A stretch of DNA of 64,000 bases from Candidatus Eisenbacteria bacterium. GTDB taxonomy: Bacteria; Orphanbacterota; Orphanbacteria; Orphanbacterales; Orphanbacteraceae. A program made the translations under genes and the position numbers. The stretch lies in contig JAFGGD010000034.1 of NCBI GenBank assembly GCA_016930695.1, positions 62,001-126,000 on the forward strand, written 5' to 3'. Shown here one piece after another: positions 1 through 64,000 of the stretch (its first letter is position 1; the number at the start of each line of letters is the position of its first letter). Below the pieces are notes generated by a model, which saw only the letters and a program-made list of their open reading frames with translations, was not told the origin of the DNA and searched no databases.

Positions 1-936
1 CCGCCAACTGGGGGGACGTCCGCCGTGGGCTCTATGAGAGCGTGATCCGCTGGGCGTTGGTCCGCCTCGCCGACAGGCCGCCGAGCGCCCGGAACTGGCG
101 CCCCCACGTTCTCGTTTTCACGAGCGATCCGTTGCGGGAACTCGATCTGGTCCGCTTCGGCGACTGGTTCAGCCAGGGGAGGGGAGTGGTCACGGTCTGT
201 CGCCTGGTCGTCGGCGACCTGCTCAAGGACGATCTCGGTCTGGCGGAGAAGCGCCTCGAAATTCAGGAGATTCTGGACGCGGAAAAGCTCACCGCTTTCG
301 CCGAAGTGGACGTGGTGCGGGAACTGGTGGATGGGGTCGTTCAGGTGGCGCAGGCGAACGGCATGGCGGGAATCGCGAGCAACACGGTCCTTCTCGGTTG
401 GCCGGAGGAGGAGTCGCTCCAGGTGCAGTTCCTGAGGAGCATGCGCCGTCTGGAGGTCCTCAATAAGTCGCTGGTGCTGGCGCGGATCCGACCGAGCCGC
501 GCCTACCGCCGCGAGGGGGTGAGGCGGACGATCCATATCTGGTGGGGCGGGCCTGCAGAGGAACGGCGACCTGATGCTCCTCCTGGCGCACCTGCTGGCC
601 CGAAATCCTTCCTGGAGGGACGCGAGGGTCCGCGTGATGAGTGTCGCCTCCACCGAGACGGCCCGATCCCAAACCGAATCGTTTCTCGCCGGGCTGATCG
701 CGGAAATCCGGATCCGGGCGGAGACGGAGGTGATCCTCAAGCCGAAGGATACGACCGTCACGGAATTGATTCAGGAGAGAAGCAAGGACGCCGAGGTCGT
801 CTTCCTCGGGCTCGCCACGCCGGAGCGGGGCGAGGAGGCGGAATACGCCGGGCGTCTCGAAAAGCTCGCCGGGGATCTCCCGATGGTGTTTTTCGTCAAG
901 AACGCGAGCCTCTTCATCGGCGAGTTGATGACCTGA
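1..936 (+). pseudogene. SLC12-like Na-K-Cl cotransporter, C-terminal part, frameshifted
   Basis: This is the 3' end of a gene that begins before the window. From base 3 the reading frame encodes a cytoplasmic tail resembling the C-terminal domain of bacterial homologues of the SLC12 cation-chloride cotransporters, including WGDVRRGL near the start and IHIWWGG at about 531-551. Directly after IHIWWGG this frame loses similarity, while the frame starting at 553 continues the same domain (LQRNGDLMLLLAHLL and onwards) to the TGA at 934-936. One extra base in the G/C run at about 546-553 explains the switch. The break is either a real inactivating mutation or a sequencing or assembly error in a homopolymer-like run; the codons on both sides look intact, which favours a recent or artificial event. 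The family is inferred from domain resemblance only; no transmembrane part is visible here. Confidence 0.7.
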
Positions 937-1061
937 TCGGGCGACGCCGCCGGCCCTCGCCCCCCTTCCCGACGGAGGGCCGGTCCCCTTCGCCGGCGCT
1001 CCCGCCAGCGCCAAGATACGGTTCAAGGACGCGCCGCCCCTTCCGCCCGTGTCCTTTCTCT

Positions 1062-1090
1062 TTGACCGGGCTCGGCCGACGTGTTTCAAT
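1062..1090 (+). promoter_or_regulatory. Sigma70-type promoter for truA operon
   Basis: TTGACC (1062-1067) and TTCAAT (1085-1090) are separated by 17 bp. They lie in the 271-bp gap between the broken cotransporter gene and truA, about 115 bp upstream of the truA ATG. The rest of the gap (937-1061, 1091-1207) is GC-rich, with a small GGCGCC inverted repeat near 1109-1126 and no gene that I can support. Confidence 0.5.
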
Positions 1091-1207
1091 GCGTTTTTAG
1101 GGAGGAAGGCGCCTCCGCGGCGCCGAGAGACCGGCCGAGAACGCGCGCCGGGGAAGGTCGGCCCCCTCCCGGAAGAGCACCCCTTCTCCGATTCGTTCGG
1201 TTTACGC

Positions 1208-1969
1208 ATGTATATCTTCGGCATCGAAGTCCGTTTCGAGGGCACCGACTTCGCCGGCTGGCAGGTCCAGCCCGGCCGTCGCACCGTACAGGGGGAGATC
1301 GAGTGCGCCCTCGCCCGGCTTTTCGGCGGGCCGGTCCGCCTGCACGGCGCGGGGAGGACCGATGCGGGCGTGCACGCCCTCCGCGCCGTCGCCGCCTTCC
1401 ACGTCGAGACGGACCTGGACGCCGACACCATCGGCCGCGCCCTCCGCGCGATGCTCCCTCCGGATATCCTCCTCCTCCGGGCCGCCCCGGCGCGGGAGGG
1501 GTTCGACCCGAGGCGGCACGCCCTCTCCCGCACCTACCGCTATCGGATCCTCCGGGGCGCGGATCCCTTCCGGCGGCGTTTCGTGTGGGAACGACGGGGG
1601 GCGCTCCGGATCGAACCGATGGCCCGCGCCGTCTTCGACCTCCTCGGCGAGAGGGACCACACCTCCTTCGCCGCCTCCACGCGGAAGGGGCGGGAAAACA
1701 CGGTCCGGGTCGACCATGCTTCTTGGGAAGAAGAGGGAGACGAGATCCGTTTCACCATTACGGCGAACCGCTTCCTTCATCACATGGTTCGTAATATAGT
1801 GGGGACTTTCGTGGAGATCGGGAGGGGAACGCGCCTGTCGGACGGCATCGCCGGTCTCCTCGAGGCGCGGGACAGACGCCTCGCGGGACCGACCGCGCCG
1901 GCCCGCGGCCTCTGCCTCGTGGAAATCGATTACGGCGAAGGATGGGCCGCCCGCGGACCCACCGCCTGA
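1208..1969 (+). CDS. truA: tRNA pseudouridine(38-40) synthase
   Basis: This 253-residue protein is a TruA pseudouridine synthase, which isomerises uridines 38-40 in the anticodon stem-loop of tRNAs. The catalytic motif GAGRTDAGVHA places the nucleophilic Asp at residue 52. The later family motif RFLHHMVRNIVG is also present. The ATG at 1208 is chosen because the protein then begins with the usual first strand (MYIFGIEVRFEGTDFAGWQ). An in-frame extension to 1049 would add low-complexity sequence unlike the family. Length matches the usual 245-270 residues. It is the first gene of a same-strand series; the transaldolase gene follows after 12 bp. Confidence 0.95.
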   Translation: MYIFGIEVRFEGTDFAGWQVQPGRRTVQGEIECALARLFGGPVRLHGAGRTDAGVHALRAVAAFHVETDLDADTIGRALRAMLPPDILLLRAAPAREGFDPRRHALSRTYRYRILRGADPFRRRFVWERRGALRIEPMARAVFDLLGERDHTSFAASTRKGRENTVRVDHASWEEEGDEIRFTITANRFLHHMVRNIVGTFVEIGRGTRLSDGIAGLLEARDRRLAGPTAPARGLCLVEIDYGEGWAARGPTA

Positions 1970-1981
1970 GGAGGAGATCGG

Positions 1982-2635
1982 ATGAGGTTTTTCCTGGACA
2001 CGGCCAACCTGGACGAGATCCGCGAGGCGGCTTCCCTCGGTGTTCTGGCCGGGGTGACCACCAACCCGACCCTTCTGGCGCGGGACGGCGGCGACCCGAT
2101 GGAGAACCTGCGGGCGATCTGCGAGGTCGTGGACGGCCCGGTGAACGCCGAGGTGGTGGGAACCGACGCGGAGACGATCGTGCGGGAGGGGAAGAAGCTC
2201 CGTCTTCTCGGCGACAACATCTGCGTCAAGATCCCGATGAACAAGGAGGGGCTGAAGGCGGTGCACGCCCTCGACGCCGAGGGAATCGACACCACCGTCA
2301 CCCTGATCTTCAATCCCCAGCAGGCGCTTCTGGCGGCGCGCGCCGGCGCCACCTACGTCTGCCCCTTCGTGGGGCGCCTCGACGACGTGGGCTACGACGG
2401 CCTCGACGTGATCCGGGACATCGTCGAGATCTTCGAAACCCACGACATCGCGACGGAGGTTCTTGTCGCGAGCGTCCGCAACCCGATCCACGTCCTCGAG
2501 GCGGCGATCGCGGGCGCCGGGATCGCCACGGTGCCGCTGAAAGTTCTCGATCAGATGATCCGTCATCCACTGACCGACCGGGGGATCGAGCAATTCCTTC
2601 AGGACTGGAGGAAACTGGGGGTGGACATTGCGTAA
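1982..2635 (+). CDS. tal: Transaldolase / fructose-6-phosphate aldolase-like (small TalB subfamily)
   Basis: This 217-residue protein belongs to the short transaldolase family (TalC/FSA type), class I aldolases of the pentose phosphate pathway. The N-terminus [13 protein letters not shown] and TTNPTLL are typical. The Schiff-base lysine is Lys83 in the ICVKIP motif. Sequence alone cannot separate true transaldolase from fructose-6-phosphate aldolase activity in this subfamily; most bacterial members outside enterics behave as transaldolases. GGAGGAG precedes the ATG with good spacing. The next gene starts inside its last codons (TTG at 2628), so the two are probably translationally coupled. 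In this context it could help supply ribose 5-phosphate for the purine genes downstream. Confidence 0.9.
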
Positions 2636-3884
2636 CCGTCTCGCCGATCGAAGCGGATCGATCGCGCGCGCTCTCTTTCTGCTCCTGTTCAGCTTCGGTG
2701 TCGGCGCCGCCGTGGTTTTCCTGCTCCTACGGGGAACGGAGCAAGGACCGCCGCGCTCCGGCGATGAGGGGGAGGAGCCGGTCGTCGAAGCGCGGCCCGC
2801 TTCGGGGTTCCCCCCGGCCGTCGAAACGGGAGTGACCGACGCGATCGATACCTCCCGGAGAAACGCCATCGTGACCGCCGCCGAGAGGGTGAGCCCGTCG
2901 GTGGTGACCGTCTCGGTGAAGAGTTACCGCGTCGTCCGCCAGACTCCCTTCGGCGGCAGCGGCGAACTCTTCTCCCAGTTCTTCCGCGACTTCCTCCCTT
3001 ACCGGGAATACGTCACGCCGGTGGCGAACATGGGTTCCGGCGTGATCATCAGTCCCCAGGGGTACGTGCTCAGCAACGCCCACGTGCTCGAGGGGGCGGA
3101 GCAGATCGAGGTCGTGCTCAGCGACGGCCGCGAGTTCGCGGCGGAACTGATCGGCACCGATCCATCCTACGATCTGTCGGTGATCCGGATCGAGGGAGAG
3201 GATCTCCCGGTGGCGCCCCTGGGCGACTCGGACGGCCTGGTGATCGGCGAGTGGGCCCTCGCCATCGGCAACCCTTTCGGTTACCTTCTGAACAACACGC
3301 AGCCCTCGGTCACCGTCGGAGTGATCAGCGCCGTGCACCGGGACGTGCGACCCGGCGACACGGGCCGCGGGATCTACAAGGACATGATCCAGACGGACGC
3401 CGCCATCAATCCGGGAAACAGCGGCGGACCGCTGGTGAACGCCCGGGGCGAGGTGGTGGGGATCAACACCTTCATCTTCACCAAGAGCGGCGGCTCCCTC
3501 GGCGTCGGCTTCGCCATTCCGATCAACACGGCGGGCCGGATCGTGGAGGAATTGATCCGATACGGCCAGGTGCGACAGGTCTGGGTCGGCGTGCGCGTGC
3601 AGGAGATCAACGCTCGCGCGGCGCGCATCCTCGGCCTCACGTCTCAGGACGGGGTCCTCGTCAGCTACGTGGACGAGGGGAGCCCGGCGCAGGAGACGGG
3701 AATCCAGGTGGGGGACGTGATCATCGCCGTGAACGGCGAGCGGGTCGTGGGGATCGAGGAGGCGCGTCGCGCGCTCTTCGGCGTGCAGGTGGGGGACACC
3801 CTCGACCTGGCGGTGGTCCGGAAGGGGGAGATGATGGGTTTCCGTCTCACCATGCGCGAACAGCCGAGGGGGCGGGAGCAGTGA
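2628..3884 (+). CDS. HtrA/DegQ-family periplasmic serine protease with one PDZ domain
   Basis: This 418-residue protein has an N-terminal signal anchor (about residues 13-35), a trypsin-like protease domain and one C-terminal PDZ domain (about residues 315-410). The triad is visible: His152 in SNAHVLEG, Asp182 in SYDLSVIR and Ser265 in [10 protein letters not shown] single PDZ domain with an uncleaved anchor resembles DegS, but the protease could also be a general quality-control HtrA. The start is TTG at 2628, overlapping the transaldolase stop. No other start keeps the hydrophobic segment at the N-terminus. Its last bases overlap the purB GTG in a GTGA arrangement, so a periplasmic protease sits inside a nucleotide-synthesis operon. 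Confidence 0.9.
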
Positions 3885-5179
3885 TCGCGCGGTACACCCG
3901 CCCCGAAATGGCGGCGGTCTGGAGCGACGAAAGGCGCTACGCCCTCTGGTTGCGGATCGAGATCGCCGTCGCCGAAGCGATGGAGAGGCGGGGATCGATC
4001 CCGCCGGGCGTGACGGAGGCCGTGCGGGCGCGCTCCCGTGTTTCCGCGGAGCGGATCGCCGAGATCGAGAGGGAGACGCGCCACGACGTGATCGCTTTTC
4101 TGGAGTGCGTCGAGGAGTCGGTCGGCGCGGAGGCGCGCTGGCTCCACCTGGGTCTCACTTCGTCGGACCTTCTCGATACCGCACTGGCGCTCCAGATCGC
4201 GGACGCGGCCGTCGTCGTCCGCCGGGAGGGCGCGGAACTCGCCGCCGCGCTCCGGGAGCGGGCGGTCCGCCACAAGCGGCTCGTCGCCGTCGGCCGCACC
4301 CACGGCATGTACGCCGAGCCGATCACTTATGGTCTAAAGTTCGCCCTCTGGTCCCTCGAGATCGAGCGGGGCATGGAGCGGCTCGAGCGTGCCTTGGAGG
4401 AGATTCGCCGCGGCAAGCTTTCCGGTGCCGTGGGGACCCTCGCCCACGTTCCGCCCGAACTGGAGGAGGAGGTGCTGGCGTCGCTCGGCCTTTCCCCCGA
4501 GCCGATCGCGAGCCAGGTGGTCCAGAGGGACCGCCACGCGGCGCTCCTCGCGGCGATCGCTCTCCTCGGAGCGTCGATCGAGAAGATGGCCACCGAGATC
4601 CGGAGCCTGCAGAAGAGCGACGTGGGGGAGGTGGAGGAGCCTTTTCGGGAGAAGCAGAAGGGTTCCTCGGCGATGCCCCACAAGAGGAACCCGATCCTCT
4701 GCGAGAACCTGGTCGGCCTGGCGCGGCTCCTCCGGAGCTACGTCGTTCCGGCGATGGAGAACGTGGCGCTCTGGCATGAACGGGACATCAGCCACAGCGC
4801 CGTGGAGAGGGTGATTCTCCCCGACGCCTTCACGCTTCTCGATTTCGCCTTGGCCCGCTTCACCGGCGTCGTTCGGGGCCTCCGGATCCGCGAGGAGCGG
4901 GTGCGGCGAAACCTGGAGGCGGCGAAGAGCGGCTGCGCCGCCGGGTCGGTCCTCCTCGCCCTCGCGCGGAAAGGGCTCGCCCGGCGCGACGCCTACCGCT
5001 TGGTCCAGAGTCTCGCCCATCGCGCCGAGGAAGAAGAACTCGATCTGGAGAGGCTCCTGTCGGAGGACGCCGAGGTCGCGGCCCGGCTCTCCGAGGAGGA
5101 GATCCGGGAAGCTTTTGATTGGAATCATCACGTCCGGCGCGTGGACGATCTCTTCCGGCGCGCGGGGATCGAGGGATGA
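3881..5179 (+). CDS. purB: Adenylosuccinate lyase
   Basis: This 432-residue protein is a fumarase/aspartase-superfamily lyase. It catalyses two purine steps: SAICAR to AICAR, and adenylosuccinate to AMP. The superfamily signature GSSAMPHKRNP lies at residues 261-271, with the catalytic serine in its flexible loop. The second conserved region, RTHGMYAEPITYG, starts at residue 139 with the general-acid His141. The start is the GTG at 3881, giving [17 protein letters not shown], the normal N-terminus of the short PurB class. It overlaps the upstream stop by 4 nt, and its own TGA overlaps the purL ATG. Length matches B. subtilis-type PurB. Confidence 0.96.
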   Translation: MIARYTRPEMAAVWSDERRYALWLRIEIAVAEAMERRGSIPPGVTEAVRARSRVSAERIAEIERETRHDVIAFLECVEESVGAEARWLHLGLTSSDLLDTALALQIADAAVVVRREGAELAAALRERAVRHKRLVAVGRTHGMYAEPITYGLKFALWSLEIERGMERLERALEEIRRGKLSGAVGTLAHVPPELEEEVLASLGLSPEPIASQVVQRDRHAALLAAIALLGASIEKMATEIRSLQKSDVGEVEEPFREKQKGSSAMPHKRNPILCENLVGLARLLRSYVVPAMENVALWHERDISHSAVERVILPDAFTLLDFALARFTGVVRGLRIREERVRRNLEAAKSGCAAGSVLLALARKGLARRDAYRLVQSLAHRAEEEELDLERLLSEDAEVAARLSEEEIREAFDWNHHVRRVDDLFRRAGIEG

Positions 5180-7482
5180 GCGGGCGGGTTTGGCGGCAGG
5201 TCATCGCGCTGACCCCCGATGAGAGGCGGCGGGTTGCGGTACTCCTCGGCCGCGAACCCACGCCGGTCGAGCTGCAGATTTTCGATCTTCTCTGGAGCGA
5301 GCACTGTTCCTACAAGTCGAGCCGGAACGCGCTGAAGACGCTCCCCGTCGAGGGGCCCACGGTGCTCCTCGGTCCGGGCGAAGACGCGGGAATCCTCCGG
5401 TTCACGGAGTGGGAAGGGCGGCGCTACGGGATCGTGGTGGCCCATGAGAGCCACAACCACCCCTCCCAGGTGGTGCCGATGGAGGGGGCGGCGACGGGGA
5501 TCGGGGGCGTGGTGCGGGACGTGATCTGCATGGGCGCCGAGGTGATCGGCGTGCTCGACCCGCTCCGTTTCGGCGATCCGGAGGGACGCCATTCCCACAG
5601 GAGCCGGGACATCGCCCGCGGCGTGGTGAAAGGGATCGCGGGATACGCCAATCCGCTCGGCGTGCCGAACCTGGGGGGCGATCTCTGCTTCGACGCCTGT
5701 TACGACGACAACTGTCTGGTCAACGTGGTCGCCGTGGGTCTCGTCGAGGAGGACCGGGTGCTGCCGAGCGCCGTTCCCGCCGCGGGAAGGAAGGGGGACT
5801 ATCGATTCGTGCTCGTCGGCAAGCCGACCGACGGAAGCGGGTACGGCGGCGCCACACTCGCCTCGGCGGTCCTGGAGGAGGAGCCCGGCGAGGAGCAGAA
5901 GGGGGCGGTGCAGGTACCGGATCCTTTCCTGAAACGTGTGCTGAACGTCGCCCTCGGCGATCTCTTTCGGCGCGCCGCGGAGCGCGGAATCGCTTTAGGA
6001 TGCAAGGATCTGGGGGCGGGCGGTCTCAGCTGCGTCGCCTCGGAAATGGCGGACAAGAGCGGGATGGGGGTGGAGATCGATCTGGACCGTCTTCCCCTCG
6101 CCGAGCCGGTGCCGGATTATGTGGCGGCGGTGGCGGAGACGCAGGAGCGCTACGGCCTCGCCGTCCCCGCCGGTTTCGTGGAGGAGACGCTCCGTCTCTT
6201 CAACGAGGAGTACGAGCTCCCGTCGATCTACCGCGGCGCGCGGGCGGCCGAGATCGGAAGGTTCACTGCTGAACGAGCCATGCGGATCCTCCGCGGCGAG
6301 AAGACGGTCTGCGACGCGCCGGTGGAGTCGATCACCTGCCCGGTCCTCCTCGACCGGGAGGCGCGCCCCGCGCCGGCGCCGCCGGAGGGTGTTTTCTCCT
6401 GGGACGGCGACGCGGCGGAGGCGCTCCTCGCAATGCTCGCCTCGCCGAACGGCGGCTCCGCCGAGCCCCTCTTCCGCTCCTACGACACGGAGGTGCAGGG
6501 GAGGGCGGTGATTCGCCCCGGCGAGGCGGACGCGTCGGTGATCCTCCCGATCCCCGGATGCCCCGTCGGGCTCGCCGCGACGGTGGACGGCAATCCGTGG
6601 TACGGCCGGCTCGACCCGCGCGCCGCCGGGGCGCTCGCGGTGGCCGAGGGGGCGCGCAATCTCGCCGCGGTCGGCGCCCGCCCTCTCGGCATGACCGACT
6701 GCCTCAACTACGGCAACCCCGAGGACCCCGAGGTGTACCACCAGTTCCTCGAGGGGGTGCGGGGGATCCGGGAGGGGGCGGAGGGGATCGGCCTCGCCGA
6801 GGATCCCGCCTCCCCCATCCCGATCGTGAGCGGGAACGTCAGCTTCTACAACGAATCGTCCCGGGGGAACGCGGTCGCGCCTTCGCCGATTCTCTGCATT
6901 CTCGGGATCGTGCATGACGCATCCCGGGCGGTGACGATGGGGCTGAAGCGCGGGGAGAGCCGCCTGATTCTCTTCGGTGAACGGTACGACGACCTCGGCG
7001 GCTCCCTTTTCGCGCGGGTCGTCGCCGGGAGCCTCGGCGGGCGCCCGCCCCTCTTCCGTTCGGACGAGGAGCGGCCGGCGATTCACTTGATGAGCGCCCT
7101 CGCCGGCGAGGGGAGGATCCGGGCGGCCCACGACATCGGCCAGGGCGGGTTTCTGGTCGCCCTCGCCGAGATGCTCTCCGCCGCGCGGGATTCCGAGATC
7201 GGCGCGCGGATCGACGCGGACCTCTTCGGGAGTGAAGTTTCTCTCGCGGCGCGTCTCTTCGGCGAGTCCGCCGGCTTCCTCCTCGAGGTCGACGCCGCCG
7301 AGGCGCCGGCGATCCTTGAGCGGGCGACGCGCGCCGGGATCCCCGCCTTCGGCATCGGCGGGACCGACCGGAGCGGACGGCTCCGGGTGGACCGGGCGGG
7401 GGCGGCGGCGGTGGATCTCCGGGCCGGGCGGATCCGCGAAACCCGTCGGGAGGCGCTCGCCTCCCTCTTCCCGGGGGTGTGA
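5176..7482 (+). CDS. purL: Phosphoribosylformylglycinamidine synthase subunit PurL (small type)
   Basis: This 768-residue protein is the ATP-dependent synthetase subunit of FGAM synthase. It is the small PurL that works in a PurLQS complex rather than the single-chain enterobacterial enzyme. The N-terminal signature SEHCSYK is at residues 41-47, followed by an AIR-synthase-type fold repeated twice. Motifs include ESHNHPSQVVP, GVVRDVICMGA and, in the second half, LGMTDCLNYGNPEDPEV and SGNVSFYNES. It lacks the N-terminal PurS-like and C-terminal glutaminase domains of large PurL, so it needs separate PurQ and PurS, both of which follow directly. Start and stop overlap both neighbours by 4 nt (ATGA upstream, GTGTGA downstream). 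Confidence 0.96.
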   Translation: MSGRVWRQVIALTPDERRRVAVLLGREPTPVELQIFDLLWSEHCSYKSSRNALKTLPVEGPTVLLGPGEDAGILRFTEWEGRRYGIVVAHESHNHPSQVVPMEGAATGIGGVVRDVICMGAEVIGVLDPLRFGDPEGRHSHRSRDIARGVVKGIAGYANPLGVPNLGGDLCFDACYDDNCLVNVVAVGLVEEDRVLPSAVPAAGRKGDYRFVLVGKPTDGSGYGGATLASAVLEEEPGEEQKGAVQVPDPFLKRVLNVALGDLFRRAAERGIALGCKDLGAGGLSCVASEMADKSGMGVEIDLDRLPLAEPVPDYVAAVAETQERYGLAVPAGFVEETLRLFNEEYELPSIYRGARAAEIGRFTAERAMRILRGEKTVCDAPVESITCPVLLDREARPAPAPPEGVFSWDGDAAEALLAMLASPNGGSAEPLFRSYDTEVQGRAVIRPGEADASVILPIPGCPVGLAATVDGNPWYGRLDPRAAGALAVAEGARNLAAVGARPLGMTDCLNYGNPEDPEVYHQFLEGVRGIREGAEGIGLAEDPASPIPIVSGNVSFYNESSRGNAVAPSPILCILGIVHDASRAVTMGLKRGESRLILFGERYDDLGGSLFARVVAGSLGGRPPLFRSDEERPAIHLMSALAGEGRIRAAHDIGQGGFLVALAEMLSAARDSEIGARIDADLFGSEVSLAARLFGESAGFLLEVDAAEAPAILERATRAGIPAFGIGGTDRSGRLRVDRAGAAAVDLRAGRIRETRREALASLFPGV

Positions 7483-8315
7483 CCGTGAGGAGAGTCCGGG
7501 TCGCCGTCGTCCAGTTCCCCGGCGTCAACTGTGAATTCGAAACGGCCCGCGCCCTGCGCGGCCTGAACGTGGACGCGGAGATTCTTCGATGGAATCGAAC
7601 CGAAGACCTTACCGATCGCTACGCCGGATTCGTCTTGCCCGGCGGGTTCTCTTATCAGGACCGGGTGCGTGGGGGGGTGATCGCTTCCCGGGAGCCGGTC
7701 CTGGAACGTCTCGCCGGAGCGGCGGCGCGCGGACTGCCGATTCTGGGGATCTGCAACGGGGCGCAGATCCTGGTGGAAGCGGGCCTGGTCCCGGGGACGA
7801 ACGTGGACCGGATTGAGGCGGCGCTCGCGCCGAACCGGATGCCCGGCCGCACCGGCTACCACTGCGACTGGATATTCCTGACCCATGCCGGCGGCCGTTC
7901 CTTCCTCTCCCGGGAACTGAAGGAAGGAGAGACGATCCCCCTCCCGATCGCCCACGGGGAGGGAAGGTTTGTGTCTGAAGATGCGGATTTCTTCGGGCGA
8001 CTCCGCGCGGCGGGACAGATTCCGCTTCTCTATGCCACGCCGGAGGGAGAGCCTACGGGGGAGTTCCCCTTCTGTCCGAACGGATCGGCCGTCGGCGCGG
8101 CGGCGGTCTGCAACCCGGCGGGGAACGTGGTCGCCATGATGCCCCATCCGGAACGGGCTGCCTGGCTGCATCAGGTTCCCTCGCATCTCCCCTCCGTCTG
8201 GGTGGGGGAGAAGGAAGATCTGCCGGCCAGAGGGCCGGAGGCGCTTTTCACGCCCGGTCCCGGGCTGCGCGTGCTGGCCGCTTTCGCCGCGGCGGCGCGG
8301 GAGGTGGTGACGTGA
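7479..8315 (+). CDS. purQ: FGAM synthase glutaminase subunit PurQ
   Basis: This 278-residue protein is the class I glutamine amidotransferase that feeds ammonia to PurL. Motifs are FPGVNCEFET near the N-terminus, the oxyanion-strand region GFSYQDRVRGGVIAS, the nucleophile Cys92 in LGICNGAQ, and the His/Glu pair in MMPHPERA near the C-terminus. It is longer than the B. subtilis protein (about 227 residues) because of extra sequence after the nucleophile elbow and a C-terminal tail. The GTG start at 7479 overlaps the purL stop, and the stop overlaps the ATG-less GTG start of the next gene. Confidence 0.95.
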   Translation: MTVRRVRVAVVQFPGVNCEFETARALRGLNVDAEILRWNRTEDLTDRYAGFVLPGGFSYQDRVRGGVIASREPVLERLAGAAARGLPILGICNGAQILVEAGLVPGTNVDRIEAALAPNRMPGRTGYHCDWIFLTHAGGRSFLSRELKEGETIPLPIAHGEGRFVSEDADFFGRLRAAGQIPLLYATPEGEPTGEFPFCPNGSAVGAAAVCNPAGNVVAMMPHPERAAWLHQVPSHLPSVWVGEKEDLPARGPEALFTPGPGLRVLAAFAAAAREVVT

Positions 8316-8851
8316 GCGAAGCTCTCTTTCTTCTCGTTCGCCTGCGCGTCCCCGACGTGACGGCGCTCACGGCGGAGGAAACGATCCGTAAGCGCGTCGC
8401 CGGCGGCGGGCGCCTCGTCCGGCTCGATCGCCTCGACCTGTGGGAGTTCCGGCACCGGGACGGGGCCGCCTTCCGGGAAAAGCTCGACGCGCTCGTCCGC
8501 GACTCCAATCTCTTCGTCAACCCGAACAAGCACGCCTACCGGATCACCGGCGATTACCGGCGCGGTTGGCGGGAGGGGGGCTATCTCGTCCTCGTCCGTG
8601 GGCGAGAGGATCTGGAAGGGAAAGTGGCCGAGGAGACCCTGGCCCGGCGCTACGCCATCGACGGGCTCCATGGCGTGCGTTACGGCGTCCTCTGGCGGAT
8701 GAAGCTGGAAGGGACCGGCGGCGCGGAGGGCTTGGCGCTCGCCGAATCGCTCGCCGTGACCCGCGCCCCCAAGGGGGGACTTCTGGTGAACCCGCACGTG
8801 CAGACCTGGTCCGTGGAGGCCGCCGTGGAGAGCGAGGAGGCCGAGGAGTGA
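8312..8851 (+). CDS. Tandem PurS-like protein (two PurS domains in one chain)
   Basis: This 179-residue protein lies exactly between purQ and purF and overlaps both by 4 nt. It contains two copies of a PurS-like alpha/beta unit, about residues 5-78 and 90-172. The copies share AEET (residues 21-24 and 105-108) and a matching end, FVNPNKHAYRI versus LVNPHVQTWSV, which corresponds to the LLANxxIExYxxE end of classical PurS. PurS is normally an 80-85-residue protein that forms dimers and bridges PurL and PurQ. A fused pair would supply both protomers from one chain. The identification rests on motif pattern, internal repeat and context, since overall similarity is weak. No other PurS is visible in this operon, although small PurL requires one. 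Confidence 0.7.
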   Translation: MSEALFLLVRLRVPDVTALTAEETIRKRVAGGGRLVRLDRLDLWEFRHRDGAAFREKLDALVRDSNLFVNPNKHAYRITGDYRRGWREGGYLVLVRGREDLEGKVAEETLARRYAIDGLHGVRYGVLWRMKLEGTGGAEGLALAESLAVTRAPKGGLLVNPHVQTWSVEAAVESEEAEE

Positions 8852-10242
8852 ACGCCGGCTGGGAAGACAAGTGCGGCGTCATCGGGGTTTCCGGCGTGGA
8901 GAAAGCGGCGGAACTCGCCTTCTTCGGTCTTTACGCGCTCCAGCACAGGGGACAGGAGGGAGCGGGGATCGTCAGCTTTCACGAAGAGCGGCATTACTCC
9001 GTGCGCGGTATGGGTCTCGTCTCGGACGTCTTTGATCGGGAGAGCCTGGCCGGTCTTCCGGGAAACATGGCGGTCGGCCACAACCGCTACTCCACCACCG
9101 GTTCCTGCCGCCCCGAAAACCAGCAGCCTCTGTTGGCGCACTTCCGGGGGGGCGTTCTCGCTCTCGCCCATAACGGCAACCTGGTGAACGCTTGGCAACT
9201 GCGTCAATCGCTGGAGGAAGAGGGGGCGATTTTTCAAACCTCAATGGACACCGAGGTGATCGTTCATCTCGTCGCCCGATCTCGGAGCGAGGCGTTCGTG
9301 GACCGTGTCCGGGAAGCGCTCCGAAGCGTCCGGGGCGCCTACTCGCTCGTGCTCTCCGATGGTCGCCGCCTGATCGCCGCGCGCGACCCGCACGGGTTCC
9401 GCCCCCTCTGTCTCGGCCGTCTCGACGGGGGGCTGGTCGTCGCCTCCGAGTCCTGCGCCCTCGATCTCATCGGCGCCGAATACGACCGGGAGATCGCCCC
9501 GGGCGAAATGCTCGTGATCGAGGACGGACGGGTCCGCTCCATCGACCTGAACGGCGATCCCGAGCCGCGGCATTGCATCTTCGAGTACATCTACTTCTCC
9601 CGTCCCGACTCGATCATCTTCGGGCACCCCGTCGACCCGGTTCGGCGACGCCTCGGCCATGTGCTCGCCGAAGAGCACCCCGCCGAGGCAGACATCGCGA
9701 TCGGAGTCCCCGACTCCTCCAACATGGCCGCTCTCGGTTACGCCGAGCGCGCCGGGATCCGCTTCGAGATGGGATTGATCCGAAACCACTACGTGGGACG
9801 GACGTTTATCCAACCGACCCAGCATCTCCGGGATCTCCGCGTGCGGGTGAAGTTCAACACCGTGCGGGACGTGCTGGAGGGGAAACGCGTGGCGGTCGTG
9901 GACGACTCGATCGTGCGGGGGACCACCATGCGGAAGCTGGTGAAGATGATCCGCCGCGCCGGCGCGGCGGCGGTACATCTCCGGATCAGCTCCCCGCCGA
10001 TCCGCTTCCCCTGCTTCTACGGCATCGACACCCCGACGCGAGGGGAACTGATCGCCGCCACCCACACGGTGGAGAAGATCGGCCGTTATCTCGCCGTGGA
10101 CAGCGTCGGCTACCTCTCTCTCGAAGGGTTGCTCCGGGCCGTTCCCGAGGGGCTCGGCTACTGCGCCGCCTGCTTCGACGGCCGCTACCCGATTCCTTTC
10201 GACGAAAACCAGCGCAAGGAGATTCTGGAAAAATACTGCTGA
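8848..10242 (+). CDS. purF: Amidophosphoribosyltransferase
   Basis: This 464-residue protein catalyses the first committed purine step, PRPP plus glutamine to phosphoribosylamine. The GTG start at 8848 gives an eight-residue propeptide followed by Cys9, the expected N-terminal nucleophile after self-processing (CGVIGV). The glutaminase domain covers about residues 9-235 (ALQHRGQEGAG, GHNRYSTTG, HNGNLVN). The phosphoribosyltransferase domain carries the PRPP loop VAVVDDSIVRGTT. Cysteines in HCIFEYIYF, FPCFYGID and YCAACFDG match the four ligands of the [4Fe-4S] cluster in the B. subtilis enzyme, so an oxygen-sensitive cluster form is likely. It is the last gene of the operon; a terminator-like hairpin follows. 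Confidence 0.96.
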   Translation: MNAGWEDKCGVIGVSGVEKAAELAFFGLYALQHRGQEGAGIVSFHEERHYSVRGMGLVSDVFDRESLAGLPGNMAVGHNRYSTTGSCRPENQQPLLAHFRGGVLALAHNGNLVNAWQLRQSLEEEGAIFQTSMDTEVIVHLVARSRSEAFVDRVREALRSVRGAYSLVLSDGRRLIAARDPHGFRPLCLGRLDGGLVVASESCALDLIGAEYDREIAPGEMLVIEDGRVRSIDLNGDPEPRHCIFEYIYFSRPDSIIFGHPVDPVRRRLGHVLAEEHPAEADIAIGVPDSSNMAALGYAERAGIRFEMGLIRNHYVGRTFIQPTQHLRDLRVRVKFNTVRDVLEGKRVAVVDDSIVRGTTMRKLVKMIRRAGAAAVHLRISSPPIRFPCFYGIDTPTRGELIAATHTVEKIGRYLAVDSVGYLSLEGLLRAVPEGLGYCAACFDGRYPIPFDENQRKEILEKYC

Positions 10243-10252
10243 TCGAGAGGAG

Positions 10253-10296
10253 ACCGGCTCGGCGGATATCGAAACGCGGCGTCGCCGGTTTTCTTT
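10253..10296 (+). terminator. Possible Rho-independent terminator after purF
   Basis: ACCGGC (10253-10258) pairs with GCCGGT (10284-10289), and the second arm runs straight into a T-rich tract (TTTTCTTT). The loop is long, about 25 nt, with some internal pairing possible. It lies 10 bp after the purF stop, which is where the long purine operon should end. Confidence 0.5.
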
Positions 10297-10338
10297 CCGC
10301 GGGTAAGCCCAACGCCCGGAAATCCTCCGGAAAAAACC

Positions 10339-10368
10339 TTGACACACCTTTCGGTCTTCCGTCAGTAT
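10339..10368 (+). promoter_or_regulatory. Promoter for the HD-GYP gene
   Basis: A consensus TTGACA (10339-10344) is followed after 18 bp by CAGTAT (10363-10368). A better-looking TATGAT (10366-10371) has 21-bp spacing. Either would place the transcript start about 45-50 bp before the GTG at 10423. It follows the purF terminator and opens a single-gene unit. Confidence 0.55.
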
Positions 10369-10422
10369 GATTCTGCTAACGACTTCCATTCATTCAGATA
10401 AGGCGTTTTTCTTCGAAGTTAC

Positions 10423-11394
10423 GTGAAAGGGCCCGTTTTGTCGACGATTCTGGCGGTCGAGTCGATCGGGGAAGTGGCGGACTGGTTGCGCGACCGCGGT
10501 GCGAGCCTGGGGCTCGACGTGGAAGTCCGCGGCGATTTGGGAGAGGCGAGGGAACGTCTCGGCACGGGTCCCCGCTATCTCGCCGGATACTTCGGAAGAG
10601 AAGTGGAACAGATTCCTCGCGACTCCGGCGGGAAAGGCACGGCGGTGATCCCCTTTACCCAGCTCTGGGGATCGCCGGAGGACCGGATTCGCCGATGGGA
10701 TCTTTTCCTGCGCGGCGTCCGACGCCGGGTCGCCCCTTTCGGCGACAACATCGACTCCCTCGGCCGTTGGGTGGACGCCCGCTTCGAGGAGGATCTGCAC
10801 GCCCGCCATCGCGAACTGATCGAAAGACTCGGCCCGGTCTTCTCCGATCTGGAGCGCCGCGACCCGACCGTGCCGGACCACTCTTTCCGAGTCGGCATTT
10901 ACGCCGCGCGGATCGGCGAATCCCTCGGTCTACCCCCGCTTCAGATCCGCCTGCTCCAGTTGGGCGGATGGGTCCATGACGTGGGGAAGATCCGCATCCG
11001 CACCCGAACTCTCCGCAAGAGAGGCGCTCTCGATCCCGATGAAAAACGGTCGATGCGTTTCCATCCGGTCTGGGGATCGGAGATGGTCGAGGAACAGCCG
11101 GTGGAACGCGAGGTCTTTTGGATGGTCCGGCATCATCACGAGCGCTACGACGGCGATGGGTACCCCGAGTTTCTCCGGGGGGAGAATATCCCGATCCTGG
11201 CGCGGGTGCTCGCCGTCGCGGACAGTTACGACGCGATCACCAGCGACCGCCCCTACAGGTGTGCGTCGGACCACCGCGCCGCGGTGCGCGAAATCCTCTC
11301 CTCCGCCGGCGGTCAGTTCGACCCGGCGGTGGTTCAGAGCTTCCTGACCGCCCGCCTCGACCGGGTCCCCTTCCGCTCCACCTCCGCCGCCTGA
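10423..11394 (+). CDS. HD-GYP domain protein (putative cyclic-di-GMP phosphodiesterase)
   Basis: This 323-residue protein has a C-terminal HD-GYP domain (about residues 148-310). Visible motifs are HD185-186 in WVHDVGKI, HHE at 238-240, GYP at 246-248 and the following AVADSYDAITSDRPYR. HD-GYP proteins hydrolyse c-di-GMP using a metal centre. The N-terminal 140 residues match no sensor family that I recognise: there is no receiver phospho-Asp pattern, GAF or PAS signature. A GGDEF cyclase occurs further on, at 39335-40654. The GTG at 10423 is the only early start. The gene has its own promoter and is flanked by a possible terminator. Confidence 0.85.
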   Translation: MKGPVLSTILAVESIGEVADWLRDRGASLGLDVEVRGDLGEARERLGTGPRYLAGYFGREVEQIPRDSGGKGTAVIPFTQLWGSPEDRIRRWDLFLRGVRRRVAPFGDNIDSLGRWVDARFEEDLHARHRELIERLGPVFSDLERRDPTVPDHSFRVGIYAARIGESLGLPPLQIRLLQLGGWVHDVGKIRIRTRTLRKRGALDPDEKRSMRFHPVWGSEMVEEQPVEREVFWMVRHHHERYDGDGYPEFLRGENIPILARVLAVADSYDAITSDRPYRCASDHRAAVREILSSAGGQFDPAVVQSFLTARLDRVPFRSTSAA

Positions 11395-11414
11395 ACCGCT
11401 TTCTCCCTTTCCGC

Positions 11415-11435
11415 GCCCCGGTCCCGCGCCGGGGC
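11415..11435 (+). terminator. GC-rich inverted repeat after the HD-GYP gene
   Basis: GCCCCGG (11415-11421) pairs perfectly with CCGGGGC (11429-11435) around a 7-nt loop, 20 bp after the HD-GYP stop. No T-tract follows, so intrinsic termination is uncertain. It could be a weak terminator or transcript-end stabiliser before the radC promoter. Confidence 0.3.
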
Positions 11436-11449
11436 CTTGCAGAAAAGCG

Positions 11450-11479
11450 TTTACAACGGTTTCCGGCATCTGCTAGATT
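11450..11479 (+). promoter_or_regulatory. Extended -10 promoter for radC-mreB operon
   Basis: TTTACA (11450-11455) and TAGATT (11474-11479) are 18 bp apart. A TG dinucleotide at 11471-11472 gives an extended -10 element (TGC before TAGATT). It lies about 50 bp upstream of the radC ATG and is the best candidate to drive the cell-shape operon. Confidence 0.55.
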
Positions 11480-11528
11480 CCAAGCCTGCGGTGGGAGACG
11501 TAAGTCTCCGTGGGAAGGGAGGTTCGGG

Positions 11529-12218
11529 ATGATGGGAACACCGCGCACACTCTCCGGGCTGCCCGCGTCGGAGCGGCCGAGGGAGAGATTGATCGCCAAA
11601 GGGACCGGGGCGCTGGCCGACCGGGAACTGATCGCGATTCTGCTCGGGTCCGGAAGCCGGGGGAGGAGTTCGCTGGATGTGGCGGCGGAGCTTCTGGGCC
11701 GGCTCGGCAATGTGCGGGGACTCGCCGTCTGCTCGGCGGCGCAGCTCCTGGAGCTTGCCGGAGTAGGTCCCGGCAAGGCGGCCCGGTTGCTCGCGGCGGT
11801 GGAGCTGGGGCGGCGGGTGGTCCGCTATCAGGGCGAGGAACCCTACCCGATCCGGGCCCCCGGAGACGTGGCCCGGCTCCTCATGGACGATATGCGGAGC
11901 CTGGACCGGGAGGAATTCCGGGTCCTCCTCCTGGACGCGAAGAACCGTGTGATCGGCGTCGAGCTGGTATCGGTCGGCACGCTGACCGCCTCGCTGATTC
12001 ATCCGCGCGAGGGACTCAAGGCGGCGGTGGTTCGAAGCGCCGCTTCCATCATCCTCGTGCATAACCACCCGACGGGGGTGCCCGAGCCGAGCCGGGAGGA
12101 CATCGAGATGACGGAACGTTTCGCCGAGGCGGGGCGCGTGGTCGGCATCGAGGTCCTCGATCACGTCATCATCGGAGACGGCAGGTATCAGAGCCTGCGG
12201 GAGATGGGTTACCTGTAA
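11529..12218 (+). CDS. radC: RadC-family JAB/MPN-domain protein
   Basis: This 229-residue protein has the helix-hairpin-helix region of RadC (about residues 25-95, [19 protein letters not shown]) and a C-terminal JAMM metalloprotease-like domain (about 105-229). The JAMM motif is complete: a Glu in LVSVGTL context and [16 protein letters not shown] carrying the HxH and downstream Ser/Asp. Despite its name the family has no proven role in DNA repair; its substrate is unknown. Two adjacent ATG codons (11529, 11532) are possible starts. mreB follows after 20 bp, an arrangement seen in many bacteria, so it probably shares the cell-shape transcript. Confidence 0.93.
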
Positions 12219-12238
12219 ATCGTCTTTTTGGGGGCGCC

Positions 12239-13264
12239 ATGTTCCTCGATTCCCTGTTGGGCTACTTCACCAACGACATCTCCATCGATCTCGGCACCGC
12301 CAACACGCTGATTTACGTGAAGGGGCGGGGGATCGTGCTGAACGAACCCTCCGTGGCGGCGCTGGACCGGGCGACGGGCAAGATCATCGCCGTCGGGGCC
12401 GAGGCGAAGAGCATGCTCGGCCGCACCCCCGACGAGATCGTCGCGATCCGCCCGATGAAGGACGGCGTGATCGCCGACTTCGAGACCACCGAGGCGCTCC
12501 TCAGGGAGCTGATCAACAAGGTCCAGAAACGAAGACTCTTCATCCGGCCGCGGATCATGGTCTGCGTTCCCTCGGGGATCACCGAGGTGGAGAAGAGAGC
12601 GGTGCGCGACTCCGCCGCCGCCGCCGGCGCCCGGGAGGTCTACATGGTGGCGGAGCCGATCGCCGCGGCGATCGGCGTGGGGTTGCCGATCACCAAGCCG
12701 GCGGGGAACATGGTCATCGACATCGGCGGAGGGACGACGGAGATCGCCGTAATCGCTCTGTCGGGGATCGTCACGTCCACCTCCATCCGGACCGCCGGCG
12801 ACAAGATGGACGAAGCGATCATTCAGTTCGTGAAGCGCTCCTACAACCTCCTCATCGGCGAGCAGACCGCCGAACGGGTGAAGATACGGATCGGGTCCGC
12901 CTACGACGTGGGAGGGGAAGAGGGGATGGAGATCAAGGGACGGGACCTCGTGTCCGGCGTGCCGAAAACGCTCTTCATCAAGTCGGCGGAGGTTCGCGAG
13001 GCGCTCCAGGAGCCGATCACCGCTATCGTGGAGGGGGTGAAACTCTCGCTGGAGAACACCCCTCCCGAGTTGGCGGCGGACATCGTGGACAGGGGAATCG
13101 TGATCACCGGCGGCGGCGCGCTGCTCCGCGGCCTGGACATCCTTCTCCGGGAGGAGACCAATCTCCCCATCAACCTGGTGGAAGACCCTCTCACCGCCGT
13201 CGTCCTCGGCACCGGTAAAATTCTCGACGAACCGGAGAACTACGAAAAAGTTCTCATGAAGTAA
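12239..13264 (+). CDS. mreB: Rod-shape determining actin homologue MreB
   Basis: This 341-residue protein is MreB, the membrane-associated actin-like filament that guides lateral wall synthesis. ATP-binding motifs are [13 protein letters not shown] near residue 17 and [12 protein letters not shown] near residue 160, with the adenosine loop [10 protein letters not shown] near residue 288. The N-terminal hydrophobic stretch [10 protein letters not shown] may act as a membrane-contacting segment. Length and sequence are typical. It opens the mreBCD-mrdA-rodA series, and mreC starts 6 bp after its stop. Confidence 0.97.
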
Positions 13265-13270
13265 ACGTGG

Positions 13271-14182
13271 ATGCGCCTCCGCCCTCGTCATTCCGTTTGG
13301 GTCCTCTCGACCCTCGTGGTCCTGCTCGGGCTGCTCGCCGTCGGCCAGCGCTCGGCGGTCGCGCCGATCCGCGATGCCGCGGACCGCGCCCTGTCGCCGC
13401 TCGAGAGGGGCACTTCCTATCTCCGCTCTTTCGGGGCGCTGAAGGAGAAGAACGAGGAGCTTCGCTTTCTCGCCACCCAGCTCGCGGTCGAAAATTTCTA
13501 TCTTAAAGACTACCGTTTCGAAAACCATCGGCTCCGCCGGCTGCTCGGCTTTCTGGAGGAGACGCGGTTCCGCCTGCTCCCGGTGCGCGTGGTGGCCCGG
13601 ACCGGCGGTCGCGCGGCGGACACCTGGAAGATCAACAAGGGGACGCGGGACGGGATCCGGGCGGACATGGGCGTGGTGAACCACCGCGGCCTGGTGGGAC
13701 GGATCGAAAGGGCGGAGGAGTCCTCCGCGTCGATCCGAACGCTTCGGAATGAGGACCTTCGCGTGAGCGCGGTGGACCAGAGGAGCCGCGTGGTGGGGAT
13801 CTTCGCCTACCGTTTTCTCGGCGGATTCCGCCTCCTCGACGTGCCCGCCTCGGCGGATCTCAAGGAAGGGGATCGGATCGTCACCTCCGGACTGGGGGGC
13901 GTCTTCCCGCCGCGGATTCCGCTCGGCACGGTGAAGAAGGTGGAGCGGAAGAGAGGGCGCGTGTTTCAGGATGTGGAGGTGGAGCCGGTCGTCGACTTCT
14001 CTCTTCTCGAAGAGGTTTACGTGGTGCTTCGCGGCGAGCAGGAGGGGGAGGCGCCCGACTTGATCGATGCGCTTCCGGAGATGCGGGAAAGCGGCGCGCC
14101 GGCGGACGAGGGAGCGGTACCGCCGTCCCCCTCGCGGGCGGATGCGCGGGAGGCGGACGCCGCGGAAGGGGGGCGGCGTTGA
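13271..14182 (+). CDS. mreC: Rod-shape determining protein MreC
   Basis: This 303-residue protein has one N-terminal transmembrane segment (about residues 9-27), a coiled-coil linker (about 55-95) and the periplasmic beta-barrel domains of MreC. Recognisable motifs are VVARTGGRAADTWKINKG and IVTSGLGGVFPPRIPLGTV. MreC scaffolds PBP2-RodA in the elongasome. The last 50 residues form an acidic, Pro/Ala-rich tail beyond the usual domain. Its stop overlaps the TTG start of mreD by 4 nt. Confidence 0.94.
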   Translation: MRLRPRHSVWVLSTLVVLLGLLAVGQRSAVAPIRDAADRALSPLERGTSYLRSFGALKEKNEELRFLATQLAVENFYLKDYRFENHRLRRLLGFLEETRFRLLPVRVVARTGGRAADTWKINKGTRDGIRADMGVVNHRGLVGRIERAEESSASIRTLRNEDLRVSAVDQRSRVVGIFAYRFLGGFRLLDVPASADLKEGDRIVTSGLGGVFPPRIPLGTVKKVERKRGRVFQDVEVEPVVDFSLLEEVYVVLRGEQEGEAPDLIDALPEMRESGAPADEGAVPPSPSRADAREADAAEGGRR

Positions 14183-14670
14183 TCGGCTTCTTGCGGATCG
14201 CCGTGCCGGTGCTCGCCATTCACCTGTTGGAGACCTCCCTTCTTCACTGCGCCGGATCCATCTTCTCTCGGATCGATTTTCTGCTTCTCTTTCTCGCGTT
14301 CACCGCCTTTCCCCGGGGGGCGGCGGGCGGCGCGTTGATCGGCGCGGCGATCGGCGTCTTCCGCGCGTTCGCCTGGTCCGGCGGCTCCGGCGTGGAGCCC
14401 CTCGCCTTTCTCGCCGCCGGAGCCTTTGCCGGCTGGGCCTACCGGAAGCTGGTCGGCGAGAGCGGTCCGGGTCTTCTCCTCATCCTTTTCGGAACGGTTC
14501 TGGTTCACGACCTGGTCGCCCTCGCCGGTCTTCTCCGGTTCGGTTTCCTCCCCTTCTTTTCCCGCTTCGTGCTGGAGACGATTCCCGCGGGCGTGCTCAC
14601 GGCGGGCGTCGGGGCGCTTCTCCGCTTGGGGCGGTCCCGGCTACGCCGAAGGGTGGAGGCGGCGGCGTGA
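14179..14670 (+). CDS. mreD: Rod-shape determining membrane protein MreD
   Basis: This 163-residue, strongly hydrophobic protein has five or six predicted transmembrane helices and sits between mreC and mrdA. Position, size and topology identify it as MreD, whose sequence is poorly conserved across phyla. The start is TTG at 14179, overlapping the mreC stop (TTGA). The stop overlaps the GTG start of mrdA. MreD is thought to stabilise the MreC-PBP2-RodA complex. Confidence 0.88.
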   Translation: MIGFLRIAVPVLAIHLLETSLLHCAGSIFSRIDFLLLFLAFTAFPRGAAGGALIGAAIGVFRAFAWSGGSGVEPLAFLAAGAFAGWAYRKLVGESGPGLLLILFGTVLVHDLVALAGLLRFGFLPFFSRFVLETIPAGVLTAGVGALLRLGRSRLRRRVEAAA

Positions 14671-16436
14671 TCGAGCGGATGGACCCAGGCTCCCGGATCA
14701 AATCGGCGGCCCTCGGGCTCATCCTGGGGCTCGGCTTCGCCGTTCTTCTCGGCCGTCTTTTCCAGATGCAGGTGATCGGAACGGAAGAATACCGTACCCG
14801 GGCGGAAGAGAACCGGATCCGGCCCGAGAGGATCACCGCGCTCCGGGGGTCGATCTTCGACAGGAGCGGCGCGGTGCTCGCCGACAACCGGCCCTCCTTC
14901 TCCGTCTCCGTCATCCCCTACCAGGTGCGGCGGGACCGCCGAGTCCTCGAGGAACTCTCCCGGCTGACCGGCGCGCCGCAGGCGCTTCTCCAGGAGCGAC
15001 TACAGGAAGGTTTCGCGCGTCCCTACGAGCCGTGGCCGGTGCTCCGGGACGTGGACATCGCCGTCGTCTCGCGCGTGGAGGAGCACCGGCATCTTCTCTC
15101 CGGCGTGCTGATCGAGAGCGAACCCGTCAGACGCTACCCCCACGGCGAGTTGGCGGCGCACGTGCTCGGCTATCTGGGCGAGGTGTCGGCCGAGGAACTG
15201 CAGGGAGGGAGGAGAAGCGTGTACGGCGCCGGCGGGCGGATCGGCCGAAACGGCGTGGAGAGGATCTTCGACGATCGGCTCCGCGGGAGGGACGGCGTCC
15301 GCTACGTGCAGGAGGACGCTCACGGGCGTCCGCTCGGCGTGGTGCGTGAAAACGAACCGACCCCCGGCGAGGATCTGCTTCTCTCGTTGGACGCGGACCT
15401 GCAGGCGCGAGCGGAGTCTCTCCTCTCCGCGGGCGGATCGGGGGCGATCGTGGCGCTTGATCCGCGAAGCGGCGACGTGCTCGTCCTCGCCTCCCGCCCC
15501 GGCTATGATCCCAATCTCTTCGCCGTCGCCATCCCGCCGGAGGTGTGGGACAGCCTCTCCGGCGATCCCTCTCACCCGCTGCTGAACCGCGCCATCCAAT
15601 CCACCTATCCGCCCGGATCCACCTTCAAGCCGATCACCGCGATGGAGGGATTGCTCGAGGGGATCGTCGAACCGGAAACGCGCCTGCTCCCCTGCTTCGG
15701 GAGCTACCGTTTCGGACGGCGGGTGTTCCATTGTTGGCGGGAGGAAGGGCACGGATCGCTCCCGCTCCGCTTGGCGATCGAGCGGTCCTGCGACGTCTAC
15801 TTCTACCAGATCGGCGCGGAGATGGACCTCGACCATTTTTCCGAGATCGCAGCCCGCTACGGATTCGGGCGGCGCACCGGAATCGCGCTGCCGGGCGAGC
15901 GGGAAGGGCTTCTGCCGACGACGGACTACATGAACAAGCGTTACGGGCGTTCCGGCTGGGGCCCCGGTTTTCTGCTGAACCACTCGATCGGGCAAGGGGA
16001 GATCCTGGTGACGCCCCTGCAGATCGCCTGTTTCTACGCCTCCCTCGGCACCGGCCGGTCGGTAAGTCCCCGCCTGCTCCTTCAGTCGGAGGACGTGAAC
16101 GGGGTGGCCACCGCCTTTCCGCCGGAACCGGGGGAGTCGATCGACATCGCCGAGCGGGTTCTCCGCCCGGTCCTGGATGGGATCGCCTTGGCGGTGGAGG
16201 GGGAACACTCCACGGGGGGGGCGGCGCGCGTTCCGGGGATGCGCGTGTCGGGGAAGACGGGGACAGCCGAGAATCCTCACGGCGAAGATCACGCCTGGTT
16301 CGCCGCGTGGGCGCCGAGCGACGCGCCGCGGATCGTGGTGGCGGTGATCGTGGAAAACGCCGGACACGGCGGCGATGTGGCGGCGCCGTTGGTGGGCGAG
16401 CTGCTCCGTTACTTTTTCTCTCGGGAAGGGGTGTAA
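14667..16436 (+). CDS. mrdA: Penicillin-binding protein 2 (elongasome transpeptidase)
   Basis: This 589-residue class B penicillin-binding protein has an N-terminal membrane anchor (about residues 12-30), a dimerisation/pedestal region (about 55-230) and a transpeptidase domain (about 255-580). The active-site serine is Ser318 in PPGSTFKP. The SxN-equivalent is SCD in ERSCDVYFYQIG, and the KTG box is VSGKTGTAE. The start is GTG at 14667, with ATG four codons later as an alternative. It pairs with RodA, encoded 1 bp downstream, to build lateral wall peptidoglycan. Confidence 0.95.
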   Translation: MIERMDPGSRIKSAALGLILGLGFAVLLGRLFQMQVIGTEEYRTRAEENRIRPERITALRGSIFDRSGAVLADNRPSFSVSVIPYQVRRDRRVLEELSRLTGAPQALLQERLQEGFARPYEPWPVLRDVDIAVVSRVEEHRHLLSGVLIESEPVRRYPHGELAAHVLGYLGEVSAEELQGGRRSVYGAGGRIGRNGVERIFDDRLRGRDGVRYVQEDAHGRPLGVVRENEPTPGEDLLLSLDADLQARAESLLSAGGSGAIVALDPRSGDVLVLASRPGYDPNLFAVAIPPEVWDSLSGDPSHPLLNRAIQSTYPPGSTFKPITAMEGLLEGIVEPETRLLPCFGSYRFGRRVFHCWREEGHGSLPLRLAIERSCDVYFYQIGAEMDLDHFSEIAARYGFGRRTGIALPGEREGLLPTTDYMNKRYGRSGWGPGFLLNHSIGQGEILVTPLQIACFYASLGTGRSVSPRLLLQSEDVNGVATAFPPEPGESIDIAERVLRPVLDGIALAVEGEHSTGGAARVPGMRVSGKTGTAENPHGEDHAWFAAWAPSDAPRIVVAVIVENAGHGGDVAAPLVGELLRYFFSREGV

Positions 16437-16437
16437 G

Positions 16438-17658
16438 ATGCGTTTCGAAAGGCGCCTCTTCCTTCGCTACGTGGACTGGCCGATGCTGGCCGCGGCGCTC
16501 CTCATCCTCGGTTTCGGGATTCTGGTGCTGAACAGCACCGGCCAGACCACCGACGTCCGCGCCGACTACGACGCCCGGCAGTCGGTCTGGGCGCTGGTCG
16601 GAATCGCCGCGCTCCTCTTCGCCCTTCTCGTTCCTTTCCGTACGCTGGACGCCCTGTCGATCCCGATTTACGGCGCCGTATTCGCTTTCCTCGTCTATTT
16701 GGCGGTCACCCCGTCGTCGGGGGCGGGGCGGTGGCTGGGATTCGGCCCGATCCGCATCCAGCCGTCCGAAGCGGCGAAGATCGCTCTGGTTCTCGTGATG
16801 GCGCGGGTTCTCTCGGACCGGCCCCTCGGCAAAGCGACCTTGCGGAGTTATCTACTCCCCCTCACTCTGGCCGGCGCCTACTTCCTGCTCGTTCTCCGGC
16901 AACCGGATCTCGGAACGAGCCTCGTTTTCGGCGCCATCGTGGTCCCCATGCTCTACTGGGCCGGCCTGCCGGCGCGGGCGATCCTTCTCGCACTCTCGCC
17001 CTTGGTCGGCATGGTCGCCTCCACTCATCTCTTCGCCTGGATTCTCTTTCTCTTCCTGCTCTTCCTCGTGCTCCTCTTCCTGCGCGCGTCGCCCCTCTTC
17101 CTGGCGGTGGCGCTCGCGGTCAACATGCTCGTGGGGATCGCGGCGCCGATCCTCTGGAACGAACTTCAGGACTATCAGAAGACGCGGATCCTCACCTTCC
17201 TCGATCCGAACCACGACCCATTGGGCGCCGGATATCAGATCATCCAATCCGAGGTGGCGATCGGCTCCGGCGGGTTCGCCGGCAAGGGATATCTGCAGGG
17301 GACGCAGAAGGGGCTCTCTTTTCTCCCGGAGCAGCACACGGACTTCATCTTCTCCGTGGTGGGGGAGGAGTTCGGTTTCCTCGGTTGCGCTTTCCTGCTC
17401 TCCCTCTATCTCTTTCTTTTCTTCCGCATGCTGCTCATCGCGGCGCGGACGCGGAACCGCTTCGCCTCGCTCGTGGTGGTCGGATTTTTCGGCTATCTTT
17501 CCTTCCAAGTTGTGGTAAACGTCGGCATGACGCTTGGGCTGGTTCCGGTCACCGGCCTGCCGCTTCCGCTGATGAGCTACGGCGGCTCCTCCCTGATCAC
17601 CTCGCTCTTCGCCGTCGGGGTGGTGCTCGGCGTGGGGCTGCGCCGCCGGAGATACTGA
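16438..17658 (+). CDS. rodA: Peptidoglycan glycosyltransferase RodA (SEDS family)
   Basis: This 406-residue polytopic membrane protein has about ten predicted helices. SEDS family motifs include GRWLGFGPIRIQPSEAAKIA, the lipid II-site loop LRQPDLGTSLVF and the C-terminal GLPLPLMSYGGSSL. RodA polymerises glycan strands from lipid II together with PBP2. The ATG at 16438 follows the mrdA TAA by 1 bp. Length is a little over the usual 370-380 because of a Leu/Phe-rich central loop near residue 205. Confidence 0.95.
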   Translation: MRFERRLFLRYVDWPMLAAALLILGFGILVLNSTGQTTDVRADYDARQSVWALVGIAALLFALLVPFRTLDALSIPIYGAVFAFLVYLAVTPSSGAGRWLGFGPIRIQPSEAAKIALVLVMARVLSDRPLGKATLRSYLLPLTLAGAYFLLVLRQPDLGTSLVFGAIVVPMLYWAGLPARAILLALSPLVGMVASTHLFAWILFLFLLFLVLLFLRASPLFLAVALAVNMLVGIAAPILWNELQDYQKTRILTFLDPNHDPLGAGYQIIQSEVAIGSGGFAGKGYLQGTQKGLSFLPEQHTDFIFSVVGEEFGFLGCAFLLSLYLFLFFRMLLIAARTRNRFASLVVVGFFGYLSFQVVVNVGMTLGLVPVTGLPLPLMSYGGSSLITSLFAVGVVLGVGLRRRRY

Positions 17659-17676
17659 CCGGGGAGGACGCGCGCT

Positions 17677-18462
17677 TTGCACCCGATCCTTTTCGAAATC
17701 GGACCGATCCCCATTCGCTTCTACGGCGTGCTGATCGCCGTCGCCTTCGCCATCGGCATCTGGCTCGCCGTGCGCCGGGCGGAAAGACGCGGTATCGACC
17801 CCCTCAAGATGACCGATCTCGGGATCTGGATCATGATCGCTTCGGTGGTCGGGTCCCGGTTGCTTTACGTGATCCCCTACTGGGACTATTTCGCCGCGGA
17901 GCCGGCGCGGATCTTCGCCGTCTGGGAGGGGGGGCTCACCATGTACGGCGGTCTCATCGCGGCGGTGGCCGTTTCCGCGGTTTTCACGCGAAGAGCGGGG
18001 ATCTCTTTCCGGCGGACGGCGGACGTGACCGCCCCCTCCATCGCCCTCGGTCTCGGCATTACACGGATCGGCTGTTTCTTCAACGGTTGCTGTTTCGGCC
18101 ACCCCACCGCCTGCGCGCTCGGAGTCCGTTTTCCGGCGCATTCCGCCGCCGGCGCCGAATTTCCCGGCGTGCCGATCCACCCGACCCAGCTCTACGCCGC
18201 CGCCTTCGGCTTCGCCCTCTTCGGATTTCTCCTTTTCATCGAGAAGAGGATCCGGGGGGACGGGCGGCTCTTCCTCGTCCTGATCGGGCTCTACGGCGCC
18301 GCCCGCATCGTGCTGGACCAGTTCCGTTTCTACGAGAACGTCTCTCCCGTCGCTCCGGGCGGCGTCCCTCTCTCGTGGAACACGCTGCTCAGCGCGGCGT
18401 TGATTGTCCTTTCTTTGGCGCTCTATCCGTTTCTCGGAGGATCCCGGGATGATCGACGGTGA
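17677..18462 (+). CDS. lgt: Prolipoprotein diacylglyceryl transferase
   Basis: This 261-residue membrane enzyme transfers diacylglyceryl from phosphatidylglycerol to the lipobox cysteine of prolipoproteins. Seven membrane segments are predicted. Motifs include IRFYGVLIA near the N-terminus and the signature GITRIGCFFNGCCFG, the Cys-containing form common outside Proteobacteria. The start is TTG at 17677 with GGGGAGGA upstream. Its last 14 nt overlap the start of aroE. Substrates are close at hand: at least five genes in this window encode lipobox proteins (starts at 23266 and 25185 on the minus strand, and 34020, 35389 and 56579 on the plus strand). Confidence 0.93.
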   Translation: MHPILFEIGPIPIRFYGVLIAVAFAIGIWLAVRRAERRGIDPLKMTDLGIWIMIASVVGSRLLYVIPYWDYFAAEPARIFAVWEGGLTMYGGLIAAVAVSAVFTRRAGISFRRTADVTAPSIALGLGITRIGCFFNGCCFGHPTACALGVRFPAHSAAGAEFPGVPIHPTQLYAAAFGFALFGFLLFIEKRIRGDGRLFLVLIGLYGAARIVLDQFRFYENVSPVAPGGVPLSWNTLLSAALIVLSLALYPFLGGSRDDRR

Positions 18463-19288
18463 CACCCGCATTCTCGGCGTGATCGGCGACCCCATCGGAC
18501 AGTCCCTGTCGCCGGCCATACAAAACGCCGCCCTAAAACATTATGGAATGAACTACCTCTACCTCGCCTTTCCCGTTTCCACGGACCAGGTCAAGGGGGT
18601 GATCCAATCGGTTCGCCTCTTCCAGATGCCCGGCCTGAACGTGACGGCGCCCCACAAGGAGCGTGTTCTCCCCTTGATGAACGAGCTGTCCGAGACGGCC
18701 CGCCGGCTCGGCGCGGTGAACACGGTGGTGCGACGGGAGGGGAAGCTGATCGGCGAGAACACCGATTACGACGGTTTCGCGCACGCCCTGCAGCGGATGC
18801 GGAATCGGAAGAGGATGCGCACGGCCATTCTCTTCGGCGCCGGGGGCGCCTCCCGGGCGGTCCTGGCGGTTCTCCTGGATCAGAAATTCGACGAGGTGAT
18901 TCTCGCCTGCCGGAAACCGGCACGGGGGCGCAAAACGATCGCTCAGCTGAAGGCGGCCTCGGCCGTCCGGGTGGTCCCCTGGGATCAGAGGGAGCGCGTG
19001 CAGGCGGACCTGCTCGTCAACGCCACGCCGCTCGGACAGCGCGCGCGTGATCCGCTCCCGGCCACGGCCCGAGTGACGCGCCACGCCAAGGGTGTGATGG
19101 ACCTGGTGGCGCGGCCGGGAGGGACGAGGTGGACGGCGCTGGCGAGGAGCTACGGCATACCGGCCCAGGAGGGCTCGGAGATGCTGATCGCTCAGGGGCG
19201 GGAGTCCTTTCGCCTCTGGTTCGGAAAGACGCCGCCCTTCGGGGTGATGCAGGAAGCGCTGGCGGCGGCCGCCGGCCGGTGCGCGTGA
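18449..19288 (+). CDS. aroE: Shikimate dehydrogenase
   Basis: This 279-residue protein reduces 3-dehydroshikimate with NADPH in the chorismate pathway. The substrate-binding motif SLSP is at residues 19-22. Catalytic Lys70 is in NVTAPHKE and Asp106 in NTDYDGF, with Asn91 in GAVNTV. The dinucleotide site is FGAGGASRAV. The ATG at 18449 lies inside the end of lgt with GGAGG about 10 nt upstream; it gives a normal N-terminus. Confidence 0.95.
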   Translation: MIDGDTRILGVIGDPIGQSLSPAIQNAALKHYGMNYLYLAFPVSTDQVKGVIQSVRLFQMPGLNVTAPHKERVLPLMNELSETARRLGAVNTVVRREGKLIGENTDYDGFAHALQRMRNRKRMRTAILFGAGGASRAVLAVLLDQKFDEVILACRKPARGRKTIAQLKAASAVRVVPWDQRERVQADLLVNATPLGQRARDPLPATARVTRHAKGVMDLVARPGGTRWTALARSYGIPAQEGSEMLIAQGRESFRLWFGKTPPFGVMQEALAAAAGRCA

Positions 19289-19321
19289 ATCCGGCGACGC
19301 CGCGCCGGGGAGGGGGGATGT

Positions 19322-20128
19322 GTGGTGTGGGAGGCGCTTCTCGATTTTCTGTATCCGCCGCTCTGTCTGATCTGCGATCGCCGGCTCGGGGCCGCGGAGC
19401 GTCTCGTTTGTGAAAGCTGCTGGGATCGAGCGAGGCGTGAGGAAACCGCTCCTTTCTACGTCGGTCCCGGGGGGATCGGCGGAAGCCCGGGAGAGGGACT
19501 GTTCTACGCCAGGAGCGCGAATCGATGGAACGATACTCTGGGGCTGATCCTTCATCGTTTCAAGTACGGCGGATTTCCCTCCCTCGGCGAACGTCTCGCC
19601 CGATCGCTCCTGTCCGTGGTGCGGGAGGATCCTTTTCTGGCGGAAGCGGACCTCGTCGTGCCGGTTCCCCTGACGCGGGCGCGCCTCGCCGAGAGGGGCT
19701 TCAACCAGTCTCTTCTCCTCGCCCGCAGCCTCTCCGCGAGCTCCGGAGCGCCGATGGCGGAACGCGCGGTCCGAAGGGTCGGCCGCTCGCACTCGCAGAC
19801 ACGCCTGGGTCCGGAGGGACGCCGGCGGAACGTGCGACGCGCTTTCCTTCCCCGCGATCCGGAGGCGGTGCGCGGGGCGAAGGTGCTCGTCGTGGACGAC
19901 GTGATCACCACCGGGTCGACGGCGTACGCGCTGGCGCGCGTGCTCGCCGGGGCGGGGGCTCGCTCCGTGAGCATCCTCTCGGTCGCCCGGGCCGGTGGCG
20001 CTTCTTCCTCGCGGCGGCGGCCTTCGTCGCGCTCCTCCTCCGCGCCGCTCCCGCCTCCGCCCTCGAAGAGGAGGACGTTCCTCTCGATCACTGGCTGGTT
20101 CTCTCCGCCGAGCGGTTGGGGTCTCTGA
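19322..20128 (+). CDS. comF: ComF-family phosphoribosyltransferase-like protein
   Basis: The protein has the ComF plan: an N-terminal zinc-ribbon (CLICDRRL then CESC, residues 16-33) and a phosphoribosyltransferase fold ending in VLVVDDVITTGST. ComF proteins act in DNA uptake or replication-coupled processes in competent bacteria, but many carriers are not known to be competent. The GTG at 19322 is preceded by a strong GGAGGGGGG. The conserved domain ends near 19990 (SILSVARA). The frame then runs 45 more codons of Ser/Pro/Arg-rich sequence across the signal peptide of the next gene, in a different frame. That tail is unlike ComF and suggests an indel or unusual gene junction near 19985-20000. 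Confidence 0.85.
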   Translation: MVWEALLDFLYPPLCLICDRRLGAAERLVCESCWDRARREETAPFYVGPGGIGGSPGEGLFYARSANRWNDTLGLILHRFKYGGFPSLGERLARSLLSVVREDPFLAEADLVVPVPLTRARLAERGFNQSLLLARSLSASSGAPMAERAVRRVGRSHSQTRLGPEGRRRNVRRAFLPRDPEAVRGAKVLVVDDVITTGSTAYALARVLAGAGARSVSILSVARAGGASSSRRRPSSRSSSAPLPPPPSKRRTFLSITGWFSPPSGWGL

Positions 20129-21495
20129 CCTCCGGCGGCGCGCTCGATCTCTGGACGCGACCCCTCTCCCGCGGCGGGCTCGCCCGGGAGACGCTCCGCC
20201 TCCGACTCGGCTCGGCGTGGAGGAGCGATCCGGTTCTTCTCGGTTTTCTCGAGGAGATGGAGGAGGAACTCGATCCGGAGATCGCAGCGATCCGCCGCGG
20301 CGGCGATCCCGGCCGGGCTTGGACCTCACGGACGACCTTCCGCCTGGAGGCGCGGGACAGGGAGCGGGGGGCGGTCCGAGCGGTGTGGATCGGGGACCTG
20401 GCGGTTCGCCTGGGAAATCGTCTCGCGTGGCACCAGAGGATGGAAATCGCCTCGCGGGAGGGGGATGACCTTACTTTCGACGGAAAGGTTTGGAAGCGGG
20501 GGATCACCGGCCGCTTCACCCACGCCTACGCCGCCTTTCGAATCGACCCGGTGCGCGTGACCGCCGGCCGGCGGTCCGTCGCCTGGGGGAACGGGATCGG
20601 CGGGTCGCTTCTTCTGCAGGGGGGGAGCCCGCCCCTCGACGGATTCGGCGTGGAGGGGCGGATCGGTCCGGTCGATTTCAGCGCCTTCACCGCGGAGTTG
20701 GACGACCGGCCCGCCGACTCGACGGGTACGCCGGCGCGGCGTTTCCTCTCGGGGCACCGCGTCTCTCTCCGTCTGGGGAATCGCGCGCGGATCGCCCTCT
20801 CCGAAACGGTCCTGTACGGAGGGGTGGGGCGGGATCCGGAATGGGACTACGCCAACCCGCTCCTTTCGTATTACGCCGCGCAGTGGAACCGGAACAGGGA
20901 CGACAACGTCTTCTGGAGCATGGACGGAACCTTCCGCGTGCGGGAGGAACTGGATGTCTACGGGGAGTTCCTGGTCGACGATTTTCAATACGATTTCGAG
21001 ACCGAGCCGAACCAGATCGCTTTTCTGGCCGGCGCCCGCCTGAAGCGCCTCCCCGGCGCGCCCGGATTCTTTTTTGATCTGGAATATGTCCGGGTGAACA
21101 ACTGGGTGTATGGTCACGAACACAACTGGAACCGTTACATGAACGGCGACGCGATGCTCGGCCACCCCATCGGGCCCGACGCGGACCGGACCACGGCGCG
21201 TCTCGCCTGGAGGAGGGGCGCGTGTTGGGACGTCACCGCGCGGTGGGATTTCCTGCGGGAAGGGGAGGGATCCATCGACGACCCGCGGGATTCGGCGGTC
21301 CCCTTCGGATCCACCTTCCTCGGCGGTGACGTGGTCCGCACGACGTTGCCGGCCCTCCGCGTCGACTGGCACCCGGAGGCGGGGCGCCGTTTCTCCATCG
21401 GCTGGGAAAGGAACGGCCGGAAACAGTGGGTCGTCTCTCTGGCGGCCGAGATCCGTTTCGCGAGGACCGCGCCGATCACCGACCTCGTGGATTAG
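19993..21495 (+). CDS. Outer-membrane beta-barrel protein, Wzi/capsule-assembly-like; start unresolved
   Basis: The roughly 500-residue product begins with a convincing signal peptide (WRFFLAAAAFVALLLRAAP, cleavage near ASA/LEEE). It continues as a long series of amphipathic beta-strands with aromatic-rich ends, as in outer-membrane barrels. Segments such as YANPLLSYYAAQWN and MLGHPIGPDADR resemble the Wzi capsule-assembly family; this is a tentative match. No ATG, GTG or TTG exists in this frame between 19528 and 20115, so the coordinate given is only the beginning of the signal peptide. Either a base change or indel destroyed or hid the start, or translation begins from the overlapping comF frame. 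Its C-terminus is 37 bp from the convergent LysM gene. Confidence 0.7.
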   Translation, partial: RWRFFLAAAAFVALLLRAAPASALEEEDVPLDHWLVLSAERLGSLTSGGALDLWTRPLSRGGLARETLRLRLGSAWRSDPVLLGFLEEMEEELDPEIAAIRRGGDPGRAWTSRTTFRLEARDRERGAVRAVWIGDLAVRLGNRLAWHQRMEIASREGDDLTFDGKVWKRGITGRFTHAYAAFRIDPVRVTAGRRSVAWGNGIGGSLLLQGGSPPLDGFGVEGRIGPVDFSAFTAELDDRPADSTGTPARRFLSGHRVSLRLGNRARIALSETVLYGGVGRDPEWDYANPLLSYYAAQWNRNRDDNVFWSMDGTFRVREELDVYGEFLVDDFQYDFETEPNQIAFLAGARLKRLPGAPGFFFDLEYVRVNNWVYGHEHNWNRYMNGDAMLGHPIGPDADRTTARLAWRRGACWDVTARWDFLREGEGSIDDPRDSAVPFGSTFLGGDVVRTTLPALRVDWHPEAGRRFSIGWERNGRKQWVVSLAAEIRFARTAPITDLVD

Positions 21496-21532
21496 TCCGG
21501 AGCCTTCGGAAAGCGCGCGTAGGATCCTCGGG

Positions 21533-23266
21533 CTACGACTCCCCGTCGCCGTAGATCACGAGACGGTCCCCGGGATGGATCGTTCCGCCGAGGGGGATGC
21601 CGTTCCAGTCGGCGATCTGCGAGCCGCTCACCCCGAAGCGTTTGCCGATTCCGTGAAGCGTGTCGCCGCGCCGGACGGTGTATGTGTGCATCCCTCCTCC
21701 GTCCGCCTCCAGGCCGAAATTCGAGGCGACCTTCTCCGGCAGAAAGAGAACCAGCTTCTCTCCCGCCCGGAGGCGATGGGGGGAGCTCACGTCGTTCCAC
21801 GCACCGAGCGTTTCCACGCTTGTGCCGAAGCGGTGGGCCAGCGCGCTCAGCGTGTCCCCCGGCCGGAGGACGTAGGCGTATCGTCGGAGAGCGTCGTCCC
21901 CGCCGGAGGCGGGTCCGGCGTTTTCGGCGACGCGCATCCGGGTGAGCCGCGGCACGAGAAGCGTCTGTCCCTCCCGGATCCGATGCCTGCTTTGCAGGTT
22001 GTTCATCGAAACCAGGACATCCACGCTGGTGTCGAAACGCCGGGCGATTCCGGAGAGGATATCCCCTCGCCGCACCCGATATTGCTCCCAGGTCATCCTC
22101 TCCTCCACGGGGATGCGGAGCAGACATTGGCGGATCCGCTCCGCCGCTCCCTCGGGGACGCGGATGTCCACCCGCTCCCGGGTGGGGGGCGTGACGGAGC
22201 GACGGATGGCCGGGTTCAGCTCCTCGATCTCCGTGAGGGACGCGCAGGCGCACTGCGCCACCGCGTCGAGGCTGGTCGTCTCGTAAATCGAAAGCGTTTC
22301 ATAGCGGATCGGTGGATCGGGTAGGACGTCGAATCCGTAGCGGGCCGGGTCCTTGGCGATGCGACGGGCGGCGAGGAACTTGGGGACGTAGTCGCGCGTT
22401 TCCCGGGGGAGTCGGCGCAGACTCCAATAGTCGTTGGTTCCGTGATAGCGCATCAGCCGCTGGATGCGCCCCTCGCCGTAGTTGAAGCCGGCGAGCGTCA
22501 GATACCAGTCGCCGAGGGATTCGTACATATCCTTGAGGTATCGCGCCGCGGCGCGGCAGGAGTACTCGGGGTCGCGGCGCTCGTCGTACCACCAGTCCGC
22601 CTGCAGGTCGTAAAGCCGGGCGGTGCCGGCGATGAACTGCCAGGGACCGACGGCGTGGGCCCGGGAATAGGCGTTCGGGTTCATCCCGCTTTCGATGAGG
22701 GCGAGGTAGAAAAGGTCCGGCGGAAGGTTCTCCTCGATCAGGATCGCCTTCATCAACTCCTCGTAGCGTCCCGACCGCTCCAGCCAGCGCGCGAAGGACG
22801 TCTTGCCCCGGCCGGTGAAGTAGCGAATCCAACGATCCACTTCGCTGTTGTCCGCGTCGGGGATCGAACCGGTCCCCGCCCGCGCCGTCTCCACCGGAGG
22901 GGGCTCGACCGGGGCGGCTTGTTTGCGGGAGCAACGGTCCTTGTAGTAGACCGTTTTCGCGCGGAGGAGAGCCGCCGAGCGCTGGGTCTCCGCTTCGCCG
23001 AAGAAACCGGAGTCCTTCTCGTCCAGCAGATCGATCACCTGCGTGAAGGAGCGGGCGCTCGCCTCCCAGCGGCCGGAACGGTAAAGGTCGAGGCCGTAGC
23101 GGTAGATCTCTTCGGCGCGCCGGAGAAGGAGCCTCTGCTCCGTCGCCTTGTCCGGCTTCGCCGCCGGGGCCGCGGGCGGCGGAGGGGGAACGCGGCTCGT
23201 GCAGGCGAGGGCAAGTCCGAGAAGGAGGGGTAGACCGATGGTGAGACCGAACCGTGATCGTTTCAT
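21533..23266 (-). CDS. MltD-like membrane-bound lytic transglycosylase with three LysM domains
   Basis: This 577-residue lipoprotein (lipobox LALAC, Cys22) has a helical, TPR-like N-terminal region (about residues 40-85). A family 1 transglycosylase domain follows (about 165-330; YLALIESGMNPNAYS with catalytic Glu near residue 193, and AVGPWQFI). Three LysM domains lie at about residues 392-436, 462-507 and 524-570. It cleaves peptidoglycan between MurNAc and GlcNAc, giving anhydro ends. The architecture matches MltD, with an added N-terminal region. It lies 38 bp downstream of the TPR-tailed sulfatase-fold gene, so the two are probably co-transcribed. Confidence 0.92.
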   Translation of the reverse strand: MKRSRFGLTIGLPLLLGLALACTSRVPPPPPAAPAAKPDKATEQRLLLRRAEEIYRYGLDLYRSGRWEASARSFTQVIDLLDEKDSGFFGEAETQRSAALLRAKTVYYKDRCSRKQAAPVEPPPVETARAGTGSIPDADNSEVDRWIRYFTGRGKTSFARWLERSGRYEELMKAILIEENLPPDLFYLALIESGMNPNAYSRAHAVGPWQFIAGTARLYDLQADWWYDERRDPEYSCRAAARYLKDMYESLGDWYLTLAGFNYGEGRIQRLMRYHGTNDYWSLRRLPRETRDYVPKFLAARRIAKDPARYGFDVLPDPPIRYETLSIYETTSLDAVAQCACASLTEIEELNPAIRRSVTPPTRERVDIRVPEGAAERIRQCLLRIPVEERMTWEQYRVRRGDILSGIARRFDTSVDVLVSMNNLQSRHRIREGQTLLVPRLTRMRVAENAGPASGGDDALRRYAYVLRPGDTLSALAHRFGTSVETLGAWNDVSSPHRLRAGEKLVLFLPEKVASNFGLEADGGGMHTYTVRRGDTLHGIGKRFGVSGSQIADWNGIPLGGTIHPGDRLVIYGDGES

Positions 23267-23304
23267 GTCGTCTTTCCCGCGGGGTGCCGTCCCGGTCTTT
23301 TCCG

Positions 23305-25185
23305 TCAGTATCCTCTGCGGCTCTGCTCGATGGAGCGGAGCCAGATTCGAGCCTCCACGAAGGCGGGGTCGGCGCGGAGGGAGAGACGGAGTTCCCGAAT
23401 CACCCCTTCCAGGTCGCCCCTTTCGTGGAGGATCATCGCTTTTCCATAGTGCGCCTTCGCTTGGCCGGGATCGACGCGCAGCGCGCGCGTGAAGTCGCGC
23501 CAGGCTTGCTCCGCCGCGCCGTCCTGAACGAGCAGAATCCCCCGGTTCACCCAAGCATCGGCAAAAGTGGAATCGATCTGAACGGCACGGTCGTAGCACG
23601 CGAGCGCGCCCTCCCGATCCCCGTCCATCTCGGTGAGAATACCCAGATTGTTCCAGGTGATGGCGTGATCCGGATCGATCTCTAGAATTCTCCTGTAGGT
23701 CCGCTCCTCGTCTTCCCGCTCTCCCAGCTTGTGGCGGCACTGGGCGAGACGGTTCAGCGCATCCACGTTCTCCGGATCGACCGCGAGCGCTTTCAGGAAG
23801 ATCTCCGCCGCCTCGGCGGTTCGCTCCTCCATCGCCAGGTTCCTTCCGGCGAGGATCCACTCGTGGGCGAGAAAGCGGTCACGCGGGTCCGGCGCCCCCT
23901 CTTCGGCGTTCGCGGTGTGCGCGGGCGTCGTGTATCCCAACGCGAGGAGCGCCGCCTTCTGTTCCTCGGTGAGGGCGGGCTCTTCCCGGTCCTCCTTCGG
24001 CGCCGGCTGCGACGCGATCAATCGGTCCAACTCCTCCTCCAGGCGGTGCGCCCGTCCTCTCTCCGCGTCGAAGAGGTCCTCCTCCTCGCGTGGGTCCGGG
24101 TCGAGGTGGAAGAGTTCGCTCCGGGCGCCGCGCACCAGTTTCCAGCCCCCCTCACGCACGGCGTAAAGAGGCGACCAGCCGTAACCGATCGCGCCGTAGT
24201 AGGTCTCGGCGTAACGGACGCGGGCCGGGTCGCCAGCCCCGTCGCCGCCGGAGAGCGCGCTCCTCCCGGGCCAGGAACGGTCGGCGCGGAAGGAGAACAA
24301 CTCCGCGAGAGTGGGGAGGAGGTCCGTCGATTCGACGGGAGAAGAGTCGATCTCGCCGATCGGGCCTCCCGGAATCCGCAGGATCCAAGGAACGGCGAGC
24401 GTGGTCTCATAGAGGAGAAGGCCGTGCTCCGACTCGTCGTGCTCTCCGAGTCCCTCGCCGTGGTCGGAGAGGGCGATGACGACCGTTTCGTCCAGGATTC
24501 CCGCCGACCGGATCGCGTCCATCACGCGTCCCACCTGGTTGTCCACGTAGGCGACCTCGCCGGCGTAGCCGTTCCCACCGGCGGCGAGAGTGAAAGGTTC
24601 CGGCGGATCATAGGGGGAGTGGGGATCGTAGTAATGGATCCACGCGAAGAAGGGGCGTTCCGGATCGCGCTTAGCGAACCAGTCGAGGAAGGAGCGGGTC
24701 ACCCCTTCCGCGCGGCGCTCCCATAGACCGTGGAGCCCCATCTCCGATTCCTCCGTTTCCCACTCGTCCTCATAGACCTCGAACCCGCGCTCGAGTCCGT
24801 AAGCGCCGCTCAGCACCTGGCTCGCCAGGAAGGCGGCGGTGACGTAGCCCTTCTCTCCCAGAAGCTCCGCCAGGGTGGGGAAATCCACGCCTACCCGGAG
24901 GCCATTGTGCCTGGCGCCGTGGAATGCCGGATAGAGGCCGGTGAAGAGAGAGGCGTGGGAAGGGAGGGTGATCGGCACGGGGACCTGCGCGTCGGCGAAG
25001 AGAACTCCTTCCCGGGCGAGACGGTCCAGATTGGGCGTCCGAGCCGCCTCCGCTCCATAACAGCCGATCGCGTCCCGGCGGACCGTGTCGAGCGTGATAA
25101 TCAGGAGATGGCGATGCCTCCCCTCGCCTCCGCCGCCGCAGGAGAGGAGGAGGAGGAGTCCGAGAATGATCCACCGCCGCAACAT
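23305..25185 (-). CDS. Sulfatase-fold (alkaline phosphatase superfamily) lipoprotein with C-terminal TPRs
   Basis: This 626-residue protein has a lipoprotein signal (LLLLLSC), an alkaline-phosphatase-superfamily domain (about residues 25-400) and a TPR array (about 430-610, with repeats such as AITWNNLGILTEM). Metal-site motifs are LIITLDTVRRD and ALSDHGEGLGEHDE. At the position of the sulfatase formylglycine Cys/Ser the sequence reads TLPSHASLFTG, so Thr replaces Cys and His replaces the signature Arg. A Thr nucleophile suggests a phospho- or phosphotransfer reaction rather than sulfate-ester hydrolysis; this is inference. TACAAT lies 6 nt before the ATG with no Shine-Dalgarno, hinting at a leaderless message. 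The LysM transglycosylase gene follows. Confidence 0.85.
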   Translation of the reverse strand: MLRRWIILGLLLLLSCGGGGEGRHRHLLIITLDTVRRDAIGCYGAEAARTPNLDRLAREGVLFADAQVPVPITLPSHASLFTGLYPAFHGARHNGLRVGVDFPTLAELLGEKGYVTAAFLASQVLSGAYGLERGFEVYEDEWETEESEMGLHGLWERRAEGVTRSFLDWFAKRDPERPFFAWIHYYDPHSPYDPPEPFTLAAGGNGYAGEVAYVDNQVGRVMDAIRSAGILDETVVIALSDHGEGLGEHDESEHGLLLYETTLAVPWILRIPGGPIGEIDSSPVESTDLLPTLAELFSFRADRSWPGRSALSGGDGAGDPARVRYAETYYGAIGYGWSPLYAVREGGWKLVRGARSELFHLDPDPREEEDLFDAERGRAHRLEEELDRLIASQPAPKEDREEPALTEEQKAALLALGYTTPAHTANAEEGAPDPRDRFLAHEWILAGRNLAMEERTAEAAEIFLKALAVDPENVDALNRLAQCRHKLGEREDEERTYRRILEIDPDHAITWNNLGILTEMDGDREGALACYDRAVQIDSTFADAWVNRGILLVQDGAAEQAWRDFTRALRVDPGQAKAHYGKAMILHERGDLEGVIRELRLSLRADPAFVEARIWLRSIEQSRRGY

Positions 25186-25191
25186 GCGGTG

Positions 25192-25220
25192 ATTGTACCC
25201 GGTCGTCCCCGGATCGGCAA
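25192..25220 (-). promoter_or_regulatory. Promoter abutting the sulfatase-TPR start codon
   Basis: On the minus strand TTGCCG (25220-25215) and TACAAT (25197-25192) are 17 bp apart. The ATG begins at 25185, only 6 nt after the -10 box, so the expected transcript start falls at or next to the start codon. No Shine-Dalgarno lies upstream of this ATG. Confidence 0.5.
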
Positions 25221-25292
25221 CCGTCCCAAAGGTGCGGACGGGCCGGAACGGCTCACCCCGCGCCGGCGTCGACGGCTCCTCTCCCGCACACC

Positions 25293-25320
25293 AAAACCCC
25301 GGCCGTTCCCGACCGGGGTT
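25293..25320 (-). terminator. Rho-independent terminator of the first Cys-rich secreted protein gene
   Basis: Read on the minus strand, AACCCCGGTC pairs with GGCCGGGGTT (one G-T wobble) around a 6-nt loop, followed by TT. It lies about 37 nt after the stop at 25357. A wider complementarity (CACACCA with TGGTGTG) flanks it. The remaining sequence up to 25221 is GC-rich with no gene I can support. Confidence 0.7.
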
Positions 25321-25356
25321 CTGGCGCGAGTGGTGTGCCCGCTCAGGAGGCTGTTA

Positions 25357-26082
25357 TTAACGGAACAGATCCTTCACGGCACCCCACGAAGTATTTTCGG
25401 TCGCGATGCCCGGCTGGCAATCGAAGCTGGCGTCGACGAAGCCCTCGGACGGGCCGAGACCGTCAGCCAGGTATTGCGGCGGGCAGTACTGGGTCACGGG
25501 ACCACCCCAGTAGAAGGTGTGGCCCGGAACGGTCGGGACAACGAAGCCGGCGCAGGGATTCGGCGCCGCGATGTTGGCCACGTTGTTGGTCGAGCAGAAG
25601 CGCGGCAGGGTACCCTTGACCCAGGTCATGATGAGAGCCACATAGTCGGCGTCCACGCAGCCGAGGCCGTCGTAGTGGTTCCACCGTTCGAGCGGGTCGA
25701 TCGGGGCCGCGCCGCCGACGTAGCTGGTCTTGCAGTAGGTAGCATCCAGCTCCCAAAGGTCGACCACAACGTAGTATTCGTAGGTCGGGAGCGTGTAGCG
25801 CCAGTACCACCAGCTGCCCAGGTTATCGCACCCCTCGCCCGCGAGCTTGCCGCAGTCGACGGGCAGGTCGAAATAGACACCCACCTCATCGCCCGGGCCC
25901 CAGCCGGTCCAGGTCCAGAGCCAGCCGGCGCAGAGGTTGTAGTAGATGATCGAGCAGAAACCGGTGGCCGCCCCGTCACCATGGGGGACGATCGCTTCCT
26001 GCATGGCTTCCCGCTGGAAGTCGGCGTTCGCCGCCGCGGCAAAGGCCACGGTCAGAAAGGCGATCAAAAGCAGCTTTCTCAT
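25357..26082 (-). CDS. Cys-rich secreted protein, paralogue 1 (unknown family)
   Basis: This 241-residue protein has a clear Sec signal peptide (MRKLLLIAFLTVAFAAAANA, residues 1-20). The mature part is rich in Cys, Trp, Tyr and Gly, with blocks such as GFCSIIYYNLCAGWLWTW and NPCAGFVVPT. About eleven cysteines suggest disulfides in an extracytoplasmic protein. I do not recognise the family. A second copy lies at 26810-27541, and the C-terminal halves are nearly identical. The start ATG at 26082 is preceded by a strong AGGAGG. The gene has its own terminator and a long leader containing a structured element shared with the paralogue. Strong Shine-Dalgarno and dedicated terminators suggest high expression of a surface or secreted product. 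Confidence 0.85.
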   Translation of the reverse strand: MRKLLLIAFLTVAFAAAANADFQREAMQEAIVPHGDGAATGFCSIIYYNLCAGWLWTWTGWGPGDEVGVYFDLPVDCGKLAGEGCDNLGSWWYWRYTLPTYEYYVVVDLWELDATYCKTSYVGGAAPIDPLERWNHYDGLGCVDADYVALIMTWVKGTLPRFCSTNNVANIAAPNPCAGFVVPTVPGHTFYWGGPVTQYCPPQYLADGLGPSEGFVDASFDCQPGIATENTSWGAVKDLFR

Positions 26083-26097
26083 GTTTTGAAACCTCCT

Positions 26098-26115
26098 CAC
26101 GGTCTTCGGACCGTG
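26098..26115 (-). promoter_or_regulatory. Tetraloop hairpin abutting the Shine-Dalgarno of paralogue 1
   Basis: On the minus strand CACGGTC-CGAA-GACCGTG is a perfect 7-bp stem with a four-base loop. Its 3' arm ends directly at the AGGAGG ribosome site (26092-26097). Such a hairpin could keep the ribosome site exposed or protect the 5' end of the message. The paralogue lacks it. Confidence 0.55.
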
Positions 26116-26176
26116 CAAGACGGAATGACACGTGTTGTCGCTTATTCCTTTCTCGATCGAGATCGAAAGCGCGGCA

Positions 26177-26218
26177 TCACCTCCTACGGGTCCTCGAGGT
26201 ACATGTTGGGAAGCTATC
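26177..26218 (-). ncRNA. Conserved 42-nt leader element, copy 1
   Basis: This 42-nt block recurs in the leader of the paralogue (27614-27655) with 30 of 42 positions identical. Read on the minus strand it contains GATAGCTTCCCA, then ACCTC, a loop with AGGACCC, then GAGGT inside AGGAGGTGA. ACCTC and GAGGT can pair, hiding a near-perfect anti-16S sequence about 95 nt before the true ribosome site. The pairing is preserved in both copies although the loop sizes differ (12 versus 11 nt). I recognise no known riboswitch or RNA family. Confidence 0.6.
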
Positions 26219-26234
26219 GGCAAACAATCCTATA

Positions 26235-26286
26235 AACGAAACACGCCGACCGTTTCGGGATCGAGAAAGAAGGCATCGATGAAGCA
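26235..26286. repeat. Diverged direct repeat, copy A
   Basis: This segment, beginning around AAACG then CGCCGACCG and ending ATCGATGAAGC, resembles 26338-26390 about 103 bp further on. Shared pieces are CGCCGACCG, a central GGGATCGAG/GGGTCCGAA stretch, GCATCGATG/GCGTCGATG and GAAGC. It lies within the long leader of paralogue 1. Confidence 0.5.
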
Positions 26287-26337
26287 AATTCGACCGGCAG
26301 AGCGAGGTGTGAGAGCCCGAACGGCCCTGCTCATCCA

Positions 26338-26390
26338 AACGCGAAAACGCCGACCGGATCGGGTCCGAAAGGGGGCGTCGATGGTGAAGC
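26338..26390. repeat. Diverged direct repeat, copy B
   Basis: Partner of 26235-26286, with the same order of blocks (AAACG, CGCCGACCG, GTCGATG, GAAGC). A perfect small inverted repeat GGACCG-TG-CGGTCC lies just beyond, at 26416-26429. Together they suggest that the leader region of paralogue 1 has been partly duplicated. Confidence 0.5.
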
Positions 26391-26448
26391 GACGAGATGC
26401 AGAACGGAGAGGCGCGGACCGTGCGGTCCATATTGCTTAGCGATTGAC

Positions 26449-26478
26449 AGGATAACCGAAAAGGGAGACCGCGGTCAA
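26449..26478 (-). promoter_or_regulatory. Possible promoter for paralogue 1
   Basis: On the minus strand TTGACC (26478-26473) and TATCCT (26454-26449) are 18 bp apart. A start near 26442 would give a leader of about 360 nt containing both direct repeats and the 42-nt element. A start closer to the gene cannot be excluded. Confidence 0.45.
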
Positions 26479-26479
26479 G

Positions 26480-26756
26480 CGAGATTTTGAAGTTTCAAGG
26501 ATGGATCGGATGGCACCTTGTAAATGATTGAAAATCCACGCGGTGTAAAAAAGGCAGGAAATATCATGTGTCTATCGATAATGCCGTTATTCATTAACCC
26601 GTGTTAATCAATTACATGGTCCATTGATCGGGAGCGGGGGCTCGGCCATTCATCGCGCTTTTCCCGGGCGCCTTTCCCCATGAGGTCGATCCGTTCTCCG
26701 GATGGGGGACGGCTGAATGAAAAGGCGTCTCGGCCGCGCTCATTTTAAGAAAAAAG
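26480..26756. other. AT-rich intergenic stretch with small palindromes, no gene
   Basis: This part of the 727-bp gap between the two paralogues is visibly richer in A and T than its surroundings, particularly 26490-26625. I can support no gene in it. It holds two small inverted repeats: ATAA-TGCCG-TTAT (26578-26590) and ATTAAC-CCGT-GTTAAT (26593-26608). The lower GC content could mark a recombination scar from the gene duplication or a regulatory region. Confidence 0.5.
26593..26608. promoter_or_regulatory. Perfect 6-bp inverted repeat (possible operator)
   Basis: ATTAAC and GTTAAT form a perfect inverted repeat with a 4-bp spacer, next to a second one at 26578-26590. The size and AT-rich arms are like a binding site for a dimeric regulator. 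It lies upstream of the proposed promoter of paralogue 1; no regulator can be named. Confidence 0.3.
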
Positions 26757-26789
26757 AAAATCCCGGCCGGAGATCCGGCCGGGATTTTT
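26757..26789 (-). terminator. Strong Rho-independent terminator of paralogue 2
   Basis: On the minus strand a perfect 14-bp stem (AAAATCCCGGCCGG with its complement) around a 4-nt loop is followed by TTTTCTTTTTTC. It begins about 20 nt after the stop at 26810. This is the clearest intrinsic terminator in the window. Confidence 0.9.
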
Positions 26790-26809
26790 GGTCGTTGAAT
26801 CGTCCGGAA

Positions 26810-27541
26810 CTACCGGAACAGACCCTTGACCTCGCCCCAGGAAGCGGGCTCGGTGGCGATGCCGGTCTGGCAATCGAAGCTGGCGTCGATGAAGCCCTCG
26901 GACGGTCCGAGGCCATCAGCCAGGTACTGCGGCGGGCAGTACTGGGTCACGGCGCCACCCCAGTAGAAGGTGTGACCCGGAATGGTCGGGACAACGAAGC
27001 CGGCGCAGGGATTCGGCGCCGCGATGTTGGCCACGTTGTTGGTCGAAGCGAAGCGCGGCAGGGTGCCGAGAACCCAGGTCATCATCAGACCGCAGTAGTC
27101 GCTGGACACGGTGCCGAGACCACCGAAGTTGTTCCAACGCTCGATCGGGTCGATGGTGGCCGAACCGCCGACGTAGCTGGTCTTGCAGAACGAAGCATCG
27201 AGCTCCCAAAGGTCGACGTGCACCTCATACCCGTAGGTCGGGAGGGTGTAGCGCCAGTACCACCAGGAACCGAGGTTCTCGCAGCACTCGCCCGCGAGCT
27301 TGCCACAGTCGGCCGGCAGATCGAAGTAGACGCCAACCTCATCGCCCGGGGCCCAGCCGGACCAGGTCCACAGCCAGCCAGCGCAGAGGTTGTAGTAAAT
27401 GATGGAGCAGAAGCCGGTGGCGCCGCCGTCACCATGAGGCGCGATGGCTTCCTGAACGGCCTGGTGCGGACGGTTCACATCACCGAACGCCGTCGCCGCC
27501 AGGGCCAGAGCCAGGAAAGCAACCAGGAGTAGCTTCTTCAT
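26810..27541 (-). CDS. Cys-rich secreted protein, paralogue 2 (unknown family)
   Basis: This 243-residue protein has a Sec signal peptide (MKKLLLVAFLALALAATAFG, residues 1-20) and a Cys/Trp/Tyr-rich mature region co-linear with paralogue 1. Shared blocks include GFCSIIYYNLCAGWLWTW, PGDEVGVYFDLP, LGSWWYWRYTLPTY and TNNVANIAAPNPC. Part of the coding sequence (26984-27046) is identical in DNA to the paralogue over 63 bases. A strong AGGAGG precedes the ATG, a near-consensus extended -10 promoter lies at 27692-27721, and a strong terminator follows. I do not know the family; a secreted structural or binding protein is possible. Upstream, divergently, lies the TPR-tailed glycosyltransferase. Confidence 0.87.
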   Translation of the reverse strand: MKKLLLVAFLALALAATAFGDVNRPHQAVQEAIAPHGDGGATGFCSIIYYNLCAGWLWTWSGWAPGDEVGVYFDLPADCGKLAGECCENLGSWWYWRYTLPTYGYEVHVDLWELDASFCKTSYVGGSATIDPIERWNNFGGLGTVSSDYCGLMMTWVLGTLPRFASTNNVANIAAPNPCAGFVVPTIPGHTFYWGGAVTQYCPPQYLADGLGPSEGFIDASFDCQTGIATEPASWGEVKGLFR

Positions 27542-27613
27542 GAGTATGGAACCTCCTAAGAAATACGTTTGAGACACGACCACTCGCTAGGAATGTTTTG
27601 TCTCTCTCAGCCT

Positions 27614-27655
27614 TCACCTCCTTGGGGTCCTGAGGTTCGTGCCTGGGAAGCTATC
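27614..27655 (-). ncRNA. Conserved 42-nt leader element, copy 2
   Basis: Counterpart of 26177-26218: GATAGCTTCCCA, ACCTC, an 11-nt loop with AGGACCC, then GAGGT within AAGGAGGTGA. It begins about 30 nt after the predicted transcript start and ends about 72 nt before the start codon. Positions outside the blocks have diverged while the stem pairing remains, which argues for RNA structure rather than chance. The rest of the 373-bp gap up to 27914 holds the two divergent promoters and no gene. Confidence 0.6.
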
Positions 27656-27691
27656 AGGTCAAAAATCTGTCGGTCTAATCCAAGTGGACTA

Positions 27692-27721
27692 ATTGTAGCA
27701 TCCTCGATCTCAAAAAGTCAA
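27692..27721 (-). promoter_or_regulatory. Strong extended -10 promoter for paralogue 2
   Basis: On the minus strand TTGACT (27721-27716) and TACAAT (27697-27692) are 18 bp apart, with TG one base before the -10 box. This is close to consensus and predicts a leader of about 145 nt for the Cys-rich protein gene. Confidence 0.75.
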
Positions 27722-27835
27722 CCGGGAAATGCGGGGGTGGGGTCACTAACTCTCGTGACGGCAAAACTCTAACACAAGATCTCCCCGGGTGTCTACCCCC
27801 CGAACGGGGATTTGGTATCCACCCTCGGTTTTCTC

Positions 27836-27864
27836 TTGTGCCCCCGCGCCCGGATTGTTACAAT
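27836..27864 (+). promoter_or_regulatory. Promoter for TPR-tailed glycosyltransferase
   Basis: TTGTGC (27836-27841) and TACAAT (27859-27864) are 17 bp apart, about 45 bp upstream of the ATG at 27915. It is divergent from the promoter at 27692-27721, leaving about 115 bp between the two. Confidence 0.6.
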
Positions 27865-27914
27865 CCAGATCGCATATCTATTTTTGTGGCAACAGGTTAA
27901 GGGGCTTGAGGCCG

Positions 27915-29918
27915 ATGAAATACCCGTCCAGACGAACCTCGCTCCTGCTGCTCCTCCTCCTTATCGGCAGCGCCCTACGATTCTTTCACATTTTTGACAT
28001 GCGCGAATCACCGGTTTTCGACCGTCCGGTGATGGATCCCGCCTACCACCATGAATGGGCGCTCTCTCTGGTCGACGGAGACCCGATCACCGATGGGGAG
28101 CCCTACTTCCGCGCGCCTCTCTATCCCTATTTTCTCGCCGCCCTCTATCGATCGGGGGGGGATCCTCTGATCCGCGCGCGCGCCGCCCAGGCGATTTTTG
28201 GGGTTTTTTCGCTCTATCTTATTTATTTGCTTGGGTTAAGGGTTTTCAGCCCGGCCGTGGCGTTTCTCGCCCTCGGCATGGCGCTTCTCTACCCTCTCTT
28301 CCCCTATTTCGAGGGGGAACTGCTGATCACGTCACTCGTGGTCTTCTTGGACCTGCTTCTCTTGTTGCAACTCCTGCGGGCGGAAAAACTCGACCGAAGA
28401 CGGGAGTGGGTGGTCGCCGGGGCGGTTCTGGGGTTGTCGGCGATCGCCCGCCCCAACGTTCTTCTCTTTGCCCCCGCCATACCGATCTGGTTGGCTTTTC
28501 TGCGGCGATGGGGACCCCGGGGAATCGCCGGCAGGACGCTTCTCACGGCGGCCGGCGCCCTGCTCCTGATCCTTCCGATTACGGTCCGAAACGCCCGGCA
28601 GGGGGATCCCGTGCTGATCGCCAGCCAGGGGGGGATCAATTTTTACTTGGGAAACCATCCAGGCGCGGACGGTTGGAGCGCGACCGCGCCGGGGATCCGC
28701 AAGGACTGGTGGGGGGGAATCGAGGATGCCCGCATCCTCGCCGAAAGAAGCGCCGGGCGGCCGCTCCGCGCCTCGGAGGTATCGGATTATTGGTATGGGC
28801 GCGGCCTCTCCTTCTTCCGCGAGCGGCCCGGAGAAGCGTTCCGTCTCCTTTTCCGGAAGACCTATCTGCTGGTTCGAGGCGGGGAACTCTCCAACAACCA
28901 GATCATCCCCTTCGCCGCGCGTTACTCCCGGGTGTTTCGCCTTCTCCCTCTCGGTTTCGGCCTGATCGTTCCTCTCGCCCTTCTGGGTATGCTCGGCGGC
29001 ATCCGGGAGAAGAGAAGACTCCTTCTGGTTCTCTTTCTAGGTTTCTACTCTCTCTCCATCGTGAGCTTCTTCATCTGTTCCCGCTATCGAATGCCGCTTC
29101 TGCCGCCCCTTCTCCTCTTCGCGGCCGCCGCGCTCCTCCGCCTCGGCGGGGACCTGAGGAGGCGCCCCGCCCGCGCGGGAGGCGCGTTTCTTTTCTTGGG
29201 CGGCGCTCTTTTTCTTCTCAATCACGACTTCGGCGTTCCGGGACCCGTCAATTGGGCGTTGGGGTACCAGGGGGAGGGTCTCTCCCTTATGGAGCGCGGG
29301 GACTTGGATGCGGCGGAGGAGCGTTACCGCGCGGCGATCCGGATCGATCCGGGCTCCAGCGTGGCCCATCACGATCTGGGCGTTCTTCTTCGCCGAAGGG
29401 GGGACCTGGAGGGGGCGGTCGCCTCGATACGACTTTCCCTGACCCTGGACTCCCTGAATGTCGAGGCGTGGAATAATTTGGGCATCACCCTCGCCGCCGA
29501 GGGGAAGGCCTCCGAGGCGATCGATGCCTACAGGCGGGGGATCGCCCTGGACGATCGCAATCCCAATCTTCACGCCAATCTCGCGTTTCTCCTCCAGCAG
29601 GAGGGGCGCTACGAGGAGGCGATCGACGAGTACCGGTTCTTTCTCCGATCCGGGATCGCGGATGGGAGGATCCACGCCAATCTGGGTATGGCGCTGATCC
29701 GCGCGGGGAAGACGGCCGAAGGGGAGGAGGAACTGCGGCGAGGCGTGCGCGTTTCCCCCGGGCTACCCGGTCCGGTGATTCTGCTCGCCGATCACCTGGC
29801 CGCGACGGGGAGGGCCGGTGAGGCGATCGCCCTGCTCCGGGAGGCGGCGGCGCGTATGCCGGGCGACCGAACGATCGAGCGGAGGCTCGTCGCGCTGGAA
29901 AACGGAGCGGCGCCGTGA
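27915..29918 (+). CDS. GT-C membrane glycosyltransferase (PMT/ArnT-like) with C-terminal TPRs
   Basis: This 667-residue protein has about ten transmembrane helices (residues 8-445) and a C-terminal TPR domain (about 465-667, with repeats such as VEAWNNLGITLAAEGK). The first extracytoplasmic loop, FDRPVMDPAYHHEWA then PYFRAPLYPYFLAALY, has the acidic and PLYP features of PMT_2/ArnT-type enzymes. These move sugars from polyprenyl-phosphate to proteins or lipids on the outer face of the inner membrane. The acceptor is unknown. The ATG at 27915 is chosen because a Lys/Arg-rich N-terminus then leads into the first helix. A beta-helix protein gene follows after 72 bp. Confidence 0.85.
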   Translation: MKYPSRRTSLLLLLLLIGSALRFFHIFDMRESPVFDRPVMDPAYHHEWALSLVDGDPITDGEPYFRAPLYPYFLAALYRSGGDPLIRARAAQAIFGVFSLYLIYLLGLRVFSPAVAFLALGMALLYPLFPYFEGELLITSLVVFLDLLLLLQLLRAEKLDRRREWVVAGAVLGLSAIARPNVLLFAPAIPIWLAFLRRWGPRGIAGRTLLTAAGALLLILPITVRNARQGDPVLIASQGGINFYLGNHPGADGWSATAPGIRKDWWGGIEDARILAERSAGRPLRASEVSDYWYGRGLSFFRERPGEAFRLLFRKTYLLVRGGELSNNQIIPFAARYSRVFRLLPLGFGLIVPLALLGMLGGIREKRRLLLVLFLGFYSLSIVSFFICSRYRMPLLPPLLLFAAAALLRLGGDLRRRPARAGGAFLFLGGALFLLNHDFGVPGPVNWALGYQGEGLSLMERGDLDAAEERYRAAIRIDPGSSVAHHDLGVLLRRRGDLEGAVASIRLSLTLDSLNVEAWNNLGITLAAEGKASEAIDAYRRGIALDDRNPNLHANLAFLLQQEGRYEEAIDEYRFFLRSGIADGRIHANLGMALIRAGKTAEGEEELRRGVRVSPGLPGPVILLADHLAATGRAGEAIALLREAAARMPGDRTIERRLVALENGAAP

Positions 29919-29990
29919 TACAAAGAGAGCGGAAAGCGGGGGCCCGACGGCGGGTCATACGGTCGATGTTTCGGAACGAAAGGTGATTCG

Positions 29991-30959
29991 ATGAAAGAAC
30001 TCGTAGCTGCTGTTTTACTCGCCGCTCTGATGCTCCCCTTCGGAGCGGCGGCGAAAGACATCGCGGTACCCGGTGACGCCGCCACCCTGGAGGATGCCGT
30101 TCAATCGCTCGCCGACGGAGACCGGATCGTACTCGGTCCGGGCGAATACGGAGCGGGGTTGGTGATCCCCGAGGGAATCGGTTTCTCGCTTATCGGCCGG
30201 GATGGAGCCGAATCGACGGTGATCCGCCCCTCCGATCCGGCCATGAACACGGTGGTCGCCTATGGCGGAGGCGCGGCGCGCATCGAGGGGATCACCTTCG
30301 ACATGAGCGAGGCAAAAGGTCTGTTCGCCGTTCTGCTGGCCGATCGCGAGGTGGCACTCCGGGATTGCCGCTTTCTCGGCGGCGCCGGCGTACGGATCGA
30401 TTCCTGCGAGGGGGTTCTGGAAGGGAACAGCTTCGAGGGTTGCTTCGACGGGATCCGGATCGCCAACTCCCCTCTTCGGATCGACGGCAACCACTTCTCC
30501 GATTCCGAGCAATATGACATCACCTGCCGCGCATCGACGGCGGAAATCGTTCGAAACCGTTTCGTGAACACGGGGAACGCCTGCATCGTGATCGTGGGGA
30601 AACGGTACCATCCGACGGTGGGCGGCGCCCCCGGCAAGGGGAACGTGTTTCTCGGTAGTCAGTACCTGGTCGTCGCGAACCAGTCCCGCAACGAGATCGA
30701 CGCGCGGTACAATTTCTGGGGACCCGTGCTCACTTCGACCATGAACCGTCTCGGCTACCCGGCCAACCTGGACGAGATCCAGGATTATTGGGACTCGGAC
30801 AATCTGGCCGCGGGCAAAGTGGATTACCGGAACTGGTTGCAATCGGAGGACGATCGGGGAGGTTTCCCGATCCTTCAGGCGGTCCTCCTGGCGGCGGTGC
30901 TCGCGGTGCTGCTCTTCCTGCTCTTCCGCCTGGTTCGGAGACGCCGCGCCGCCGCTTGA
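29991..30959 (+). CDS. Secreted right-handed beta-helix protein with C-terminal membrane anchor
   Basis: This 322-residue protein has a signal peptide (residues 1-21, ending GAAA), a parallel beta-helix region (about 40-250) and a C-terminal transmembrane helix (about 295-315) followed by RRRRAAA. The repeats show typical turns, for example IDGNHFSDSEQYD, IVRNRFVNTGNA and DARYNFWGPV, as in carbohydrate-active and NosD-like proteins. A single helix plus Arg-rich tail resembles sortable or C-terminally anchored surface proteins, although no LPXTG or PEP motif is visible. AAAGGTGA precedes the ATG. It probably belongs to the same transcript as the glycosyltransferase upstream. Confidence 0.8.
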   Translation: MKELVAAVLLAALMLPFGAAAKDIAVPGDAATLEDAVQSLADGDRIVLGPGEYGAGLVIPEGIGFSLIGRDGAESTVIRPSDPAMNTVVAYGGGAARIEGITFDMSEAKGLFAVLLADREVALRDCRFLGGAGVRIDSCEGVLEGNSFEGCFDGIRIANSPLRIDGNHFSDSEQYDITCRASTAEIVRNRFVNTGNACIVIVGKRYHPTVGGAPGKGNVFLGSQYLVVANQSRNEIDARYNFWGPVLTSTMNRLGYPANLDEIQDYWDSDNLAAGKVDYRNWLQSEDDRGGFPILQAVLLAAVLAVLLFLLFRLVRRRRAAA

Positions 30960-30992
30960 GCGGAGCGCTCCGATCGTTCGAATCGTTTCGCG

Positions 30993-31028
30993 AAAAAGCC
31001 CCCGGAGGCACGTGGCCGCCGGGGGCTT
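30993..31028. terminator. Bidirectional terminator between convergent genes
   Basis: AAGCCCCCGG (30996-31005) pairs perfectly with CCGGGGGCTT (31019-31028). On the minus strand it is followed by TTTTT, and on the plus strand by CTCTTT. It lies between the ends of the beta-helix gene (30959) and the metallopeptidase-like gene (31048) and can serve both. Confidence 0.8.
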
Positions 31029-31047
31029 CTCTTTACCGTCGTTCGAA

Positions 31048-33537
31048 TCAGGGGAGGAGAACCACCTTGCGGGTCTCCGTCACGTCATCCCCGGTCGACA
31101 TGCGTACCAGATAGATGCCGGCCGGCAGCCTGCGCCCCGAATCGTCCTCGCCCATCCAGAGGAACTCCCTCGCTTGATCGTCGTAGATCCCCTCGTAAGA
31201 GTGGACGGTGGGGAAGTGACGGACCCGCCGCCCTGCGATGTTATAGATGTCCACATGGACGGCGAGTTGGGAGTATTTGCCCGACACCATGCTCCCGGCC
31301 GGCGCGTAAGAGGCCGTGGGAGGGGTCCAGATCTCGTTGTCGCCCGGCTTTCCCGACCCGCCGCTGTAACGCGCGTTGAGAGGGCCCTTGGGGACATGGA
31401 AGGAGATGATCGCTCCGTCCGGGTGTTTCCGCGGGGAGAAGGGATTGGGGGTGATCCGCGAGAGGTGCTCATTTTTCGCGATCGGCGCGGGAGCGTTCAC
31501 CCCGGATGTCCAGTTCCAGGAAATCCCGAGCGCCGACCCTTCCAACCGGTAGACGTATCGTTCACCCGGCCGGGTGCCCTCGTCGACGATGGTTTTCCGC
31601 GAATCCGACTCGAGGGGGAACTGGTCGATCATCGTTTCGTTCCCCGCGCTGTCCCGCCGGTAGAGCTTCCCCTGGGCGCCGAAGGTTCCCCCGCGGATCC
31701 GATAGGAGATGGACACTTTCCCTTCGAAATCGGGTTCGGCGATGAAATCGTGCAGGGCGATCGCCTTGACGAAGATGGAGTCGCGATACTGGGCGCCGCC
31801 GATGGAAGGAAGTCCTTGCGAGTTGACCGCTCGGATGGTGAGCGTGTGCATCCCCCCGGTGAGGGAATCGGGGACGAAGTTGAAATGGACCCGCGTCGAA
31901 TCCCCCCCCCAGCCGCCTTCGGGGTCGGCGTACATCCATAGTTCGTGGTAGACGATGTCGTCGCCGTCCCTCTCGGAGTAGAGCATGTCGTCCACCCGGT
32001 AGATGACGTGATGGATCGTGTTGAAGGTGATGTTGTTCCTGCCGAGCGTTTTCCCCAAGTCTCCCATGGGCAGGCCCGAAGCGTTGGCCTGGTTGACGCG
32101 CGGCGATACGGCGGCGATGCCGGTGATGTTCGGGAAGACCGTGGTGATCGTGTCCGGAATTCCATCGACGACGATCCGCGGGCGGGTGTCCAGAATATCC
32201 CATATCCCGTTGGTGTCCGCGTCCCACACGCCCATCTGGCCGAGTGTGTATTTGCAGGTGGCGTCGGTCGGCACGTTCATGCAGCAGGGGACGGGCGTGA
32301 TGTTCATGCAGGTGTAATCTCGGTTGAGGCTGTTCAGGTTCATGACGCCGTGATAACCGGAGCGGACGTGGCAGGGGGTGCTCGTCCCGCCGGAGCGGTA
32401 CTCGTCCAGCGCCCAGAAGGTGTGGGCCGATTCGTGGATGATCAGGTGCGCAAGGGAATAGGGGCGGTTGCTGATCGTCCCGTTGTATCCGGAGGGGACC
32501 ACCAGGAAGGGACCACCGAGGTGGGCGTAGGCGGTGTAGCCGGGCCCGAGACCGTTCACCTCTTTGACGATGAAGAAGACGACGCCCCACTCGGACTGGA
32601 ATTTCGTGCGGAGAGAATCGAGGAGTTCATAAACCCCGGCGTTGGGGATCGGAACGTTGAGGAACTTCCCCAACCCCTGGCCCGTATAGCCGAGGGCAAG
32701 CATCGCCTCTTCCACCCAGTCTTCTTCTTTGTACATCGGGTGGAGCTGATGGAAGTTCCGGGAAACGGGGACGTTGTTGTAAAACCGGTGGACGAAACGG
32801 ACGCCGGGACCCGCGTAGGTGTGCGCCCAGAAATCGCAGGCGGCTCGGACGTTTTCATGGATCGGAATGATCTCGCCGTCCGAGAAGCTCCCCCCGTCCG
32901 AATCGAGGAGGATGGTGGCGACGGCGACCTTCTCCATCAGAATTTCCGAGGTTTGAAAGATGTTGGCCCCGAAGGCTCTGCCGTATACCTTGTCTCCCTG
33001 CACTTTCGACCACGCGGCGTGGGCCTCGGCGGGGATCTCAACCGGCGGAAGCAGGATGTCCTCGAATTCCTCGGCGCCCGCCTTGCCGGCGCCGGGATTC
33101 TCCCTCGGGAGAAGTTCCCTGTTCCACGATTCGATCACGTCCGCCCAGCGCCTCGCCTGTTTGCCCGGCGCGGGGCGCGCCGGCTTGCGATGGAGCGCCT
33201 CTACGCGCGGGTCGGCGCGCAGGTCGGACTCGATCAAGGCCGGAACGTCGCCGATCAGGAGATCGGGCGGATAGACGTTGGGGAACCAGGCTCCTTCCCG
33301 CTCCCACTCCTCCACGAATGACCAGAGTTCATCGATGGAATCGACGCGGAGGAGCAGCAGGGCGTCCCCCGTATCGCGGCCGAAATCGGTGGGGGCGTGT
33401 CCTTGCGGACCCTCGGCGTGGAGGGAGGGCGGAACGAGAAGGAGGAACAGCATCGAGAACAGGATCGCGCCGGTTCTCGCCGCGCGGTTCGGTAGCACAC
33501 CGCCGCGCGCTTCGGGATCCAACCGATGGCGCTTCAT
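31048..33537 (-). CDS. Large secreted zinc-metallopeptidase-like protein with FlgD/T9SS-like C-terminal module
   Basis: This 829-residue protein has a long N-terminal signal sequence (cleavage near LHA/EG, about residue 41). A catalytic-looking region contains HESAHTFWALDEY at about residues 368-380. That is an HExxH zinc motif followed by an Asp/Glu pair as in M64/M6-type peptidases (HExxH then DEY). Cysteine-rich segments and beta-sandwich-like regions follow. The last 100 residues (DIYNIAGRRVRHF, LPAGIYLVRMSTGDD, ending KVVLLP) match the FlgD-like or type-9-sorting module typical of FCB bacteria. The protein is probably exported to the surface or medium; substrate unknown. It has its own promoter (33585-33613) and terminator. 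Confidence 0.8.
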   Translation of the reverse strand: MKRHRLDPEARGGVLPNRAARTGAILFSMLFLLLVPPSLHAEGPQGHAPTDFGRDTGDALLLLRVDSIDELWSFVEEWEREGAWFPNVYPPDLLIGDVPALIESDLRADPRVEALHRKPARPAPGKQARRWADVIESWNRELLPRENPGAGKAGAEEFEDILLPPVEIPAEAHAAWSKVQGDKVYGRAFGANIFQTSEILMEKVAVATILLDSDGGSFSDGEIIPIHENVRAACDFWAHTYAGPGVRFVHRFYNNVPVSRNFHQLHPMYKEEDWVEEAMLALGYTGQGLGKFLNVPIPNAGVYELLDSLRTKFQSEWGVVFFIVKEVNGLGPGYTAYAHLGGPFLVVPSGYNGTISNRPYSLAHLIIHESAHTFWALDEYRSGGTSTPCHVRSGYHGVMNLNSLNRDYTCMNITPVPCCMNVPTDATCKYTLGQMGVWDADTNGIWDILDTRPRIVVDGIPDTITTVFPNITGIAAVSPRVNQANASGLPMGDLGKTLGRNNITFNTIHHVIYRVDDMLYSERDGDDIVYHELWMYADPEGGWGGDSTRVHFNFVPDSLTGGMHTLTIRAVNSQGLPSIGGAQYRDSIFVKAIALHDFIAEPDFEGKVSISYRIRGGTFGAQGKLYRRDSAGNETMIDQFPLESDSRKTIVDEGTRPGERYVYRLEGSALGISWNWTSGVNAPAPIAKNEHLSRITPNPFSPRKHPDGAIISFHVPKGPLNARYSGGSGKPGDNEIWTPPTASYAPAGSMVSGKYSQLAVHVDIYNIAGRRVRHFPTVHSYEGIYDDQAREFLWMGEDDSGRRLPAGIYLVRMSTGDDVTETRKVVLLP

Positions 33538-33584
33538 GGGTCATCCCCCCTCGTTAGGCAGCGAACAACTGATTGTACACTCTC

Positions 33585-33613
33585 AATTTACAAACACTGC
33601 GCTTGATCGTCAA
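33585..33613 (-). promoter_or_regulatory. Promoter for the secreted metallopeptidase-like gene
   Basis: On the minus strand TTGACG (33613-33608) and TAAATT (33590-33585) are 17 bp apart, predicting a leader of about 40 nt. A TACAAT slightly closer to the gene lacks a good -35 partner. Confidence 0.6.
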
Positions 33614-34019
33614 CGCCGTCCGATCCCTTTCGGGATTCCGGGCTCCGATGTTCTCCTGAATAAAAGACGAGTAAATACCCCCGATTTGTTCGGTTCTTTC
33701 CTCGGCCCGATCAATCCTTTTTCGCCTTCCGGGGGGTGCGGGCCATATCCGTCATAATTCCAATGTGTTACGAGTTTTGCCGGATGGTCGTCCCTCACTT
33801 CCTCTCACTAGGCAGGATAGGGGATGATCGTCTCCCCGCCGTCTCTCGGACCCGAGGCCCGCAGTCTCTTTTACTTTTTCCGAAATCAAGGGGAACGGGC
33901 GACCCGCGGCCGGGTTCTTGTCGATAGGGACCGGGATCGGGAGGGGATCCCGCGGAGTAACGCTTTTGGGTGTGCGCCAAGCGGCCCGATCCGATAGTTT
34001 AGAGAGAGGGAGGAAACGG
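33614..34019. other. Intergenic region between divergent genes, no gene
   Basis: This roughly 400-bp stretch separates the minus-strand metallopeptidase-like gene from the plus-strand lipoprotein gene at 34020. I can support no coding sequence. Small perfect hairpins are present: ATCCC-TTTC-GGGAT near 33628-33641, ACCCG-CGGC-CGGGT near 33910-33923, and GGGATC with GATCCC near 33934-33952. They may be part of the leader of the downstream gene. I found no convincing promoter for the plus strand. Confidence 0.4.
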
Positions 34020-35387
34020 ATGTCGCGGCGGCTCGGAATCGTTCTTCTTGTGGGGATCGCCCTCGCCTGCGCCGGCAAGCCCGGGGAGAAGGCGCGCGGC
34101 GTCCTGCTGGTCACCATCGACACCTGCCGGGCGGATCGGATCGGCGCCTACGGAAACGGCGCCGCCTGCACGCCCACGCTCGACCGGCTCGCCCGGGAGG
34201 GAGCGCAGTTCGCCGATTGTTTCGTCCAGGTTCCCACCACTCTTTCCTCACATGCGACGATCCTCACCTCCCTCTACCCGCGCACCCACGGCGTGCCGAG
34301 GAACGGTTTCACTCTCGGGGAGGATGTCCGCACGGTGACGCAGGTTTTCGCCGAGAGGGGCTTCCGGACCGCCGCCTTCGTCGGCGCTTTCCCCCTCAGC
34401 AGGAGCTTCGGGCTCGATCGGGGATTCGAGGTGTACGACGACGATACCGAGTCGCGGCCGGAGGGGGGGGAGTTGGAGAGGAGCGCGGACCGCGTGACGG
34501 AGCGCGCCGTGGAATGGCTCGCCGGAGTGGGGGACGAGCCCTTCTTTCTCTGGGTGCACTATTTCGATCCTCACTGGCCCTACGCGCCGCCCGAACCGTA
34601 CGGGCGGGTGCGACGCCCGCCGTCCACCCCATACGACCCGGCGGATCTGGACGACGTGATGGCGATCCGCTTCGGCCGCGTCCCCTTCGGCGGTGACGAT
34701 CTGGAGGCGTTCTTCGCCGCCTATGACGGGGAGATCGCCTTCGTGGACCGGAACCTGGATCGGCTTCTCGATGCGGTGCCGGAGAAGAGGCGGGGGGACC
34801 TGCTCACGGTGGTGACCGGCGACCACGGCGAGGGTTTCGGCGAGCATCGGTACTGGTTCGATCACGGCGATTTTCTTTGGGAGAGCTCGATCCACGTCCC
34901 GCTCATTTTACACGCGCCCCTGCTGATCGGGGGAGGGCGTCTGGTCGAGGGGCCGGTCCGCCTTCTCGATCTGGCGCCCACGATCCTCGAGGCGGCGGGG
35001 ATCGGCGCGCCCGGTCATTACGAAGGGGAGAGCCTGATGCCCGCGCTCTCCGGGCGTCTCGATTCGCGGATCGTAATCAGCGAGGCGAGCAAGCCCTGGA
35101 ACGTGGAGATGCGCGGCGAGTACCGGAACGCCTACAAGTCGAAATCGGTCCGCACGGACCGATGGAAATACATGGTCACCCCCTATCAGGGAAAGACCGA
35201 ACTCTACGATCTGGAGGAGGATCCTCGGGAAGGCCGCAACCTGATTCACAGGGAGCAGGAGGAGGCGGAGCGGCTCTCGAAAACCCTGCTCGATTGGATC
35301 CATCAGAAAGACCCCCGCGTCGAGGCGGAGGACCTGACCGCGGACGACGAGATTCGGGAGAAACTGAAATCGCTCGGGTATTTTTGA
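34020..35387 (+). CDS. Sulfatase-fold lipoprotein (alkaline phosphatase superfamily)
   Basis: This 455-residue protein has a lipoprotein signal (GIALAC, Cys17) and one alkaline-phosphatase-superfamily domain. Metal-ligand motifs are LLVTIDTCRADRIG and VTGDHGEGFGEHRYWFDHG. The nucleophile region reads TTLSSHATILTSLYPRTHG, so Thr stands where sulfatases carry the formylglycine Cys/Ser, and His replaces Arg. It is unlikely to be an FGly sulfatase; a phosphodiesterase or phosphotransferase role on surface glycans or lipids is plausible but inferred. The ATG at 34020 has GAGGGAGGAAACGG just upstream. The next gene starts 1 bp after its stop, so the three genes to 39301 form one unit. Confidence 0.83.
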   Translation: MSRRLGIVLLVGIALACAGKPGEKARGVLLVTIDTCRADRIGAYGNGAACTPTLDRLAREGAQFADCFVQVPTTLSSHATILTSLYPRTHGVPRNGFTLGEDVRTVTQVFAERGFRTAAFVGAFPLSRSFGLDRGFEVYDDDTESRPEGGELERSADRVTERAVEWLAGVGDEPFFLWVHYFDPHWPYAPPEPYGRVRRPPSTPYDPADLDDVMAIRFGRVPFGGDDLEAFFAAYDGEIAFVDRNLDRLLDAVPEKRRGDLLTVVTGDHGEGFGEHRYWFDHGDFLWESSIHVPLILHAPLLIGGGRLVEGPVRLLDLAPTILEAAGIGAPGHYEGESLMPALSGRLDSRIVISEASKPWNVEMRGEYRNAYKSKSVRTDRWKYMVTPYQGKTELYDLEEDPREGRNLIHREQEEAERLSKTLLDWIHQKDPRVEAEDLTADDEIREKLKSLGYF

Positions 35388-35388
35388 T

Positions 35389-36720
35389 ATGAAACGAATT
35401 CTATCGGCCCTTCCGCTCCTTCTCGCGTTGGCGGGGTGCTCCGGCCGCGAAACGCCGCTGCCGGAACGGATCGTTCTGCTCGGCGTGGACGCCGCCGATC
35501 CGCGGATCCTCGAAGCGCTTCGTTCCCGAGGGGAACTTCCCCACTTCGACCGGCTCATGCGGGAAGGGGTGGTCATGGACCTGGCCGTCGATCCCCCCCT
35601 CTTCTCGCCCCGGGTATGGACGACCCTCTTGACCGGCTTCCATTCCGACCACCACGGCGTGGAGAGCTTCACCCTACCCGTCGGCGAGGAGGGGAAGCGG
35701 ATTCCGGTCACCTCCAACCTGGTCCGCCGGCGCCGTGTGTGGGACATTTTCGGCGAGGCGGGGATCGACGTAGGCGTGGTCGGTCACTGGGTCACCTGGC
35801 CGGCGGAGCCGGTGAACGGCTTTCTCCTCTCCAACTACACATGGCCCCCGGCGCACGGCTTCGAGAAGGAGTGGGAGCCGGACGCGTCCTGGGACAGCAT
35901 CGGCGCACGCACATGGCCGGAGGGGCTCGAGGAAACGGTCGGCGACGCGGTCGGGGAGGAACGCTACTTTCGGGAGGCGGACTTCCGGGGCGCGGATCGC
36001 CTCGACCCGGCGCTCCGCCACTTTCTCCGCAAGGACCTCGCATTCGCGAACGCCGGTTTCGCGCTCTGGGAAGAGCGACGCCCCCGCTTTTTTACGCTTT
36101 ATCTGGAAAGCACCGATTTCTTTCCCCATAGACTTTGGATGTTTCACCGGTACTATGAGGCCACGCGCCACGGCGGCTCCATGGAGGGGCTGCCCGTTCC
36201 GGACCCGACCCCGCCGGATCGGATGACCGAGACGCTCGGCCCGATGGTGGGGGAGACCTACCGGCTCGCGGACCGGGTGCTCGGCGCCGTGCTGGAGAGG
36301 GTGGACCTCTCCCGCGATGTCGTCGTGGTCGTTTCCGATCACGGCTTCCGCACCTACGGTGAGGGGACGGAGGTCCATGTCGGGGACGAGCGGTGGATGG
36401 AGATCCCCTTCTGGCACGGCGAAACCGGTTTGCTGATCGCGGCCGGGCCCCCTTTCCGCCGGGGCGCGCGGGGCGGTGCGGTTCGGCCCGAGGATTTGAC
36501 CCCGCTTCTCCTCGCCGCCGCCGGGCTTCCCGTGGGCAGGGACATGGACGGCCGCGTGCCGGAGGAGGCGCTGGACCGGCGTTTTTTACGGGACCACCCG
36601 GTTCTTCGCGTCGCGACCTACGAGAAGGATGAGGGGATGGGGAGCGAGGAGCGGCCGATCGAGTCCCCCTTCGACGACGAGGTGCGGGATAAGTTGAGGG
36701 CTCTTGGATACATCGATTGA
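35389..36720 (+). CDS. Type I phosphodiesterase/nucleotide pyrophosphatase-like lipoprotein
   Basis: This 443-residue lipoprotein (lipobox LALAGC, Cys17) is a more distant alkaline-phosphatase-superfamily member. Motifs are ERIVLLGVDAADPRIL near the N-terminus, PRVWTTLLTGFHSDHHGV with the putative Thr nucleophile, and VVVSDHGFRTYGEG with metal-binding Asp-His. The family (phosphodiesterase I/NPP-like) cleaves phosphodiester or pyrophosphate bonds. It is sandwiched between a sulfatase-fold lipoprotein (1 bp upstream) and a polytopic glycosyltransferase, whose TTG start overlaps its end by 17 nt. The substrate is probably an extracytoplasmic lipid-linked or surface glycan; this is inference from context. 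Confidence 0.82.
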   Translation: MKRILSALPLLLALAGCSGRETPLPERIVLLGVDAADPRILEALRSRGELPHFDRLMREGVVMDLAVDPPLFSPRVWTTLLTGFHSDHHGVESFTLPVGEEGKRIPVTSNLVRRRRVWDIFGEAGIDVGVVGHWVTWPAEPVNGFLLSNYTWPPAHGFEKEWEPDASWDSIGARTWPEGLEETVGDAVGEERYFREADFRGADRLDPALRHFLRKDLAFANAGFALWEERRPRFFTLYLESTDFFPHRLWMFHRYYEATRHGGSMEGLPVPDPTPPDRMTETLGPMVGETYRLADRVLGAVLERVDLSRDVVVVVSDHGFRTYGEGTEVHVGDERWMEIPFWHGETGLLIAAGPPFRRGARGGAVRPEDLTPLLLAAAGLPVGRDMDGRVPEEALDRRFLRDHPVLRVATYEKDEGMGSEERPIESPFDDEVRDKLRALGYID

Positions 36721-39301
36721 AACACCCGCCGCGGCGCGGACCGCCCTGGTCGCTTTCCTCGCCGCCCTCGCGCTCTACGCGGCAACCGTCGCCCCGTCGA
36801 TCGTTCCGGGGGACGGGCCGGAGTTGACCGTGGCGGCTTGGTCGCTCGGCGTGCCTCATCCCTCCGGGTATCCGACCTACACCCTTCTCGGCAGGCTGTT
36901 CTGTCTCCTCCCGATCGGGCCGGTCGCTTTGCGTATGAATCTATTCGCCGTCCTGGCCGGCGCCGGCGCCGTCGGGCTTCTCGCCGGGTGGCTTCGCGGG
37001 TGCGGCGCGGGGCGGGCGGCTGCCGGGATCGCCGCCGCGGCGGTCGGCACGGGTCTCACCTTCTGGCGGGAGTCGACCTCTGCGGAGGTCTACACCCTCT
37101 CCGCCCTCTTCCTCGCCCTTCTTCTGGTGCTGCTCCCCGAGCGCCCGAACGGGCGGCGGTGGCTTCTGGGGGGATACGTCTGGGGGCTGGCGCTCACGAA
37201 TCACATCGCCCTCGCCCTTCTCGCCCCGGCCTGGCTGATCCAGGCGGCGCGCCGAGGCCGCCCGTCGCGGGGCACGCTCGCGGCGTCGGCGCTGCTCTTC
37301 CTCATGGGGCTCACTCCCTATCTCGTCCTCCCGGTTCGCGCGTCTCTCCATCCGCTCTGGAACTGGGGGAATCCCTCCACGGTGGATGGGCTTCTCGCCC
37401 ACGTCACCGGCCAAGGATACTGGGATTATCTGGGTGGCGGGGGCCTCTCCCGGGTTTGGGCGTGGGCGTCCGGGCTCTCCTGGCAGATGAGCCCTCTCCT
37501 GTGGGTCGCTCTCCCTTTGGGGCTACTCCTCCTCCGGCGGGGGCGGCGGGACCTTCTTCTTCTCGTACTCGGCGGTTCCCTTCTCAGCCTCGGTTACACC
37601 TTTCACTTCGGAATCCACGATCCCGAGGCGTATTTTCTCCCGGTCTATCTGCTCTTCGCGCTTCCCTTCGCGCTCGCCGTCGACGGGGGGGCGCGGCGTT
37701 TCGGGCCGTGGGCGCTCGTCGCCGCCGCGCTGCTGGTCGGCGCGCAGGCGGTCCGGAACGCGCCGCTCGATAACCGCCGCGGGCCTGGGATTCTCGCCCG
37801 CTTCGTCGAGGACGCCCTCGCCGCCGTCGAGGAGGGGGGGGGCCTCGTGACCGAGGGGGACGCGGAAACCTTCGGATTAGTTTATAGTACGACGGTTGAG
37901 AAAAAAAGAACCGACGTCACCCTTTGGAATCCCGTTCTGGACATCCTGCCCGAGGGGCCTCTCTTTCGGGCGGTTCCCCCGCGGGGGCGCGGGCCCCTCT
38001 GGAAGGGGGAGACGCTCCGGCGCGCGATCGCCGGGGGGAGGCCGGTCTACACGATCATCGAGAGCGACCCACTCCGCCCGGCGGGGGCGCGCCTCGAGCC
38101 GTGGGGGATCCTCTACCGGTATCTGCCGACCGGGGTCCCGGTGCCGGATAGCCGGGACGCGCTCTGGGCGAGGATCGAGGCGGAAGGGTATCCCCGGATC
38201 GGGCGGGGGGACGGCTATCTGTCGAAAATCCTCGCCGCGACCTATCCTCTCCAGAGGGCCAGGCACCTTCTCCTTCGGGGCGCGCGTGAGGAAGCCCTCC
38301 TCCTGATCGGGGAGGCCGCGAGGATCGGTGATGGGATCGCGCCGGTTTTAAACAACGCCGCCCTCGCCTACCGCCGCGCCGGCGAGAACGACAGAGCCCG
38401 CTCCCTGCTCGCCCGGGCGGAGGAGACCGCCTCGGATCTCCTGCCGACGATCAACCTCGCCCGCATCGACCGGGAGGAGGGACTCGGGGATCGGGCGGAA
38501 GAGCGTTACCGGCGCGTCGCCGAAGCGGACCGGCGGCTACGCTACACGGCACTTCTGGAGCTGGGAGAACTGCTCCTCGAAACGGGACGTGCGGAGGAAG
38601 CGGATCTCCTCTTCCAGGACGCGGAGGTGGAGCGCCCGGGCGAGACGGCGCCGATCCTCGGCATGGCCCGCGCGCGGATCGAAAGGGGGGATCTGGCGGG
38701 GGCGGCCCCCCAGTTGGCCCGCGCCGACCACATCCGCCCCGGCATGATCCGGATCGGTGATTTCCTCGTCGCCGATTGGAGGGAGAGGAGCGGCGACCCG
38801 GACGAAGCGGAGAGGATCTACCGCGTCCTCGCCGGCGATCCCCCCCGGGACGCCGAAGCGCTCCGTCTCCTGGCGCTCCTCCGTTCCGAGAGGGGCGCCC
38901 CGGAGGAGGCGGACTCTCTCTTCGACGAGGCGCGGCGTCTGGATCCCGCCGATCCGGAGACGGACAACGCCGAGGCGTGGGCGCTCTATCGGAGAGGCGG
39001 CGACCCGGAGAGGGCGCTCCTTCTCGTCCGGCGCGCGCGGGAAAAAGACGGTTCGAACGCTTCCTACGCGGACACGGAGGGGGCGATTCTCCTCCGGCTC
39101 GGCCGGAACGAGGAGGCGGTCGACGTCCTCCGCGAGGCGTTTCGTCTCGGCCTCCGAAACGCCGCCCTCCGCTACCGACTCGGTGTCGCTCTCGCTCGGA
39201 GCGGACGTTCGGGAGAGGCGGCGCCTCACCTCCGCATCGCCCTTTCCCTCGACCCAAAATCGCCGCACGCCGCCGAAGCGCGGAAGATTCTTTCGAAGTA
39301 A
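36704..39301 (+). CDS. DUF2723-family membrane glycosyltransferase with C-terminal TPRs
   Basis: This 865-residue protein has an N-terminal polytopic membrane domain (about residues 12-365). It carries the DUF2723 signature APSIVPGDGPELTVAAWSLG followed by VPHPSGYPTY, then a TPR-rich soluble domain (about 505-865). DUF2723 proteins are GT-C-fold candidates for protein or lipid glycosylation, common in FCB bacteria. The acidic residues in GDGPEL occupy the place of the catalytic Asp/Glu in PMT-like enzymes. The start is TTG at 36704, overlapping the upstream stop. The TPR half contains at least eight degenerate repeats and may recruit acceptor proteins; this is inference. No terminator is apparent before the convergent cyclase gene. 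Confidence 0.85.
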   Translation: MDTSIETPAAARTALVAFLAALALYAATVAPSIVPGDGPELTVAAWSLGVPHPSGYPTYTLLGRLFCLLPIGPVALRMNLFAVLAGAGAVGLLAGWLRGCGAGRAAAGIAAAAVGTGLTFWRESTSAEVYTLSALFLALLLVLLPERPNGRRWLLGGYVWGLALTNHIALALLAPAWLIQAARRGRPSRGTLAASALLFLMGLTPYLVLPVRASLHPLWNWGNPSTVDGLLAHVTGQGYWDYLGGGGLSRVWAWASGLSWQMSPLLWVALPLGLLLLRRGRRDLLLLVLGGSLLSLGYTFHFGIHDPEAYFLPVYLLFALPFALAVDGGARRFGPWALVAAALLVGAQAVRNAPLDNRRGPGILARFVEDALAAVEEGGGLVTEGDAETFGLVYSTTVEKKRTDVTLWNPVLDILPEGPLFRAVPPRGRGPLWKGETLRRAIAGGRPVYTIIESDPLRPAGARLEPWGILYRYLPTGVPVPDSRDALWARIEAEGYPRIGRGDGYLSKILAATYPLQRARHLLLRGAREEALLLIGEAARIGDGIAPVLNNAALAYRRAGENDRARSLLARAEETASDLLPTINLARIDREEGLGDRAEERYRRVAEADRRLRYTALLELGELLLETGRAEEADLLFQDAEVERPGETAPILGMARARIERGDLAGAAPQLARADHIRPGMIRIGDFLVADWRERSGDPDEAERIYRVLAGDPPRDAEALRLLALLRSERGAPEEADSLFDEARRLDPADPETDNAEAWALYRRGGDPERALLLVRRAREKDGSNASYADTEGAILLRLGRNEEAVDVLREAFRLGLRNAALRYRLGVALARSGRSGEAAPHLRIALSLDPKSPHAAEARKILSK

Positions 39302-39334
39302 AAAAAGGAGAAAAGCGGCGGGCGGTCGCGCCGG

Positions 39335-40654
39335 TCAGGTGCGGGCGTGGCTGTCGTTCCAGAAGACGACCCGGTTCTTGCCTAAGCGTTTCGCCTCATA
39401 GAGCGCCTGGTCCGATCTCTGCAGCAACTCGCGGCGAACCGTGTCCGGATCGGCCGTTTCGCCGGCGTGGTCGGGGTAGAGGGAAACGCCGAGGGATGTG
39501 GTGAGGCGGAACTCGGCGTGACCCGGTTCGGGGACGGGGAGATCCTCCACCAGGGAGCGGAGTCGTTCGCAGATCACCTTCGCCTGCTCCCGGGACGCGC
39601 CGGGGAGGAGAATGGCGAACTCTTCGCCGCCGTAGCGCGTCACCATGTCGATCTTCCGCACGTTTTCCTGAAGGATCCGGGCGACCCGAGTAAGCACCGT
39701 GTCCCCCACGAGGTGGCCGTAGCGGTCGTTTACCTGTTTGAAGTTGTCCAGATCCACCATGACCAGCGCCAGGAAGAGGCTCTCCCGGTTCGCCCGTTCC
39801 ACCTCGCGCAGCACCTGTTGTTCGAAGAAACGGCGGGAGAAAACGCCGGTCAGGATGTCCACGTAGATCAGCTTTTCCAGATCCCGGGCGTTCCGAATCC
39901 GTCCGGCGGCGAGCATCGCGAGGAGGGAGAGGACGCCCAATTCCTCCTCGCCGAAGGGATGCACGGCGGCGTGGTGAACCTCGAGGACGCCGAATATCTC
40001 CTCGCCGGCGCGGAGCGGCAGGACCGCCGCCGAGCCGAGACCCTCCCGGCGGGCCCACTCGCGGAGGTCTTCGTCGGCGCCGAGATCGGGTATGTAAAGG
40101 GGTTCGCCTCCGGCGAGAAGATGATCCCGGAAATGCTCCGTGATCCGGGATGTGCGCCAGGAATCGAAGAGACCGGGTACCGGGTCCTCACCGTCGAGGG
40201 TGAGAAAACGAACCCGCTCCGGATCGAGGGCGCGGCGGAGGTACTCGGCGATTTTGCGGAGCGCGTCGCCCAGGTCTTCCTCGGAGGCGCGGGTGGCGAC
40301 GCCGGTGAGGACCGATTCGAGCGACTCCCCCTTCCCCTCGGCGGCGTAGCTTGCGGTGAGAAGGGGCCGGAAGCGGAAGGCGTAGTCGGGCGCCGTCTTT
40401 TCCGGAGGCCGGAGCACGACCTTGAGGAGGCTGCGGCGGTCGTGGTAGACTACGCCATCCGAGTTCTCCCGTCCGCGCACGAAGAACCCCCGCGCCGCGA
40501 GTCTCTCGAGCACCAGGTTCGCGGTCTCCCAGAGCCGCCGCGGCGATTCGTCCCCGAGGGACTCCTCCACGAGCCGGCGGGCCCCCTCGCCCAGGAGATG
40601 GACGGGGAGAACCTCTTCCAGCAAGCGGCGGTAGTCGGTGTTCTTGTTCTTCAT
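39335..40654 (-). CDS. GAF-GGDEF diguanylate cyclase
   Basis: This 439-residue cytosolic protein has an N-terminal region of unknown type (1-110), a GAF-like sensor domain (about 115-265) and a GGDEF domain (about 272-430). The active site reads RYGGEEF, a functional GG(D/E)EF variant. An RxxD inhibitory site (RKID) lies five residues before it, so product inhibition by c-di-GMP is expected. DxLTG-type metal-binding context is present (YVDILTGVFSRRFF). The ATG at 40654 (MKNKNTDYRR) has GGAG upstream. An ATG at 40681 would sit only 4 nt behind a -10 box, so it is probably outside the message. It is convergent with the DUF2723 gene. Confidence 0.9.
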   Translation of the reverse strand: MKNKNTDYRRLLEEVLPVHLLGEGARRLVEESLGDESPRRLWETANLVLERLAARGFFVRGRENSDGVVYHDRRSLLKVVLRPPEKTAPDYAFRFRPLLTASYAAEGKGESLESVLTGVATRASEEDLGDALRKIAEYLRRALDPERVRFLTLDGEDPVPGLFDSWRTSRITEHFRDHLLAGGEPLYIPDLGADEDLREWARREGLGSAAVLPLRAGEEIFGVLEVHHAAVHPFGEEELGVLSLLAMLAAGRIRNARDLEKLIYVDILTGVFSRRFFEQQVLREVERANRESLFLALVMVDLDNFKQVNDRYGHLVGDTVLTRVARILQENVRKIDMVTRYGGEEFAILLPGASREQAKVICERLRSLVEDLPVPEPGHAEFRLTTSLGVSLYPDHAGETADPDTVRRELLQRSDQALYEAKRLGKNRVVFWNDSHART

Positions 40655-40685
40655 GTGACGCTCCAGCGTACGATATACCATAGCA

Positions 40686-40715
40686 ATTGTATCATTATGT
40701 GCATAGAAGAGACAA
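40686..40715 (-). promoter_or_regulatory. Promoter for the diguanylate cyclase gene
   Basis: On the minus strand TTGTCT (40715-40710) and TACAAT (40691-40686) are 18 bp apart. The predicted start near 40679 supports the downstream ATG at 40654 as the initiation codon. Confidence 0.55.
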
Positions 40716-40761
40716 CCATCGGGATCGCGGCGGCCGGTGACGCCCCCTCCGGGACTGTGCT

Positions 40762-42297
40762 ATGCTCGGGCGCGCCCGCGCGCGGAGGAGGTGGGGAACC
40801 ATCGTAGAACGACGCTCCGAGCTGTTTTTTCTCGCGGTTTTCGCGCTCGCCTTTCTTTTGCACGTCCACCTGTTTCACTACACCGTGGACGACGCCTTCA
40901 TCTCCTTCCGTTACGCCCGGAACCTGGCGGAGGGGACGGGTCTGGTGTTCAACCCGGGCGAGCGGGTGGAAGGATACACCAACTTCCTGTGGACCGTCCT
41001 TCTCGCCGCGGGGATGAAGTCGGGACTCGACCCGCTCCCACTCTCCCGCTGGCTCGGCACCCTTTCCGGGCTCGCCCTTATCGGCGCCGCCTGGCGTTTT
41101 CTCCGTCGCCGCCTTCCGGACGGTTCGCTCGCCCTACTCGCCCCCGTCCCCCTCGCGGCGAGCGGCGCTCTCGCCCTCTGGAGCGGCGCAGGCCTGGAAA
41201 CGGTCCCCTACACGCTTCTGATCTTTACCGGCGCGGCGGCGGCGACCGGATCGGATCGCCGTTCCTGGCTCTTCCCTTCCGCCCTCTTCGCTCTCGCCGC
41301 GCTCACCCGACCCGAGGGGGCGCTCATCTACGCCGTGGTGACGGCGGACCGTATGGCGCAAAGGCGCCTCGGGTTCCGGCGCGCCCTCCCGGGCCTTCTC
41401 CTCTTCCTCGCCGCGGTGGGGGGGCACGAGGTTTGGAGGATCGCCTACTACGGCGATCCCCTTCCGAACACTTTTTACGCCAAGACCGGGGGGGGCGTCG
41501 ACGCCGCCGGGCGCGGTCTGCGGTATCTTTGGCGTTACTTTTGCCCCGCCGGGGGATGGGCGCTCCTGGCGCCGCTCCCGCTTCTCCTCATCGGGACGAG
41601 GCGTTCCTGGGAGAGAACCTTCGCGGCGGTTCTTCTGTTCCAATTACTTTATGTGATTGCCGTCGGCGGCGACTCGCTCCCCTTCTTTCGTTTTCTCGTG
41701 CCGGCGCTCCCTTTCCTGGCGGCGCTCGCCGTGGCCGGGCTGGACCGGCTCTTCTCCTTCCGTGAGGGAAACGTCGGCGCGGTTCGACTGATCGCCCTCG
41801 CGGTCCTTCTCGCCCTTCCGCTTCATGCCTCCTTCCGCGGCGAAGCGGTCCGTTTTCTGGGCGAGGACCGGGACCGGGTGGAGCTCCATTGGAAGGTGAT
41901 CGGCCGCTGGCTCGCCGCGAACGCCGACCCGGAGGCGACCATCGCCGTCACCACCGCCGGAGCGATCCCCTATTCTTCGGGCCTCAAGACCATCGACATG
42001 CTGGGGATCACGGACCGGCACATCGCCCGGCGGCGGATGCCGGAGATGGGGAAGGGCTACGCGGGACACGAAAAGCACGACATGGGATACGTTCTGGACC
42101 GCCGGCCCGATTACATCCTCCATTACACCTTCCTCCTCCCCGAGCCGGTTTTCACCACCGGGCAGTTTCGCACCCCCTGGAATCGGGGGTTGGAGGAACT
42201 CCTGACCGACGAACGGTTCGATCGGGAATACCGGGGGCGATCGGCGCCGATCGGCCGGATGTATTTCGTTTATTTCCAAAGAAAGGAGGAGGGTTAG
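40762..42297 (+). CDS. GT-C-type polytopic membrane glycosyltransferase
   Basis: This protein of up to 511 residues has about ten transmembrane helices and a soluble C-terminal region (about 385-511). The first large loop, TVDDAFISFRYARNLAEG then VFNPGERVEGYTNFLW, resembles the DD-containing loop of AftB-like arabinosyl- and mannosyltransferases that use polyprenyl-phosphate sugars. The only canonical start before the first helix is ATG at 40762, but it overlaps a TATGCT box and lacks a ribosome site. A perfect GGAGGAGGTG at 40784-40793 instead points to the in-frame ATC at 40801. The true start is therefore uncertain. The GTG of the next gene follows its stop directly. Confidence 0.82.
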   Translation: MLGRARARRRWGTIVERRSELFFLAVFALAFLLHVHLFHYTVDDAFISFRYARNLAEGTGLVFNPGERVEGYTNFLWTVLLAAGMKSGLDPLPLSRWLGTLSGLALIGAAWRFLRRRLPDGSLALLAPVPLAASGALALWSGAGLETVPYTLLIFTGAAAATGSDRRSWLFPSALFALAALTRPEGALIYAVVTADRMAQRRLGFRRALPGLLLFLAAVGGHEVWRIAYYGDPLPNTFYAKTGGGVDAAGRGLRYLWRYFCPAGGWALLAPLPLLLIGTRRSWERTFAAVLLFQLLYVIAVGGDSLPFFRFLVPALPFLAALAVAGLDRLFSFREGNVGAVRLIALAVLLALPLHASFRGEAVRFLGEDRDRVELHWKVIGRWLAANADPEATIAVTTAGAIPYSSGLKTIDMLGITDRHIARRRMPEMGKGYAGHEKHDMGYVLDRRPDYILHYTFLLPEPVFTTGQFRTPWNRGLEELLTDERFDREYRGRSAPIGRMYFVYFQRKEEG

Positions 42298-44682
42298 GTG
42301 CGTGTTTCGGGCTCGCTCCGGAAGCCGGCGCTTTGGGCGCTACTTCCGCTCCTCCTGGTGACCGGTTCGCGGATCCTGTCGAGCCCCGATCTGGGGTGGC
42401 ACATCCGCGCCGGCGAGAGGATCGTTTCGGAGCGCGCGATCCCGAGCACCGACGACTTCTCCTACACGCGGGAGGGGGAACGCTGGTGGGTGAATCAGCC
42501 GCTGGCGGAGGTCCTTTTTTACGGCGTCCACGAGCGGTTCGGCCCGGCGGGGCTCGTCGTTTTCCGCGCGGCGGTGATCCTGGCGATTTTCCTCTCGCTT
42601 CTCGCGACGGCGGGGACGCGAAACGAGACGGCCGCCGCCGCCGCTCTTCTCTTGGCGCTTCTGGCTTCGGTCTCCCATTTCCTGGTCCGCCCTTTCCTGC
42701 TGTCGGCGCTCTTTCTCGCCCTCACCGGCCTCGCGGTGGAGAGGCACCGCCGGCGCGGCGATCGCGGGATTTATCTGCTCGTCCCCCTCTTCGCGCTTTG
42801 GGCGCAGGTCCACCCCGGTTTCCTCTACGGCGCGGGTCTTCTCGGCGCCGCCATGACGGGGGAGTGGATCCGCCGCCGCGTCCCCTTCCTTCGCGGGGAC
42901 CGAAAACCGTTGACGAACGAAGCGATTCGGCGGCTCTGGATCGGCGGCGGAGCGGCGGCCGGCGCGGCGCTCGCCTCGGGCGCGCTCCTGAACCCCTCCG
43001 GAGTGTCCGCCGTGATCCTCCCCCTGGGTTTGATGCGGACCGGTTACTTCTTCACCGTGCTGAACGAGTTCCAGCCCGCCGATCTCTGGCGGGACCGTTT
43101 CTTCTTCGCCCTCCTCTCGGCGGCGGTCTTGTCGGTGTTCCCCCGGCGTCGAAGGGACGCGACGGAGATTCTTTCGATCGCGATTTTCGCCCTCTTCGCC
43201 GTTCGGGCTGTGCGGGTCATCCTCCCCTTCGCGGTGGTGGCGGCGCCGATCGCCGCCCGCAACCTGGCCGGCCCGGCGGACCGCTTTTTCGCCGACCGGC
43301 GCGCCATGGGCCGCGTGTTGCGCTACGCCGCCTCCGCCGGGATCCTGATTCTCGCCGCGTGGTGGTGGCGGAGCGATCCGAACCGTTTCCCCCTCGGCGC
43401 GTCCGGCCCGGACTCGCTCTGGGCGCGGGTGAACTACCCGATCGAGACCTATCGCTTCCTCCGAGAGGAAGAACTCCCCGGCGAGGTGTTTCACCCGGAC
43501 CGTTACGGCGGCTCTTTCATCTGGTACTTCTACCCGGAGCGGAAGTGCTTCGTCGACGGGCGTGTGGAGGTGTACGGAGAGGAGTTCTGGCGGGACGAGT
43601 ATTTCCGCGTTCTCGCCTGCGGCCCCGGTTGGGAGGAGAGGCTCCGGCGTTACGGCGTGAACACGTTGCTGCTGCGAATCGGCACGCCCGCCGGAATGGA
43701 TCGGATCGGCGCGGCGATCCCGGAGAGTCCCGCGTGGGCGCCGGTCGATTTTGATGATTACGTGATGGTGTATGTGCGAAGGGAATCGATCGATCCGGAA
43801 CATCTCGCGCGTATCGAAATAGACGCGGTCGACCCGATGCGCGGCCCCCTCCCGCGGAGCGCCGCGGAGGAGCGGGCCGCCGCGGAGGACCTGGAGAGAA
43901 TGCACCGCCGTTCCGGCGCGGCGAGGCCGCTCTTCTTCCTCGTCCGCCTCTGGGAGAGGCGGGAGGCGTGGGAGAGGATCGCGGACCTCCCCGACGAGGA
44001 CTGGGAGACGCCGGGAAACCCGGCGATACGCGCGGCGCTCCGGAACGCCCGTGGAGAGGCCCGTTTCCGCCTCGGGAGGTTCGACGAGGCGGAGGCGGAC
44101 TGGAAACGCGCCGCCGGCGATCCGTGGGCGTCGCGTAACCGGTCGCTTATCGGCGCCCTCCGGAGGGGGTCCCTCGATCGATACGCCGTGGAGACGCCGG
44201 GGCGCGCGGCGGAGCTGGGGCGTGCGGCGGGTCTCCTCCTCGACGCGGGGAGCGAGGAAGAGGCGGCGCGCCTCCTTCGCGAAGCGGCTCGTCTCGAACC
44301 GCTTTTTTCGGCGCATCGGAACGCCCTCGCCTGGGTACTCCTCGAGAGGGGAGCGGACGAGGCGGAAGCGCTTCGGGAGGCGCGCGAGGCGGTCCGACTC
44401 GATCCGCGCGACGGCTACGCTCGGGGGACGCTGGCGCGGGCCCTCGGCGCCGCGGGCGATCGCGCGGGGGCGGAGAGGGAGATGCGCCGGGCGATCGAGC
44501 TGCTCCCCCCCGAGGCGTACATCATGGCGGCGCGGGAACGGGGGAGGCTCGCCCTCTTTCTACGGGAGAACGGGGACGAGTCTTCCCTGGCCGAAGCGGC
44601 GCTGCTCGCCGCCGAGGCGCTCCGCCTCGATCCGGAGACGAAGGAAAGGGACCAACTGAGCGTTCTCGCCGGCGCCCTCTGA
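42298..44682 (+). CDS. Polytopic membrane protein (GT-C-like) with C-terminal TPRs
   Basis: This 794-residue protein has about ten predicted membrane helices (residues 10-365) and a long soluble region ending in TPR-like repeats (about 570-790). The first loop, SSPDLGWHIRAGERIV then IPSTDDFSYTREGERWW, has the DxGWH and DxFSYT pattern of a GT-C-like family often annotated as a hypothetical membrane protein. It shares architecture with the two other TPR-tailed proteins in this region but is not closely similar to them. The start is GTG at 42298, immediately after the upstream TAG, so it is co-translated with the preceding transferase. Function is inferred; the acceptor and sugar donor are unknown. 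Confidence 0.75.
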   Translation: MRVSGSLRKPALWALLPLLLVTGSRILSSPDLGWHIRAGERIVSERAIPSTDDFSYTREGERWWVNQPLAEVLFYGVHERFGPAGLVVFRAAVILAIFLSLLATAGTRNETAAAAALLLALLASVSHFLVRPFLLSALFLALTGLAVERHRRRGDRGIYLLVPLFALWAQVHPGFLYGAGLLGAAMTGEWIRRRVPFLRGDRKPLTNEAIRRLWIGGGAAAGAALASGALLNPSGVSAVILPLGLMRTGYFFTVLNEFQPADLWRDRFFFALLSAAVLSVFPRRRRDATEILSIAIFALFAVRAVRVILPFAVVAAPIAARNLAGPADRFFADRRAMGRVLRYAASAGILILAAWWWRSDPNRFPLGASGPDSLWARVNYPIETYRFLREEELPGEVFHPDRYGGSFIWYFYPERKCFVDGRVEVYGEEFWRDEYFRVLACGPGWEERLRRYGVNTLLLRIGTPAGMDRIGAAIPESPAWAPVDFDDYVMVYVRRESIDPEHLARIEIDAVDPMRGPLPRSAAEERAAAEDLERMHRRSGAARPLFFLVRLWERREAWERIADLPDEDWETPGNPAIRAALRNARGEARFRLGRFDEAEADWKRAAGDPWASRNRSLIGALRRGSLDRYAVETPGRAAELGRAAGLLLDAGSEEEAARLLREAARLEPLFSAHRNALAWVLLERGADEAEALREAREAVRLDPRDGYARGTLARALGAAGDRAGAEREMRRAIELLPPEAYIMAARERGRLALFLRENGDESSLAEAALLAAEALRLDPETKERDQLSVLAGAL

Positions 44683-44875
44683 CGGCACCCCGGGTCCCCG
44701 TCCCCCTGAAAGCAAGGTAGTGCGCGCCGGGAAGAGAAGAAACTCCCTCGGGAGAGGTCTTTCGATTCTCTCGCTGCCGGACACCTCTTCGCGCATTCCC
44801 GGCCCGGGAAAAGCCGAGGGGGCGAGCGGTCCGCTCGGAGAGCGCCTGGATCGAAAGCTCCGCTCGTCCTCGCCG

Positions 44876-44905
44876 TTGCCTCCCCTCCCGCGACTGTGCT
44901 AATCT
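44876..44905 (+). promoter_or_regulatory. Extended -10 promoter for valS
   Basis: TTGCCT (44876-44881) and TAATCT (44900-44905) are 18 bp apart, with TG one base before the -10 box (TGTGC). A transcript start near 44912 excludes the upstream ATG at 44907 and leaves a short leader with a good ribosome site for the ATG at 44934. The remaining intergenic sequence 44683-44875 shows no gene, T-box or tRNA-like fold. Confidence 0.6.
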
Positions 44906-44933
44906 CATGGCCGTTTCAACGGAGAAGGAGCTT

Positions 44934-47564
44934 ATGGCCACGGAACTTCCGAAAATATACGATCCCTCCGCCGTCGAGAAGAGATGGCAGGAGTTTTGGG
45001 AGAAGAACGACGTTTTCCGGACCGACGAGGGGAGCGGGAAAGAGCCCTTCGTCATCCTGATCCCCCCGCCGAACGTTACCGGTGTCCTGCACATGGGGCA
45101 CGTCCTCACCTACACGATCCAGGATATCGTCATCCGTTTCCGGCGCATGCAGGGGCGGGAGGCGCTCTGGCTTCCCGGCATGGACCACGCGGGGATCGCC
45201 ACGCAGAACGTGGTGGAGAAGATGCTCCGCAAGGAGGGGAAGAGCCGCCACGATCTCGGACGGGACGCTTTCGTGAAGCATGTATGGGATTGGAAGGAAC
45301 GGCACGGCGGCCGGATCTTCCAACAGTTCCGCCGTCTCGGCGCCTCTTTCGACATGAACCGTTTCGTCTTCACCCTCGACGAATCCTACTCCCGCGCCGT
45401 CGTCCGGGTTTTTGTCTCTCTTTATGAGAAGGGTCTCATCTATCGCGGCAACTACATCGCCGGTTGGTGCCCCCGCTGCCACACCGTTCTCTCCGACGAG
45501 GAGGTGGATCACCACGAACGGAAGGGGCGGCTCTGGTACGTGCGCTATCCCCTCGAAGGGGGGGGAGGGGACCTGACGGTCGCCACCACGCGACCGGAGA
45601 CGATGCTCGGCGATTCCGGCATCGCGATTCATCCCGACAGCGAGCGAACCCGGCATCTCAAGGGAAAACGCGCCGTGCTTCCGCTGGTGGGGCGCTCTCT
45701 GCCGATCGTCGAGGACGAAAGGGTCGATCCGGAATTCGGCACCGGTTGCGTCAAGGTGACCCCCGCCCACGATCCGCTCGATTTCGAGTTGGGGAAGACC
45801 CACGGCCTCGAGGAGATCCGGATCCTAAAGGAGGACGCGACCGTCGTCGAGGGGTACGGGGCATACAGCGGCCTTTCCCGGGAGGAGGCGCGTAAGGCGA
45901 TCGTCCGGGATCTGGAGGAGCAGGGGTATCTCGTGAAGACGGAGGACCATCGTCACGCCGTCGGCCGCTGTTACCGTTGCGACACCGACGTGGAGCCCTG
46001 GCTCTCGACCCAGTGGTTCGTCTCGATGAAGCGGCTCGCCGAGCCGGCGCTCGACGCGGTCCGCGACGGCCGGGTGGAGATCTTCCCCGACCGCTGGCGG
46101 AAGGTCTACTTCCATTGGATGGAAAACATTCGGGACTGGTGCGTGAGCCGCCAGCTTTGGTGGGGTCATCGGATCCCGGCGTACCACTGCGTCGACTGCG
46201 GACACGTGATGGTGCGGGAGGAGCGGCCGGAGCGCTGCTCCCAGTGCGCGTCGAGCAACCTGAACCAGGATCCGGACGTGCTCGACACCTGGTTCTCCTC
46301 CTGGCTTTGGCCCTTCGCCACCCTCGGCTGGCCGGACCGGGAGAAGCGCCTGGAGACCTTCTTCCCGAGCCATCTGATGGTGACCGGGAGCGAAATCCTC
46401 TTCTTCTGGGTCGCCAGGATGATCATGTCCTCCATCGAGTTCCTCGGCGAGCCCCCCTTCGCCAAGGTCTACCTGCATGGGATCGTCCGGGATAAGAAAG
46501 GGAGAAAACTGTCCAAATCGCTCGGCAACTCGCCCGACCCGATCGACGTGCTCGACCGCGTCGGCGCCGACGCGGTCCGATTCGCCACCATTTTGAACAC
46601 GCCGCCGGGCCAGGACCAGATCTTCTCCGAAGAGAACCTCGAGACGGGCCGCCGCTTCGCCAACAAGATCTGGAACGCCGCCCGCTTCGCCCTTCCCCAC
46701 CTGGAGGGGGTGAAGGATGCGAATCGGGATCCCGCCGGACTCGACCTGCCGGAGCGGTGGATTCGGAGCCGCCTGACCGCGGCGCAGCGCGCGGCCACGG
46801 AGCATCTCGAGGCGACCCGCCTGAACGAGGCGGCTTACGCCGTATACGATTTCTTCTGGCATGAACTGTGCGACTGGTACCTGGAGATGAGCAAGGGCGC
46901 TCTTTTCGGCGAGGGGGAGGATGCGCCGGTCCGCGAGACCCTTCTGCGTGTCCTTCGGGAAGGCGTGCTGCTTCTCGCCCCCTTCCTGCCGCACCTGGCG
47001 GAAGAACTGGGCGAGCGGCTCGGGATCGATGCGCCCTGCGTCTCCGTCGCCCGATGGAACGACGGCGCGGAGGGCTTCCGAGACGAAGCGGCGGAGAGGG
47101 AGATGGCCGCGGTGGCGGAGTTGGTCACGTCGGTCCGCACCCTCCGATCCGAGTCGAACATCCCGCCGAAGGAAGAGGTTCCCGTAGCGGTCCGCTTTCT
47201 GGACGAAAGCGTGCGCGACGCGGTGGAGCGCTACGGCGATCTCGCGCGCGGTCTCGCCCGGATCGGGTCGCTGGAACTGGGCGTGGCGGAGCGTCCCAAG
47301 GGATCCGTCGCCCACGTGACCGGCGCGCTGGAGGTCTTCCTCCCCCTCGCCGGCCTGGTGGACATCGACAAGGAGAGGCAGCGCCTCGCCAAAGAGGAGG
47401 AGCGCCTCGGCCGCGAGCTGGAAAAGACCGCCCGCAAGTTGATGAACAAAGAGTATCTTTCCAAGGCGCCCCCCGAGGTGGTCGAGAAGGACCGGGACCG
47501 GGAGCGCCGCTTCGCCGAGATGCGCGGCCGCGTGCGGGAGAACCTGCGCGGGCTTTCCGAGTAG
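44934..47564 (+). CDS. valS: Valyl-tRNA synthetase
   Basis: This 876-residue class I synthetase charges tRNA-Val. The HIGH-type motif is PPPNVTGVLHMGH and the KMSKS-type motif is KLSKS in GRKLSKSLGN. The editing domain TTRPETMLGD and the C-terminal coiled-coil (about residues 810-870, KERQRLAKEEERLGRELEK) are present. The ATG at 44934 has GGAGAAGGAG upstream; the in-frame ATG at 44907 overlaps the predicted promoter. Two CxxC-type zinc-ribbon pairs (CPRC, CVDC with CSQC) occur, as in many bacterial ValRS/IleRS relatives. The DUF4139 gene follows after 33 bp. Confidence 0.97.
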   Translation: MATELPKIYDPSAVEKRWQEFWEKNDVFRTDEGSGKEPFVILIPPPNVTGVLHMGHVLTYTIQDIVIRFRRMQGREALWLPGMDHAGIATQNVVEKMLRKEGKSRHDLGRDAFVKHVWDWKERHGGRIFQQFRRLGASFDMNRFVFTLDESYSRAVVRVFVSLYEKGLIYRGNYIAGWCPRCHTVLSDEEVDHHERKGRLWYVRYPLEGGGGDLTVATTRPETMLGDSGIAIHPDSERTRHLKGKRAVLPLVGRSLPIVEDERVDPEFGTGCVKVTPAHDPLDFELGKTHGLEEIRILKEDATVVEGYGAYSGLSREEARKAIVRDLEEQGYLVKTEDHRHAVGRCYRCDTDVEPWLSTQWFVSMKRLAEPALDAVRDGRVEIFPDRWRKVYFHWMENIRDWCVSRQLWWGHRIPAYHCVDCGHVMVREERPERCSQCASSNLNQDPDVLDTWFSSWLWPFATLGWPDREKRLETFFPSHLMVTGSEILFFWVARMIMSSIEFLGEPPFAKVYLHGIVRDKKGRKLSKSLGNSPDPIDVLDRVGADAVRFATILNTPPGQDQIFSEENLETGRRFANKIWNAARFALPHLEGVKDANRDPAGLDLPERWIRSRLTAAQRAATEHLEATRLNEAAYAVYDFFWHELCDWYLEMSKGALFGEGEDAPVRETLLRVLREGVLLLAPFLPHLAEELGERLGIDAPCVSVARWNDGAEGFRDEAAEREMAAVAELVTSVRTLRSESNIPPKEEVPVAVRFLDESVRDAVERYGDLARGLARIGSLELGVAERPKGSVAHVTGALEVFLPLAGLVDIDKERQRLAKEEERLGRELEKTARKLMNKEYLSKAPPEVVEKDRDRERRFAEMRGRVRENLRGLSE

Positions 47565-47597
47565 AACGCAAGGACCCGTCGACGAGAGGAGGGGGTC

Positions 47598-48965
47598 ATG
47601 AGGGCGATCCGTCTGTTCCGAGGGGCGGTCTGGGGGATTCTTTTGCTCGTGAACGCCGCGGCGGCTTCCGGCGAGTCGCCCCGCGTCGCCGTCACCGTCT
47701 ACAATCGGGATTTGGGAGTGGTGCGGGAGAGGCGCGTCATCGAACTTCGCCGGGGGGATGTCCTTTACTCCTTCACCGACGTGGCCGCCGAGATCGATCC
47801 CACGTCGGTTCATTTCCGCGCCGTCGACGGCCGGGGCGATCTCGAGGTGCTGGAGCAGAACTACGAATACGACCTCGTCTCCAGCGACAAGCTCTTCGAC
47901 AAATACGTCGGGAGCCCGGTGGACGTCTTCTTCTCCCGGAGCGGCGACGTTCTCTCCGGCACGCTGCTCGCGCGGCGGGGAGGGCTGATCCTCCAGGACG
48001 CCGGAGGAGAGAGGGTCTCGGTCGTGCTCGGCGATCTTCGGAACGTGGAGATCCACGGCGACGCCGCCGACTTCGTCACCAGGCCGACTCTGGTCTGGAC
48101 CCTTCGAAACGAGAGCGCCGGCGCGAGGACCGTGGAGGTGGAGTACCTCACCGGCGGCATGAACTGGCACGCCGAGTATGTCGCCCTCGCGAACGAAGAA
48201 AACACGACGGTCGAATTCGCCGGCTGGGTCTCGGTGGACAACCGTTCCGGCGCGGACTACGAAGAGGCGCGGCTGAAACTGCTCGCCGGCGACGTGGGAC
48301 GGGCGGATTACGTTCGGGGGGGACGCGCCGAGATGGACGGGGTTCAGTTCATGGCGAAGGCCCCTCAGGTGGAGGAGCGCGCCCTCTTCGAATACCACAT
48401 CTATGAAGTGCAACGCCCCACCACGCTACGGGACAACCAGGTGAAGCAGATCCTCTTCGTGCCCAACAGCGCCGTGCCGGTGACGAAGGAGTACCTCTAC
48501 CAGCCCACCTTCGGTCCGGACAAGATCGGCGTCTATCTCGAGTTCGAAAACCGCGAGGAGCGGGGACTCGGTCTGCCGCTCCCCGCCGGCCTGGTCCGCG
48601 TTTTTCAGGACGACGGCCGCGGCGGTTCGGAGTTCATCGGCGAGGATCGGATCGACCACACGGCGAGAAACGAGAAGGTTCGCCTACGGGTCGGTTACGC
48701 ATTCGACCTGGTGGGAGAGCGGAAGGTGCTCGCCGAGCGGCGGATCGCCGATCGCGTGCGGGAGAGGGATGTGGAGATCCGCCTTAGGAACCGGAAAGAG
48801 GAACCGGTGGAGATCAAGGTGCGGGAGAGGGTCGAGGCGGAGTGGTCCATGGAGAAGGAGAGCCACCCGCACCGCCGCGAGGACGCCGGCACCGCCGAGT
48901 GGGTCGTCGCCGTCGGCGCCGACGAAGAGATGGTTCTTACCTATACCGTTCGGGTGCGCTACTGA
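47598..48965 (+). CDS. DUF4139-domain secreted protein
   Basis: This 455-residue protein begins with a signal peptide (residues 1-25, ending in SG) and resembles the DUF4139 family. The N-terminal part holds VTVYNRDLGVVRERR. The C-terminal part is beta-rich and contains YLTGGMNWHAEYVALA, a family hallmark, and FVSVDNRSG-like strands. Members are widespread exported proteins of unknown function, some described as mucoidy-inhibitor-like. The ATG at 47598 follows GAGGAGGGGG. It sits between valS and a RodZ-like gene with small gaps, so it is probably part of one transcript to uvrB. Confidence 0.8.
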   Translation: MRAIRLFRGAVWGILLLVNAAAASGESPRVAVTVYNRDLGVVRERRVIELRRGDVLYSFTDVAAEIDPTSVHFRAVDGRGDLEVLEQNYEYDLVSSDKLFDKYVGSPVDVFFSRSGDVLSGTLLARRGGLILQDAGGERVSVVLGDLRNVEIHGDAADFVTRPTLVWTLRNESAGARTVEVEYLTGGMNWHAEYVALANEENTTVEFAGWVSVDNRSGADYEEARLKLLAGDVGRADYVRGGRAEMDGVQFMAKAPQVEERALFEYHIYEVQRPTTLRDNQVKQILFVPNSAVPVTKEYLYQPTFGPDKIGVYLEFENREERGLGLPLPAGLVRVFQDDGRGGSEFIGEDRIDHTARNEKVRLRVGYAFDLVGERKVLAERRIADRVRERDVEIRLRNRKEEPVEIKVRERVEAEWSMEKESHPHRREDAGTAEWVVAVGADEEMVLTYTVRVRY

Positions 48966-48979
48966 GCCGGGGGGCGGCC

Positions 48980-49351
48980 ATGGAATCGATCGGCGAAACG
49001 CTGCGCCGGGTGCGTGAGGAACGGGGTATCACGCTGGAACGGCTGGCGGCGGAAACGCGGGTTCGTGTCGAGTTCCTGGCGGCGCTCGAGGAGGACCGGC
49101 ACGAGGTGTTTCCGGCGCGCACCTACGTGGTCGGTTTTCTACGTTCCCTTGCGCGCGCGCTCGGCATAGACGAGGACGAGCTTCTGCGCCGATATCGCGA
49201 AGACCGGGGGGAGGAAAAGGACGCGCCGGTCAGCCTCTGGGAGAATGAATCGGAGGAGCCGGGAGAAGAGAGGAACGCCCGGTGGATCTGGATCGCCGCC
49301 GCGGCGTTCATCGCCCTTCTGGCCGCGGCCTGGCTCTGGTTCGAGCGCTGA
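48980..49351 (+). CDS. RodZ-like helix-turn-helix membrane protein
   Basis: This 123-residue protein has an N-terminal Xre/HTH_25 domain (residues 1-65: [20 protein letters not shown] through [16 protein letters not shown]), an acidic linker and one C-terminal transmembrane helix (about residues 102-120). RodZ proteins link MreB to the membrane; this one is short and lacks the periplasmic domain. It is not next to the mre genes. The ATG at 48980 follows GGGGGGCGGCC, and uvrB begins 1 bp after its stop. An HTH membrane protein with another regulatory role cannot be ruled out. Confidence 0.75.
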
Positions 49352-49352
49352 C

Positions 49353-51335
49353 ATGCCCTTCGTCCTGAAAGCCGAATACGAGCCGAGGGGGGATCAACCG
49401 GCGGCGATCCGCGAGCTGACCGAGGGAATGATCCGCGGCGAACGGCATCAGACACTGCTCGGCGTGACCGGATCGGGGAAGACCTTCACCATCGCCAACC
49501 TGGTCGCCCGGATCGATCGGCCCACGCTGGTCATCTCTCACAACAAGACATTGGCCGCCCAGCTCTACGGCGAGTTCCGCTCCTACTTTCCGGAGAGCGC
49601 CGTCGAGTACTTCGTCAGTTACTACGATTACTACCAGCCCGAGGCGTACATCCCCCAGACCGACACCTACATCGAGAAGGACGCCTCCATCAACGACGAC
49701 ATCGACCGGCTCCGGCTGCGCGCCACGGCGAGTCTTCTCGAACGCCGGGACACGCTGATCGTGGCGAGCGTTTCCTGCATCTACGGCCTCGGTTCGCCGG
49801 AGGACTTCGCCGCCCTCCTCCTCTATCTGAAACGGGGGGAAGAGGTCGGCCGGGACCGGATGCTCCGCCGGCTCGTGGAGATCCAGTATCGCCGAAACGA
49901 CGCGGTGCTCGAGCGTGCCGCCTTCCGCGTGCGGGGGGACACGGTGGAGATCTGGCCCGCTTACGAGGAGACCGCTCTCCGGGTCTCCCTCTTCGGCGAC
50001 GAGATCGAGTCGATTCGGGAGATCGACCCGATGAAAGGGAGCACCATCCGGGAGCTTCCATACGTGCCGGTTTATCCGGCGCGCCACTTCGTCACCACCG
50101 CCGACAAGATCGAGCGCGCCGTCGCCGGGATCGAGGAGGAGTTGGAGGCGCGCCTCGCCGAGCTCACGCGGGAGGGGAAGCTGCTCGAGGCGCAGCGGCT
50201 CGGCATGCGGACCCGCTTCGACATGGAGATGCTCCGCGAAACCGGCATATGCGCCGGCATCGAGAATTACTCCCGCCACCTCTCCGGGCGGGCGCCCGGA
50301 GAACGTCCGGTCTGCCTGCTCGACTACTTCCCCGAGGACTTTCTCCTGGTGATCGACGAGTCTCACGTCACCATCCCCCAGGTTCGGGCGATGTACAACG
50401 GCGATCGTTCACGCAAGGAGCGTCTCGTCGAGCACGGTTTCCGCCTCCCCTCGGCGATGGACAACCGCCCTCTTCGCTTCGAGGAGTTCGAGGCGATGAT
50501 GCCCCGGACCGTGTTCGTCAGCGCCACGCCTGCGGAGTACGAGCTGCGCCTCTCCGGCGGCGCGCCGGTGGAGCAGCTGATTCGCCCCACGGGGCTCGTC
50601 GACCCGGAGATCGACGTGCGGCCCGTGGAGGGGCAGGTGGACGATCTCCTCGAGGAGACGCGGCGCGTCGCCGAGGCGGGTGAGAGGGCGCTGGTCACCA
50701 CGCTCACCAAGAGGATGGCGGAAGACCTCACCGAGTACCTGACCAAGGCGGGGGTGCGGGTCCGTTATCTCCATTCCGACATCGCCGCGTTGGAGAGAGT
50801 GGAGATCATTCGCGAGCTGCGCACGGGCGCCTTCGACGTGCTGGTCGGCGTGAACCTCCTCCGGGAGGGGCTCGATCTGCCGGAGGTGAGGCTGGTGGCG
50901 ATCCTCGACGCGGACCGGGAGGGGTTTCTGCGGAGCGAGACATCCCTGATCCAAACGGCCGGACGGGCGGCGCGGAACGTGAGCGGGAAGGTGATTCTCT
51001 ACGCCGCCCAAAAGACCCGCTCCATCGAAGCGGCGGTGACGGAGACCGCCCGTCGCCGGGAGCTGCAGAGGCAGTACAACGAGGAACACGGGATCACCCC
51101 CCGCTCGATCCGGAAGAGCGTGGATGAGGTGATGCTCGCCACCTCCGTCGCGGACTCGCGCCGCTCCACCCGCAAGGAGGAGCCGGAGCCGCTCCGTATC
51201 CGCCCCGGCCTCTCCCGAGAGGAACTTCTCGCCGCGCTGGAGGCGGAGATGCTCGAGGCGGCGGCCGGCCTGGAGTTCGAGCGGGCCGCCTCTCTCCGGG
51301 ACCGGATCTTCGAGATCCGCTCGGGGAGCGTCTGA
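49353..51335 (+). CDS. uvrB: UvrABC system protein B
   Basis: This 660-residue protein is the damage-verifying helicase-like subunit of nucleotide excision repair. Walker A is GVTGSGKT near residue 39, the beta-hairpin region is [20 protein letters not shown], and motif II is DESHVTIPQ. The helicase C-terminal region ends with [15 protein letters not shown] domain at the C-terminus (about 620-655) provides the UvrC contact. The ATG at 49353 gives the normal N-terminus [16 protein letters not shown]. It is the last gene of the valS unit. Confidence 0.97.
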
Positions 51336-51413
51336 TCGTATCGGGGGATGGGGCGGGGGGGCGATCCGGAACGGATGGAACGGCGCGGGGGATCCCGCTA
51401 GACTGGGAGGATC

Positions 51414-52283
51414 ATGAACGGATTTCCGAACGACGCTTATCGCGCTTGCGTGGAGGAGGGCGTGCGCCGCGCCCTGGAGGAGGACCGCGCGGAGGAGGAC
51501 GTGACCACCGCTTCCGTGGTCCCACCGGACCGGGCGGCGTCGGGGCGGGTCCTCTTTCGCAAGGAAGGGGTCCTCGCCGGCGTTCTCCCCTTTGATGAGA
51601 CCTTCCGGATCCTCGGCGGGGGGGTGGAAACCCTTTGGGTGAAAAGAGAGGGGGAGGTCGCGGCGGCGGGTGAAACGGTCTGCCGGTTCAAGGGTCCGGC
51701 GGCCGCCGTCCTTCGAGGGGAGAGGGTCGCCCTCAACTTCCTCATGCGCCTCTCCGGCGTCGCCACGCTTACCGCCTCCTTCGTCCGCGCCGTGGCGGGC
51801 ACGGGGGTCGAGATCCTGGACACGCGCAAAACGACCCCCGGGCTCCGGCTCCTCGAGAAGGGGGCGGTCCGTGCGGGCGGAGGGGTGAACCATCGCATGG
51901 ATCTCTCCGCTCTCGCCCTCATCAAAGAGAATCACATCCGGATCGCCGGCGGGATCGATGCGGCGGTGGAGCGCGTGCGCCGGAACGCCCCCGGCGTCGG
52001 GATAGAAGTCGAGGTGACGAACGAAAAGGAGCTCGAAGAGGCGCTCGCCCTCTCCGTCGATCGGGTGATGCTCGACAACTTCGACCTCGCCGACGTCGAG
52101 AAGTCGGTGAAGCGCGCGCGGCGGGAGAAAAACCCTCCCTACGTGGAGCTGTCTGGAGGGATGACCGTGGAGAAGGCGGCGAAGGCCGCGCTTCTCGGCG
52201 TGAACGGAATCAGCGTGGGCGCCCTCACCCACTCGGCGCCGGCGGCGGACCTTAGCCTTCTCTTCGAGGCGGAGGGGGGATGA
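51414..52283 (+). CDS. nadC: Nicotinate-nucleotide pyrophosphorylase (carboxylating)
   Basis: This 289-residue protein converts quinolinate and PRPP to nicotinate mononucleotide in NAD synthesis. The PRPP/quinolinate motif is DTRKTTPGLR, followed by GGGVNHRMDLS and LIKENHI. The strand-end residues EVEVTNEKELEEAL and MLDNF are also typical. The ATG has GGGAGG 3 nt upstream. A TAGACT box at 51399-51404 is very close to it. No NadA or NadB is in this window. The stop overlaps the ATG of birA by 4 nt. Confidence 0.95.
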   Translation: MNGFPNDAYRACVEEGVRRALEEDRAEEDVTTASVVPPDRAASGRVLFRKEGVLAGVLPFDETFRILGGGVETLWVKREGEVAAAGETVCRFKGPAAAVLRGERVALNFLMRLSGVATLTASFVRAVAGTGVEILDTRKTTPGLRLLEKGAVRAGGGVNHRMDLSALALIKENHIRIAGGIDAAVERVRRNAPGVGIEVEVTNEKELEEALALSVDRVMLDNFDLADVEKSVKRARREKNPPYVELSGGMTVEKAAKAALLGVNGISVGALTHSAPAADLSLLFEAEGG

Positions 52284-53254
52284 GCGAAAAGGAGAGGATC
52301 GACGAGTCGGTGCTCGCCCTTTTCGACGGAGGGGAGTACCGGACCGCCGGCGAACTGGCGCGCGCGGCGGGGATCGGCCCGGGGGAGGTGAACGAATCGC
52401 TCCGCCGGCTCGAGGAGGCGGGCTATGTTTGGGAGAGACATCCGGTCCGCGGGATCGCTCTGCGGGAGCGCCCGGACCATCTGGTCCACTCCGAGGTGGC
52501 GCCGTACCTTTCCACCCGCTCCCTCGGGCGGTCGATCCGTTTCTTCCGGAGCGTGGAGTCGACCAACGACAGTCTCCTCTCCCCGCTCTTCTCCGGCGCG
52601 GAGCCGGGAACGGTGCTCGTCTCGGAGGAACAGACCCGCGGAAGGGGGAGGCTGGACCGCCGTTGGGAGACGCCCCCCTTCCGGGCGCTTCTCTTCTCGG
52701 TGCTGCTCGGCGCGGAGGGGGGACCGACCGCCGCCGGAAGGCTCACCCTCGTCTCAGGCGTCGCCGCGGCGGAAGCGGTGCGCGCCGCCGGCGGGCCATC
52801 CCTCGCGATCCGTTGGCCGAACGACCTTGTCGCCGAGAGGCGGAAGGTGTGCGGGATCCTCTGCGAGTACAAGCCCGAGAGCGCCCGTCTCGTGCTCGGC
52901 GTCGGCATGAACGTGAACCAGACGGTAGAGGAACTCCCCGCCGGCGCCGCCTCGCTTCGCACACTCTCCGGACGGACTTTCCGGCGCGGTCCCCTCTTGG
53001 CGGCTATTCTGAACCGGCTGGAGGTCTGGGTCGATCGGGCGGAGGCGGAGGGATTCGAGACGGTGCGCGCCGAAGCGGAGCGCCAAAGCGCCCTCGTCGG
53101 CCGTTCCGTCACCCTCGAAAGGGGGGAGGGGCGGGTCGAGGGGATCGCCGTGGGGATCGGTAGGGGCGGTGGTCTTCTGGTCCGGACGGAGGAGGGGACA
53201 CGGGAGTACCGGAGCGGCGAGGTGATCCGCGTCCGTCCGGTGGGAGAGGAGTGA
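52280..53254 (+). CDS. birA: Biotin-protein ligase with N-terminal winged helix (BirA type)
   Basis: This 324-residue bifunctional protein has an N-terminal winged-helix domain (about residues 1-65), a catalytic biotin ligase core (about 85-265) and a C-terminal SH3-like domain (about 275-322). The ATP-binding loop is QTRGRGRLDRRWETP, followed by RWPNDLVAERRKVCGILCE. It attaches biotin to carboxylase subunits; the winged helix suggests that it also represses biotin genes, as in E. coli, but no such operator or gene is in this window. The ATG overlaps the nadC stop, and coaX follows. Confidence 0.93.
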   Translation: MSEKERIDESVLALFDGGEYRTAGELARAAGIGPGEVNESLRRLEEAGYVWERHPVRGIALRERPDHLVHSEVAPYLSTRSLGRSIRFFRSVESTNDSLLSPLFSGAEPGTVLVSEEQTRGRGRLDRRWETPPFRALLFSVLLGAEGGPTAAGRLTLVSGVAAAEAVRAAGGPSLAIRWPNDLVAERRKVCGILCEYKPESARLVLGVGMNVNQTVEELPAGAASLRTLSGRTFRRGPLLAAILNRLEVWVDRAEAEGFETVRAEAERQSALVGRSVTLERGEGRVEGIAVGIGRGGGLLVRTEEGTREYRSGEVIRVRPVGEE

Positions 53255-53262
53255 GAGGAACG

Positions 53263-54027
53263 ATGCATCTCGCCGTGGACATGGGGAACTCGGAGGCGAA
53301 GATCGCCTTGTTCGACGACGACTCCCTCCGCCGGATCGCCGCGATCTCCACGGATCGTTTCCGGGACGCGGAATCGGCGGAGAGGGCGCTTCGGGGCGCG
53401 CTTTCCCAGGCCGGTGTTGCGGCGGAGTCGCTTCTGGGTTCCGCCGCCGCCGTGGTGGTGCCCGAGCGGGCCGCTCCTCTCCGCGAGGCGCTCGCCGCGA
53501 TTCATGTCGGCCGTGATCCTCTCTTCGTCGACCGGACGATCCGCATGAACATCCGTCTCGGCTACGAGAGGCCCGAGGAACTGGGGGCGGACCGGATCGC
53601 CGACGCGGCGGCCGGCTACGATCGGGTGGGTGGGGCGGTGGTAGTGGTCGACCTCGGGACGGCGACCACCTTCAACGCGGTGGACGCGCGCGGGGTTTTC
53701 CTCGGCGGGGCGATCGCCGCGGGGGTCCGCACCGCGGTGGAACGGCTCGCCCGTCGGGCGGCGCGACTCTTCGAAGCGGAGCTGCGCTTTCCGGAGAGGG
53801 CGATCGGAAGGAGCACCGAAGAGGCGCTTCGCTCCGGCGCTCTCTACGGGGCGGCGGCGATGGTGGACGGCATGGTCGAGAGGATTCTGGAAGAGCTGGG
53901 CGGGGGCGCCGCCGTCGGAACCGGCGGGTTCGCGGCGATGATCTGCCCGCGCACGCGGCTCGTTCGGGAATGGGACGAGGATCTGACTCTTAAAGGGCTG
54001 AGGCTTCTCTCGCGACTGAACCGCTGA
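53263..54027 (+). CDS. coaX: Type III pantothenate kinase
   Basis: This 254-residue protein belongs to the ASKHA superfamily type III pantothenate kinases, the first step of coenzyme A synthesis. The phosphate-binding start HLAVDMGNSEAKIALF, the LGADRIADAAAGYD motif and VVVDLGTATTFNAVD are characteristic. The ATG at 53263 has GAGAGG upstream and gives the normal N-terminus. A GTG at 53251 overlapping the birA stop is an alternative that would add four residues. Its last 38 bp overlap the end of the convergent 3D-domain gene. Confidence 0.93.
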   Translation: MHLAVDMGNSEAKIALFDDDSLRRIAAISTDRFRDAESAERALRGALSQAGVAAESLLGSAAAVVVPERAAPLREALAAIHVGRDPLFVDRTIRMNIRLGYERPEELGADRIADAAAGYDRVGGAVVVVDLGTATTFNAVDARGVFLGGAIAAGVRTAVERLARRAARLFEAELRFPERAIGRSTEEALRSGALYGAAAMVDGMVERILEELGGGAAVGTGGFAAMICPRTRLVREWDEDLTLKGLRLLSRLNR

Positions 54028-54559
54028 TGTCGGCGATCCGCTTCTCCCGAGCGGGAGAGAGGGAAACGACCTTCTTCCCCCAACGGCGCGCCTCGTCCGT
54101 GCTGGAGAACCAAATGTCCGCCCGCCTCCGGTAGCGTTTGTTCATGGTGTCCTCCACCACGAACTCCCCGATCCCTTCCAAAATCACGCGGTCGCCGAAA
54201 TCGAACGGTGCGGAAGGATTGTAGGTCCGGATCAGATCCCGGGAGAGGGCGATCACGCCGGGGCGGACGGAGGTCATCGACGCGGTCAGATAGGGGGTCG
54301 AATCGGTCTGGTCCGGCGTCGAGGAGTATCCGGTCACGATGACGTCGAGGGGAGGGAGGAGGGTGAATCGGCGCTCCCGGCCGAGGACGTAGTCTCCCGC
54401 GTCCGGGGAGTCGAAGCAGGTCGTTTTCACGGGTTCGCCGCCGGTCCGGGGGCTGGGGGCGTCCGCGGAAGCGAACACCAGAGGGGCGAGAAGGCACGCC
54501 AGAAGCGTCCCCGTCCCTCTCCGGTTCCCCATCTTTTGTATTTTCAACCAAATCCGCAT
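53990..54559 (-). CDS. Exported 3D-domain protein (MltA-like C-terminal barrel)
   Basis: This 189-residue protein has an N-terminal signal-like hydrophobic segment (about residues 17-33) and a C-terminal 3D domain (about 70-180). The conserved Asp-rich double-psi barrel pattern is visible in GVIALSRDLI, GDRVILEGIGEFVVEDTMNK and ADIWFSSTDEARRWGKK. The domain occurs in MltA, Rpf/YocH-like wall enzymes and other peptidoglycan-cleaving proteins. The ATG at 54559 has AGGGTGA upstream. It overlaps the convergent coaX by 38 bp. I found no good promoter in the AT-rich gap upstream. Confidence 0.8.
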   Translation of the reverse strand: MRIWLKIQKMGNRRGTGTLLACLLAPLVFASADAPSPRTGGEPVKTTCFDSPDAGDYVLGRERRFTLLPPLDVIVTGYSSTPDQTDSTPYLTASMTSVRPGVIALSRDLIRTYNPSAPFDFGDRVILEGIGEFVVEDTMNKRYRRRADIWFSSTDEARRWGKKVVSLSPAREKRIADISGSVAREASAL

Positions 54560-54580
54560 CTTTCACCCTAAAACGCACGA

Positions 54581-54602
54581 AAACCAACCGATGGGTTGGT
54601 TT
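54581..54602. other. Perfect 9-bp inverted repeat in intergenic gap
   Basis: AAACCAACC (54581-54589) and GGTTGGTTT (54594-54602) form a perfect stem with a 4-nt loop, about 20 bp upstream of the 3D-domain gene start. On the minus strand the second arm ends in TTTT. It could end read-through from the HD hydrolase gene or be an operator or leader hairpin for the 3D gene. The rest of 54603-54835 is partly AT-rich and has no gene I can support. Confidence 0.5.
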
Positions 54603-54835
54603 GTAGAAGTTACACGAAAGATTTTTCAAAACTAGTTGATATTAATGGACTTGCCCGGTCAAGGCCGGACCGTTCCTCCTTTGTCGTCTCCCGACGCTCC
54701 GTGAAAGATAGCCGTTCCTCGCGAGGTTGTCAAGCCGAAAAACCGCGTCCATTCAACCTCCGTGCCCTCTCTCTCCCCTGGTCGTTTTATATAAAAACCA
54801 TTCGATTCCGGACGGAACGGATGGAAAGAAACGGC

Positions 54836-55372
54836 TCATTCCTTTCCGAAGACTCGGTCCACCTGGCGGGCGAGCGCCGCGAGGAGGGGGTGGCCGTCGC
54901 CCAGAATCCTGGAAGCCTCCCGGTGGTACCAAGCCTGTTTCTCCCTCCCCCGGTGGAAGCGATCCCAGACCTCCTCGCCGAGGCGCTCGCGATCCGACTC
55001 GATGGAGCGAAGGTTGTCCAGTTTGTCCGCCGCGAAGACCAGGCGGACCTCCTCTGAAGCGCCGGGGAGGGCTCGGAGGGTCCCCTCTTTCCTCTCCTCC
55101 CATGGGAGGCTCTTGTCCGGTTCGGAGGCTCCGGCCACGATCCGCGCGACCGTTTCGCCGAAGTGTTCCCGTAGGTGATCGACCGTCGCCGCCGTGTCCT
55201 CCAGCACGTCGTGCAGGATCCCCGCCGCGACCGTCTGCTCGCCGCACCCCTCCTCCGCCAGAAGGCGGCCGACGCCGAGGGGATGCCAGTAATAAGGGGT
55301 GGAGGAGCCTTTCCGGATCTGGCCCCCGTGCGCCTCGATCGCGAAGTGTATCGCCCGTTCGATCCCGTCCAT
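54836..55372 (-). CDS. Small HD-domain hydrolase, SpoT/MESH1-like
   Basis: This 178-residue protein is a stand-alone HD domain resembling the hydrolase half of RelA/SpoT. The metal-site residues appear in YYWHPLGVGRLL, AAGILHDVLEDT and the distal FAADKLDNL. Those are the His, His-Asp and Asp positions of (p)ppGpp 3'-pyrophosphohydrolases. No synthetase or TGS/ACT domain follows, so it may be a small alarmone hydrolase. Other nucleotide substrates are possible. The ATG at 55372 follows GGAGTG-like sequence. It is divergent from the antiporter gene 149 bp away. Confidence 0.8.
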   Translation of the reverse strand: MDGIERAIHFAIEAHGGQIRKGSSTPYYWHPLGVGRLLAEEGCGEQTVAAGILHDVLEDTAATVDHLREHFGETVARIVAGASEPDKSLPWEERKEGTLRALPGASEEVRLVFAADKLDNLRSIESDRERLGEEVWDRFHRGREKQAWYHREASRILGDGHPLLAALARQVDRVFGKE

Positions 55373-55507
55373 GATTTCACTCCTTGCGCCCCGGGGTCGC
55401 GCCGGCGGCGCGCGCCGGTCATTCTACCAGCCGCGGGGGGTGCGCCGGAAGGCCGCCGGTCGCGGGCGCCTCGGGGGAATCGGCGTGCGGGCCGTGCTCT
55501 TTTCCGC

Positions 55508-55513
55508 TATACT
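55508..55513 (+). promoter_or_regulatory. -10 box directly before the antiporter start codon
   Basis: TATACT (55508-55513) lies only 8 nt before the ATG at 55522, and no Shine-Dalgarno precedes the ATG. The -35 region is poor. The arrangement predicts a leaderless or nearly leaderless transcript. Confidence 0.45.
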
Positions 55514-55521
55514 CTCCGCCT

Positions 55522-56568
55522 ATGGAATGGTTGATACCGGAGGCTTGGTTTACCGGTTTGGGAACCGGTCTCCTTCTTTTCTTGTCGGCCGGAGCGATCG
55601 CGGTGCTCGTCCGGGGGGCGGGCTGGGTCGTGGACGCCGCTTCCGTCCTCGCCCGCCGTCTGGGCGTCTCCGAGGTGGTGATCGGCGCCACGGTGGTCTC
55701 TCTCGGCACCACGAGCCCGGAGGCGGCCGTCTCGGTGATGGCCGCCTGGTCCGGCGAGCCGGGGCTCGCCCTCGGCAACGCCGTCGGTTCGGTGATCGCC
55801 GACACGGGGCTCATCTTCGGCCTCGGCTGCCTGCTCGCTTTTGTCCCCGCGGACCGCTTCATCCTCCGGCGCCAGGGATGGGTCCAGTTCGGTTCCGGGA
55901 TTCTTCTCGCCGTCATCTGTTACGGCGCCCTCGCCCTTCGGGGGGACGAGGCGGCGATCGTCCGCCCGGTAGGGGTGTTCCTGCTGGCGCTTCTCGTCGT
56001 GTACATGATCGCGAGCGTCCGCTGGAGCCGTCGCCACCCGCTGACCGGGACCTTGGGCGACGCTTTACCGGATGGGGAAAGACTCCTCCGGATCCTCCCC
56101 CTCGGCGTTCTCGGCCTGCTCTTGGTGCTGCTGGCGAGCCGGTTGCTGATCTGCACCGTCAGCGAAGTCGCCGTTCGCTGGGGGGTCCCGCAGGTCGTGA
56201 TCGCCGCCACCCTCGTCGCGATCGGCACCTCCCTTCCGGAACTGACCGTCGGCTTGACCAGCGTGGTGAAGGGGAGGACGGAGCTTCTCATCGGCAACGT
56301 GATCGGCGCGGACGTGTTGAATATCCTCTTCGTGATCGGTGCATCCGCCGTCGCGGCGCCGCTCCGCGTGGTCGACCCGACCGCGTCGATCCCGCGGATC
56401 TTCCTCTATCTGCATCTTCCGGCGATGATTCTGATCCTCGCCCTTTTCCGGGTCTTCATCCATACCGCCGTGCCGCGGGGACGGTTCCGCCGATGGAACG
56501 GGTTGCCCCTCGTCATTTTCTACGCGGTTTATGTGATCGCCCAGTACGCCCTTTCGGCGGGGCGGTGA
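55522..56568 (+). CDS. Calcium/sodium antiporter (YrbG/CaCA family)
   Basis: This 348-residue inner-membrane protein has about ten helices in two inverted halves. Each half carries an alpha-repeat: ATVVSLGTTSPEAAVS with GNAVGSVIAD in the first, and ATLVAIGTSLPELTVG with GNVIGADVLN in the second. The Glu of each repeat (SPE, LPE) binds the cation. Such proteins exchange Ca2+ for Na+ or H+; substrate preference cannot be read from sequence. The ATG at 55522 lacks a Shine-Dalgarno and lies 8 nt behind a TATACT box. The sulfatase-fold gene follows after 10 bp. Confidence 0.92.
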   Translation: MEWLIPEAWFTGLGTGLLLFLSAGAIAVLVRGAGWVVDAASVLARRLGVSEVVIGATVVSLGTTSPEAAVSVMAAWSGEPGLALGNAVGSVIADTGLIFGLGCLLAFVPADRFILRRQGWVQFGSGILLAVICYGALALRGDEAAIVRPVGVFLLALLVVYMIASVRWSRRHPLTGTLGDALPDGERLLRILPLGVLGLLLVLLASRLLICTVSEVAVRWGVPQVVIAATLVAIGTSLPELTVGLTSVVKGRTELLIGNVIGADVLNILFVIGASAVAAPLRVVDPTASIPRIFLYLHLPAMILILALFRVFIHTAVPRGRFRRWNGLPLVIFYAVYVIAQYALSAGR

Positions 56569-56578
56569 GGAGGGGCTC

Positions 56579-58027
56579 TTGTTCGGCAGAAGGACCATCG
56601 GACGGACGAGAGGAATCGTGGCCGCCTCGCTTGCCCTCCCCCTGCTCGCCGGGTGCGGATCCGGCGACGAGAGGCCGCACGTGATCCTCGTCACCCTCGA
56701 CACCACCCGAAAGGACCATCTCTCCCCCTACGGGAACGGATGGATCGCCACGCCGACCCTGGAGGCGGTCGCCGCGGAAGGGGCGCTCTTCGAGAACGCC
56801 TTCGCCCCGATCCCCATGACCCGCCCCTCCCACGCCTCGATGTTCACCGGGCTCTATCCCCGCTCCCACGGTGTGCGGAACAACACCCGGACCTTGTACG
56901 GGGACCGGCCCATGCTCGCCCCCCTCTTCTCCGGAGCCGGTTACGCGACCTATGGAGTGGTGAGCACCGGTCTCTTTCGGGAAGAATCCGGTTTCACCCG
57001 CGGCTTCGAGAATTTCACGGAGAAGTCGGATCCTCTGCAAGGGGCGGCGACCACCGTGGACCGCGCGATCGAGTTCCTGCGGGAAGGGGCGGAGGGGGGA
57101 CGCCCCTTCTTCCTCTGGGTGCACCTCTTCGATCCCCATTTTCCGTACGGCCCGCCGGGAGGGTGGGCGGACCGCTACGGCCGGGACGCCTACCCGGGGA
57201 TGATCGCGGCGACCCTGGAGGAGTTGGCGCGCGGCACCGCCGAGACGGGCGGGGACGTGACCGGGCCGATGCTCGAGAGGATCCGAGGCCTCTACGCCGG
57301 CGAGGTCTCCTATATGGACGAGGAACTGGGGCGGCTGATTCGGGAGATCGATCGCCTCGGCGTTCGGGAGAGAACCCTTCTCGCGATCCTCTCCGACCAC
57401 GGCGAAGCCTTCGACCACGATTTTTACTTCAATCACGATCGCACCCTTTATGAGTCGACCGTTTCGATCGCCTGGATGCTGCGCTGGCCGGGGAGGATCC
57501 GGCCGGGGCGGATCACGGCGCCCGTGGAGGCGGTCGATCTCGCGCCGACCCTTCTCGAACTCGCCGGGCTCTCCGCGCCGGAGGCGATGCAGGGCCGCAG
57601 CCTCGTTCCTCTTCTCTCCGGCGGCTCCCTTCCGGAGAGACCGGTGATCCTCGCCACTCCCGATGAAGTGGACGACGCCTTCCTCGAGAAACCGCGCCGC
57701 CTTCGCCACCAGGAGGATCGGGATGCGGCCTACCGAACCGTGCTCGGCCGCGTTCCCCTCGACCGCCTTCCCTTCCCGCGCCGCGAGGCGATCGTCCTGG
57801 ACGGTTGGAAGCTCATTCTCGACGGCGACGAACCGGTGGAGCTGTACCATCTCCCGGAAGACCCGGGGGAGGAGAGGAACCGGATCGCGGAGGAAGGGGG
57901 GCGTGTCCGGGATCTCCTGGATGAGTACGCGCGGCGGATCGCCGAAATCCCCCTGGAGGGGGGCGAGACGGAAGCTCCCTCGGAGGAGACCGTGGAGCGC
58001 CTGCGCGCCCTCGGATATGTCGACTGA
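56579..58027 (+). CDS. Sulfatase-fold lipoprotein (alkaline phosphatase superfamily)
   Basis: This 482-residue protein has a lipobox (LPLLAGC, Cys26) and one alkaline-phosphatase-superfamily domain. Motifs are HVILVTLDTTRKDHLS and ILSDHGEAFDHDFYFNHD. The nucleophile region MTRPSHASMFTGLYPRSHG again shows Thr and His where FGly sulfatases have Cys/Ser and Arg. It is the third member of this kind in the window and closely follows the 34020 gene in plan. The TTG at 56579 has GAGGAGGGG just upstream. It shares a transcript with the antiporter. Function beyond a phospho- or phosphotransfer reaction cannot be stated. Confidence 0.82.
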   Translation: MFGRRTIGRTRGIVAASLALPLLAGCGSGDERPHVILVTLDTTRKDHLSPYGNGWIATPTLEAVAAEGALFENAFAPIPMTRPSHASMFTGLYPRSHGVRNNTRTLYGDRPMLAPLFSGAGYATYGVVSTGLFREESGFTRGFENFTEKSDPLQGAATTVDRAIEFLREGAEGGRPFFLWVHLFDPHFPYGPPGGWADRYGRDAYPGMIAATLEELARGTAETGGDVTGPMLERIRGLYAGEVSYMDEELGRLIREIDRLGVRERTLLAILSDHGEAFDHDFYFNHDRTLYESTVSIAWMLRWPGRIRPGRITAPVEAVDLAPTLLELAGLSAPEAMQGRSLVPLLSGGSLPERPVILATPDEVDDAFLEKPRRLRHQEDRDAAYRTVLGRVPLDRLPFPRREAIVLDGWKLILDGDEPVELYHLPEDPGEERNRIAEEGGRVRDLLDEYARRIAEIPLEGGETEAPSEETVERLRALGYVD

Positions 58028-58184
58028 GTAACCCTCTCCCCGCTTTTTCGTCTTACCCCCACCGATCGCTCCGCCGCCGCCGCGACCCGTTTCGGTCGGC
58101 TATCCCCTTCCGCCGCCGCGCCCTCCCGTGTTACGTTATGCGGATCGCGCCCCGCGACGGGGCGCCGCGGAGGTATACCGACCG

Positions 58185-60179
58185 ATGAGTGTTTTCCATC
58201 CCATCCCCCCGTCGGTGCTGCTCCGACGGGCGGTTCTTCAGCACGCGCGCGAGAAGGCGGTTTTCGACCTGCCGGCGCGCCGTTTCTACACAGGCGCGGG
58301 CGACGCCGATTTTTCGGTCCGCTTTCACGGCGGCCGGGCGTCGACTCCGGTCGGTCCCGCCGCCGGCCCGCACACCCAACTGGCGCAGAACATCCTGCTC
58401 GCCTGGCTCGCGGGCTCGCGGATCCTCGAGCTGAAAACGGTGCAGGTGAACGACCGTATCCACGTCGCCCGCCCCTGCATCGACATGGAGACGATCGGAT
58501 TCAACGTGGAGTGGTCGCAGGAGCTGCCGCTCCACCTTTCCCTGGCGGAGTACGTCAAGGCCTGGGTGTTGATCCACGCATTTCCCGAGGCGGGTATCCC
58601 CGAGTCGCTGCCGGAGGGGGAGCGGGAAACCGTGTTCGACGCCAGCGTCGGTTACGATCTGGCGGGGATTCGTTCCGCCAAGATGACCCGTTTTCTCGCG
58701 GGGCTCCGGGACGCCGGCGCGGAGATCGACGCGGTTCGGGCGGAGCTGCGCCGCGGTCTTCCCGGCGGGCTTCGCCGCCTCGCCGACGTGGACGTGCCCG
58801 CCCGGGTCGTCCGCACGGCGACGCTCTCCACGTTCCACGGCTGCCCGCCGGAGGAGATCGAGGCGATCGGCGCCCACCTGATGGAGCGTTTCGGATTTCA
58901 TTTGGTCATCAAGATGAACCCGACGCTCTTGGGGCGGGAGAGGGTGAACGAGATTCTCGCCGGACGGCTCGGTTACGACGATCTCACCGTGCCGCGCTCC
59001 GCGTTCCAAGGCGATCCCGGTTTCGACGAGGCGGTGGGGATGCTCCGCCGCCTGCGGGAGCTGGGGAAGAAGACGGGGTGCGACGTGGGCGCCAAGTTCA
59101 CCAACACGCTCGTGACGGAGAACCACAAGTCGGTGTTCGCGGATGACGTGATGTACCTCTCCGGACCGCCCCTCTTCCCGCTCGCCCTCGAGGCGGCTCT
59201 TCGGGTGCGCCGGGCGATCGAGGGGGACCTGCCGGTCTCCTTCTCCGGGGGGGTCACCGCCAAGAATTACGCGGACACGCTTGCCGCCGGCTTCACGCCG
59301 GTCACGGTCTGCACCGACCTCCTGAAGCCGGGGGGATACATGCGGCTCTTCGCCTACCACGACGCCCTCGCCTCCCGGATGCACGAGCTGGGCGCGAAGG
59401 ACGTGGATTCCCTGATCGTCCTCGCGGCGGGAGGGGGCTCCGACGTCGGCGCGTCCTCTCTCCGGAACCACGCGTCTCTCCTGGAGCGGGCGCTCGGCGA
59501 TCCCGCTTACGGGCGGGAGAAGAACCAGAATCCTCCGCGCAAGATCGGCGCCCGGCTCGCTCTTTTCGATTGCACCGGCTGCGAAACCTGCGTCCATGTC
59601 TGCCCGAACAACGCCCTCTTCTCCTACACCCTTCCCCGGCGATCGATCCTCTACCGCGATCTGAGGGTGAAAGGCGGTTCGTTGGTCCCGGACGGCGAGG
59701 AGAAAACCCACGAGACGGGGAGGGGGAAGCGGCCCGAATACCAGATCGCCGTCACGGCGGAGCTGTGCAACGACTGCGGCAACTGCGGCGTGTTCTGTCC
59801 CGAGGATGGGGGGCCGAACCGCGCGAAACCGCGCCTCTTCCTCCGGGAGGGCGCCTTCGAATCGGATCCCGGACCGGCTTTCCTCGTCGTTCGGGAGGGG
59901 ACGACCACGACGCTCCGCGCCCGTTCGGGCGAGGAGCGCGCGGAGCTGCTTCTGCAGGGGGACGCCGCCGTCTATCGGGACCGTTTCGTGGAACTTGTCT
60001 TCCTCGGAGGGAAAGACGAACCGGCGGAGGCGCGGATCCTCGGCTCGCCCGCGGAAGGGGAGAGGATCCCCCTCGCCACCGCGCACACGCTCCGCCGTCT
60101 GGCGGAGGGGTGGCTCTCGCCGGAAGGCGCGTCCTATCTGTCGGCCTTGATGGAGGTTCCCCCGGAACCCTTAACGTGA
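58185..60179 (+). CDS. YgfK-like Fe-S flavoprotein (short form)
   Basis: This 664-residue protein resembles E. coli YgfK, annotated as a putative selenate reductase subunit. The strongest signature is STPVGPAAGPHTQLAQNI at about residues 53-71, followed by a dihydroorotate-dehydrogenase-like barrel to about residue 440. Two ferredoxin-type 4Fe-4S motifs follow: CTGCETCVHVCP near residue 463 and CNDCGNCGVFCP near 528. E. coli YgfK is longer and, as I recall, carries a GltD-like NAD(P)H domain; no such Rossmann GxGxxG region is visible here. The ATG at 58185 follows GGAGGT. Its neighbours are the molybdenum hydroxylase subunits, so it may pass electrons to or from that enzyme. Confidence 0.83.
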   Translation: MSVFHPIPPSVLLRRAVLQHAREKAVFDLPARRFYTGAGDADFSVRFHGGRASTPVGPAAGPHTQLAQNILLAWLAGSRILELKTVQVNDRIHVARPCIDMETIGFNVEWSQELPLHLSLAEYVKAWVLIHAFPEAGIPESLPEGERETVFDASVGYDLAGIRSAKMTRFLAGLRDAGAEIDAVRAELRRGLPGGLRRLADVDVPARVVRTATLSTFHGCPPEEIEAIGAHLMERFGFHLVIKMNPTLLGRERVNEILAGRLGYDDLTVPRSAFQGDPGFDEAVGMLRRLRELGKKTGCDVGAKFTNTLVTENHKSVFADDVMYLSGPPLFPLALEAALRVRRAIEGDLPVSFSGGVTAKNYADTLAAGFTPVTVCTDLLKPGGYMRLFAYHDALASRMHELGAKDVDSLIVLAAGGGSDVGASSLRNHASLLERALGDPAYGREKNQNPPRKIGARLALFDCTGCETCVHVCPNNALFSYTLPRRSILYRDLRVKGGSLVPDGEEKTHETGRGKRPEYQIAVTAELCNDCGNCGVFCPEDGGPNRAKPRLFLREGAFESDPGPAFLVVREGTTTTLRARSGEERAELLLQGDAAVYRDRFVELVFLGGKDEPAEARILGSPAEGERIPLATAHTLRRLAEGWLSPEGASYLSALMEVPPEPLT

Positions 60180-60189
60180 TACGCTGAAC

Positions 60190-60254
60190 AACCCTTTCTT
60201 CCGGCCCGGCGTCCGGGCCCGAGGCGGATCGGAGTCGCCGGTGGAAGAAGGGTT
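60190..60254 (+). ncRNA. Predicted three-way-junction RNA element between ygfK-like and hydroxylase genes
   Basis: AACCCTTTCTTCC (60190-60202) pairs with GGAAGAAGGGTT (60243-60254), giving 12 bp with one bulged base. Inside lie a perfect 7-bp hairpin GGCCCGG-CGT-CCGGGCC (60203-60219) and a smaller GGCG/CGCC hairpin (60223-60239). The fold is directly in the 136-bp gap between the YgfK-like gene and the FAD subunit. It may be an attenuator, processing site or riboswitch-like leader. It does not match the molybdenum-cofactor riboswitch as I know it. Confidence 0.5.
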
Positions 60255-60315
60255 CCTTTGAACGGAAAAGAATCCCCCAAGTCCCCGTTATGGGCGGACG
60301 AGCAAGGAGGGGCGG

Positions 60316-61155
60316 ATGGCGATCGAGACATACCTGCGAGTCGATTCGGCGGAAGAAGCGATCCGCCGCATGACCGAGCACGCCGGGAGGGCCCGTTTCC
60401 TCGCCGGCGGAACCGACCTGCTCACCGGAAAGCCGCCGGACGTGGTTATCGATATACGCGGCCTATTGAGCGGCGTGCGGCGCGACGGAGAGGACATGGT
60501 GATCGGGGCGACCGCCACGATCACCGAGATCGGCGAGAGCGAGGAACTCGCCCGGGCGGACGGCGGTCTTCTCCGCTCCTGCACCCGGGTCTTCGCCCAC
60601 TGGCAGATCCGGAACGCCGCCACCTTGGGCGGCAACATCGTGAACGCCGTGCCCTGCGCCGACCTGGTGCCGCCCCTTCTCGTCCTCGACGCACGCTGCG
60701 TTCTCGTCGGCCCCGAGGGTTCCCGCGAGGAGCCGCTCCGCAGCCTCTTTCTCGGGCCGAAGGAGAGCGCGGTCGGCGACCGCCTCCTGACGGAGGTTCG
60801 TTTTCGCGTCCCCTCGCCGGGAACGCGGAGCGCCTTCCTGAAGGTGGGCGTAAACGACGAGGGGCTCGCGGTGGTCAACGCCGCCGTTCTCCTGGAGATG
60901 GACGGTAAGACGTGCCGGCGCGCCCGGCTCTCCCTCAATTCCGTGGCTCCCACGCCGATCCGGGTCGACGAGGCGGAGAAGGAACTGGAGGGGGGACCGA
61001 TCACCGAGGAACGGATCGAGCGGGCGGCGGAGATCGCCCGCGGCGTGGTTCGTCCGATCAGCGACCAGCGCGCCGGCGCGGAGTACCGGACCCACATGAG
61101 CGCGGTGTTGACGCGCCGCGTGATCCGGATGGCGCTGGAAGGAGGGGAGGCGTGA
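60316..61155 (+). CDS. Molybdenum hydroxylase FAD-binding subunit
   Basis: This 279-residue protein is the medium (FAD) subunit of a xanthine-dehydrogenase-family enzyme. FAD motifs are FLAGGTDLLTGK near residue 32 and QIRNAATLGGNIVNA near residue 97, with the CO-dehydrogenase flavoprotein C-terminal domain from about 175. In the E. coli cluster this role belongs to YgfM/XdhB. The ATG at 60316 follows AAGGAGGGGCGG. Its stop overlaps the ATG of the 2Fe-2S subunit by one base (TGATG). Confidence 0.93.
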   Translation: MAIETYLRVDSAEEAIRRMTEHAGRARFLAGGTDLLTGKPPDVVIDIRGLLSGVRRDGEDMVIGATATITEIGESEELARADGGLLRSCTRVFAHWQIRNAATLGGNIVNAVPCADLVPPLLVLDARCVLVGPEGSREEPLRSLFLGPKESAVGDRLLTEVRFRVPSPGTRSAFLKVGVNDEGLAVVNAAVLLEMDGKTCRRARLSLNSVAPTPIRVDEAEKELEGGPITEERIERAAEIARGVVRPISDQRAGAEYRTHMSAVLTRRVIRMALEGGEA

Positions 61156-61634
61156 TGAGCGGCATGGACCTGCACCTGACCGTGAACGGCGACCCCGTGG
61201 TCTTCCGGATCGAACCGGGCGACCGTCTCGCCGGCGTGCTCCGCCGCGAGGGATATTTGGGCGTCAAGATCGGCTGCGGCACCGGCGATTGCGGAAGCTG
61301 CACCGTTCTTCTGAACGGCGATCCGGTGGTGAGCTGCCTGTTCCTCGCCGCGCAGGCGGAAGGGGCGGAGGTGACCACCGTGGAGGGGCTCGCCCGGGAC
61401 GGAGATCTGCACCCGCTCCAGGAGGCGTTCCTCAACGAAGGGGCGGCGCAGTGCGGTTTCTGCACCCCCGGGATCCTTCTCACCGCCAAGGCGCTTCTCG
61501 ACCGGAACCCGGATCCCACCGAAGCGGAGGTCCGGGGGGCTCTCTCCGGCAACCTCTGTCGGTGCACCGGTTACGTGAACATCGTCCGCGCCGTGCTCGT
61601 GGCCGCGGAGAGGATGAGAGGGGGGACGGCATGA
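61155..61634 (+). CDS. Molybdenum hydroxylase [2Fe-2S] subunit
   Basis: This 159-residue protein carries two [2Fe-2S] clusters. The N-terminal plant-type cluster uses CGTGDCGSC with a later Cys in VVSCLFLA. The C-terminal all-alpha cluster uses CGFCTPG and CRCTGY. It transfers electrons from the Mo centre to FAD. The start is the ATG at 61155; an alternative Met lies three residues later. Its TGA overlaps the ATG of the large subunit by 4 nt, as expected for a coupled operon. Confidence 0.95.
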   Translation: MSGMDLHLTVNGDPVVFRIEPGDRLAGVLRREGYLGVKIGCGTGDCGSCTVLLNGDPVVSCLFLAAQAEGAEVTTVEGLARDGDLHPLQEAFLNEGAAQCGFCTPGILLTAKALLDRNPDPTEAEVRGALSGNLCRCTGYVNIVRAVLVAAERMRGGTA

Positions 61635-63997
61635 GCGACCGGAAAAACAGCGTGGTCGGCCGGAACCTGTGGAAGGTGGACGGCATCGACCTGGTCACCG
61701 GCGCGCCGGTGTACACGGACGATTTCTTCGAGGAGGGGATGCTCTACGGCAAGATCCTCCGCAGTCCCCACGCCCACGCGCGGATCCGTAGCATCGACGT
61801 AAGCGCCGCGCGGGAGATGGAGGGGGTCCACGCCGTTCTCTGCCACGAGAACGTGGTGGCGAATCCCGACCCGGACCGCCCGGACCTGTTCGAGAGGATC
61901 CCCTACACGTCGGCGGGGCAGGATTTCCCGGAGCCCTCGCCGCTGGACATCTTCCTCTTCGACCGAAAGGTGCGTTACGTGGGGGACCGCGTGGCCGCCG
62001 TGGCGGCCGAGAGCGAGGAGATCGCCGCCGAGGCGCTTCGCCGGATCCGGGTCGACTACGAGGTGCTCCCGCCGGTGTTCACCGTGGAGGACGCCCTCCG
62101 CGAGGGGGCGCCGGTGATCCACGACGAGAAAGATTCGACCGGCGCGGAGGACGCCTCCCGCAATCGAATCGGCAGCATCGACGTGCAACTCGGCGACACC
62201 GAGGCGGGCTTCGCCGAAGCGGACCTGGTCGTCGAGGGAACGTATCAGACCCAAAGGATGCAGCACGCCCAGATGGAGCTGCACGTGGCCATCGCCACTT
62301 TCGACGGCGACGGGCGGCTCGTGCTCATCAGCTCCAACCAGGTCCCCTTCCACGTGCGCCGTCATCTCGCCCGCGTGCTCGGCCTTTCCATCGGCCGGGT
62401 TCGGGTGATCAAGCCGCGGATCGGCGGCGGCTTCGGCGGCAAGCAGGGGATGATGGTCGAGGAGGTGGCGGGCGCCCTCGCCCTCGCCTCCGGCCAGCCG
62501 GTGCGGGTCATCACGAACCGGTTCGAGGACCTGAACATGGTCCGCGTGCGGCACCCGATGACGGTCACCGCCAAGGTGGGGATTCGGGGAAAGGAACGGA
62601 TCACCGCCATGGAGATCGACGCCAAGGTGGACGGCGGGGCCTACGGCGCGCACAGCACCACCGTGCCGACCAACACCGGGAATAAGAACCTGCCCCGTTA
62701 CCGCTGCGCGAACGTGCGATTCCGTTACGTCTCGGCCTACACGAACCTGGTGCCCGGCGGCGCGATGCGCGGCTACGGCACCACCCAGGGGGCTTTCGCC
62801 CTGGAGAGCGAGATGGACGAGGCGGCGGAGAAGCTGGGCATCGATCCGGTCGAGCTGCGTCTCCGCACCACCGTGCGGGAGGGGGACACCGACGAGGTCT
62901 CCCCGCACATGTACGAGGCGAAAATCGAAGCCGCCGAGCCGAAGGGATGGCCGATCCACAGCTGCGGGCTTCCGCAGTGCCTCGAGCGGGGCGCCGAACA
63001 GTTCCGCTGGAAAGAGCGGCGCGAGGCCTACGCGAAGCACAACGCCGCGAATCCCGTGGTGCGCAAGGGCGTGGGGATGTGCTGCCTCTCCCAAGGGAGC
63101 GGCGTGGCGAGCATCGACTCGGCGAACGCCACGGTGAAGATGAACGAGGACGGCTCGGTCACCCTCTTCACGGGCGCGGCGGACCTCGGCACCGGCGCCG
63201 ACACGGTGATCGCCCAGATCGTGGCGGAAACCCTCGGCATCGACCTGGACGAGGTCACGGTTTACTCGGGCGACACGGACCTAGTTCCCTTCGATTCCGG
63301 CGCCTACGCCTCCAGCACGAGCTATATCAGCGGCGGCGCGGCGCTCAAGGCGGCCCAAATGGTGCGGGACGACCTGCTCGCCCTGTCGGCGGATCTGATC
63401 GGCGAGCCCGCTGAAGATTTGGAATTGAAGGACCACAAGATGGTTTCCCGCAAGACCGGCCGTTCCGTTCCCATCCGGGACGCGGCGACCCACGTGGTGT
63501 ACAAGAAGAAGGTGATGATCAGCCGGACCGCGTCGCACACGTCGCCGGTCAGCCCGCCCCCCTTCGCCGCGGTCTTCGCCGATGTGGAGGTGGACACCGA
63601 GACCGGCGAGGTCCGCGTGAAGGAAATCCTCTCCGCGGTCGACGCGGGGACCATCCTGAACCCCAACCTGGCCCTCGGCCAGGTGCACGGCGCGATCCAC
63701 ATGGGGCTCGGCCTGACGATGAGCGAGGAGAATCTCTTCGACGCCGAGGGGAGACCGACGAAGAAGGGCCTGATGGATTACAAGACCTTCCGGGCGGGGA
63801 ACATGCCGAAGCTGGAGACGATCCTGATCGAGACCTACGAGCCGACGGGACCCTACGGGGCGAAGGCGATCGCCGAGATCCCCGTGAACGGCCCGGCGCC
63901 GGCGATCGGCAACGCGCTCAAGTTCGCCCTGGGCGTCCGGATCCGGCGTATTCCCTTTACGCCCGAAAGGATCCTCCACGCCCTCGGCAAGATCTGA
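61631..63997 (+). CDS. Molybdenum hydroxylase large (molybdopterin-binding) subunit
   Basis: This 788-residue protein is a complete xanthine-dehydrogenase-family large subunit. Motifs include the N-terminal hammerhead region (GKILRSPHAHARIRSIDV), GGGFGGKQG, PGGAMRGYGTTQG and ASSTSYISGGAA. The putative catalytic Glu is at about residue 749 in AKAIAEIPVNG. The substrate could be a purine, nicotinate or another N-heterocycle. The ygfK association points to the purine-linked group studied in E. coli (xdhD, ygfK), some of which use a labile selenium; no selenium genes are in the window. The stop at 63995-63997 is just inside the window, so the gene is whole. Confidence 0.93.
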   Translation: MSDRKNSVVGRNLWKVDGIDLVTGAPVYTDDFFEEGMLYGKILRSPHAHARIRSIDVSAAREMEGVHAVLCHENVVANPDPDRPDLFERIPYTSAGQDFPEPSPLDIFLFDRKVRYVGDRVAAVAAESEEIAAEALRRIRVDYEVLPPVFTVEDALREGAPVIHDEKDSTGAEDASRNRIGSIDVQLGDTEAGFAEADLVVEGTYQTQRMQHAQMELHVAIATFDGDGRLVLISSNQVPFHVRRHLARVLGLSIGRVRVIKPRIGGGFGGKQGMMVEEVAGALALASGQPVRVITNRFEDLNMVRVRHPMTVTAKVGIRGKERITAMEIDAKVDGGAYGAHSTTVPTNTGNKNLPRYRCANVRFRYVSAYTNLVPGGAMRGYGTTQGAFALESEMDEAAEKLGIDPVELRLRTTVREGDTDEVSPHMYEAKIEAAEPKGWPIHSCGLPQCLERGAEQFRWKERREAYAKHNAANPVVRKGVGMCCLSQGSGVASIDSANATVKMNEDGSVTLFTGAADLGTGADTVIAQIVAETLGIDLDEVTVYSGDTDLVPFDSGAYASSTSYISGGAALKAAQMVRDDLLALSADLIGEPAEDLELKDHKMVSRKTGRSVPIRDAATHVVYKKKVMISRTASHTSPVSPPPFAAVFADVEVDTETGEVRVKEILSAVDAGTILNPNLALGQVHGAIHMGLGLTMSEENLFDAEGRPTKKGLMDYKTFRAGNMPKLETILIETYEPTGPYGAKAIAEIPVNGPAPAIGNALKFALGVRIRRIPFTPERILHALGKI

Positions 63998-64000
63998 TCG

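Follow-up and report, generated by a model that had tools for sequence, protein, structure and literature searches.

The window (the whole 64,000-nt stretch of DNA analysed, from genome G000) carries two tandem paralogs, genes A and B, whose predicted products are both secreted and Cys-rich. The initial annotation described two 42-nt blocks upstream of these genes, which agree at 30 positions and keep a stem, ACCTC/GAGGT, hiding the anti-16S sequence AGGAGGTGA. The locus raises the question of whether the blocks belong to a conserved leader RNA or are a mere residue of a recent duplication, and whether the hidden sequence is the point of the element. The features concerned are listed below.

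25357..26082, minus strand: gene A, paralog of gene B, 81% identical
26090..26097, minus strand: ribosome binding site of copy A, AGGAGGTT
26179..26200, minus strand: hairpin P2 of copy A (ACCTC 26200-26196, loop GAGGACCCGTAG 26195-26184, GAGGT 26183-26179)
26208..26214, minus strand: box GCUUCCC of copy A, within GATAGCTTCCCA 26207-26218
26757..26788, minus strand: intrinsic terminator 3' of gene B
26810..27541, minus strand: gene B, encoding a 243-aa secreted Cys-rich protein with a signal peptide, predicted to be beta-sandwich-like
27530..27536, minus strand: GAAGCUA in codons 2-4 of copy B, able to pair with UAGCUUC at the box in a candidate long-range helix, P1
27550..27557, minus strand: ribosome binding site of copy B, AGGAGGTT; (A/G)GGAGGTT is kept in all leaders
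27571..27604, minus strand: predicted hairpin P3 of copy B (GAGACA...UGUCUC), fold z -1.8
27609..27643, minus strand: hairpin P2 of copy B, with covariation across genera
27645..27651, minus strand: box GCUUCCC of copy B, within GATAGCTTCCCA 27644-27655; identical in 8 leaders of 7 genomes
27692..27721, minus strand: sigma70-type promoter of copy B (TTGACT 27721-27716, 18-nt spacer, TACAAT 27697-27692, TG before the -10)

The gene pair and its two leaders

The two blocks, at 26177-26218 and 27614-27655 on the minus strand, lie 136 nt (copy A) and 114 nt (copy B) upstream of the ATG. Their identity is indeed 30/42, whereas the best 42-nt match was 27 (mean 22.5) in a shuffle control of the two 300-nt leaders (n=300), and 24 elsewhere in the two leaders, outside the blocks. 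Exact occurrences of GATAGCTTCCCA were limited to these two sites, both in the window and in the whole G000 genome, which contains no third copy of the box. The ACCTC/GAGGT stem, together with the loop motif GGACCC, is common to both copies. In copy B, P2 consists of the 5' arm GGCACGAACCTC (27643-27632), the loop AGGACCCCAAG (27631-27621) and the 3' arm GAGGTGAAGGCT (27620-27609), and its helix contains a tandem G.A/A.G; in copy A the outer helix has decayed. Copy A also has no promoter comparable to that of copy B at the corresponding position, and it looks partly decayed. The sequence AGGAGGTT adjoins the ATG of each gene, about 55-80 nt downstream of AGGAGGTGA, so the hidden sequence lies far from the true ribosome sites, as had been noted.

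The secreted protein had no family match in Pfam or NCBIfam, and the PDB sequence search found no solved relative. The AlphaFold2 model (mean pLDDT 84.9) is composed mostly of beta strands after the signal helix. The best Foldseek matches were weak (best E 0.002, low TM-scores) and of the jelly-roll or carbohydrate-binding type. A high abundance of the protein is conjecture, prompted by the promoter. All seven genomes compared contain several members of the family (up to 10 matches, in G005). For example, three more tandem paralogs without the leader element are located at about 1085-3137 of L017 (G000:C18:1-4500). A tandem G004 paralog (L026, G004:C21:27951-31676, minus strand) has CTTCCC about 50-60 nt before the ATG and a Shine-Dalgarno (SD) sequence reading GGGAGG, without the GGACCC hairpin; this leader may be a natural P2 deletion. 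The neighbouring ORFs of the window, described from their sequence only, encode a sulfatase-like lipoprotein with C-terminal TPR-like repeats (23305-25185, minus strand), a multi-pass, glycosyltransferase-like membrane protein with C-terminal TPR-like repeats (about 27789-29918, plus strand), and a secreted protein that looks like right-handed beta-helix repeat proteins and has a transmembrane anchor at its C-terminus (29991-30959, plus strand). The first two of these flank the pair A and B.

Conservation of the leader across the phylum

Because genes A and B are 81% identical paralogs, two copies in one genome prove little alone, and it is the relatives that establish the element. The phylum sample comprised seven genomes (G000-G006) of five genera in one family, and the gene is present in all six other genomes. 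In each of them the closest homolog starting with MKK(L)LLV, at 48-58% protein identity to gene B, has the leader element. The element was thus found upstream of the ortholog in 7/7 genomes (8 leaders), downstream of a transcription start inferred from the promoter. The proposal of a shared structured leader upstream of Cys-rich secreted proteins is therefore upheld, and its occurrence in five genera is more than the residue of a recent duplication. The TTGAC...TAC(A/G)AT promoter arrangement also occurs in G003-G006, and the -10 of G001/G002 is weaker (TACTCT).

The leaders share a common order: the invariant GCUUCCC box, a linker of 0-5 nt, P2, the predicted P3 stretch, (A/G)GGAGGUU, a few nt, and AUG. 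P2 has a helix of up to 12 pairs and a loop of 11-14 nt containing GACCC, which is preceded by G in all leaders except those of G005/G006. The P3 region of every leader is predicted to contain a hairpin, and its changes between G001 and G002 are paired. The seven nucleotides of the box are invariant in all leaders while its flanks have diverged; the box and the loop are the sole strictly kept sequences, if the ribosome site and some positions in the stem are set aside. By comparison of these sequences, the element is the core of a structured 5' leader, about 145-155 nt long, of one secreted-protein gene across the lineage. This leader probably helps to set the timing or strength of protein production.

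Sequence turnover and covariation of P2

The arms of P2 were replaced nearly wholesale between genera, with the pairing retained. They read GGCAAGAACCUC/GAGGUGAUUGCA in G005, GCGAAGAUCCUC/GAGGAGAUUCGC in G004, AGGGCGUCCCUG/UGGGGGUGCCCG in G003, and GUUGGCUUUCUC/GAGAAAGUCGAC in G001/G002. The two middle positions form a tandem G.A/A.G in G004, G005 and copy B of G000; G003 has G.U/U.G there, and G001/G002 have Watson-Crick pairs. The covariation was quantified in alignment A11, which consists of six sequences, with G001 and G002 as close relatives and copy A left out. The alignment was hand-guided, in that the linker between box and helix was shortened and an artificial 18-nt anchor was appended against misalignment of the arms by MAFFT; the anchor lies outside the counted pairs, and the arms were picked by eye, which favours structure. 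In A11, pairing held in 86.1% of the cells vs 61.3% after shuffling, and 8 of the 12 P2 pairs had changed on both sides; a look for compensatory changes was the test proposed in the initial annotation. The covariation score was 0.711 vs 0.247 +/- 0.054 for shuffled alignments (0/500 shuffles reach the score), and slid-partner controls gave 0.072-0.233. In an arm-swap test, the native arms formed 56 pairs, and 4 of 720 permutations attained that number. Both this test and the slid controls argue against hand guidance alone as the explanation of the covariation. The compensatory changes thus support P2 as a conserved secondary structure, of the kind by which a cis-regulatory structured leader is recognised.

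Comparison of the arms also identifies AGGAGGTGA as the 3' strand of P2 including the tandem G.A mismatch. Its counterparts are AGGAGGAGA in G004, ATGGGGGTG in G003 and CCGAGAAAG in G001/G002, in leaders that retain box, loop and pairing. The anti-16S sequence is one strand of a covarying stem and is itself not kept in 3/7 genomes, and the idea that it is the point of the element is not supported. An apparent hidden Shine-Dalgarno can be the by-product of a covarying stem, and it is the relatives that decide, not the match to the anti-16S.

Searches for further copies and known families

Covariance model R1 was built from G000, G004 and G005; it misses G001-G003, because MAFFT misaligned P2 among the genera. 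Over the seven phylum genomes, R1 gave strong matches only at the orthologous leaders, and the 12 weak matches inspected look like coding sequence. The pattern GCTTCCC...GGACCC matched at about control level, and beyond the orthologous leaders no inspected locus resembles the element. One candidate, L091, was rejected, since it lacks the loop spacing and owes its score solely to stem pairing arising by chance. A leader of this kind on other secreted genes, which the initial annotation suggested looking for, was not found in these searches: there is one element per genome, and the two in G000 result from local duplication. A search of R1 over 290 relatives yielded four matches (E 0.01-0.03), fewer than expected by chance, and no convincing copy. 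Protein relatives in G072, G213, G277 and G140, from other phyla, are without the element in the loci read. As R1 is blind to divergence at the level of G001-G003, these searches do not prove its absence beyond the seven-genome set.

No Rfam 15 family matched the window or four orthologous loci at the gathering threshold. A permissive scan of 26080-27800 gave weak matches only, far below the gathering scores, and none of them overlaps the element. This agrees with the earlier statement that it corresponds to no known RNA family, and no paper combining Eisenbacteria and riboswitch was found among those searched. The element thus represents a genuine, narrow new family of leader RNAs: supported by covariation, absent from Rfam, and joined to a secreted family that neither Pfam nor NCBIfam covers, in a little-known, uncultivated lineage represented here by metagenome-assembled genomes alone.

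Putative control of translation initiation

Consensus folding of the 8 whole leaders with 30 nt of coding sequence (RNAalifold, unconstrained) paired the box with codons 2-4, and GCUUC.GAAGC was intact in 7/8. When the four leaders of G001-G004 were folded alone, the box paired with the Shine-Dalgarno. In single-leader ensembles, pairing of the box with the SD and/or the codons had substantial probability in 6/8 leaders, not in G005/G006, and was weak in copy A; the effect over a flank-shuffle control was modest only. The box strand was more complementary to codons 2-11 than its own shuffles in G000 copy B (p 0.002), G001 (p 0.003), G003 (p 0.016) and G004 (p 0.000), and no excess was found in G005 or copy A. 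With only the flanks shuffled, the same comparison was weaker (p 0.029, 0.032, 0.213 and 0.012). Box strands and start regions swapped between leaders pair about equally well; the pairing has little covariation of its own, since both partners are near-invariant. Synonymous identity among G001, G003 and G004 was 0.81 in codons 2-8 vs 0.54 from codon 11 to the end, though a few other windows of the gene are similarly high.

Whole-leader folding z was -3.0 to -5.1 in G001-G004. The values for the two G000 copies (+0.25 and -0.4) and for G005/G006 (+1.4 and +0.7) were not unusually stable. In G001-G004 (L021, L022, L023, L024), the predicted transcript also begins with a strong hairpin; this lineage-specific feature of the leader is missing or weak in G000 and G005/G006.

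The consensus folds, the ensembles, the complementarity of the box strand and the synonymous identity of codons 2-8 together make control of translation initiation, through the predicted pairing of the box, the reading judged most likely, a best guess given a probability of roughly 0.45. That the element is single-copy in cis fits a cis-acting control element. The box might be a switchable anti-initiation strand. In one state, GCUUCC would pair with the SD GGAGGU; in the other, GCUUC would pair with GAAGC in codons 2-4 and enclose P2 and P3. Alternation between the two partners would tune ribosome access, and P2 with its conserved loop could be the domain for docking or sensing that tips the box towards one of them. 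A fuller version, in which the leaders form a two-state class whose invariant heptamer alternates between the SD and codons 2-4, as set by a ligand, protein or sRNA at the (R)GACCC hairpin, and so controls secreted-protein output, is decidedly speculative. The gene downstream of the leader encodes a secreted protein and is no metabolic gene.

Other arrangements were rejected. A pseudoknot between the box and the GACCC loop was discarded by reasoning, on account of its geometry (0-5 nt of linker would have to span a 12-pair helix) and of the broken UCC/GGA complementarity in G005/G006. A search of the mRNA for conserved GGGTC or GGGAAG partners found none. An upstream ORF directed by AGGAGGTGA could give MPRFRSRSRKE from an ATG in copy A; copy B is without the ATG, and the ORF is not conserved.

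Alternative explanations

The leader might instead stabilise the mRNA in the manner of ompA, with hairpins near the 5' end shielding a highly expressed transcript from ribonucleases, and with the box and loop as details of folding or packing. This is possible, though on the doubtful side. The product is secreted, the leader is long and structured, copy B has a strong promoter immediately upstream, and in G001-G004 the hairpin that begins no more than a few nt from the predicted 5' end has a z of -2.7 to -4.2; the ompA 5' UTR is a known precedent (PMC7509114). However, G000 and G005/G006 have that terminal hairpin only in weak form or not at all, and a generic stabiliser needs neither an invariant 7-nt box nor a conserved loop sequence.

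Strict retention of the box and the loop, beside a stem free to covary, would also be explained if a trans-acting RNA-binding protein or small RNA docked on the leader by recognising GCUUCCC and (R)GACCC. C-rich single strands are known to mediate RNA-RNA contacts, as UCCCC does in S. aureus (PMC3868564). However, the searches turned up a single target in each genome, whereas most trans regulators have several, and a binding site of this kind is rather unlikely.

Ribosome standby or a STAB-SD, by which the hidden AGGAGGTGA would bind 30S subunits away from the start codon, is highly improbable. Although AGGAGG(U/A)GA is present in G000, G004, G005 and G006, it is lost in G001, G002 and G003 despite persistence of the box, loop and hairpin. 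A STAB-SD is an accessible, conserved SD-like sequence near the 5' end, whereas this one is buried in the 3' strand of P2, with its GA as the tandem helix mismatch. A DNA operator or residual duplicated sequence, to which the inverted repeat near the promoter and the tandem duplication in the window might point, is equally implausible, as the element lies downstream of the predicted transcription start, is common to 5 genera at 48-58% protein identity, and had its stem swapped between genera for different pairing sequences with the G-U and tandem G.A pairs that are typical of RNA.

Comparison with known systems

Control of initiation through the box would resemble icaR of S. aureus (PMC3868564), in which a C-rich motif, UCCCCUG, is complementary to the SD of its own mRNA and could block ribosome loading. 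The icaR motif is located in the 3' UTR, whereas the box belongs to the 5' leader, where about 100-130 nt and a covarying hairpin separate it from the SD, and its pairing is only predicted. The ompA 5' UTR, an mRNA stabiliser in E. coli and an RNA thermometer in Yersinia (PMC8245352), is likewise a structured leader of the mRNA of a secreted or envelope protein; however, the element described here has a conserved box and loop, and no sequence or structural homology was noticed. The STAB-SD of cry3A (PMC4113751) is also an SD-like leader sequence with no part in directing translation of its gene, whereas the SD-like sequence here is stem-buried and not conserved. Finally, the ribosomal leaders and orphan leader motifs reported from comparative genomics (PMC7247131, PMC2864571) likewise emerged from covariation upstream of a single gene family, with their function inferred; the leader described here differs in preceding a gene for a secreted, not a ribosomal, protein, and in being outside Rfam 15.
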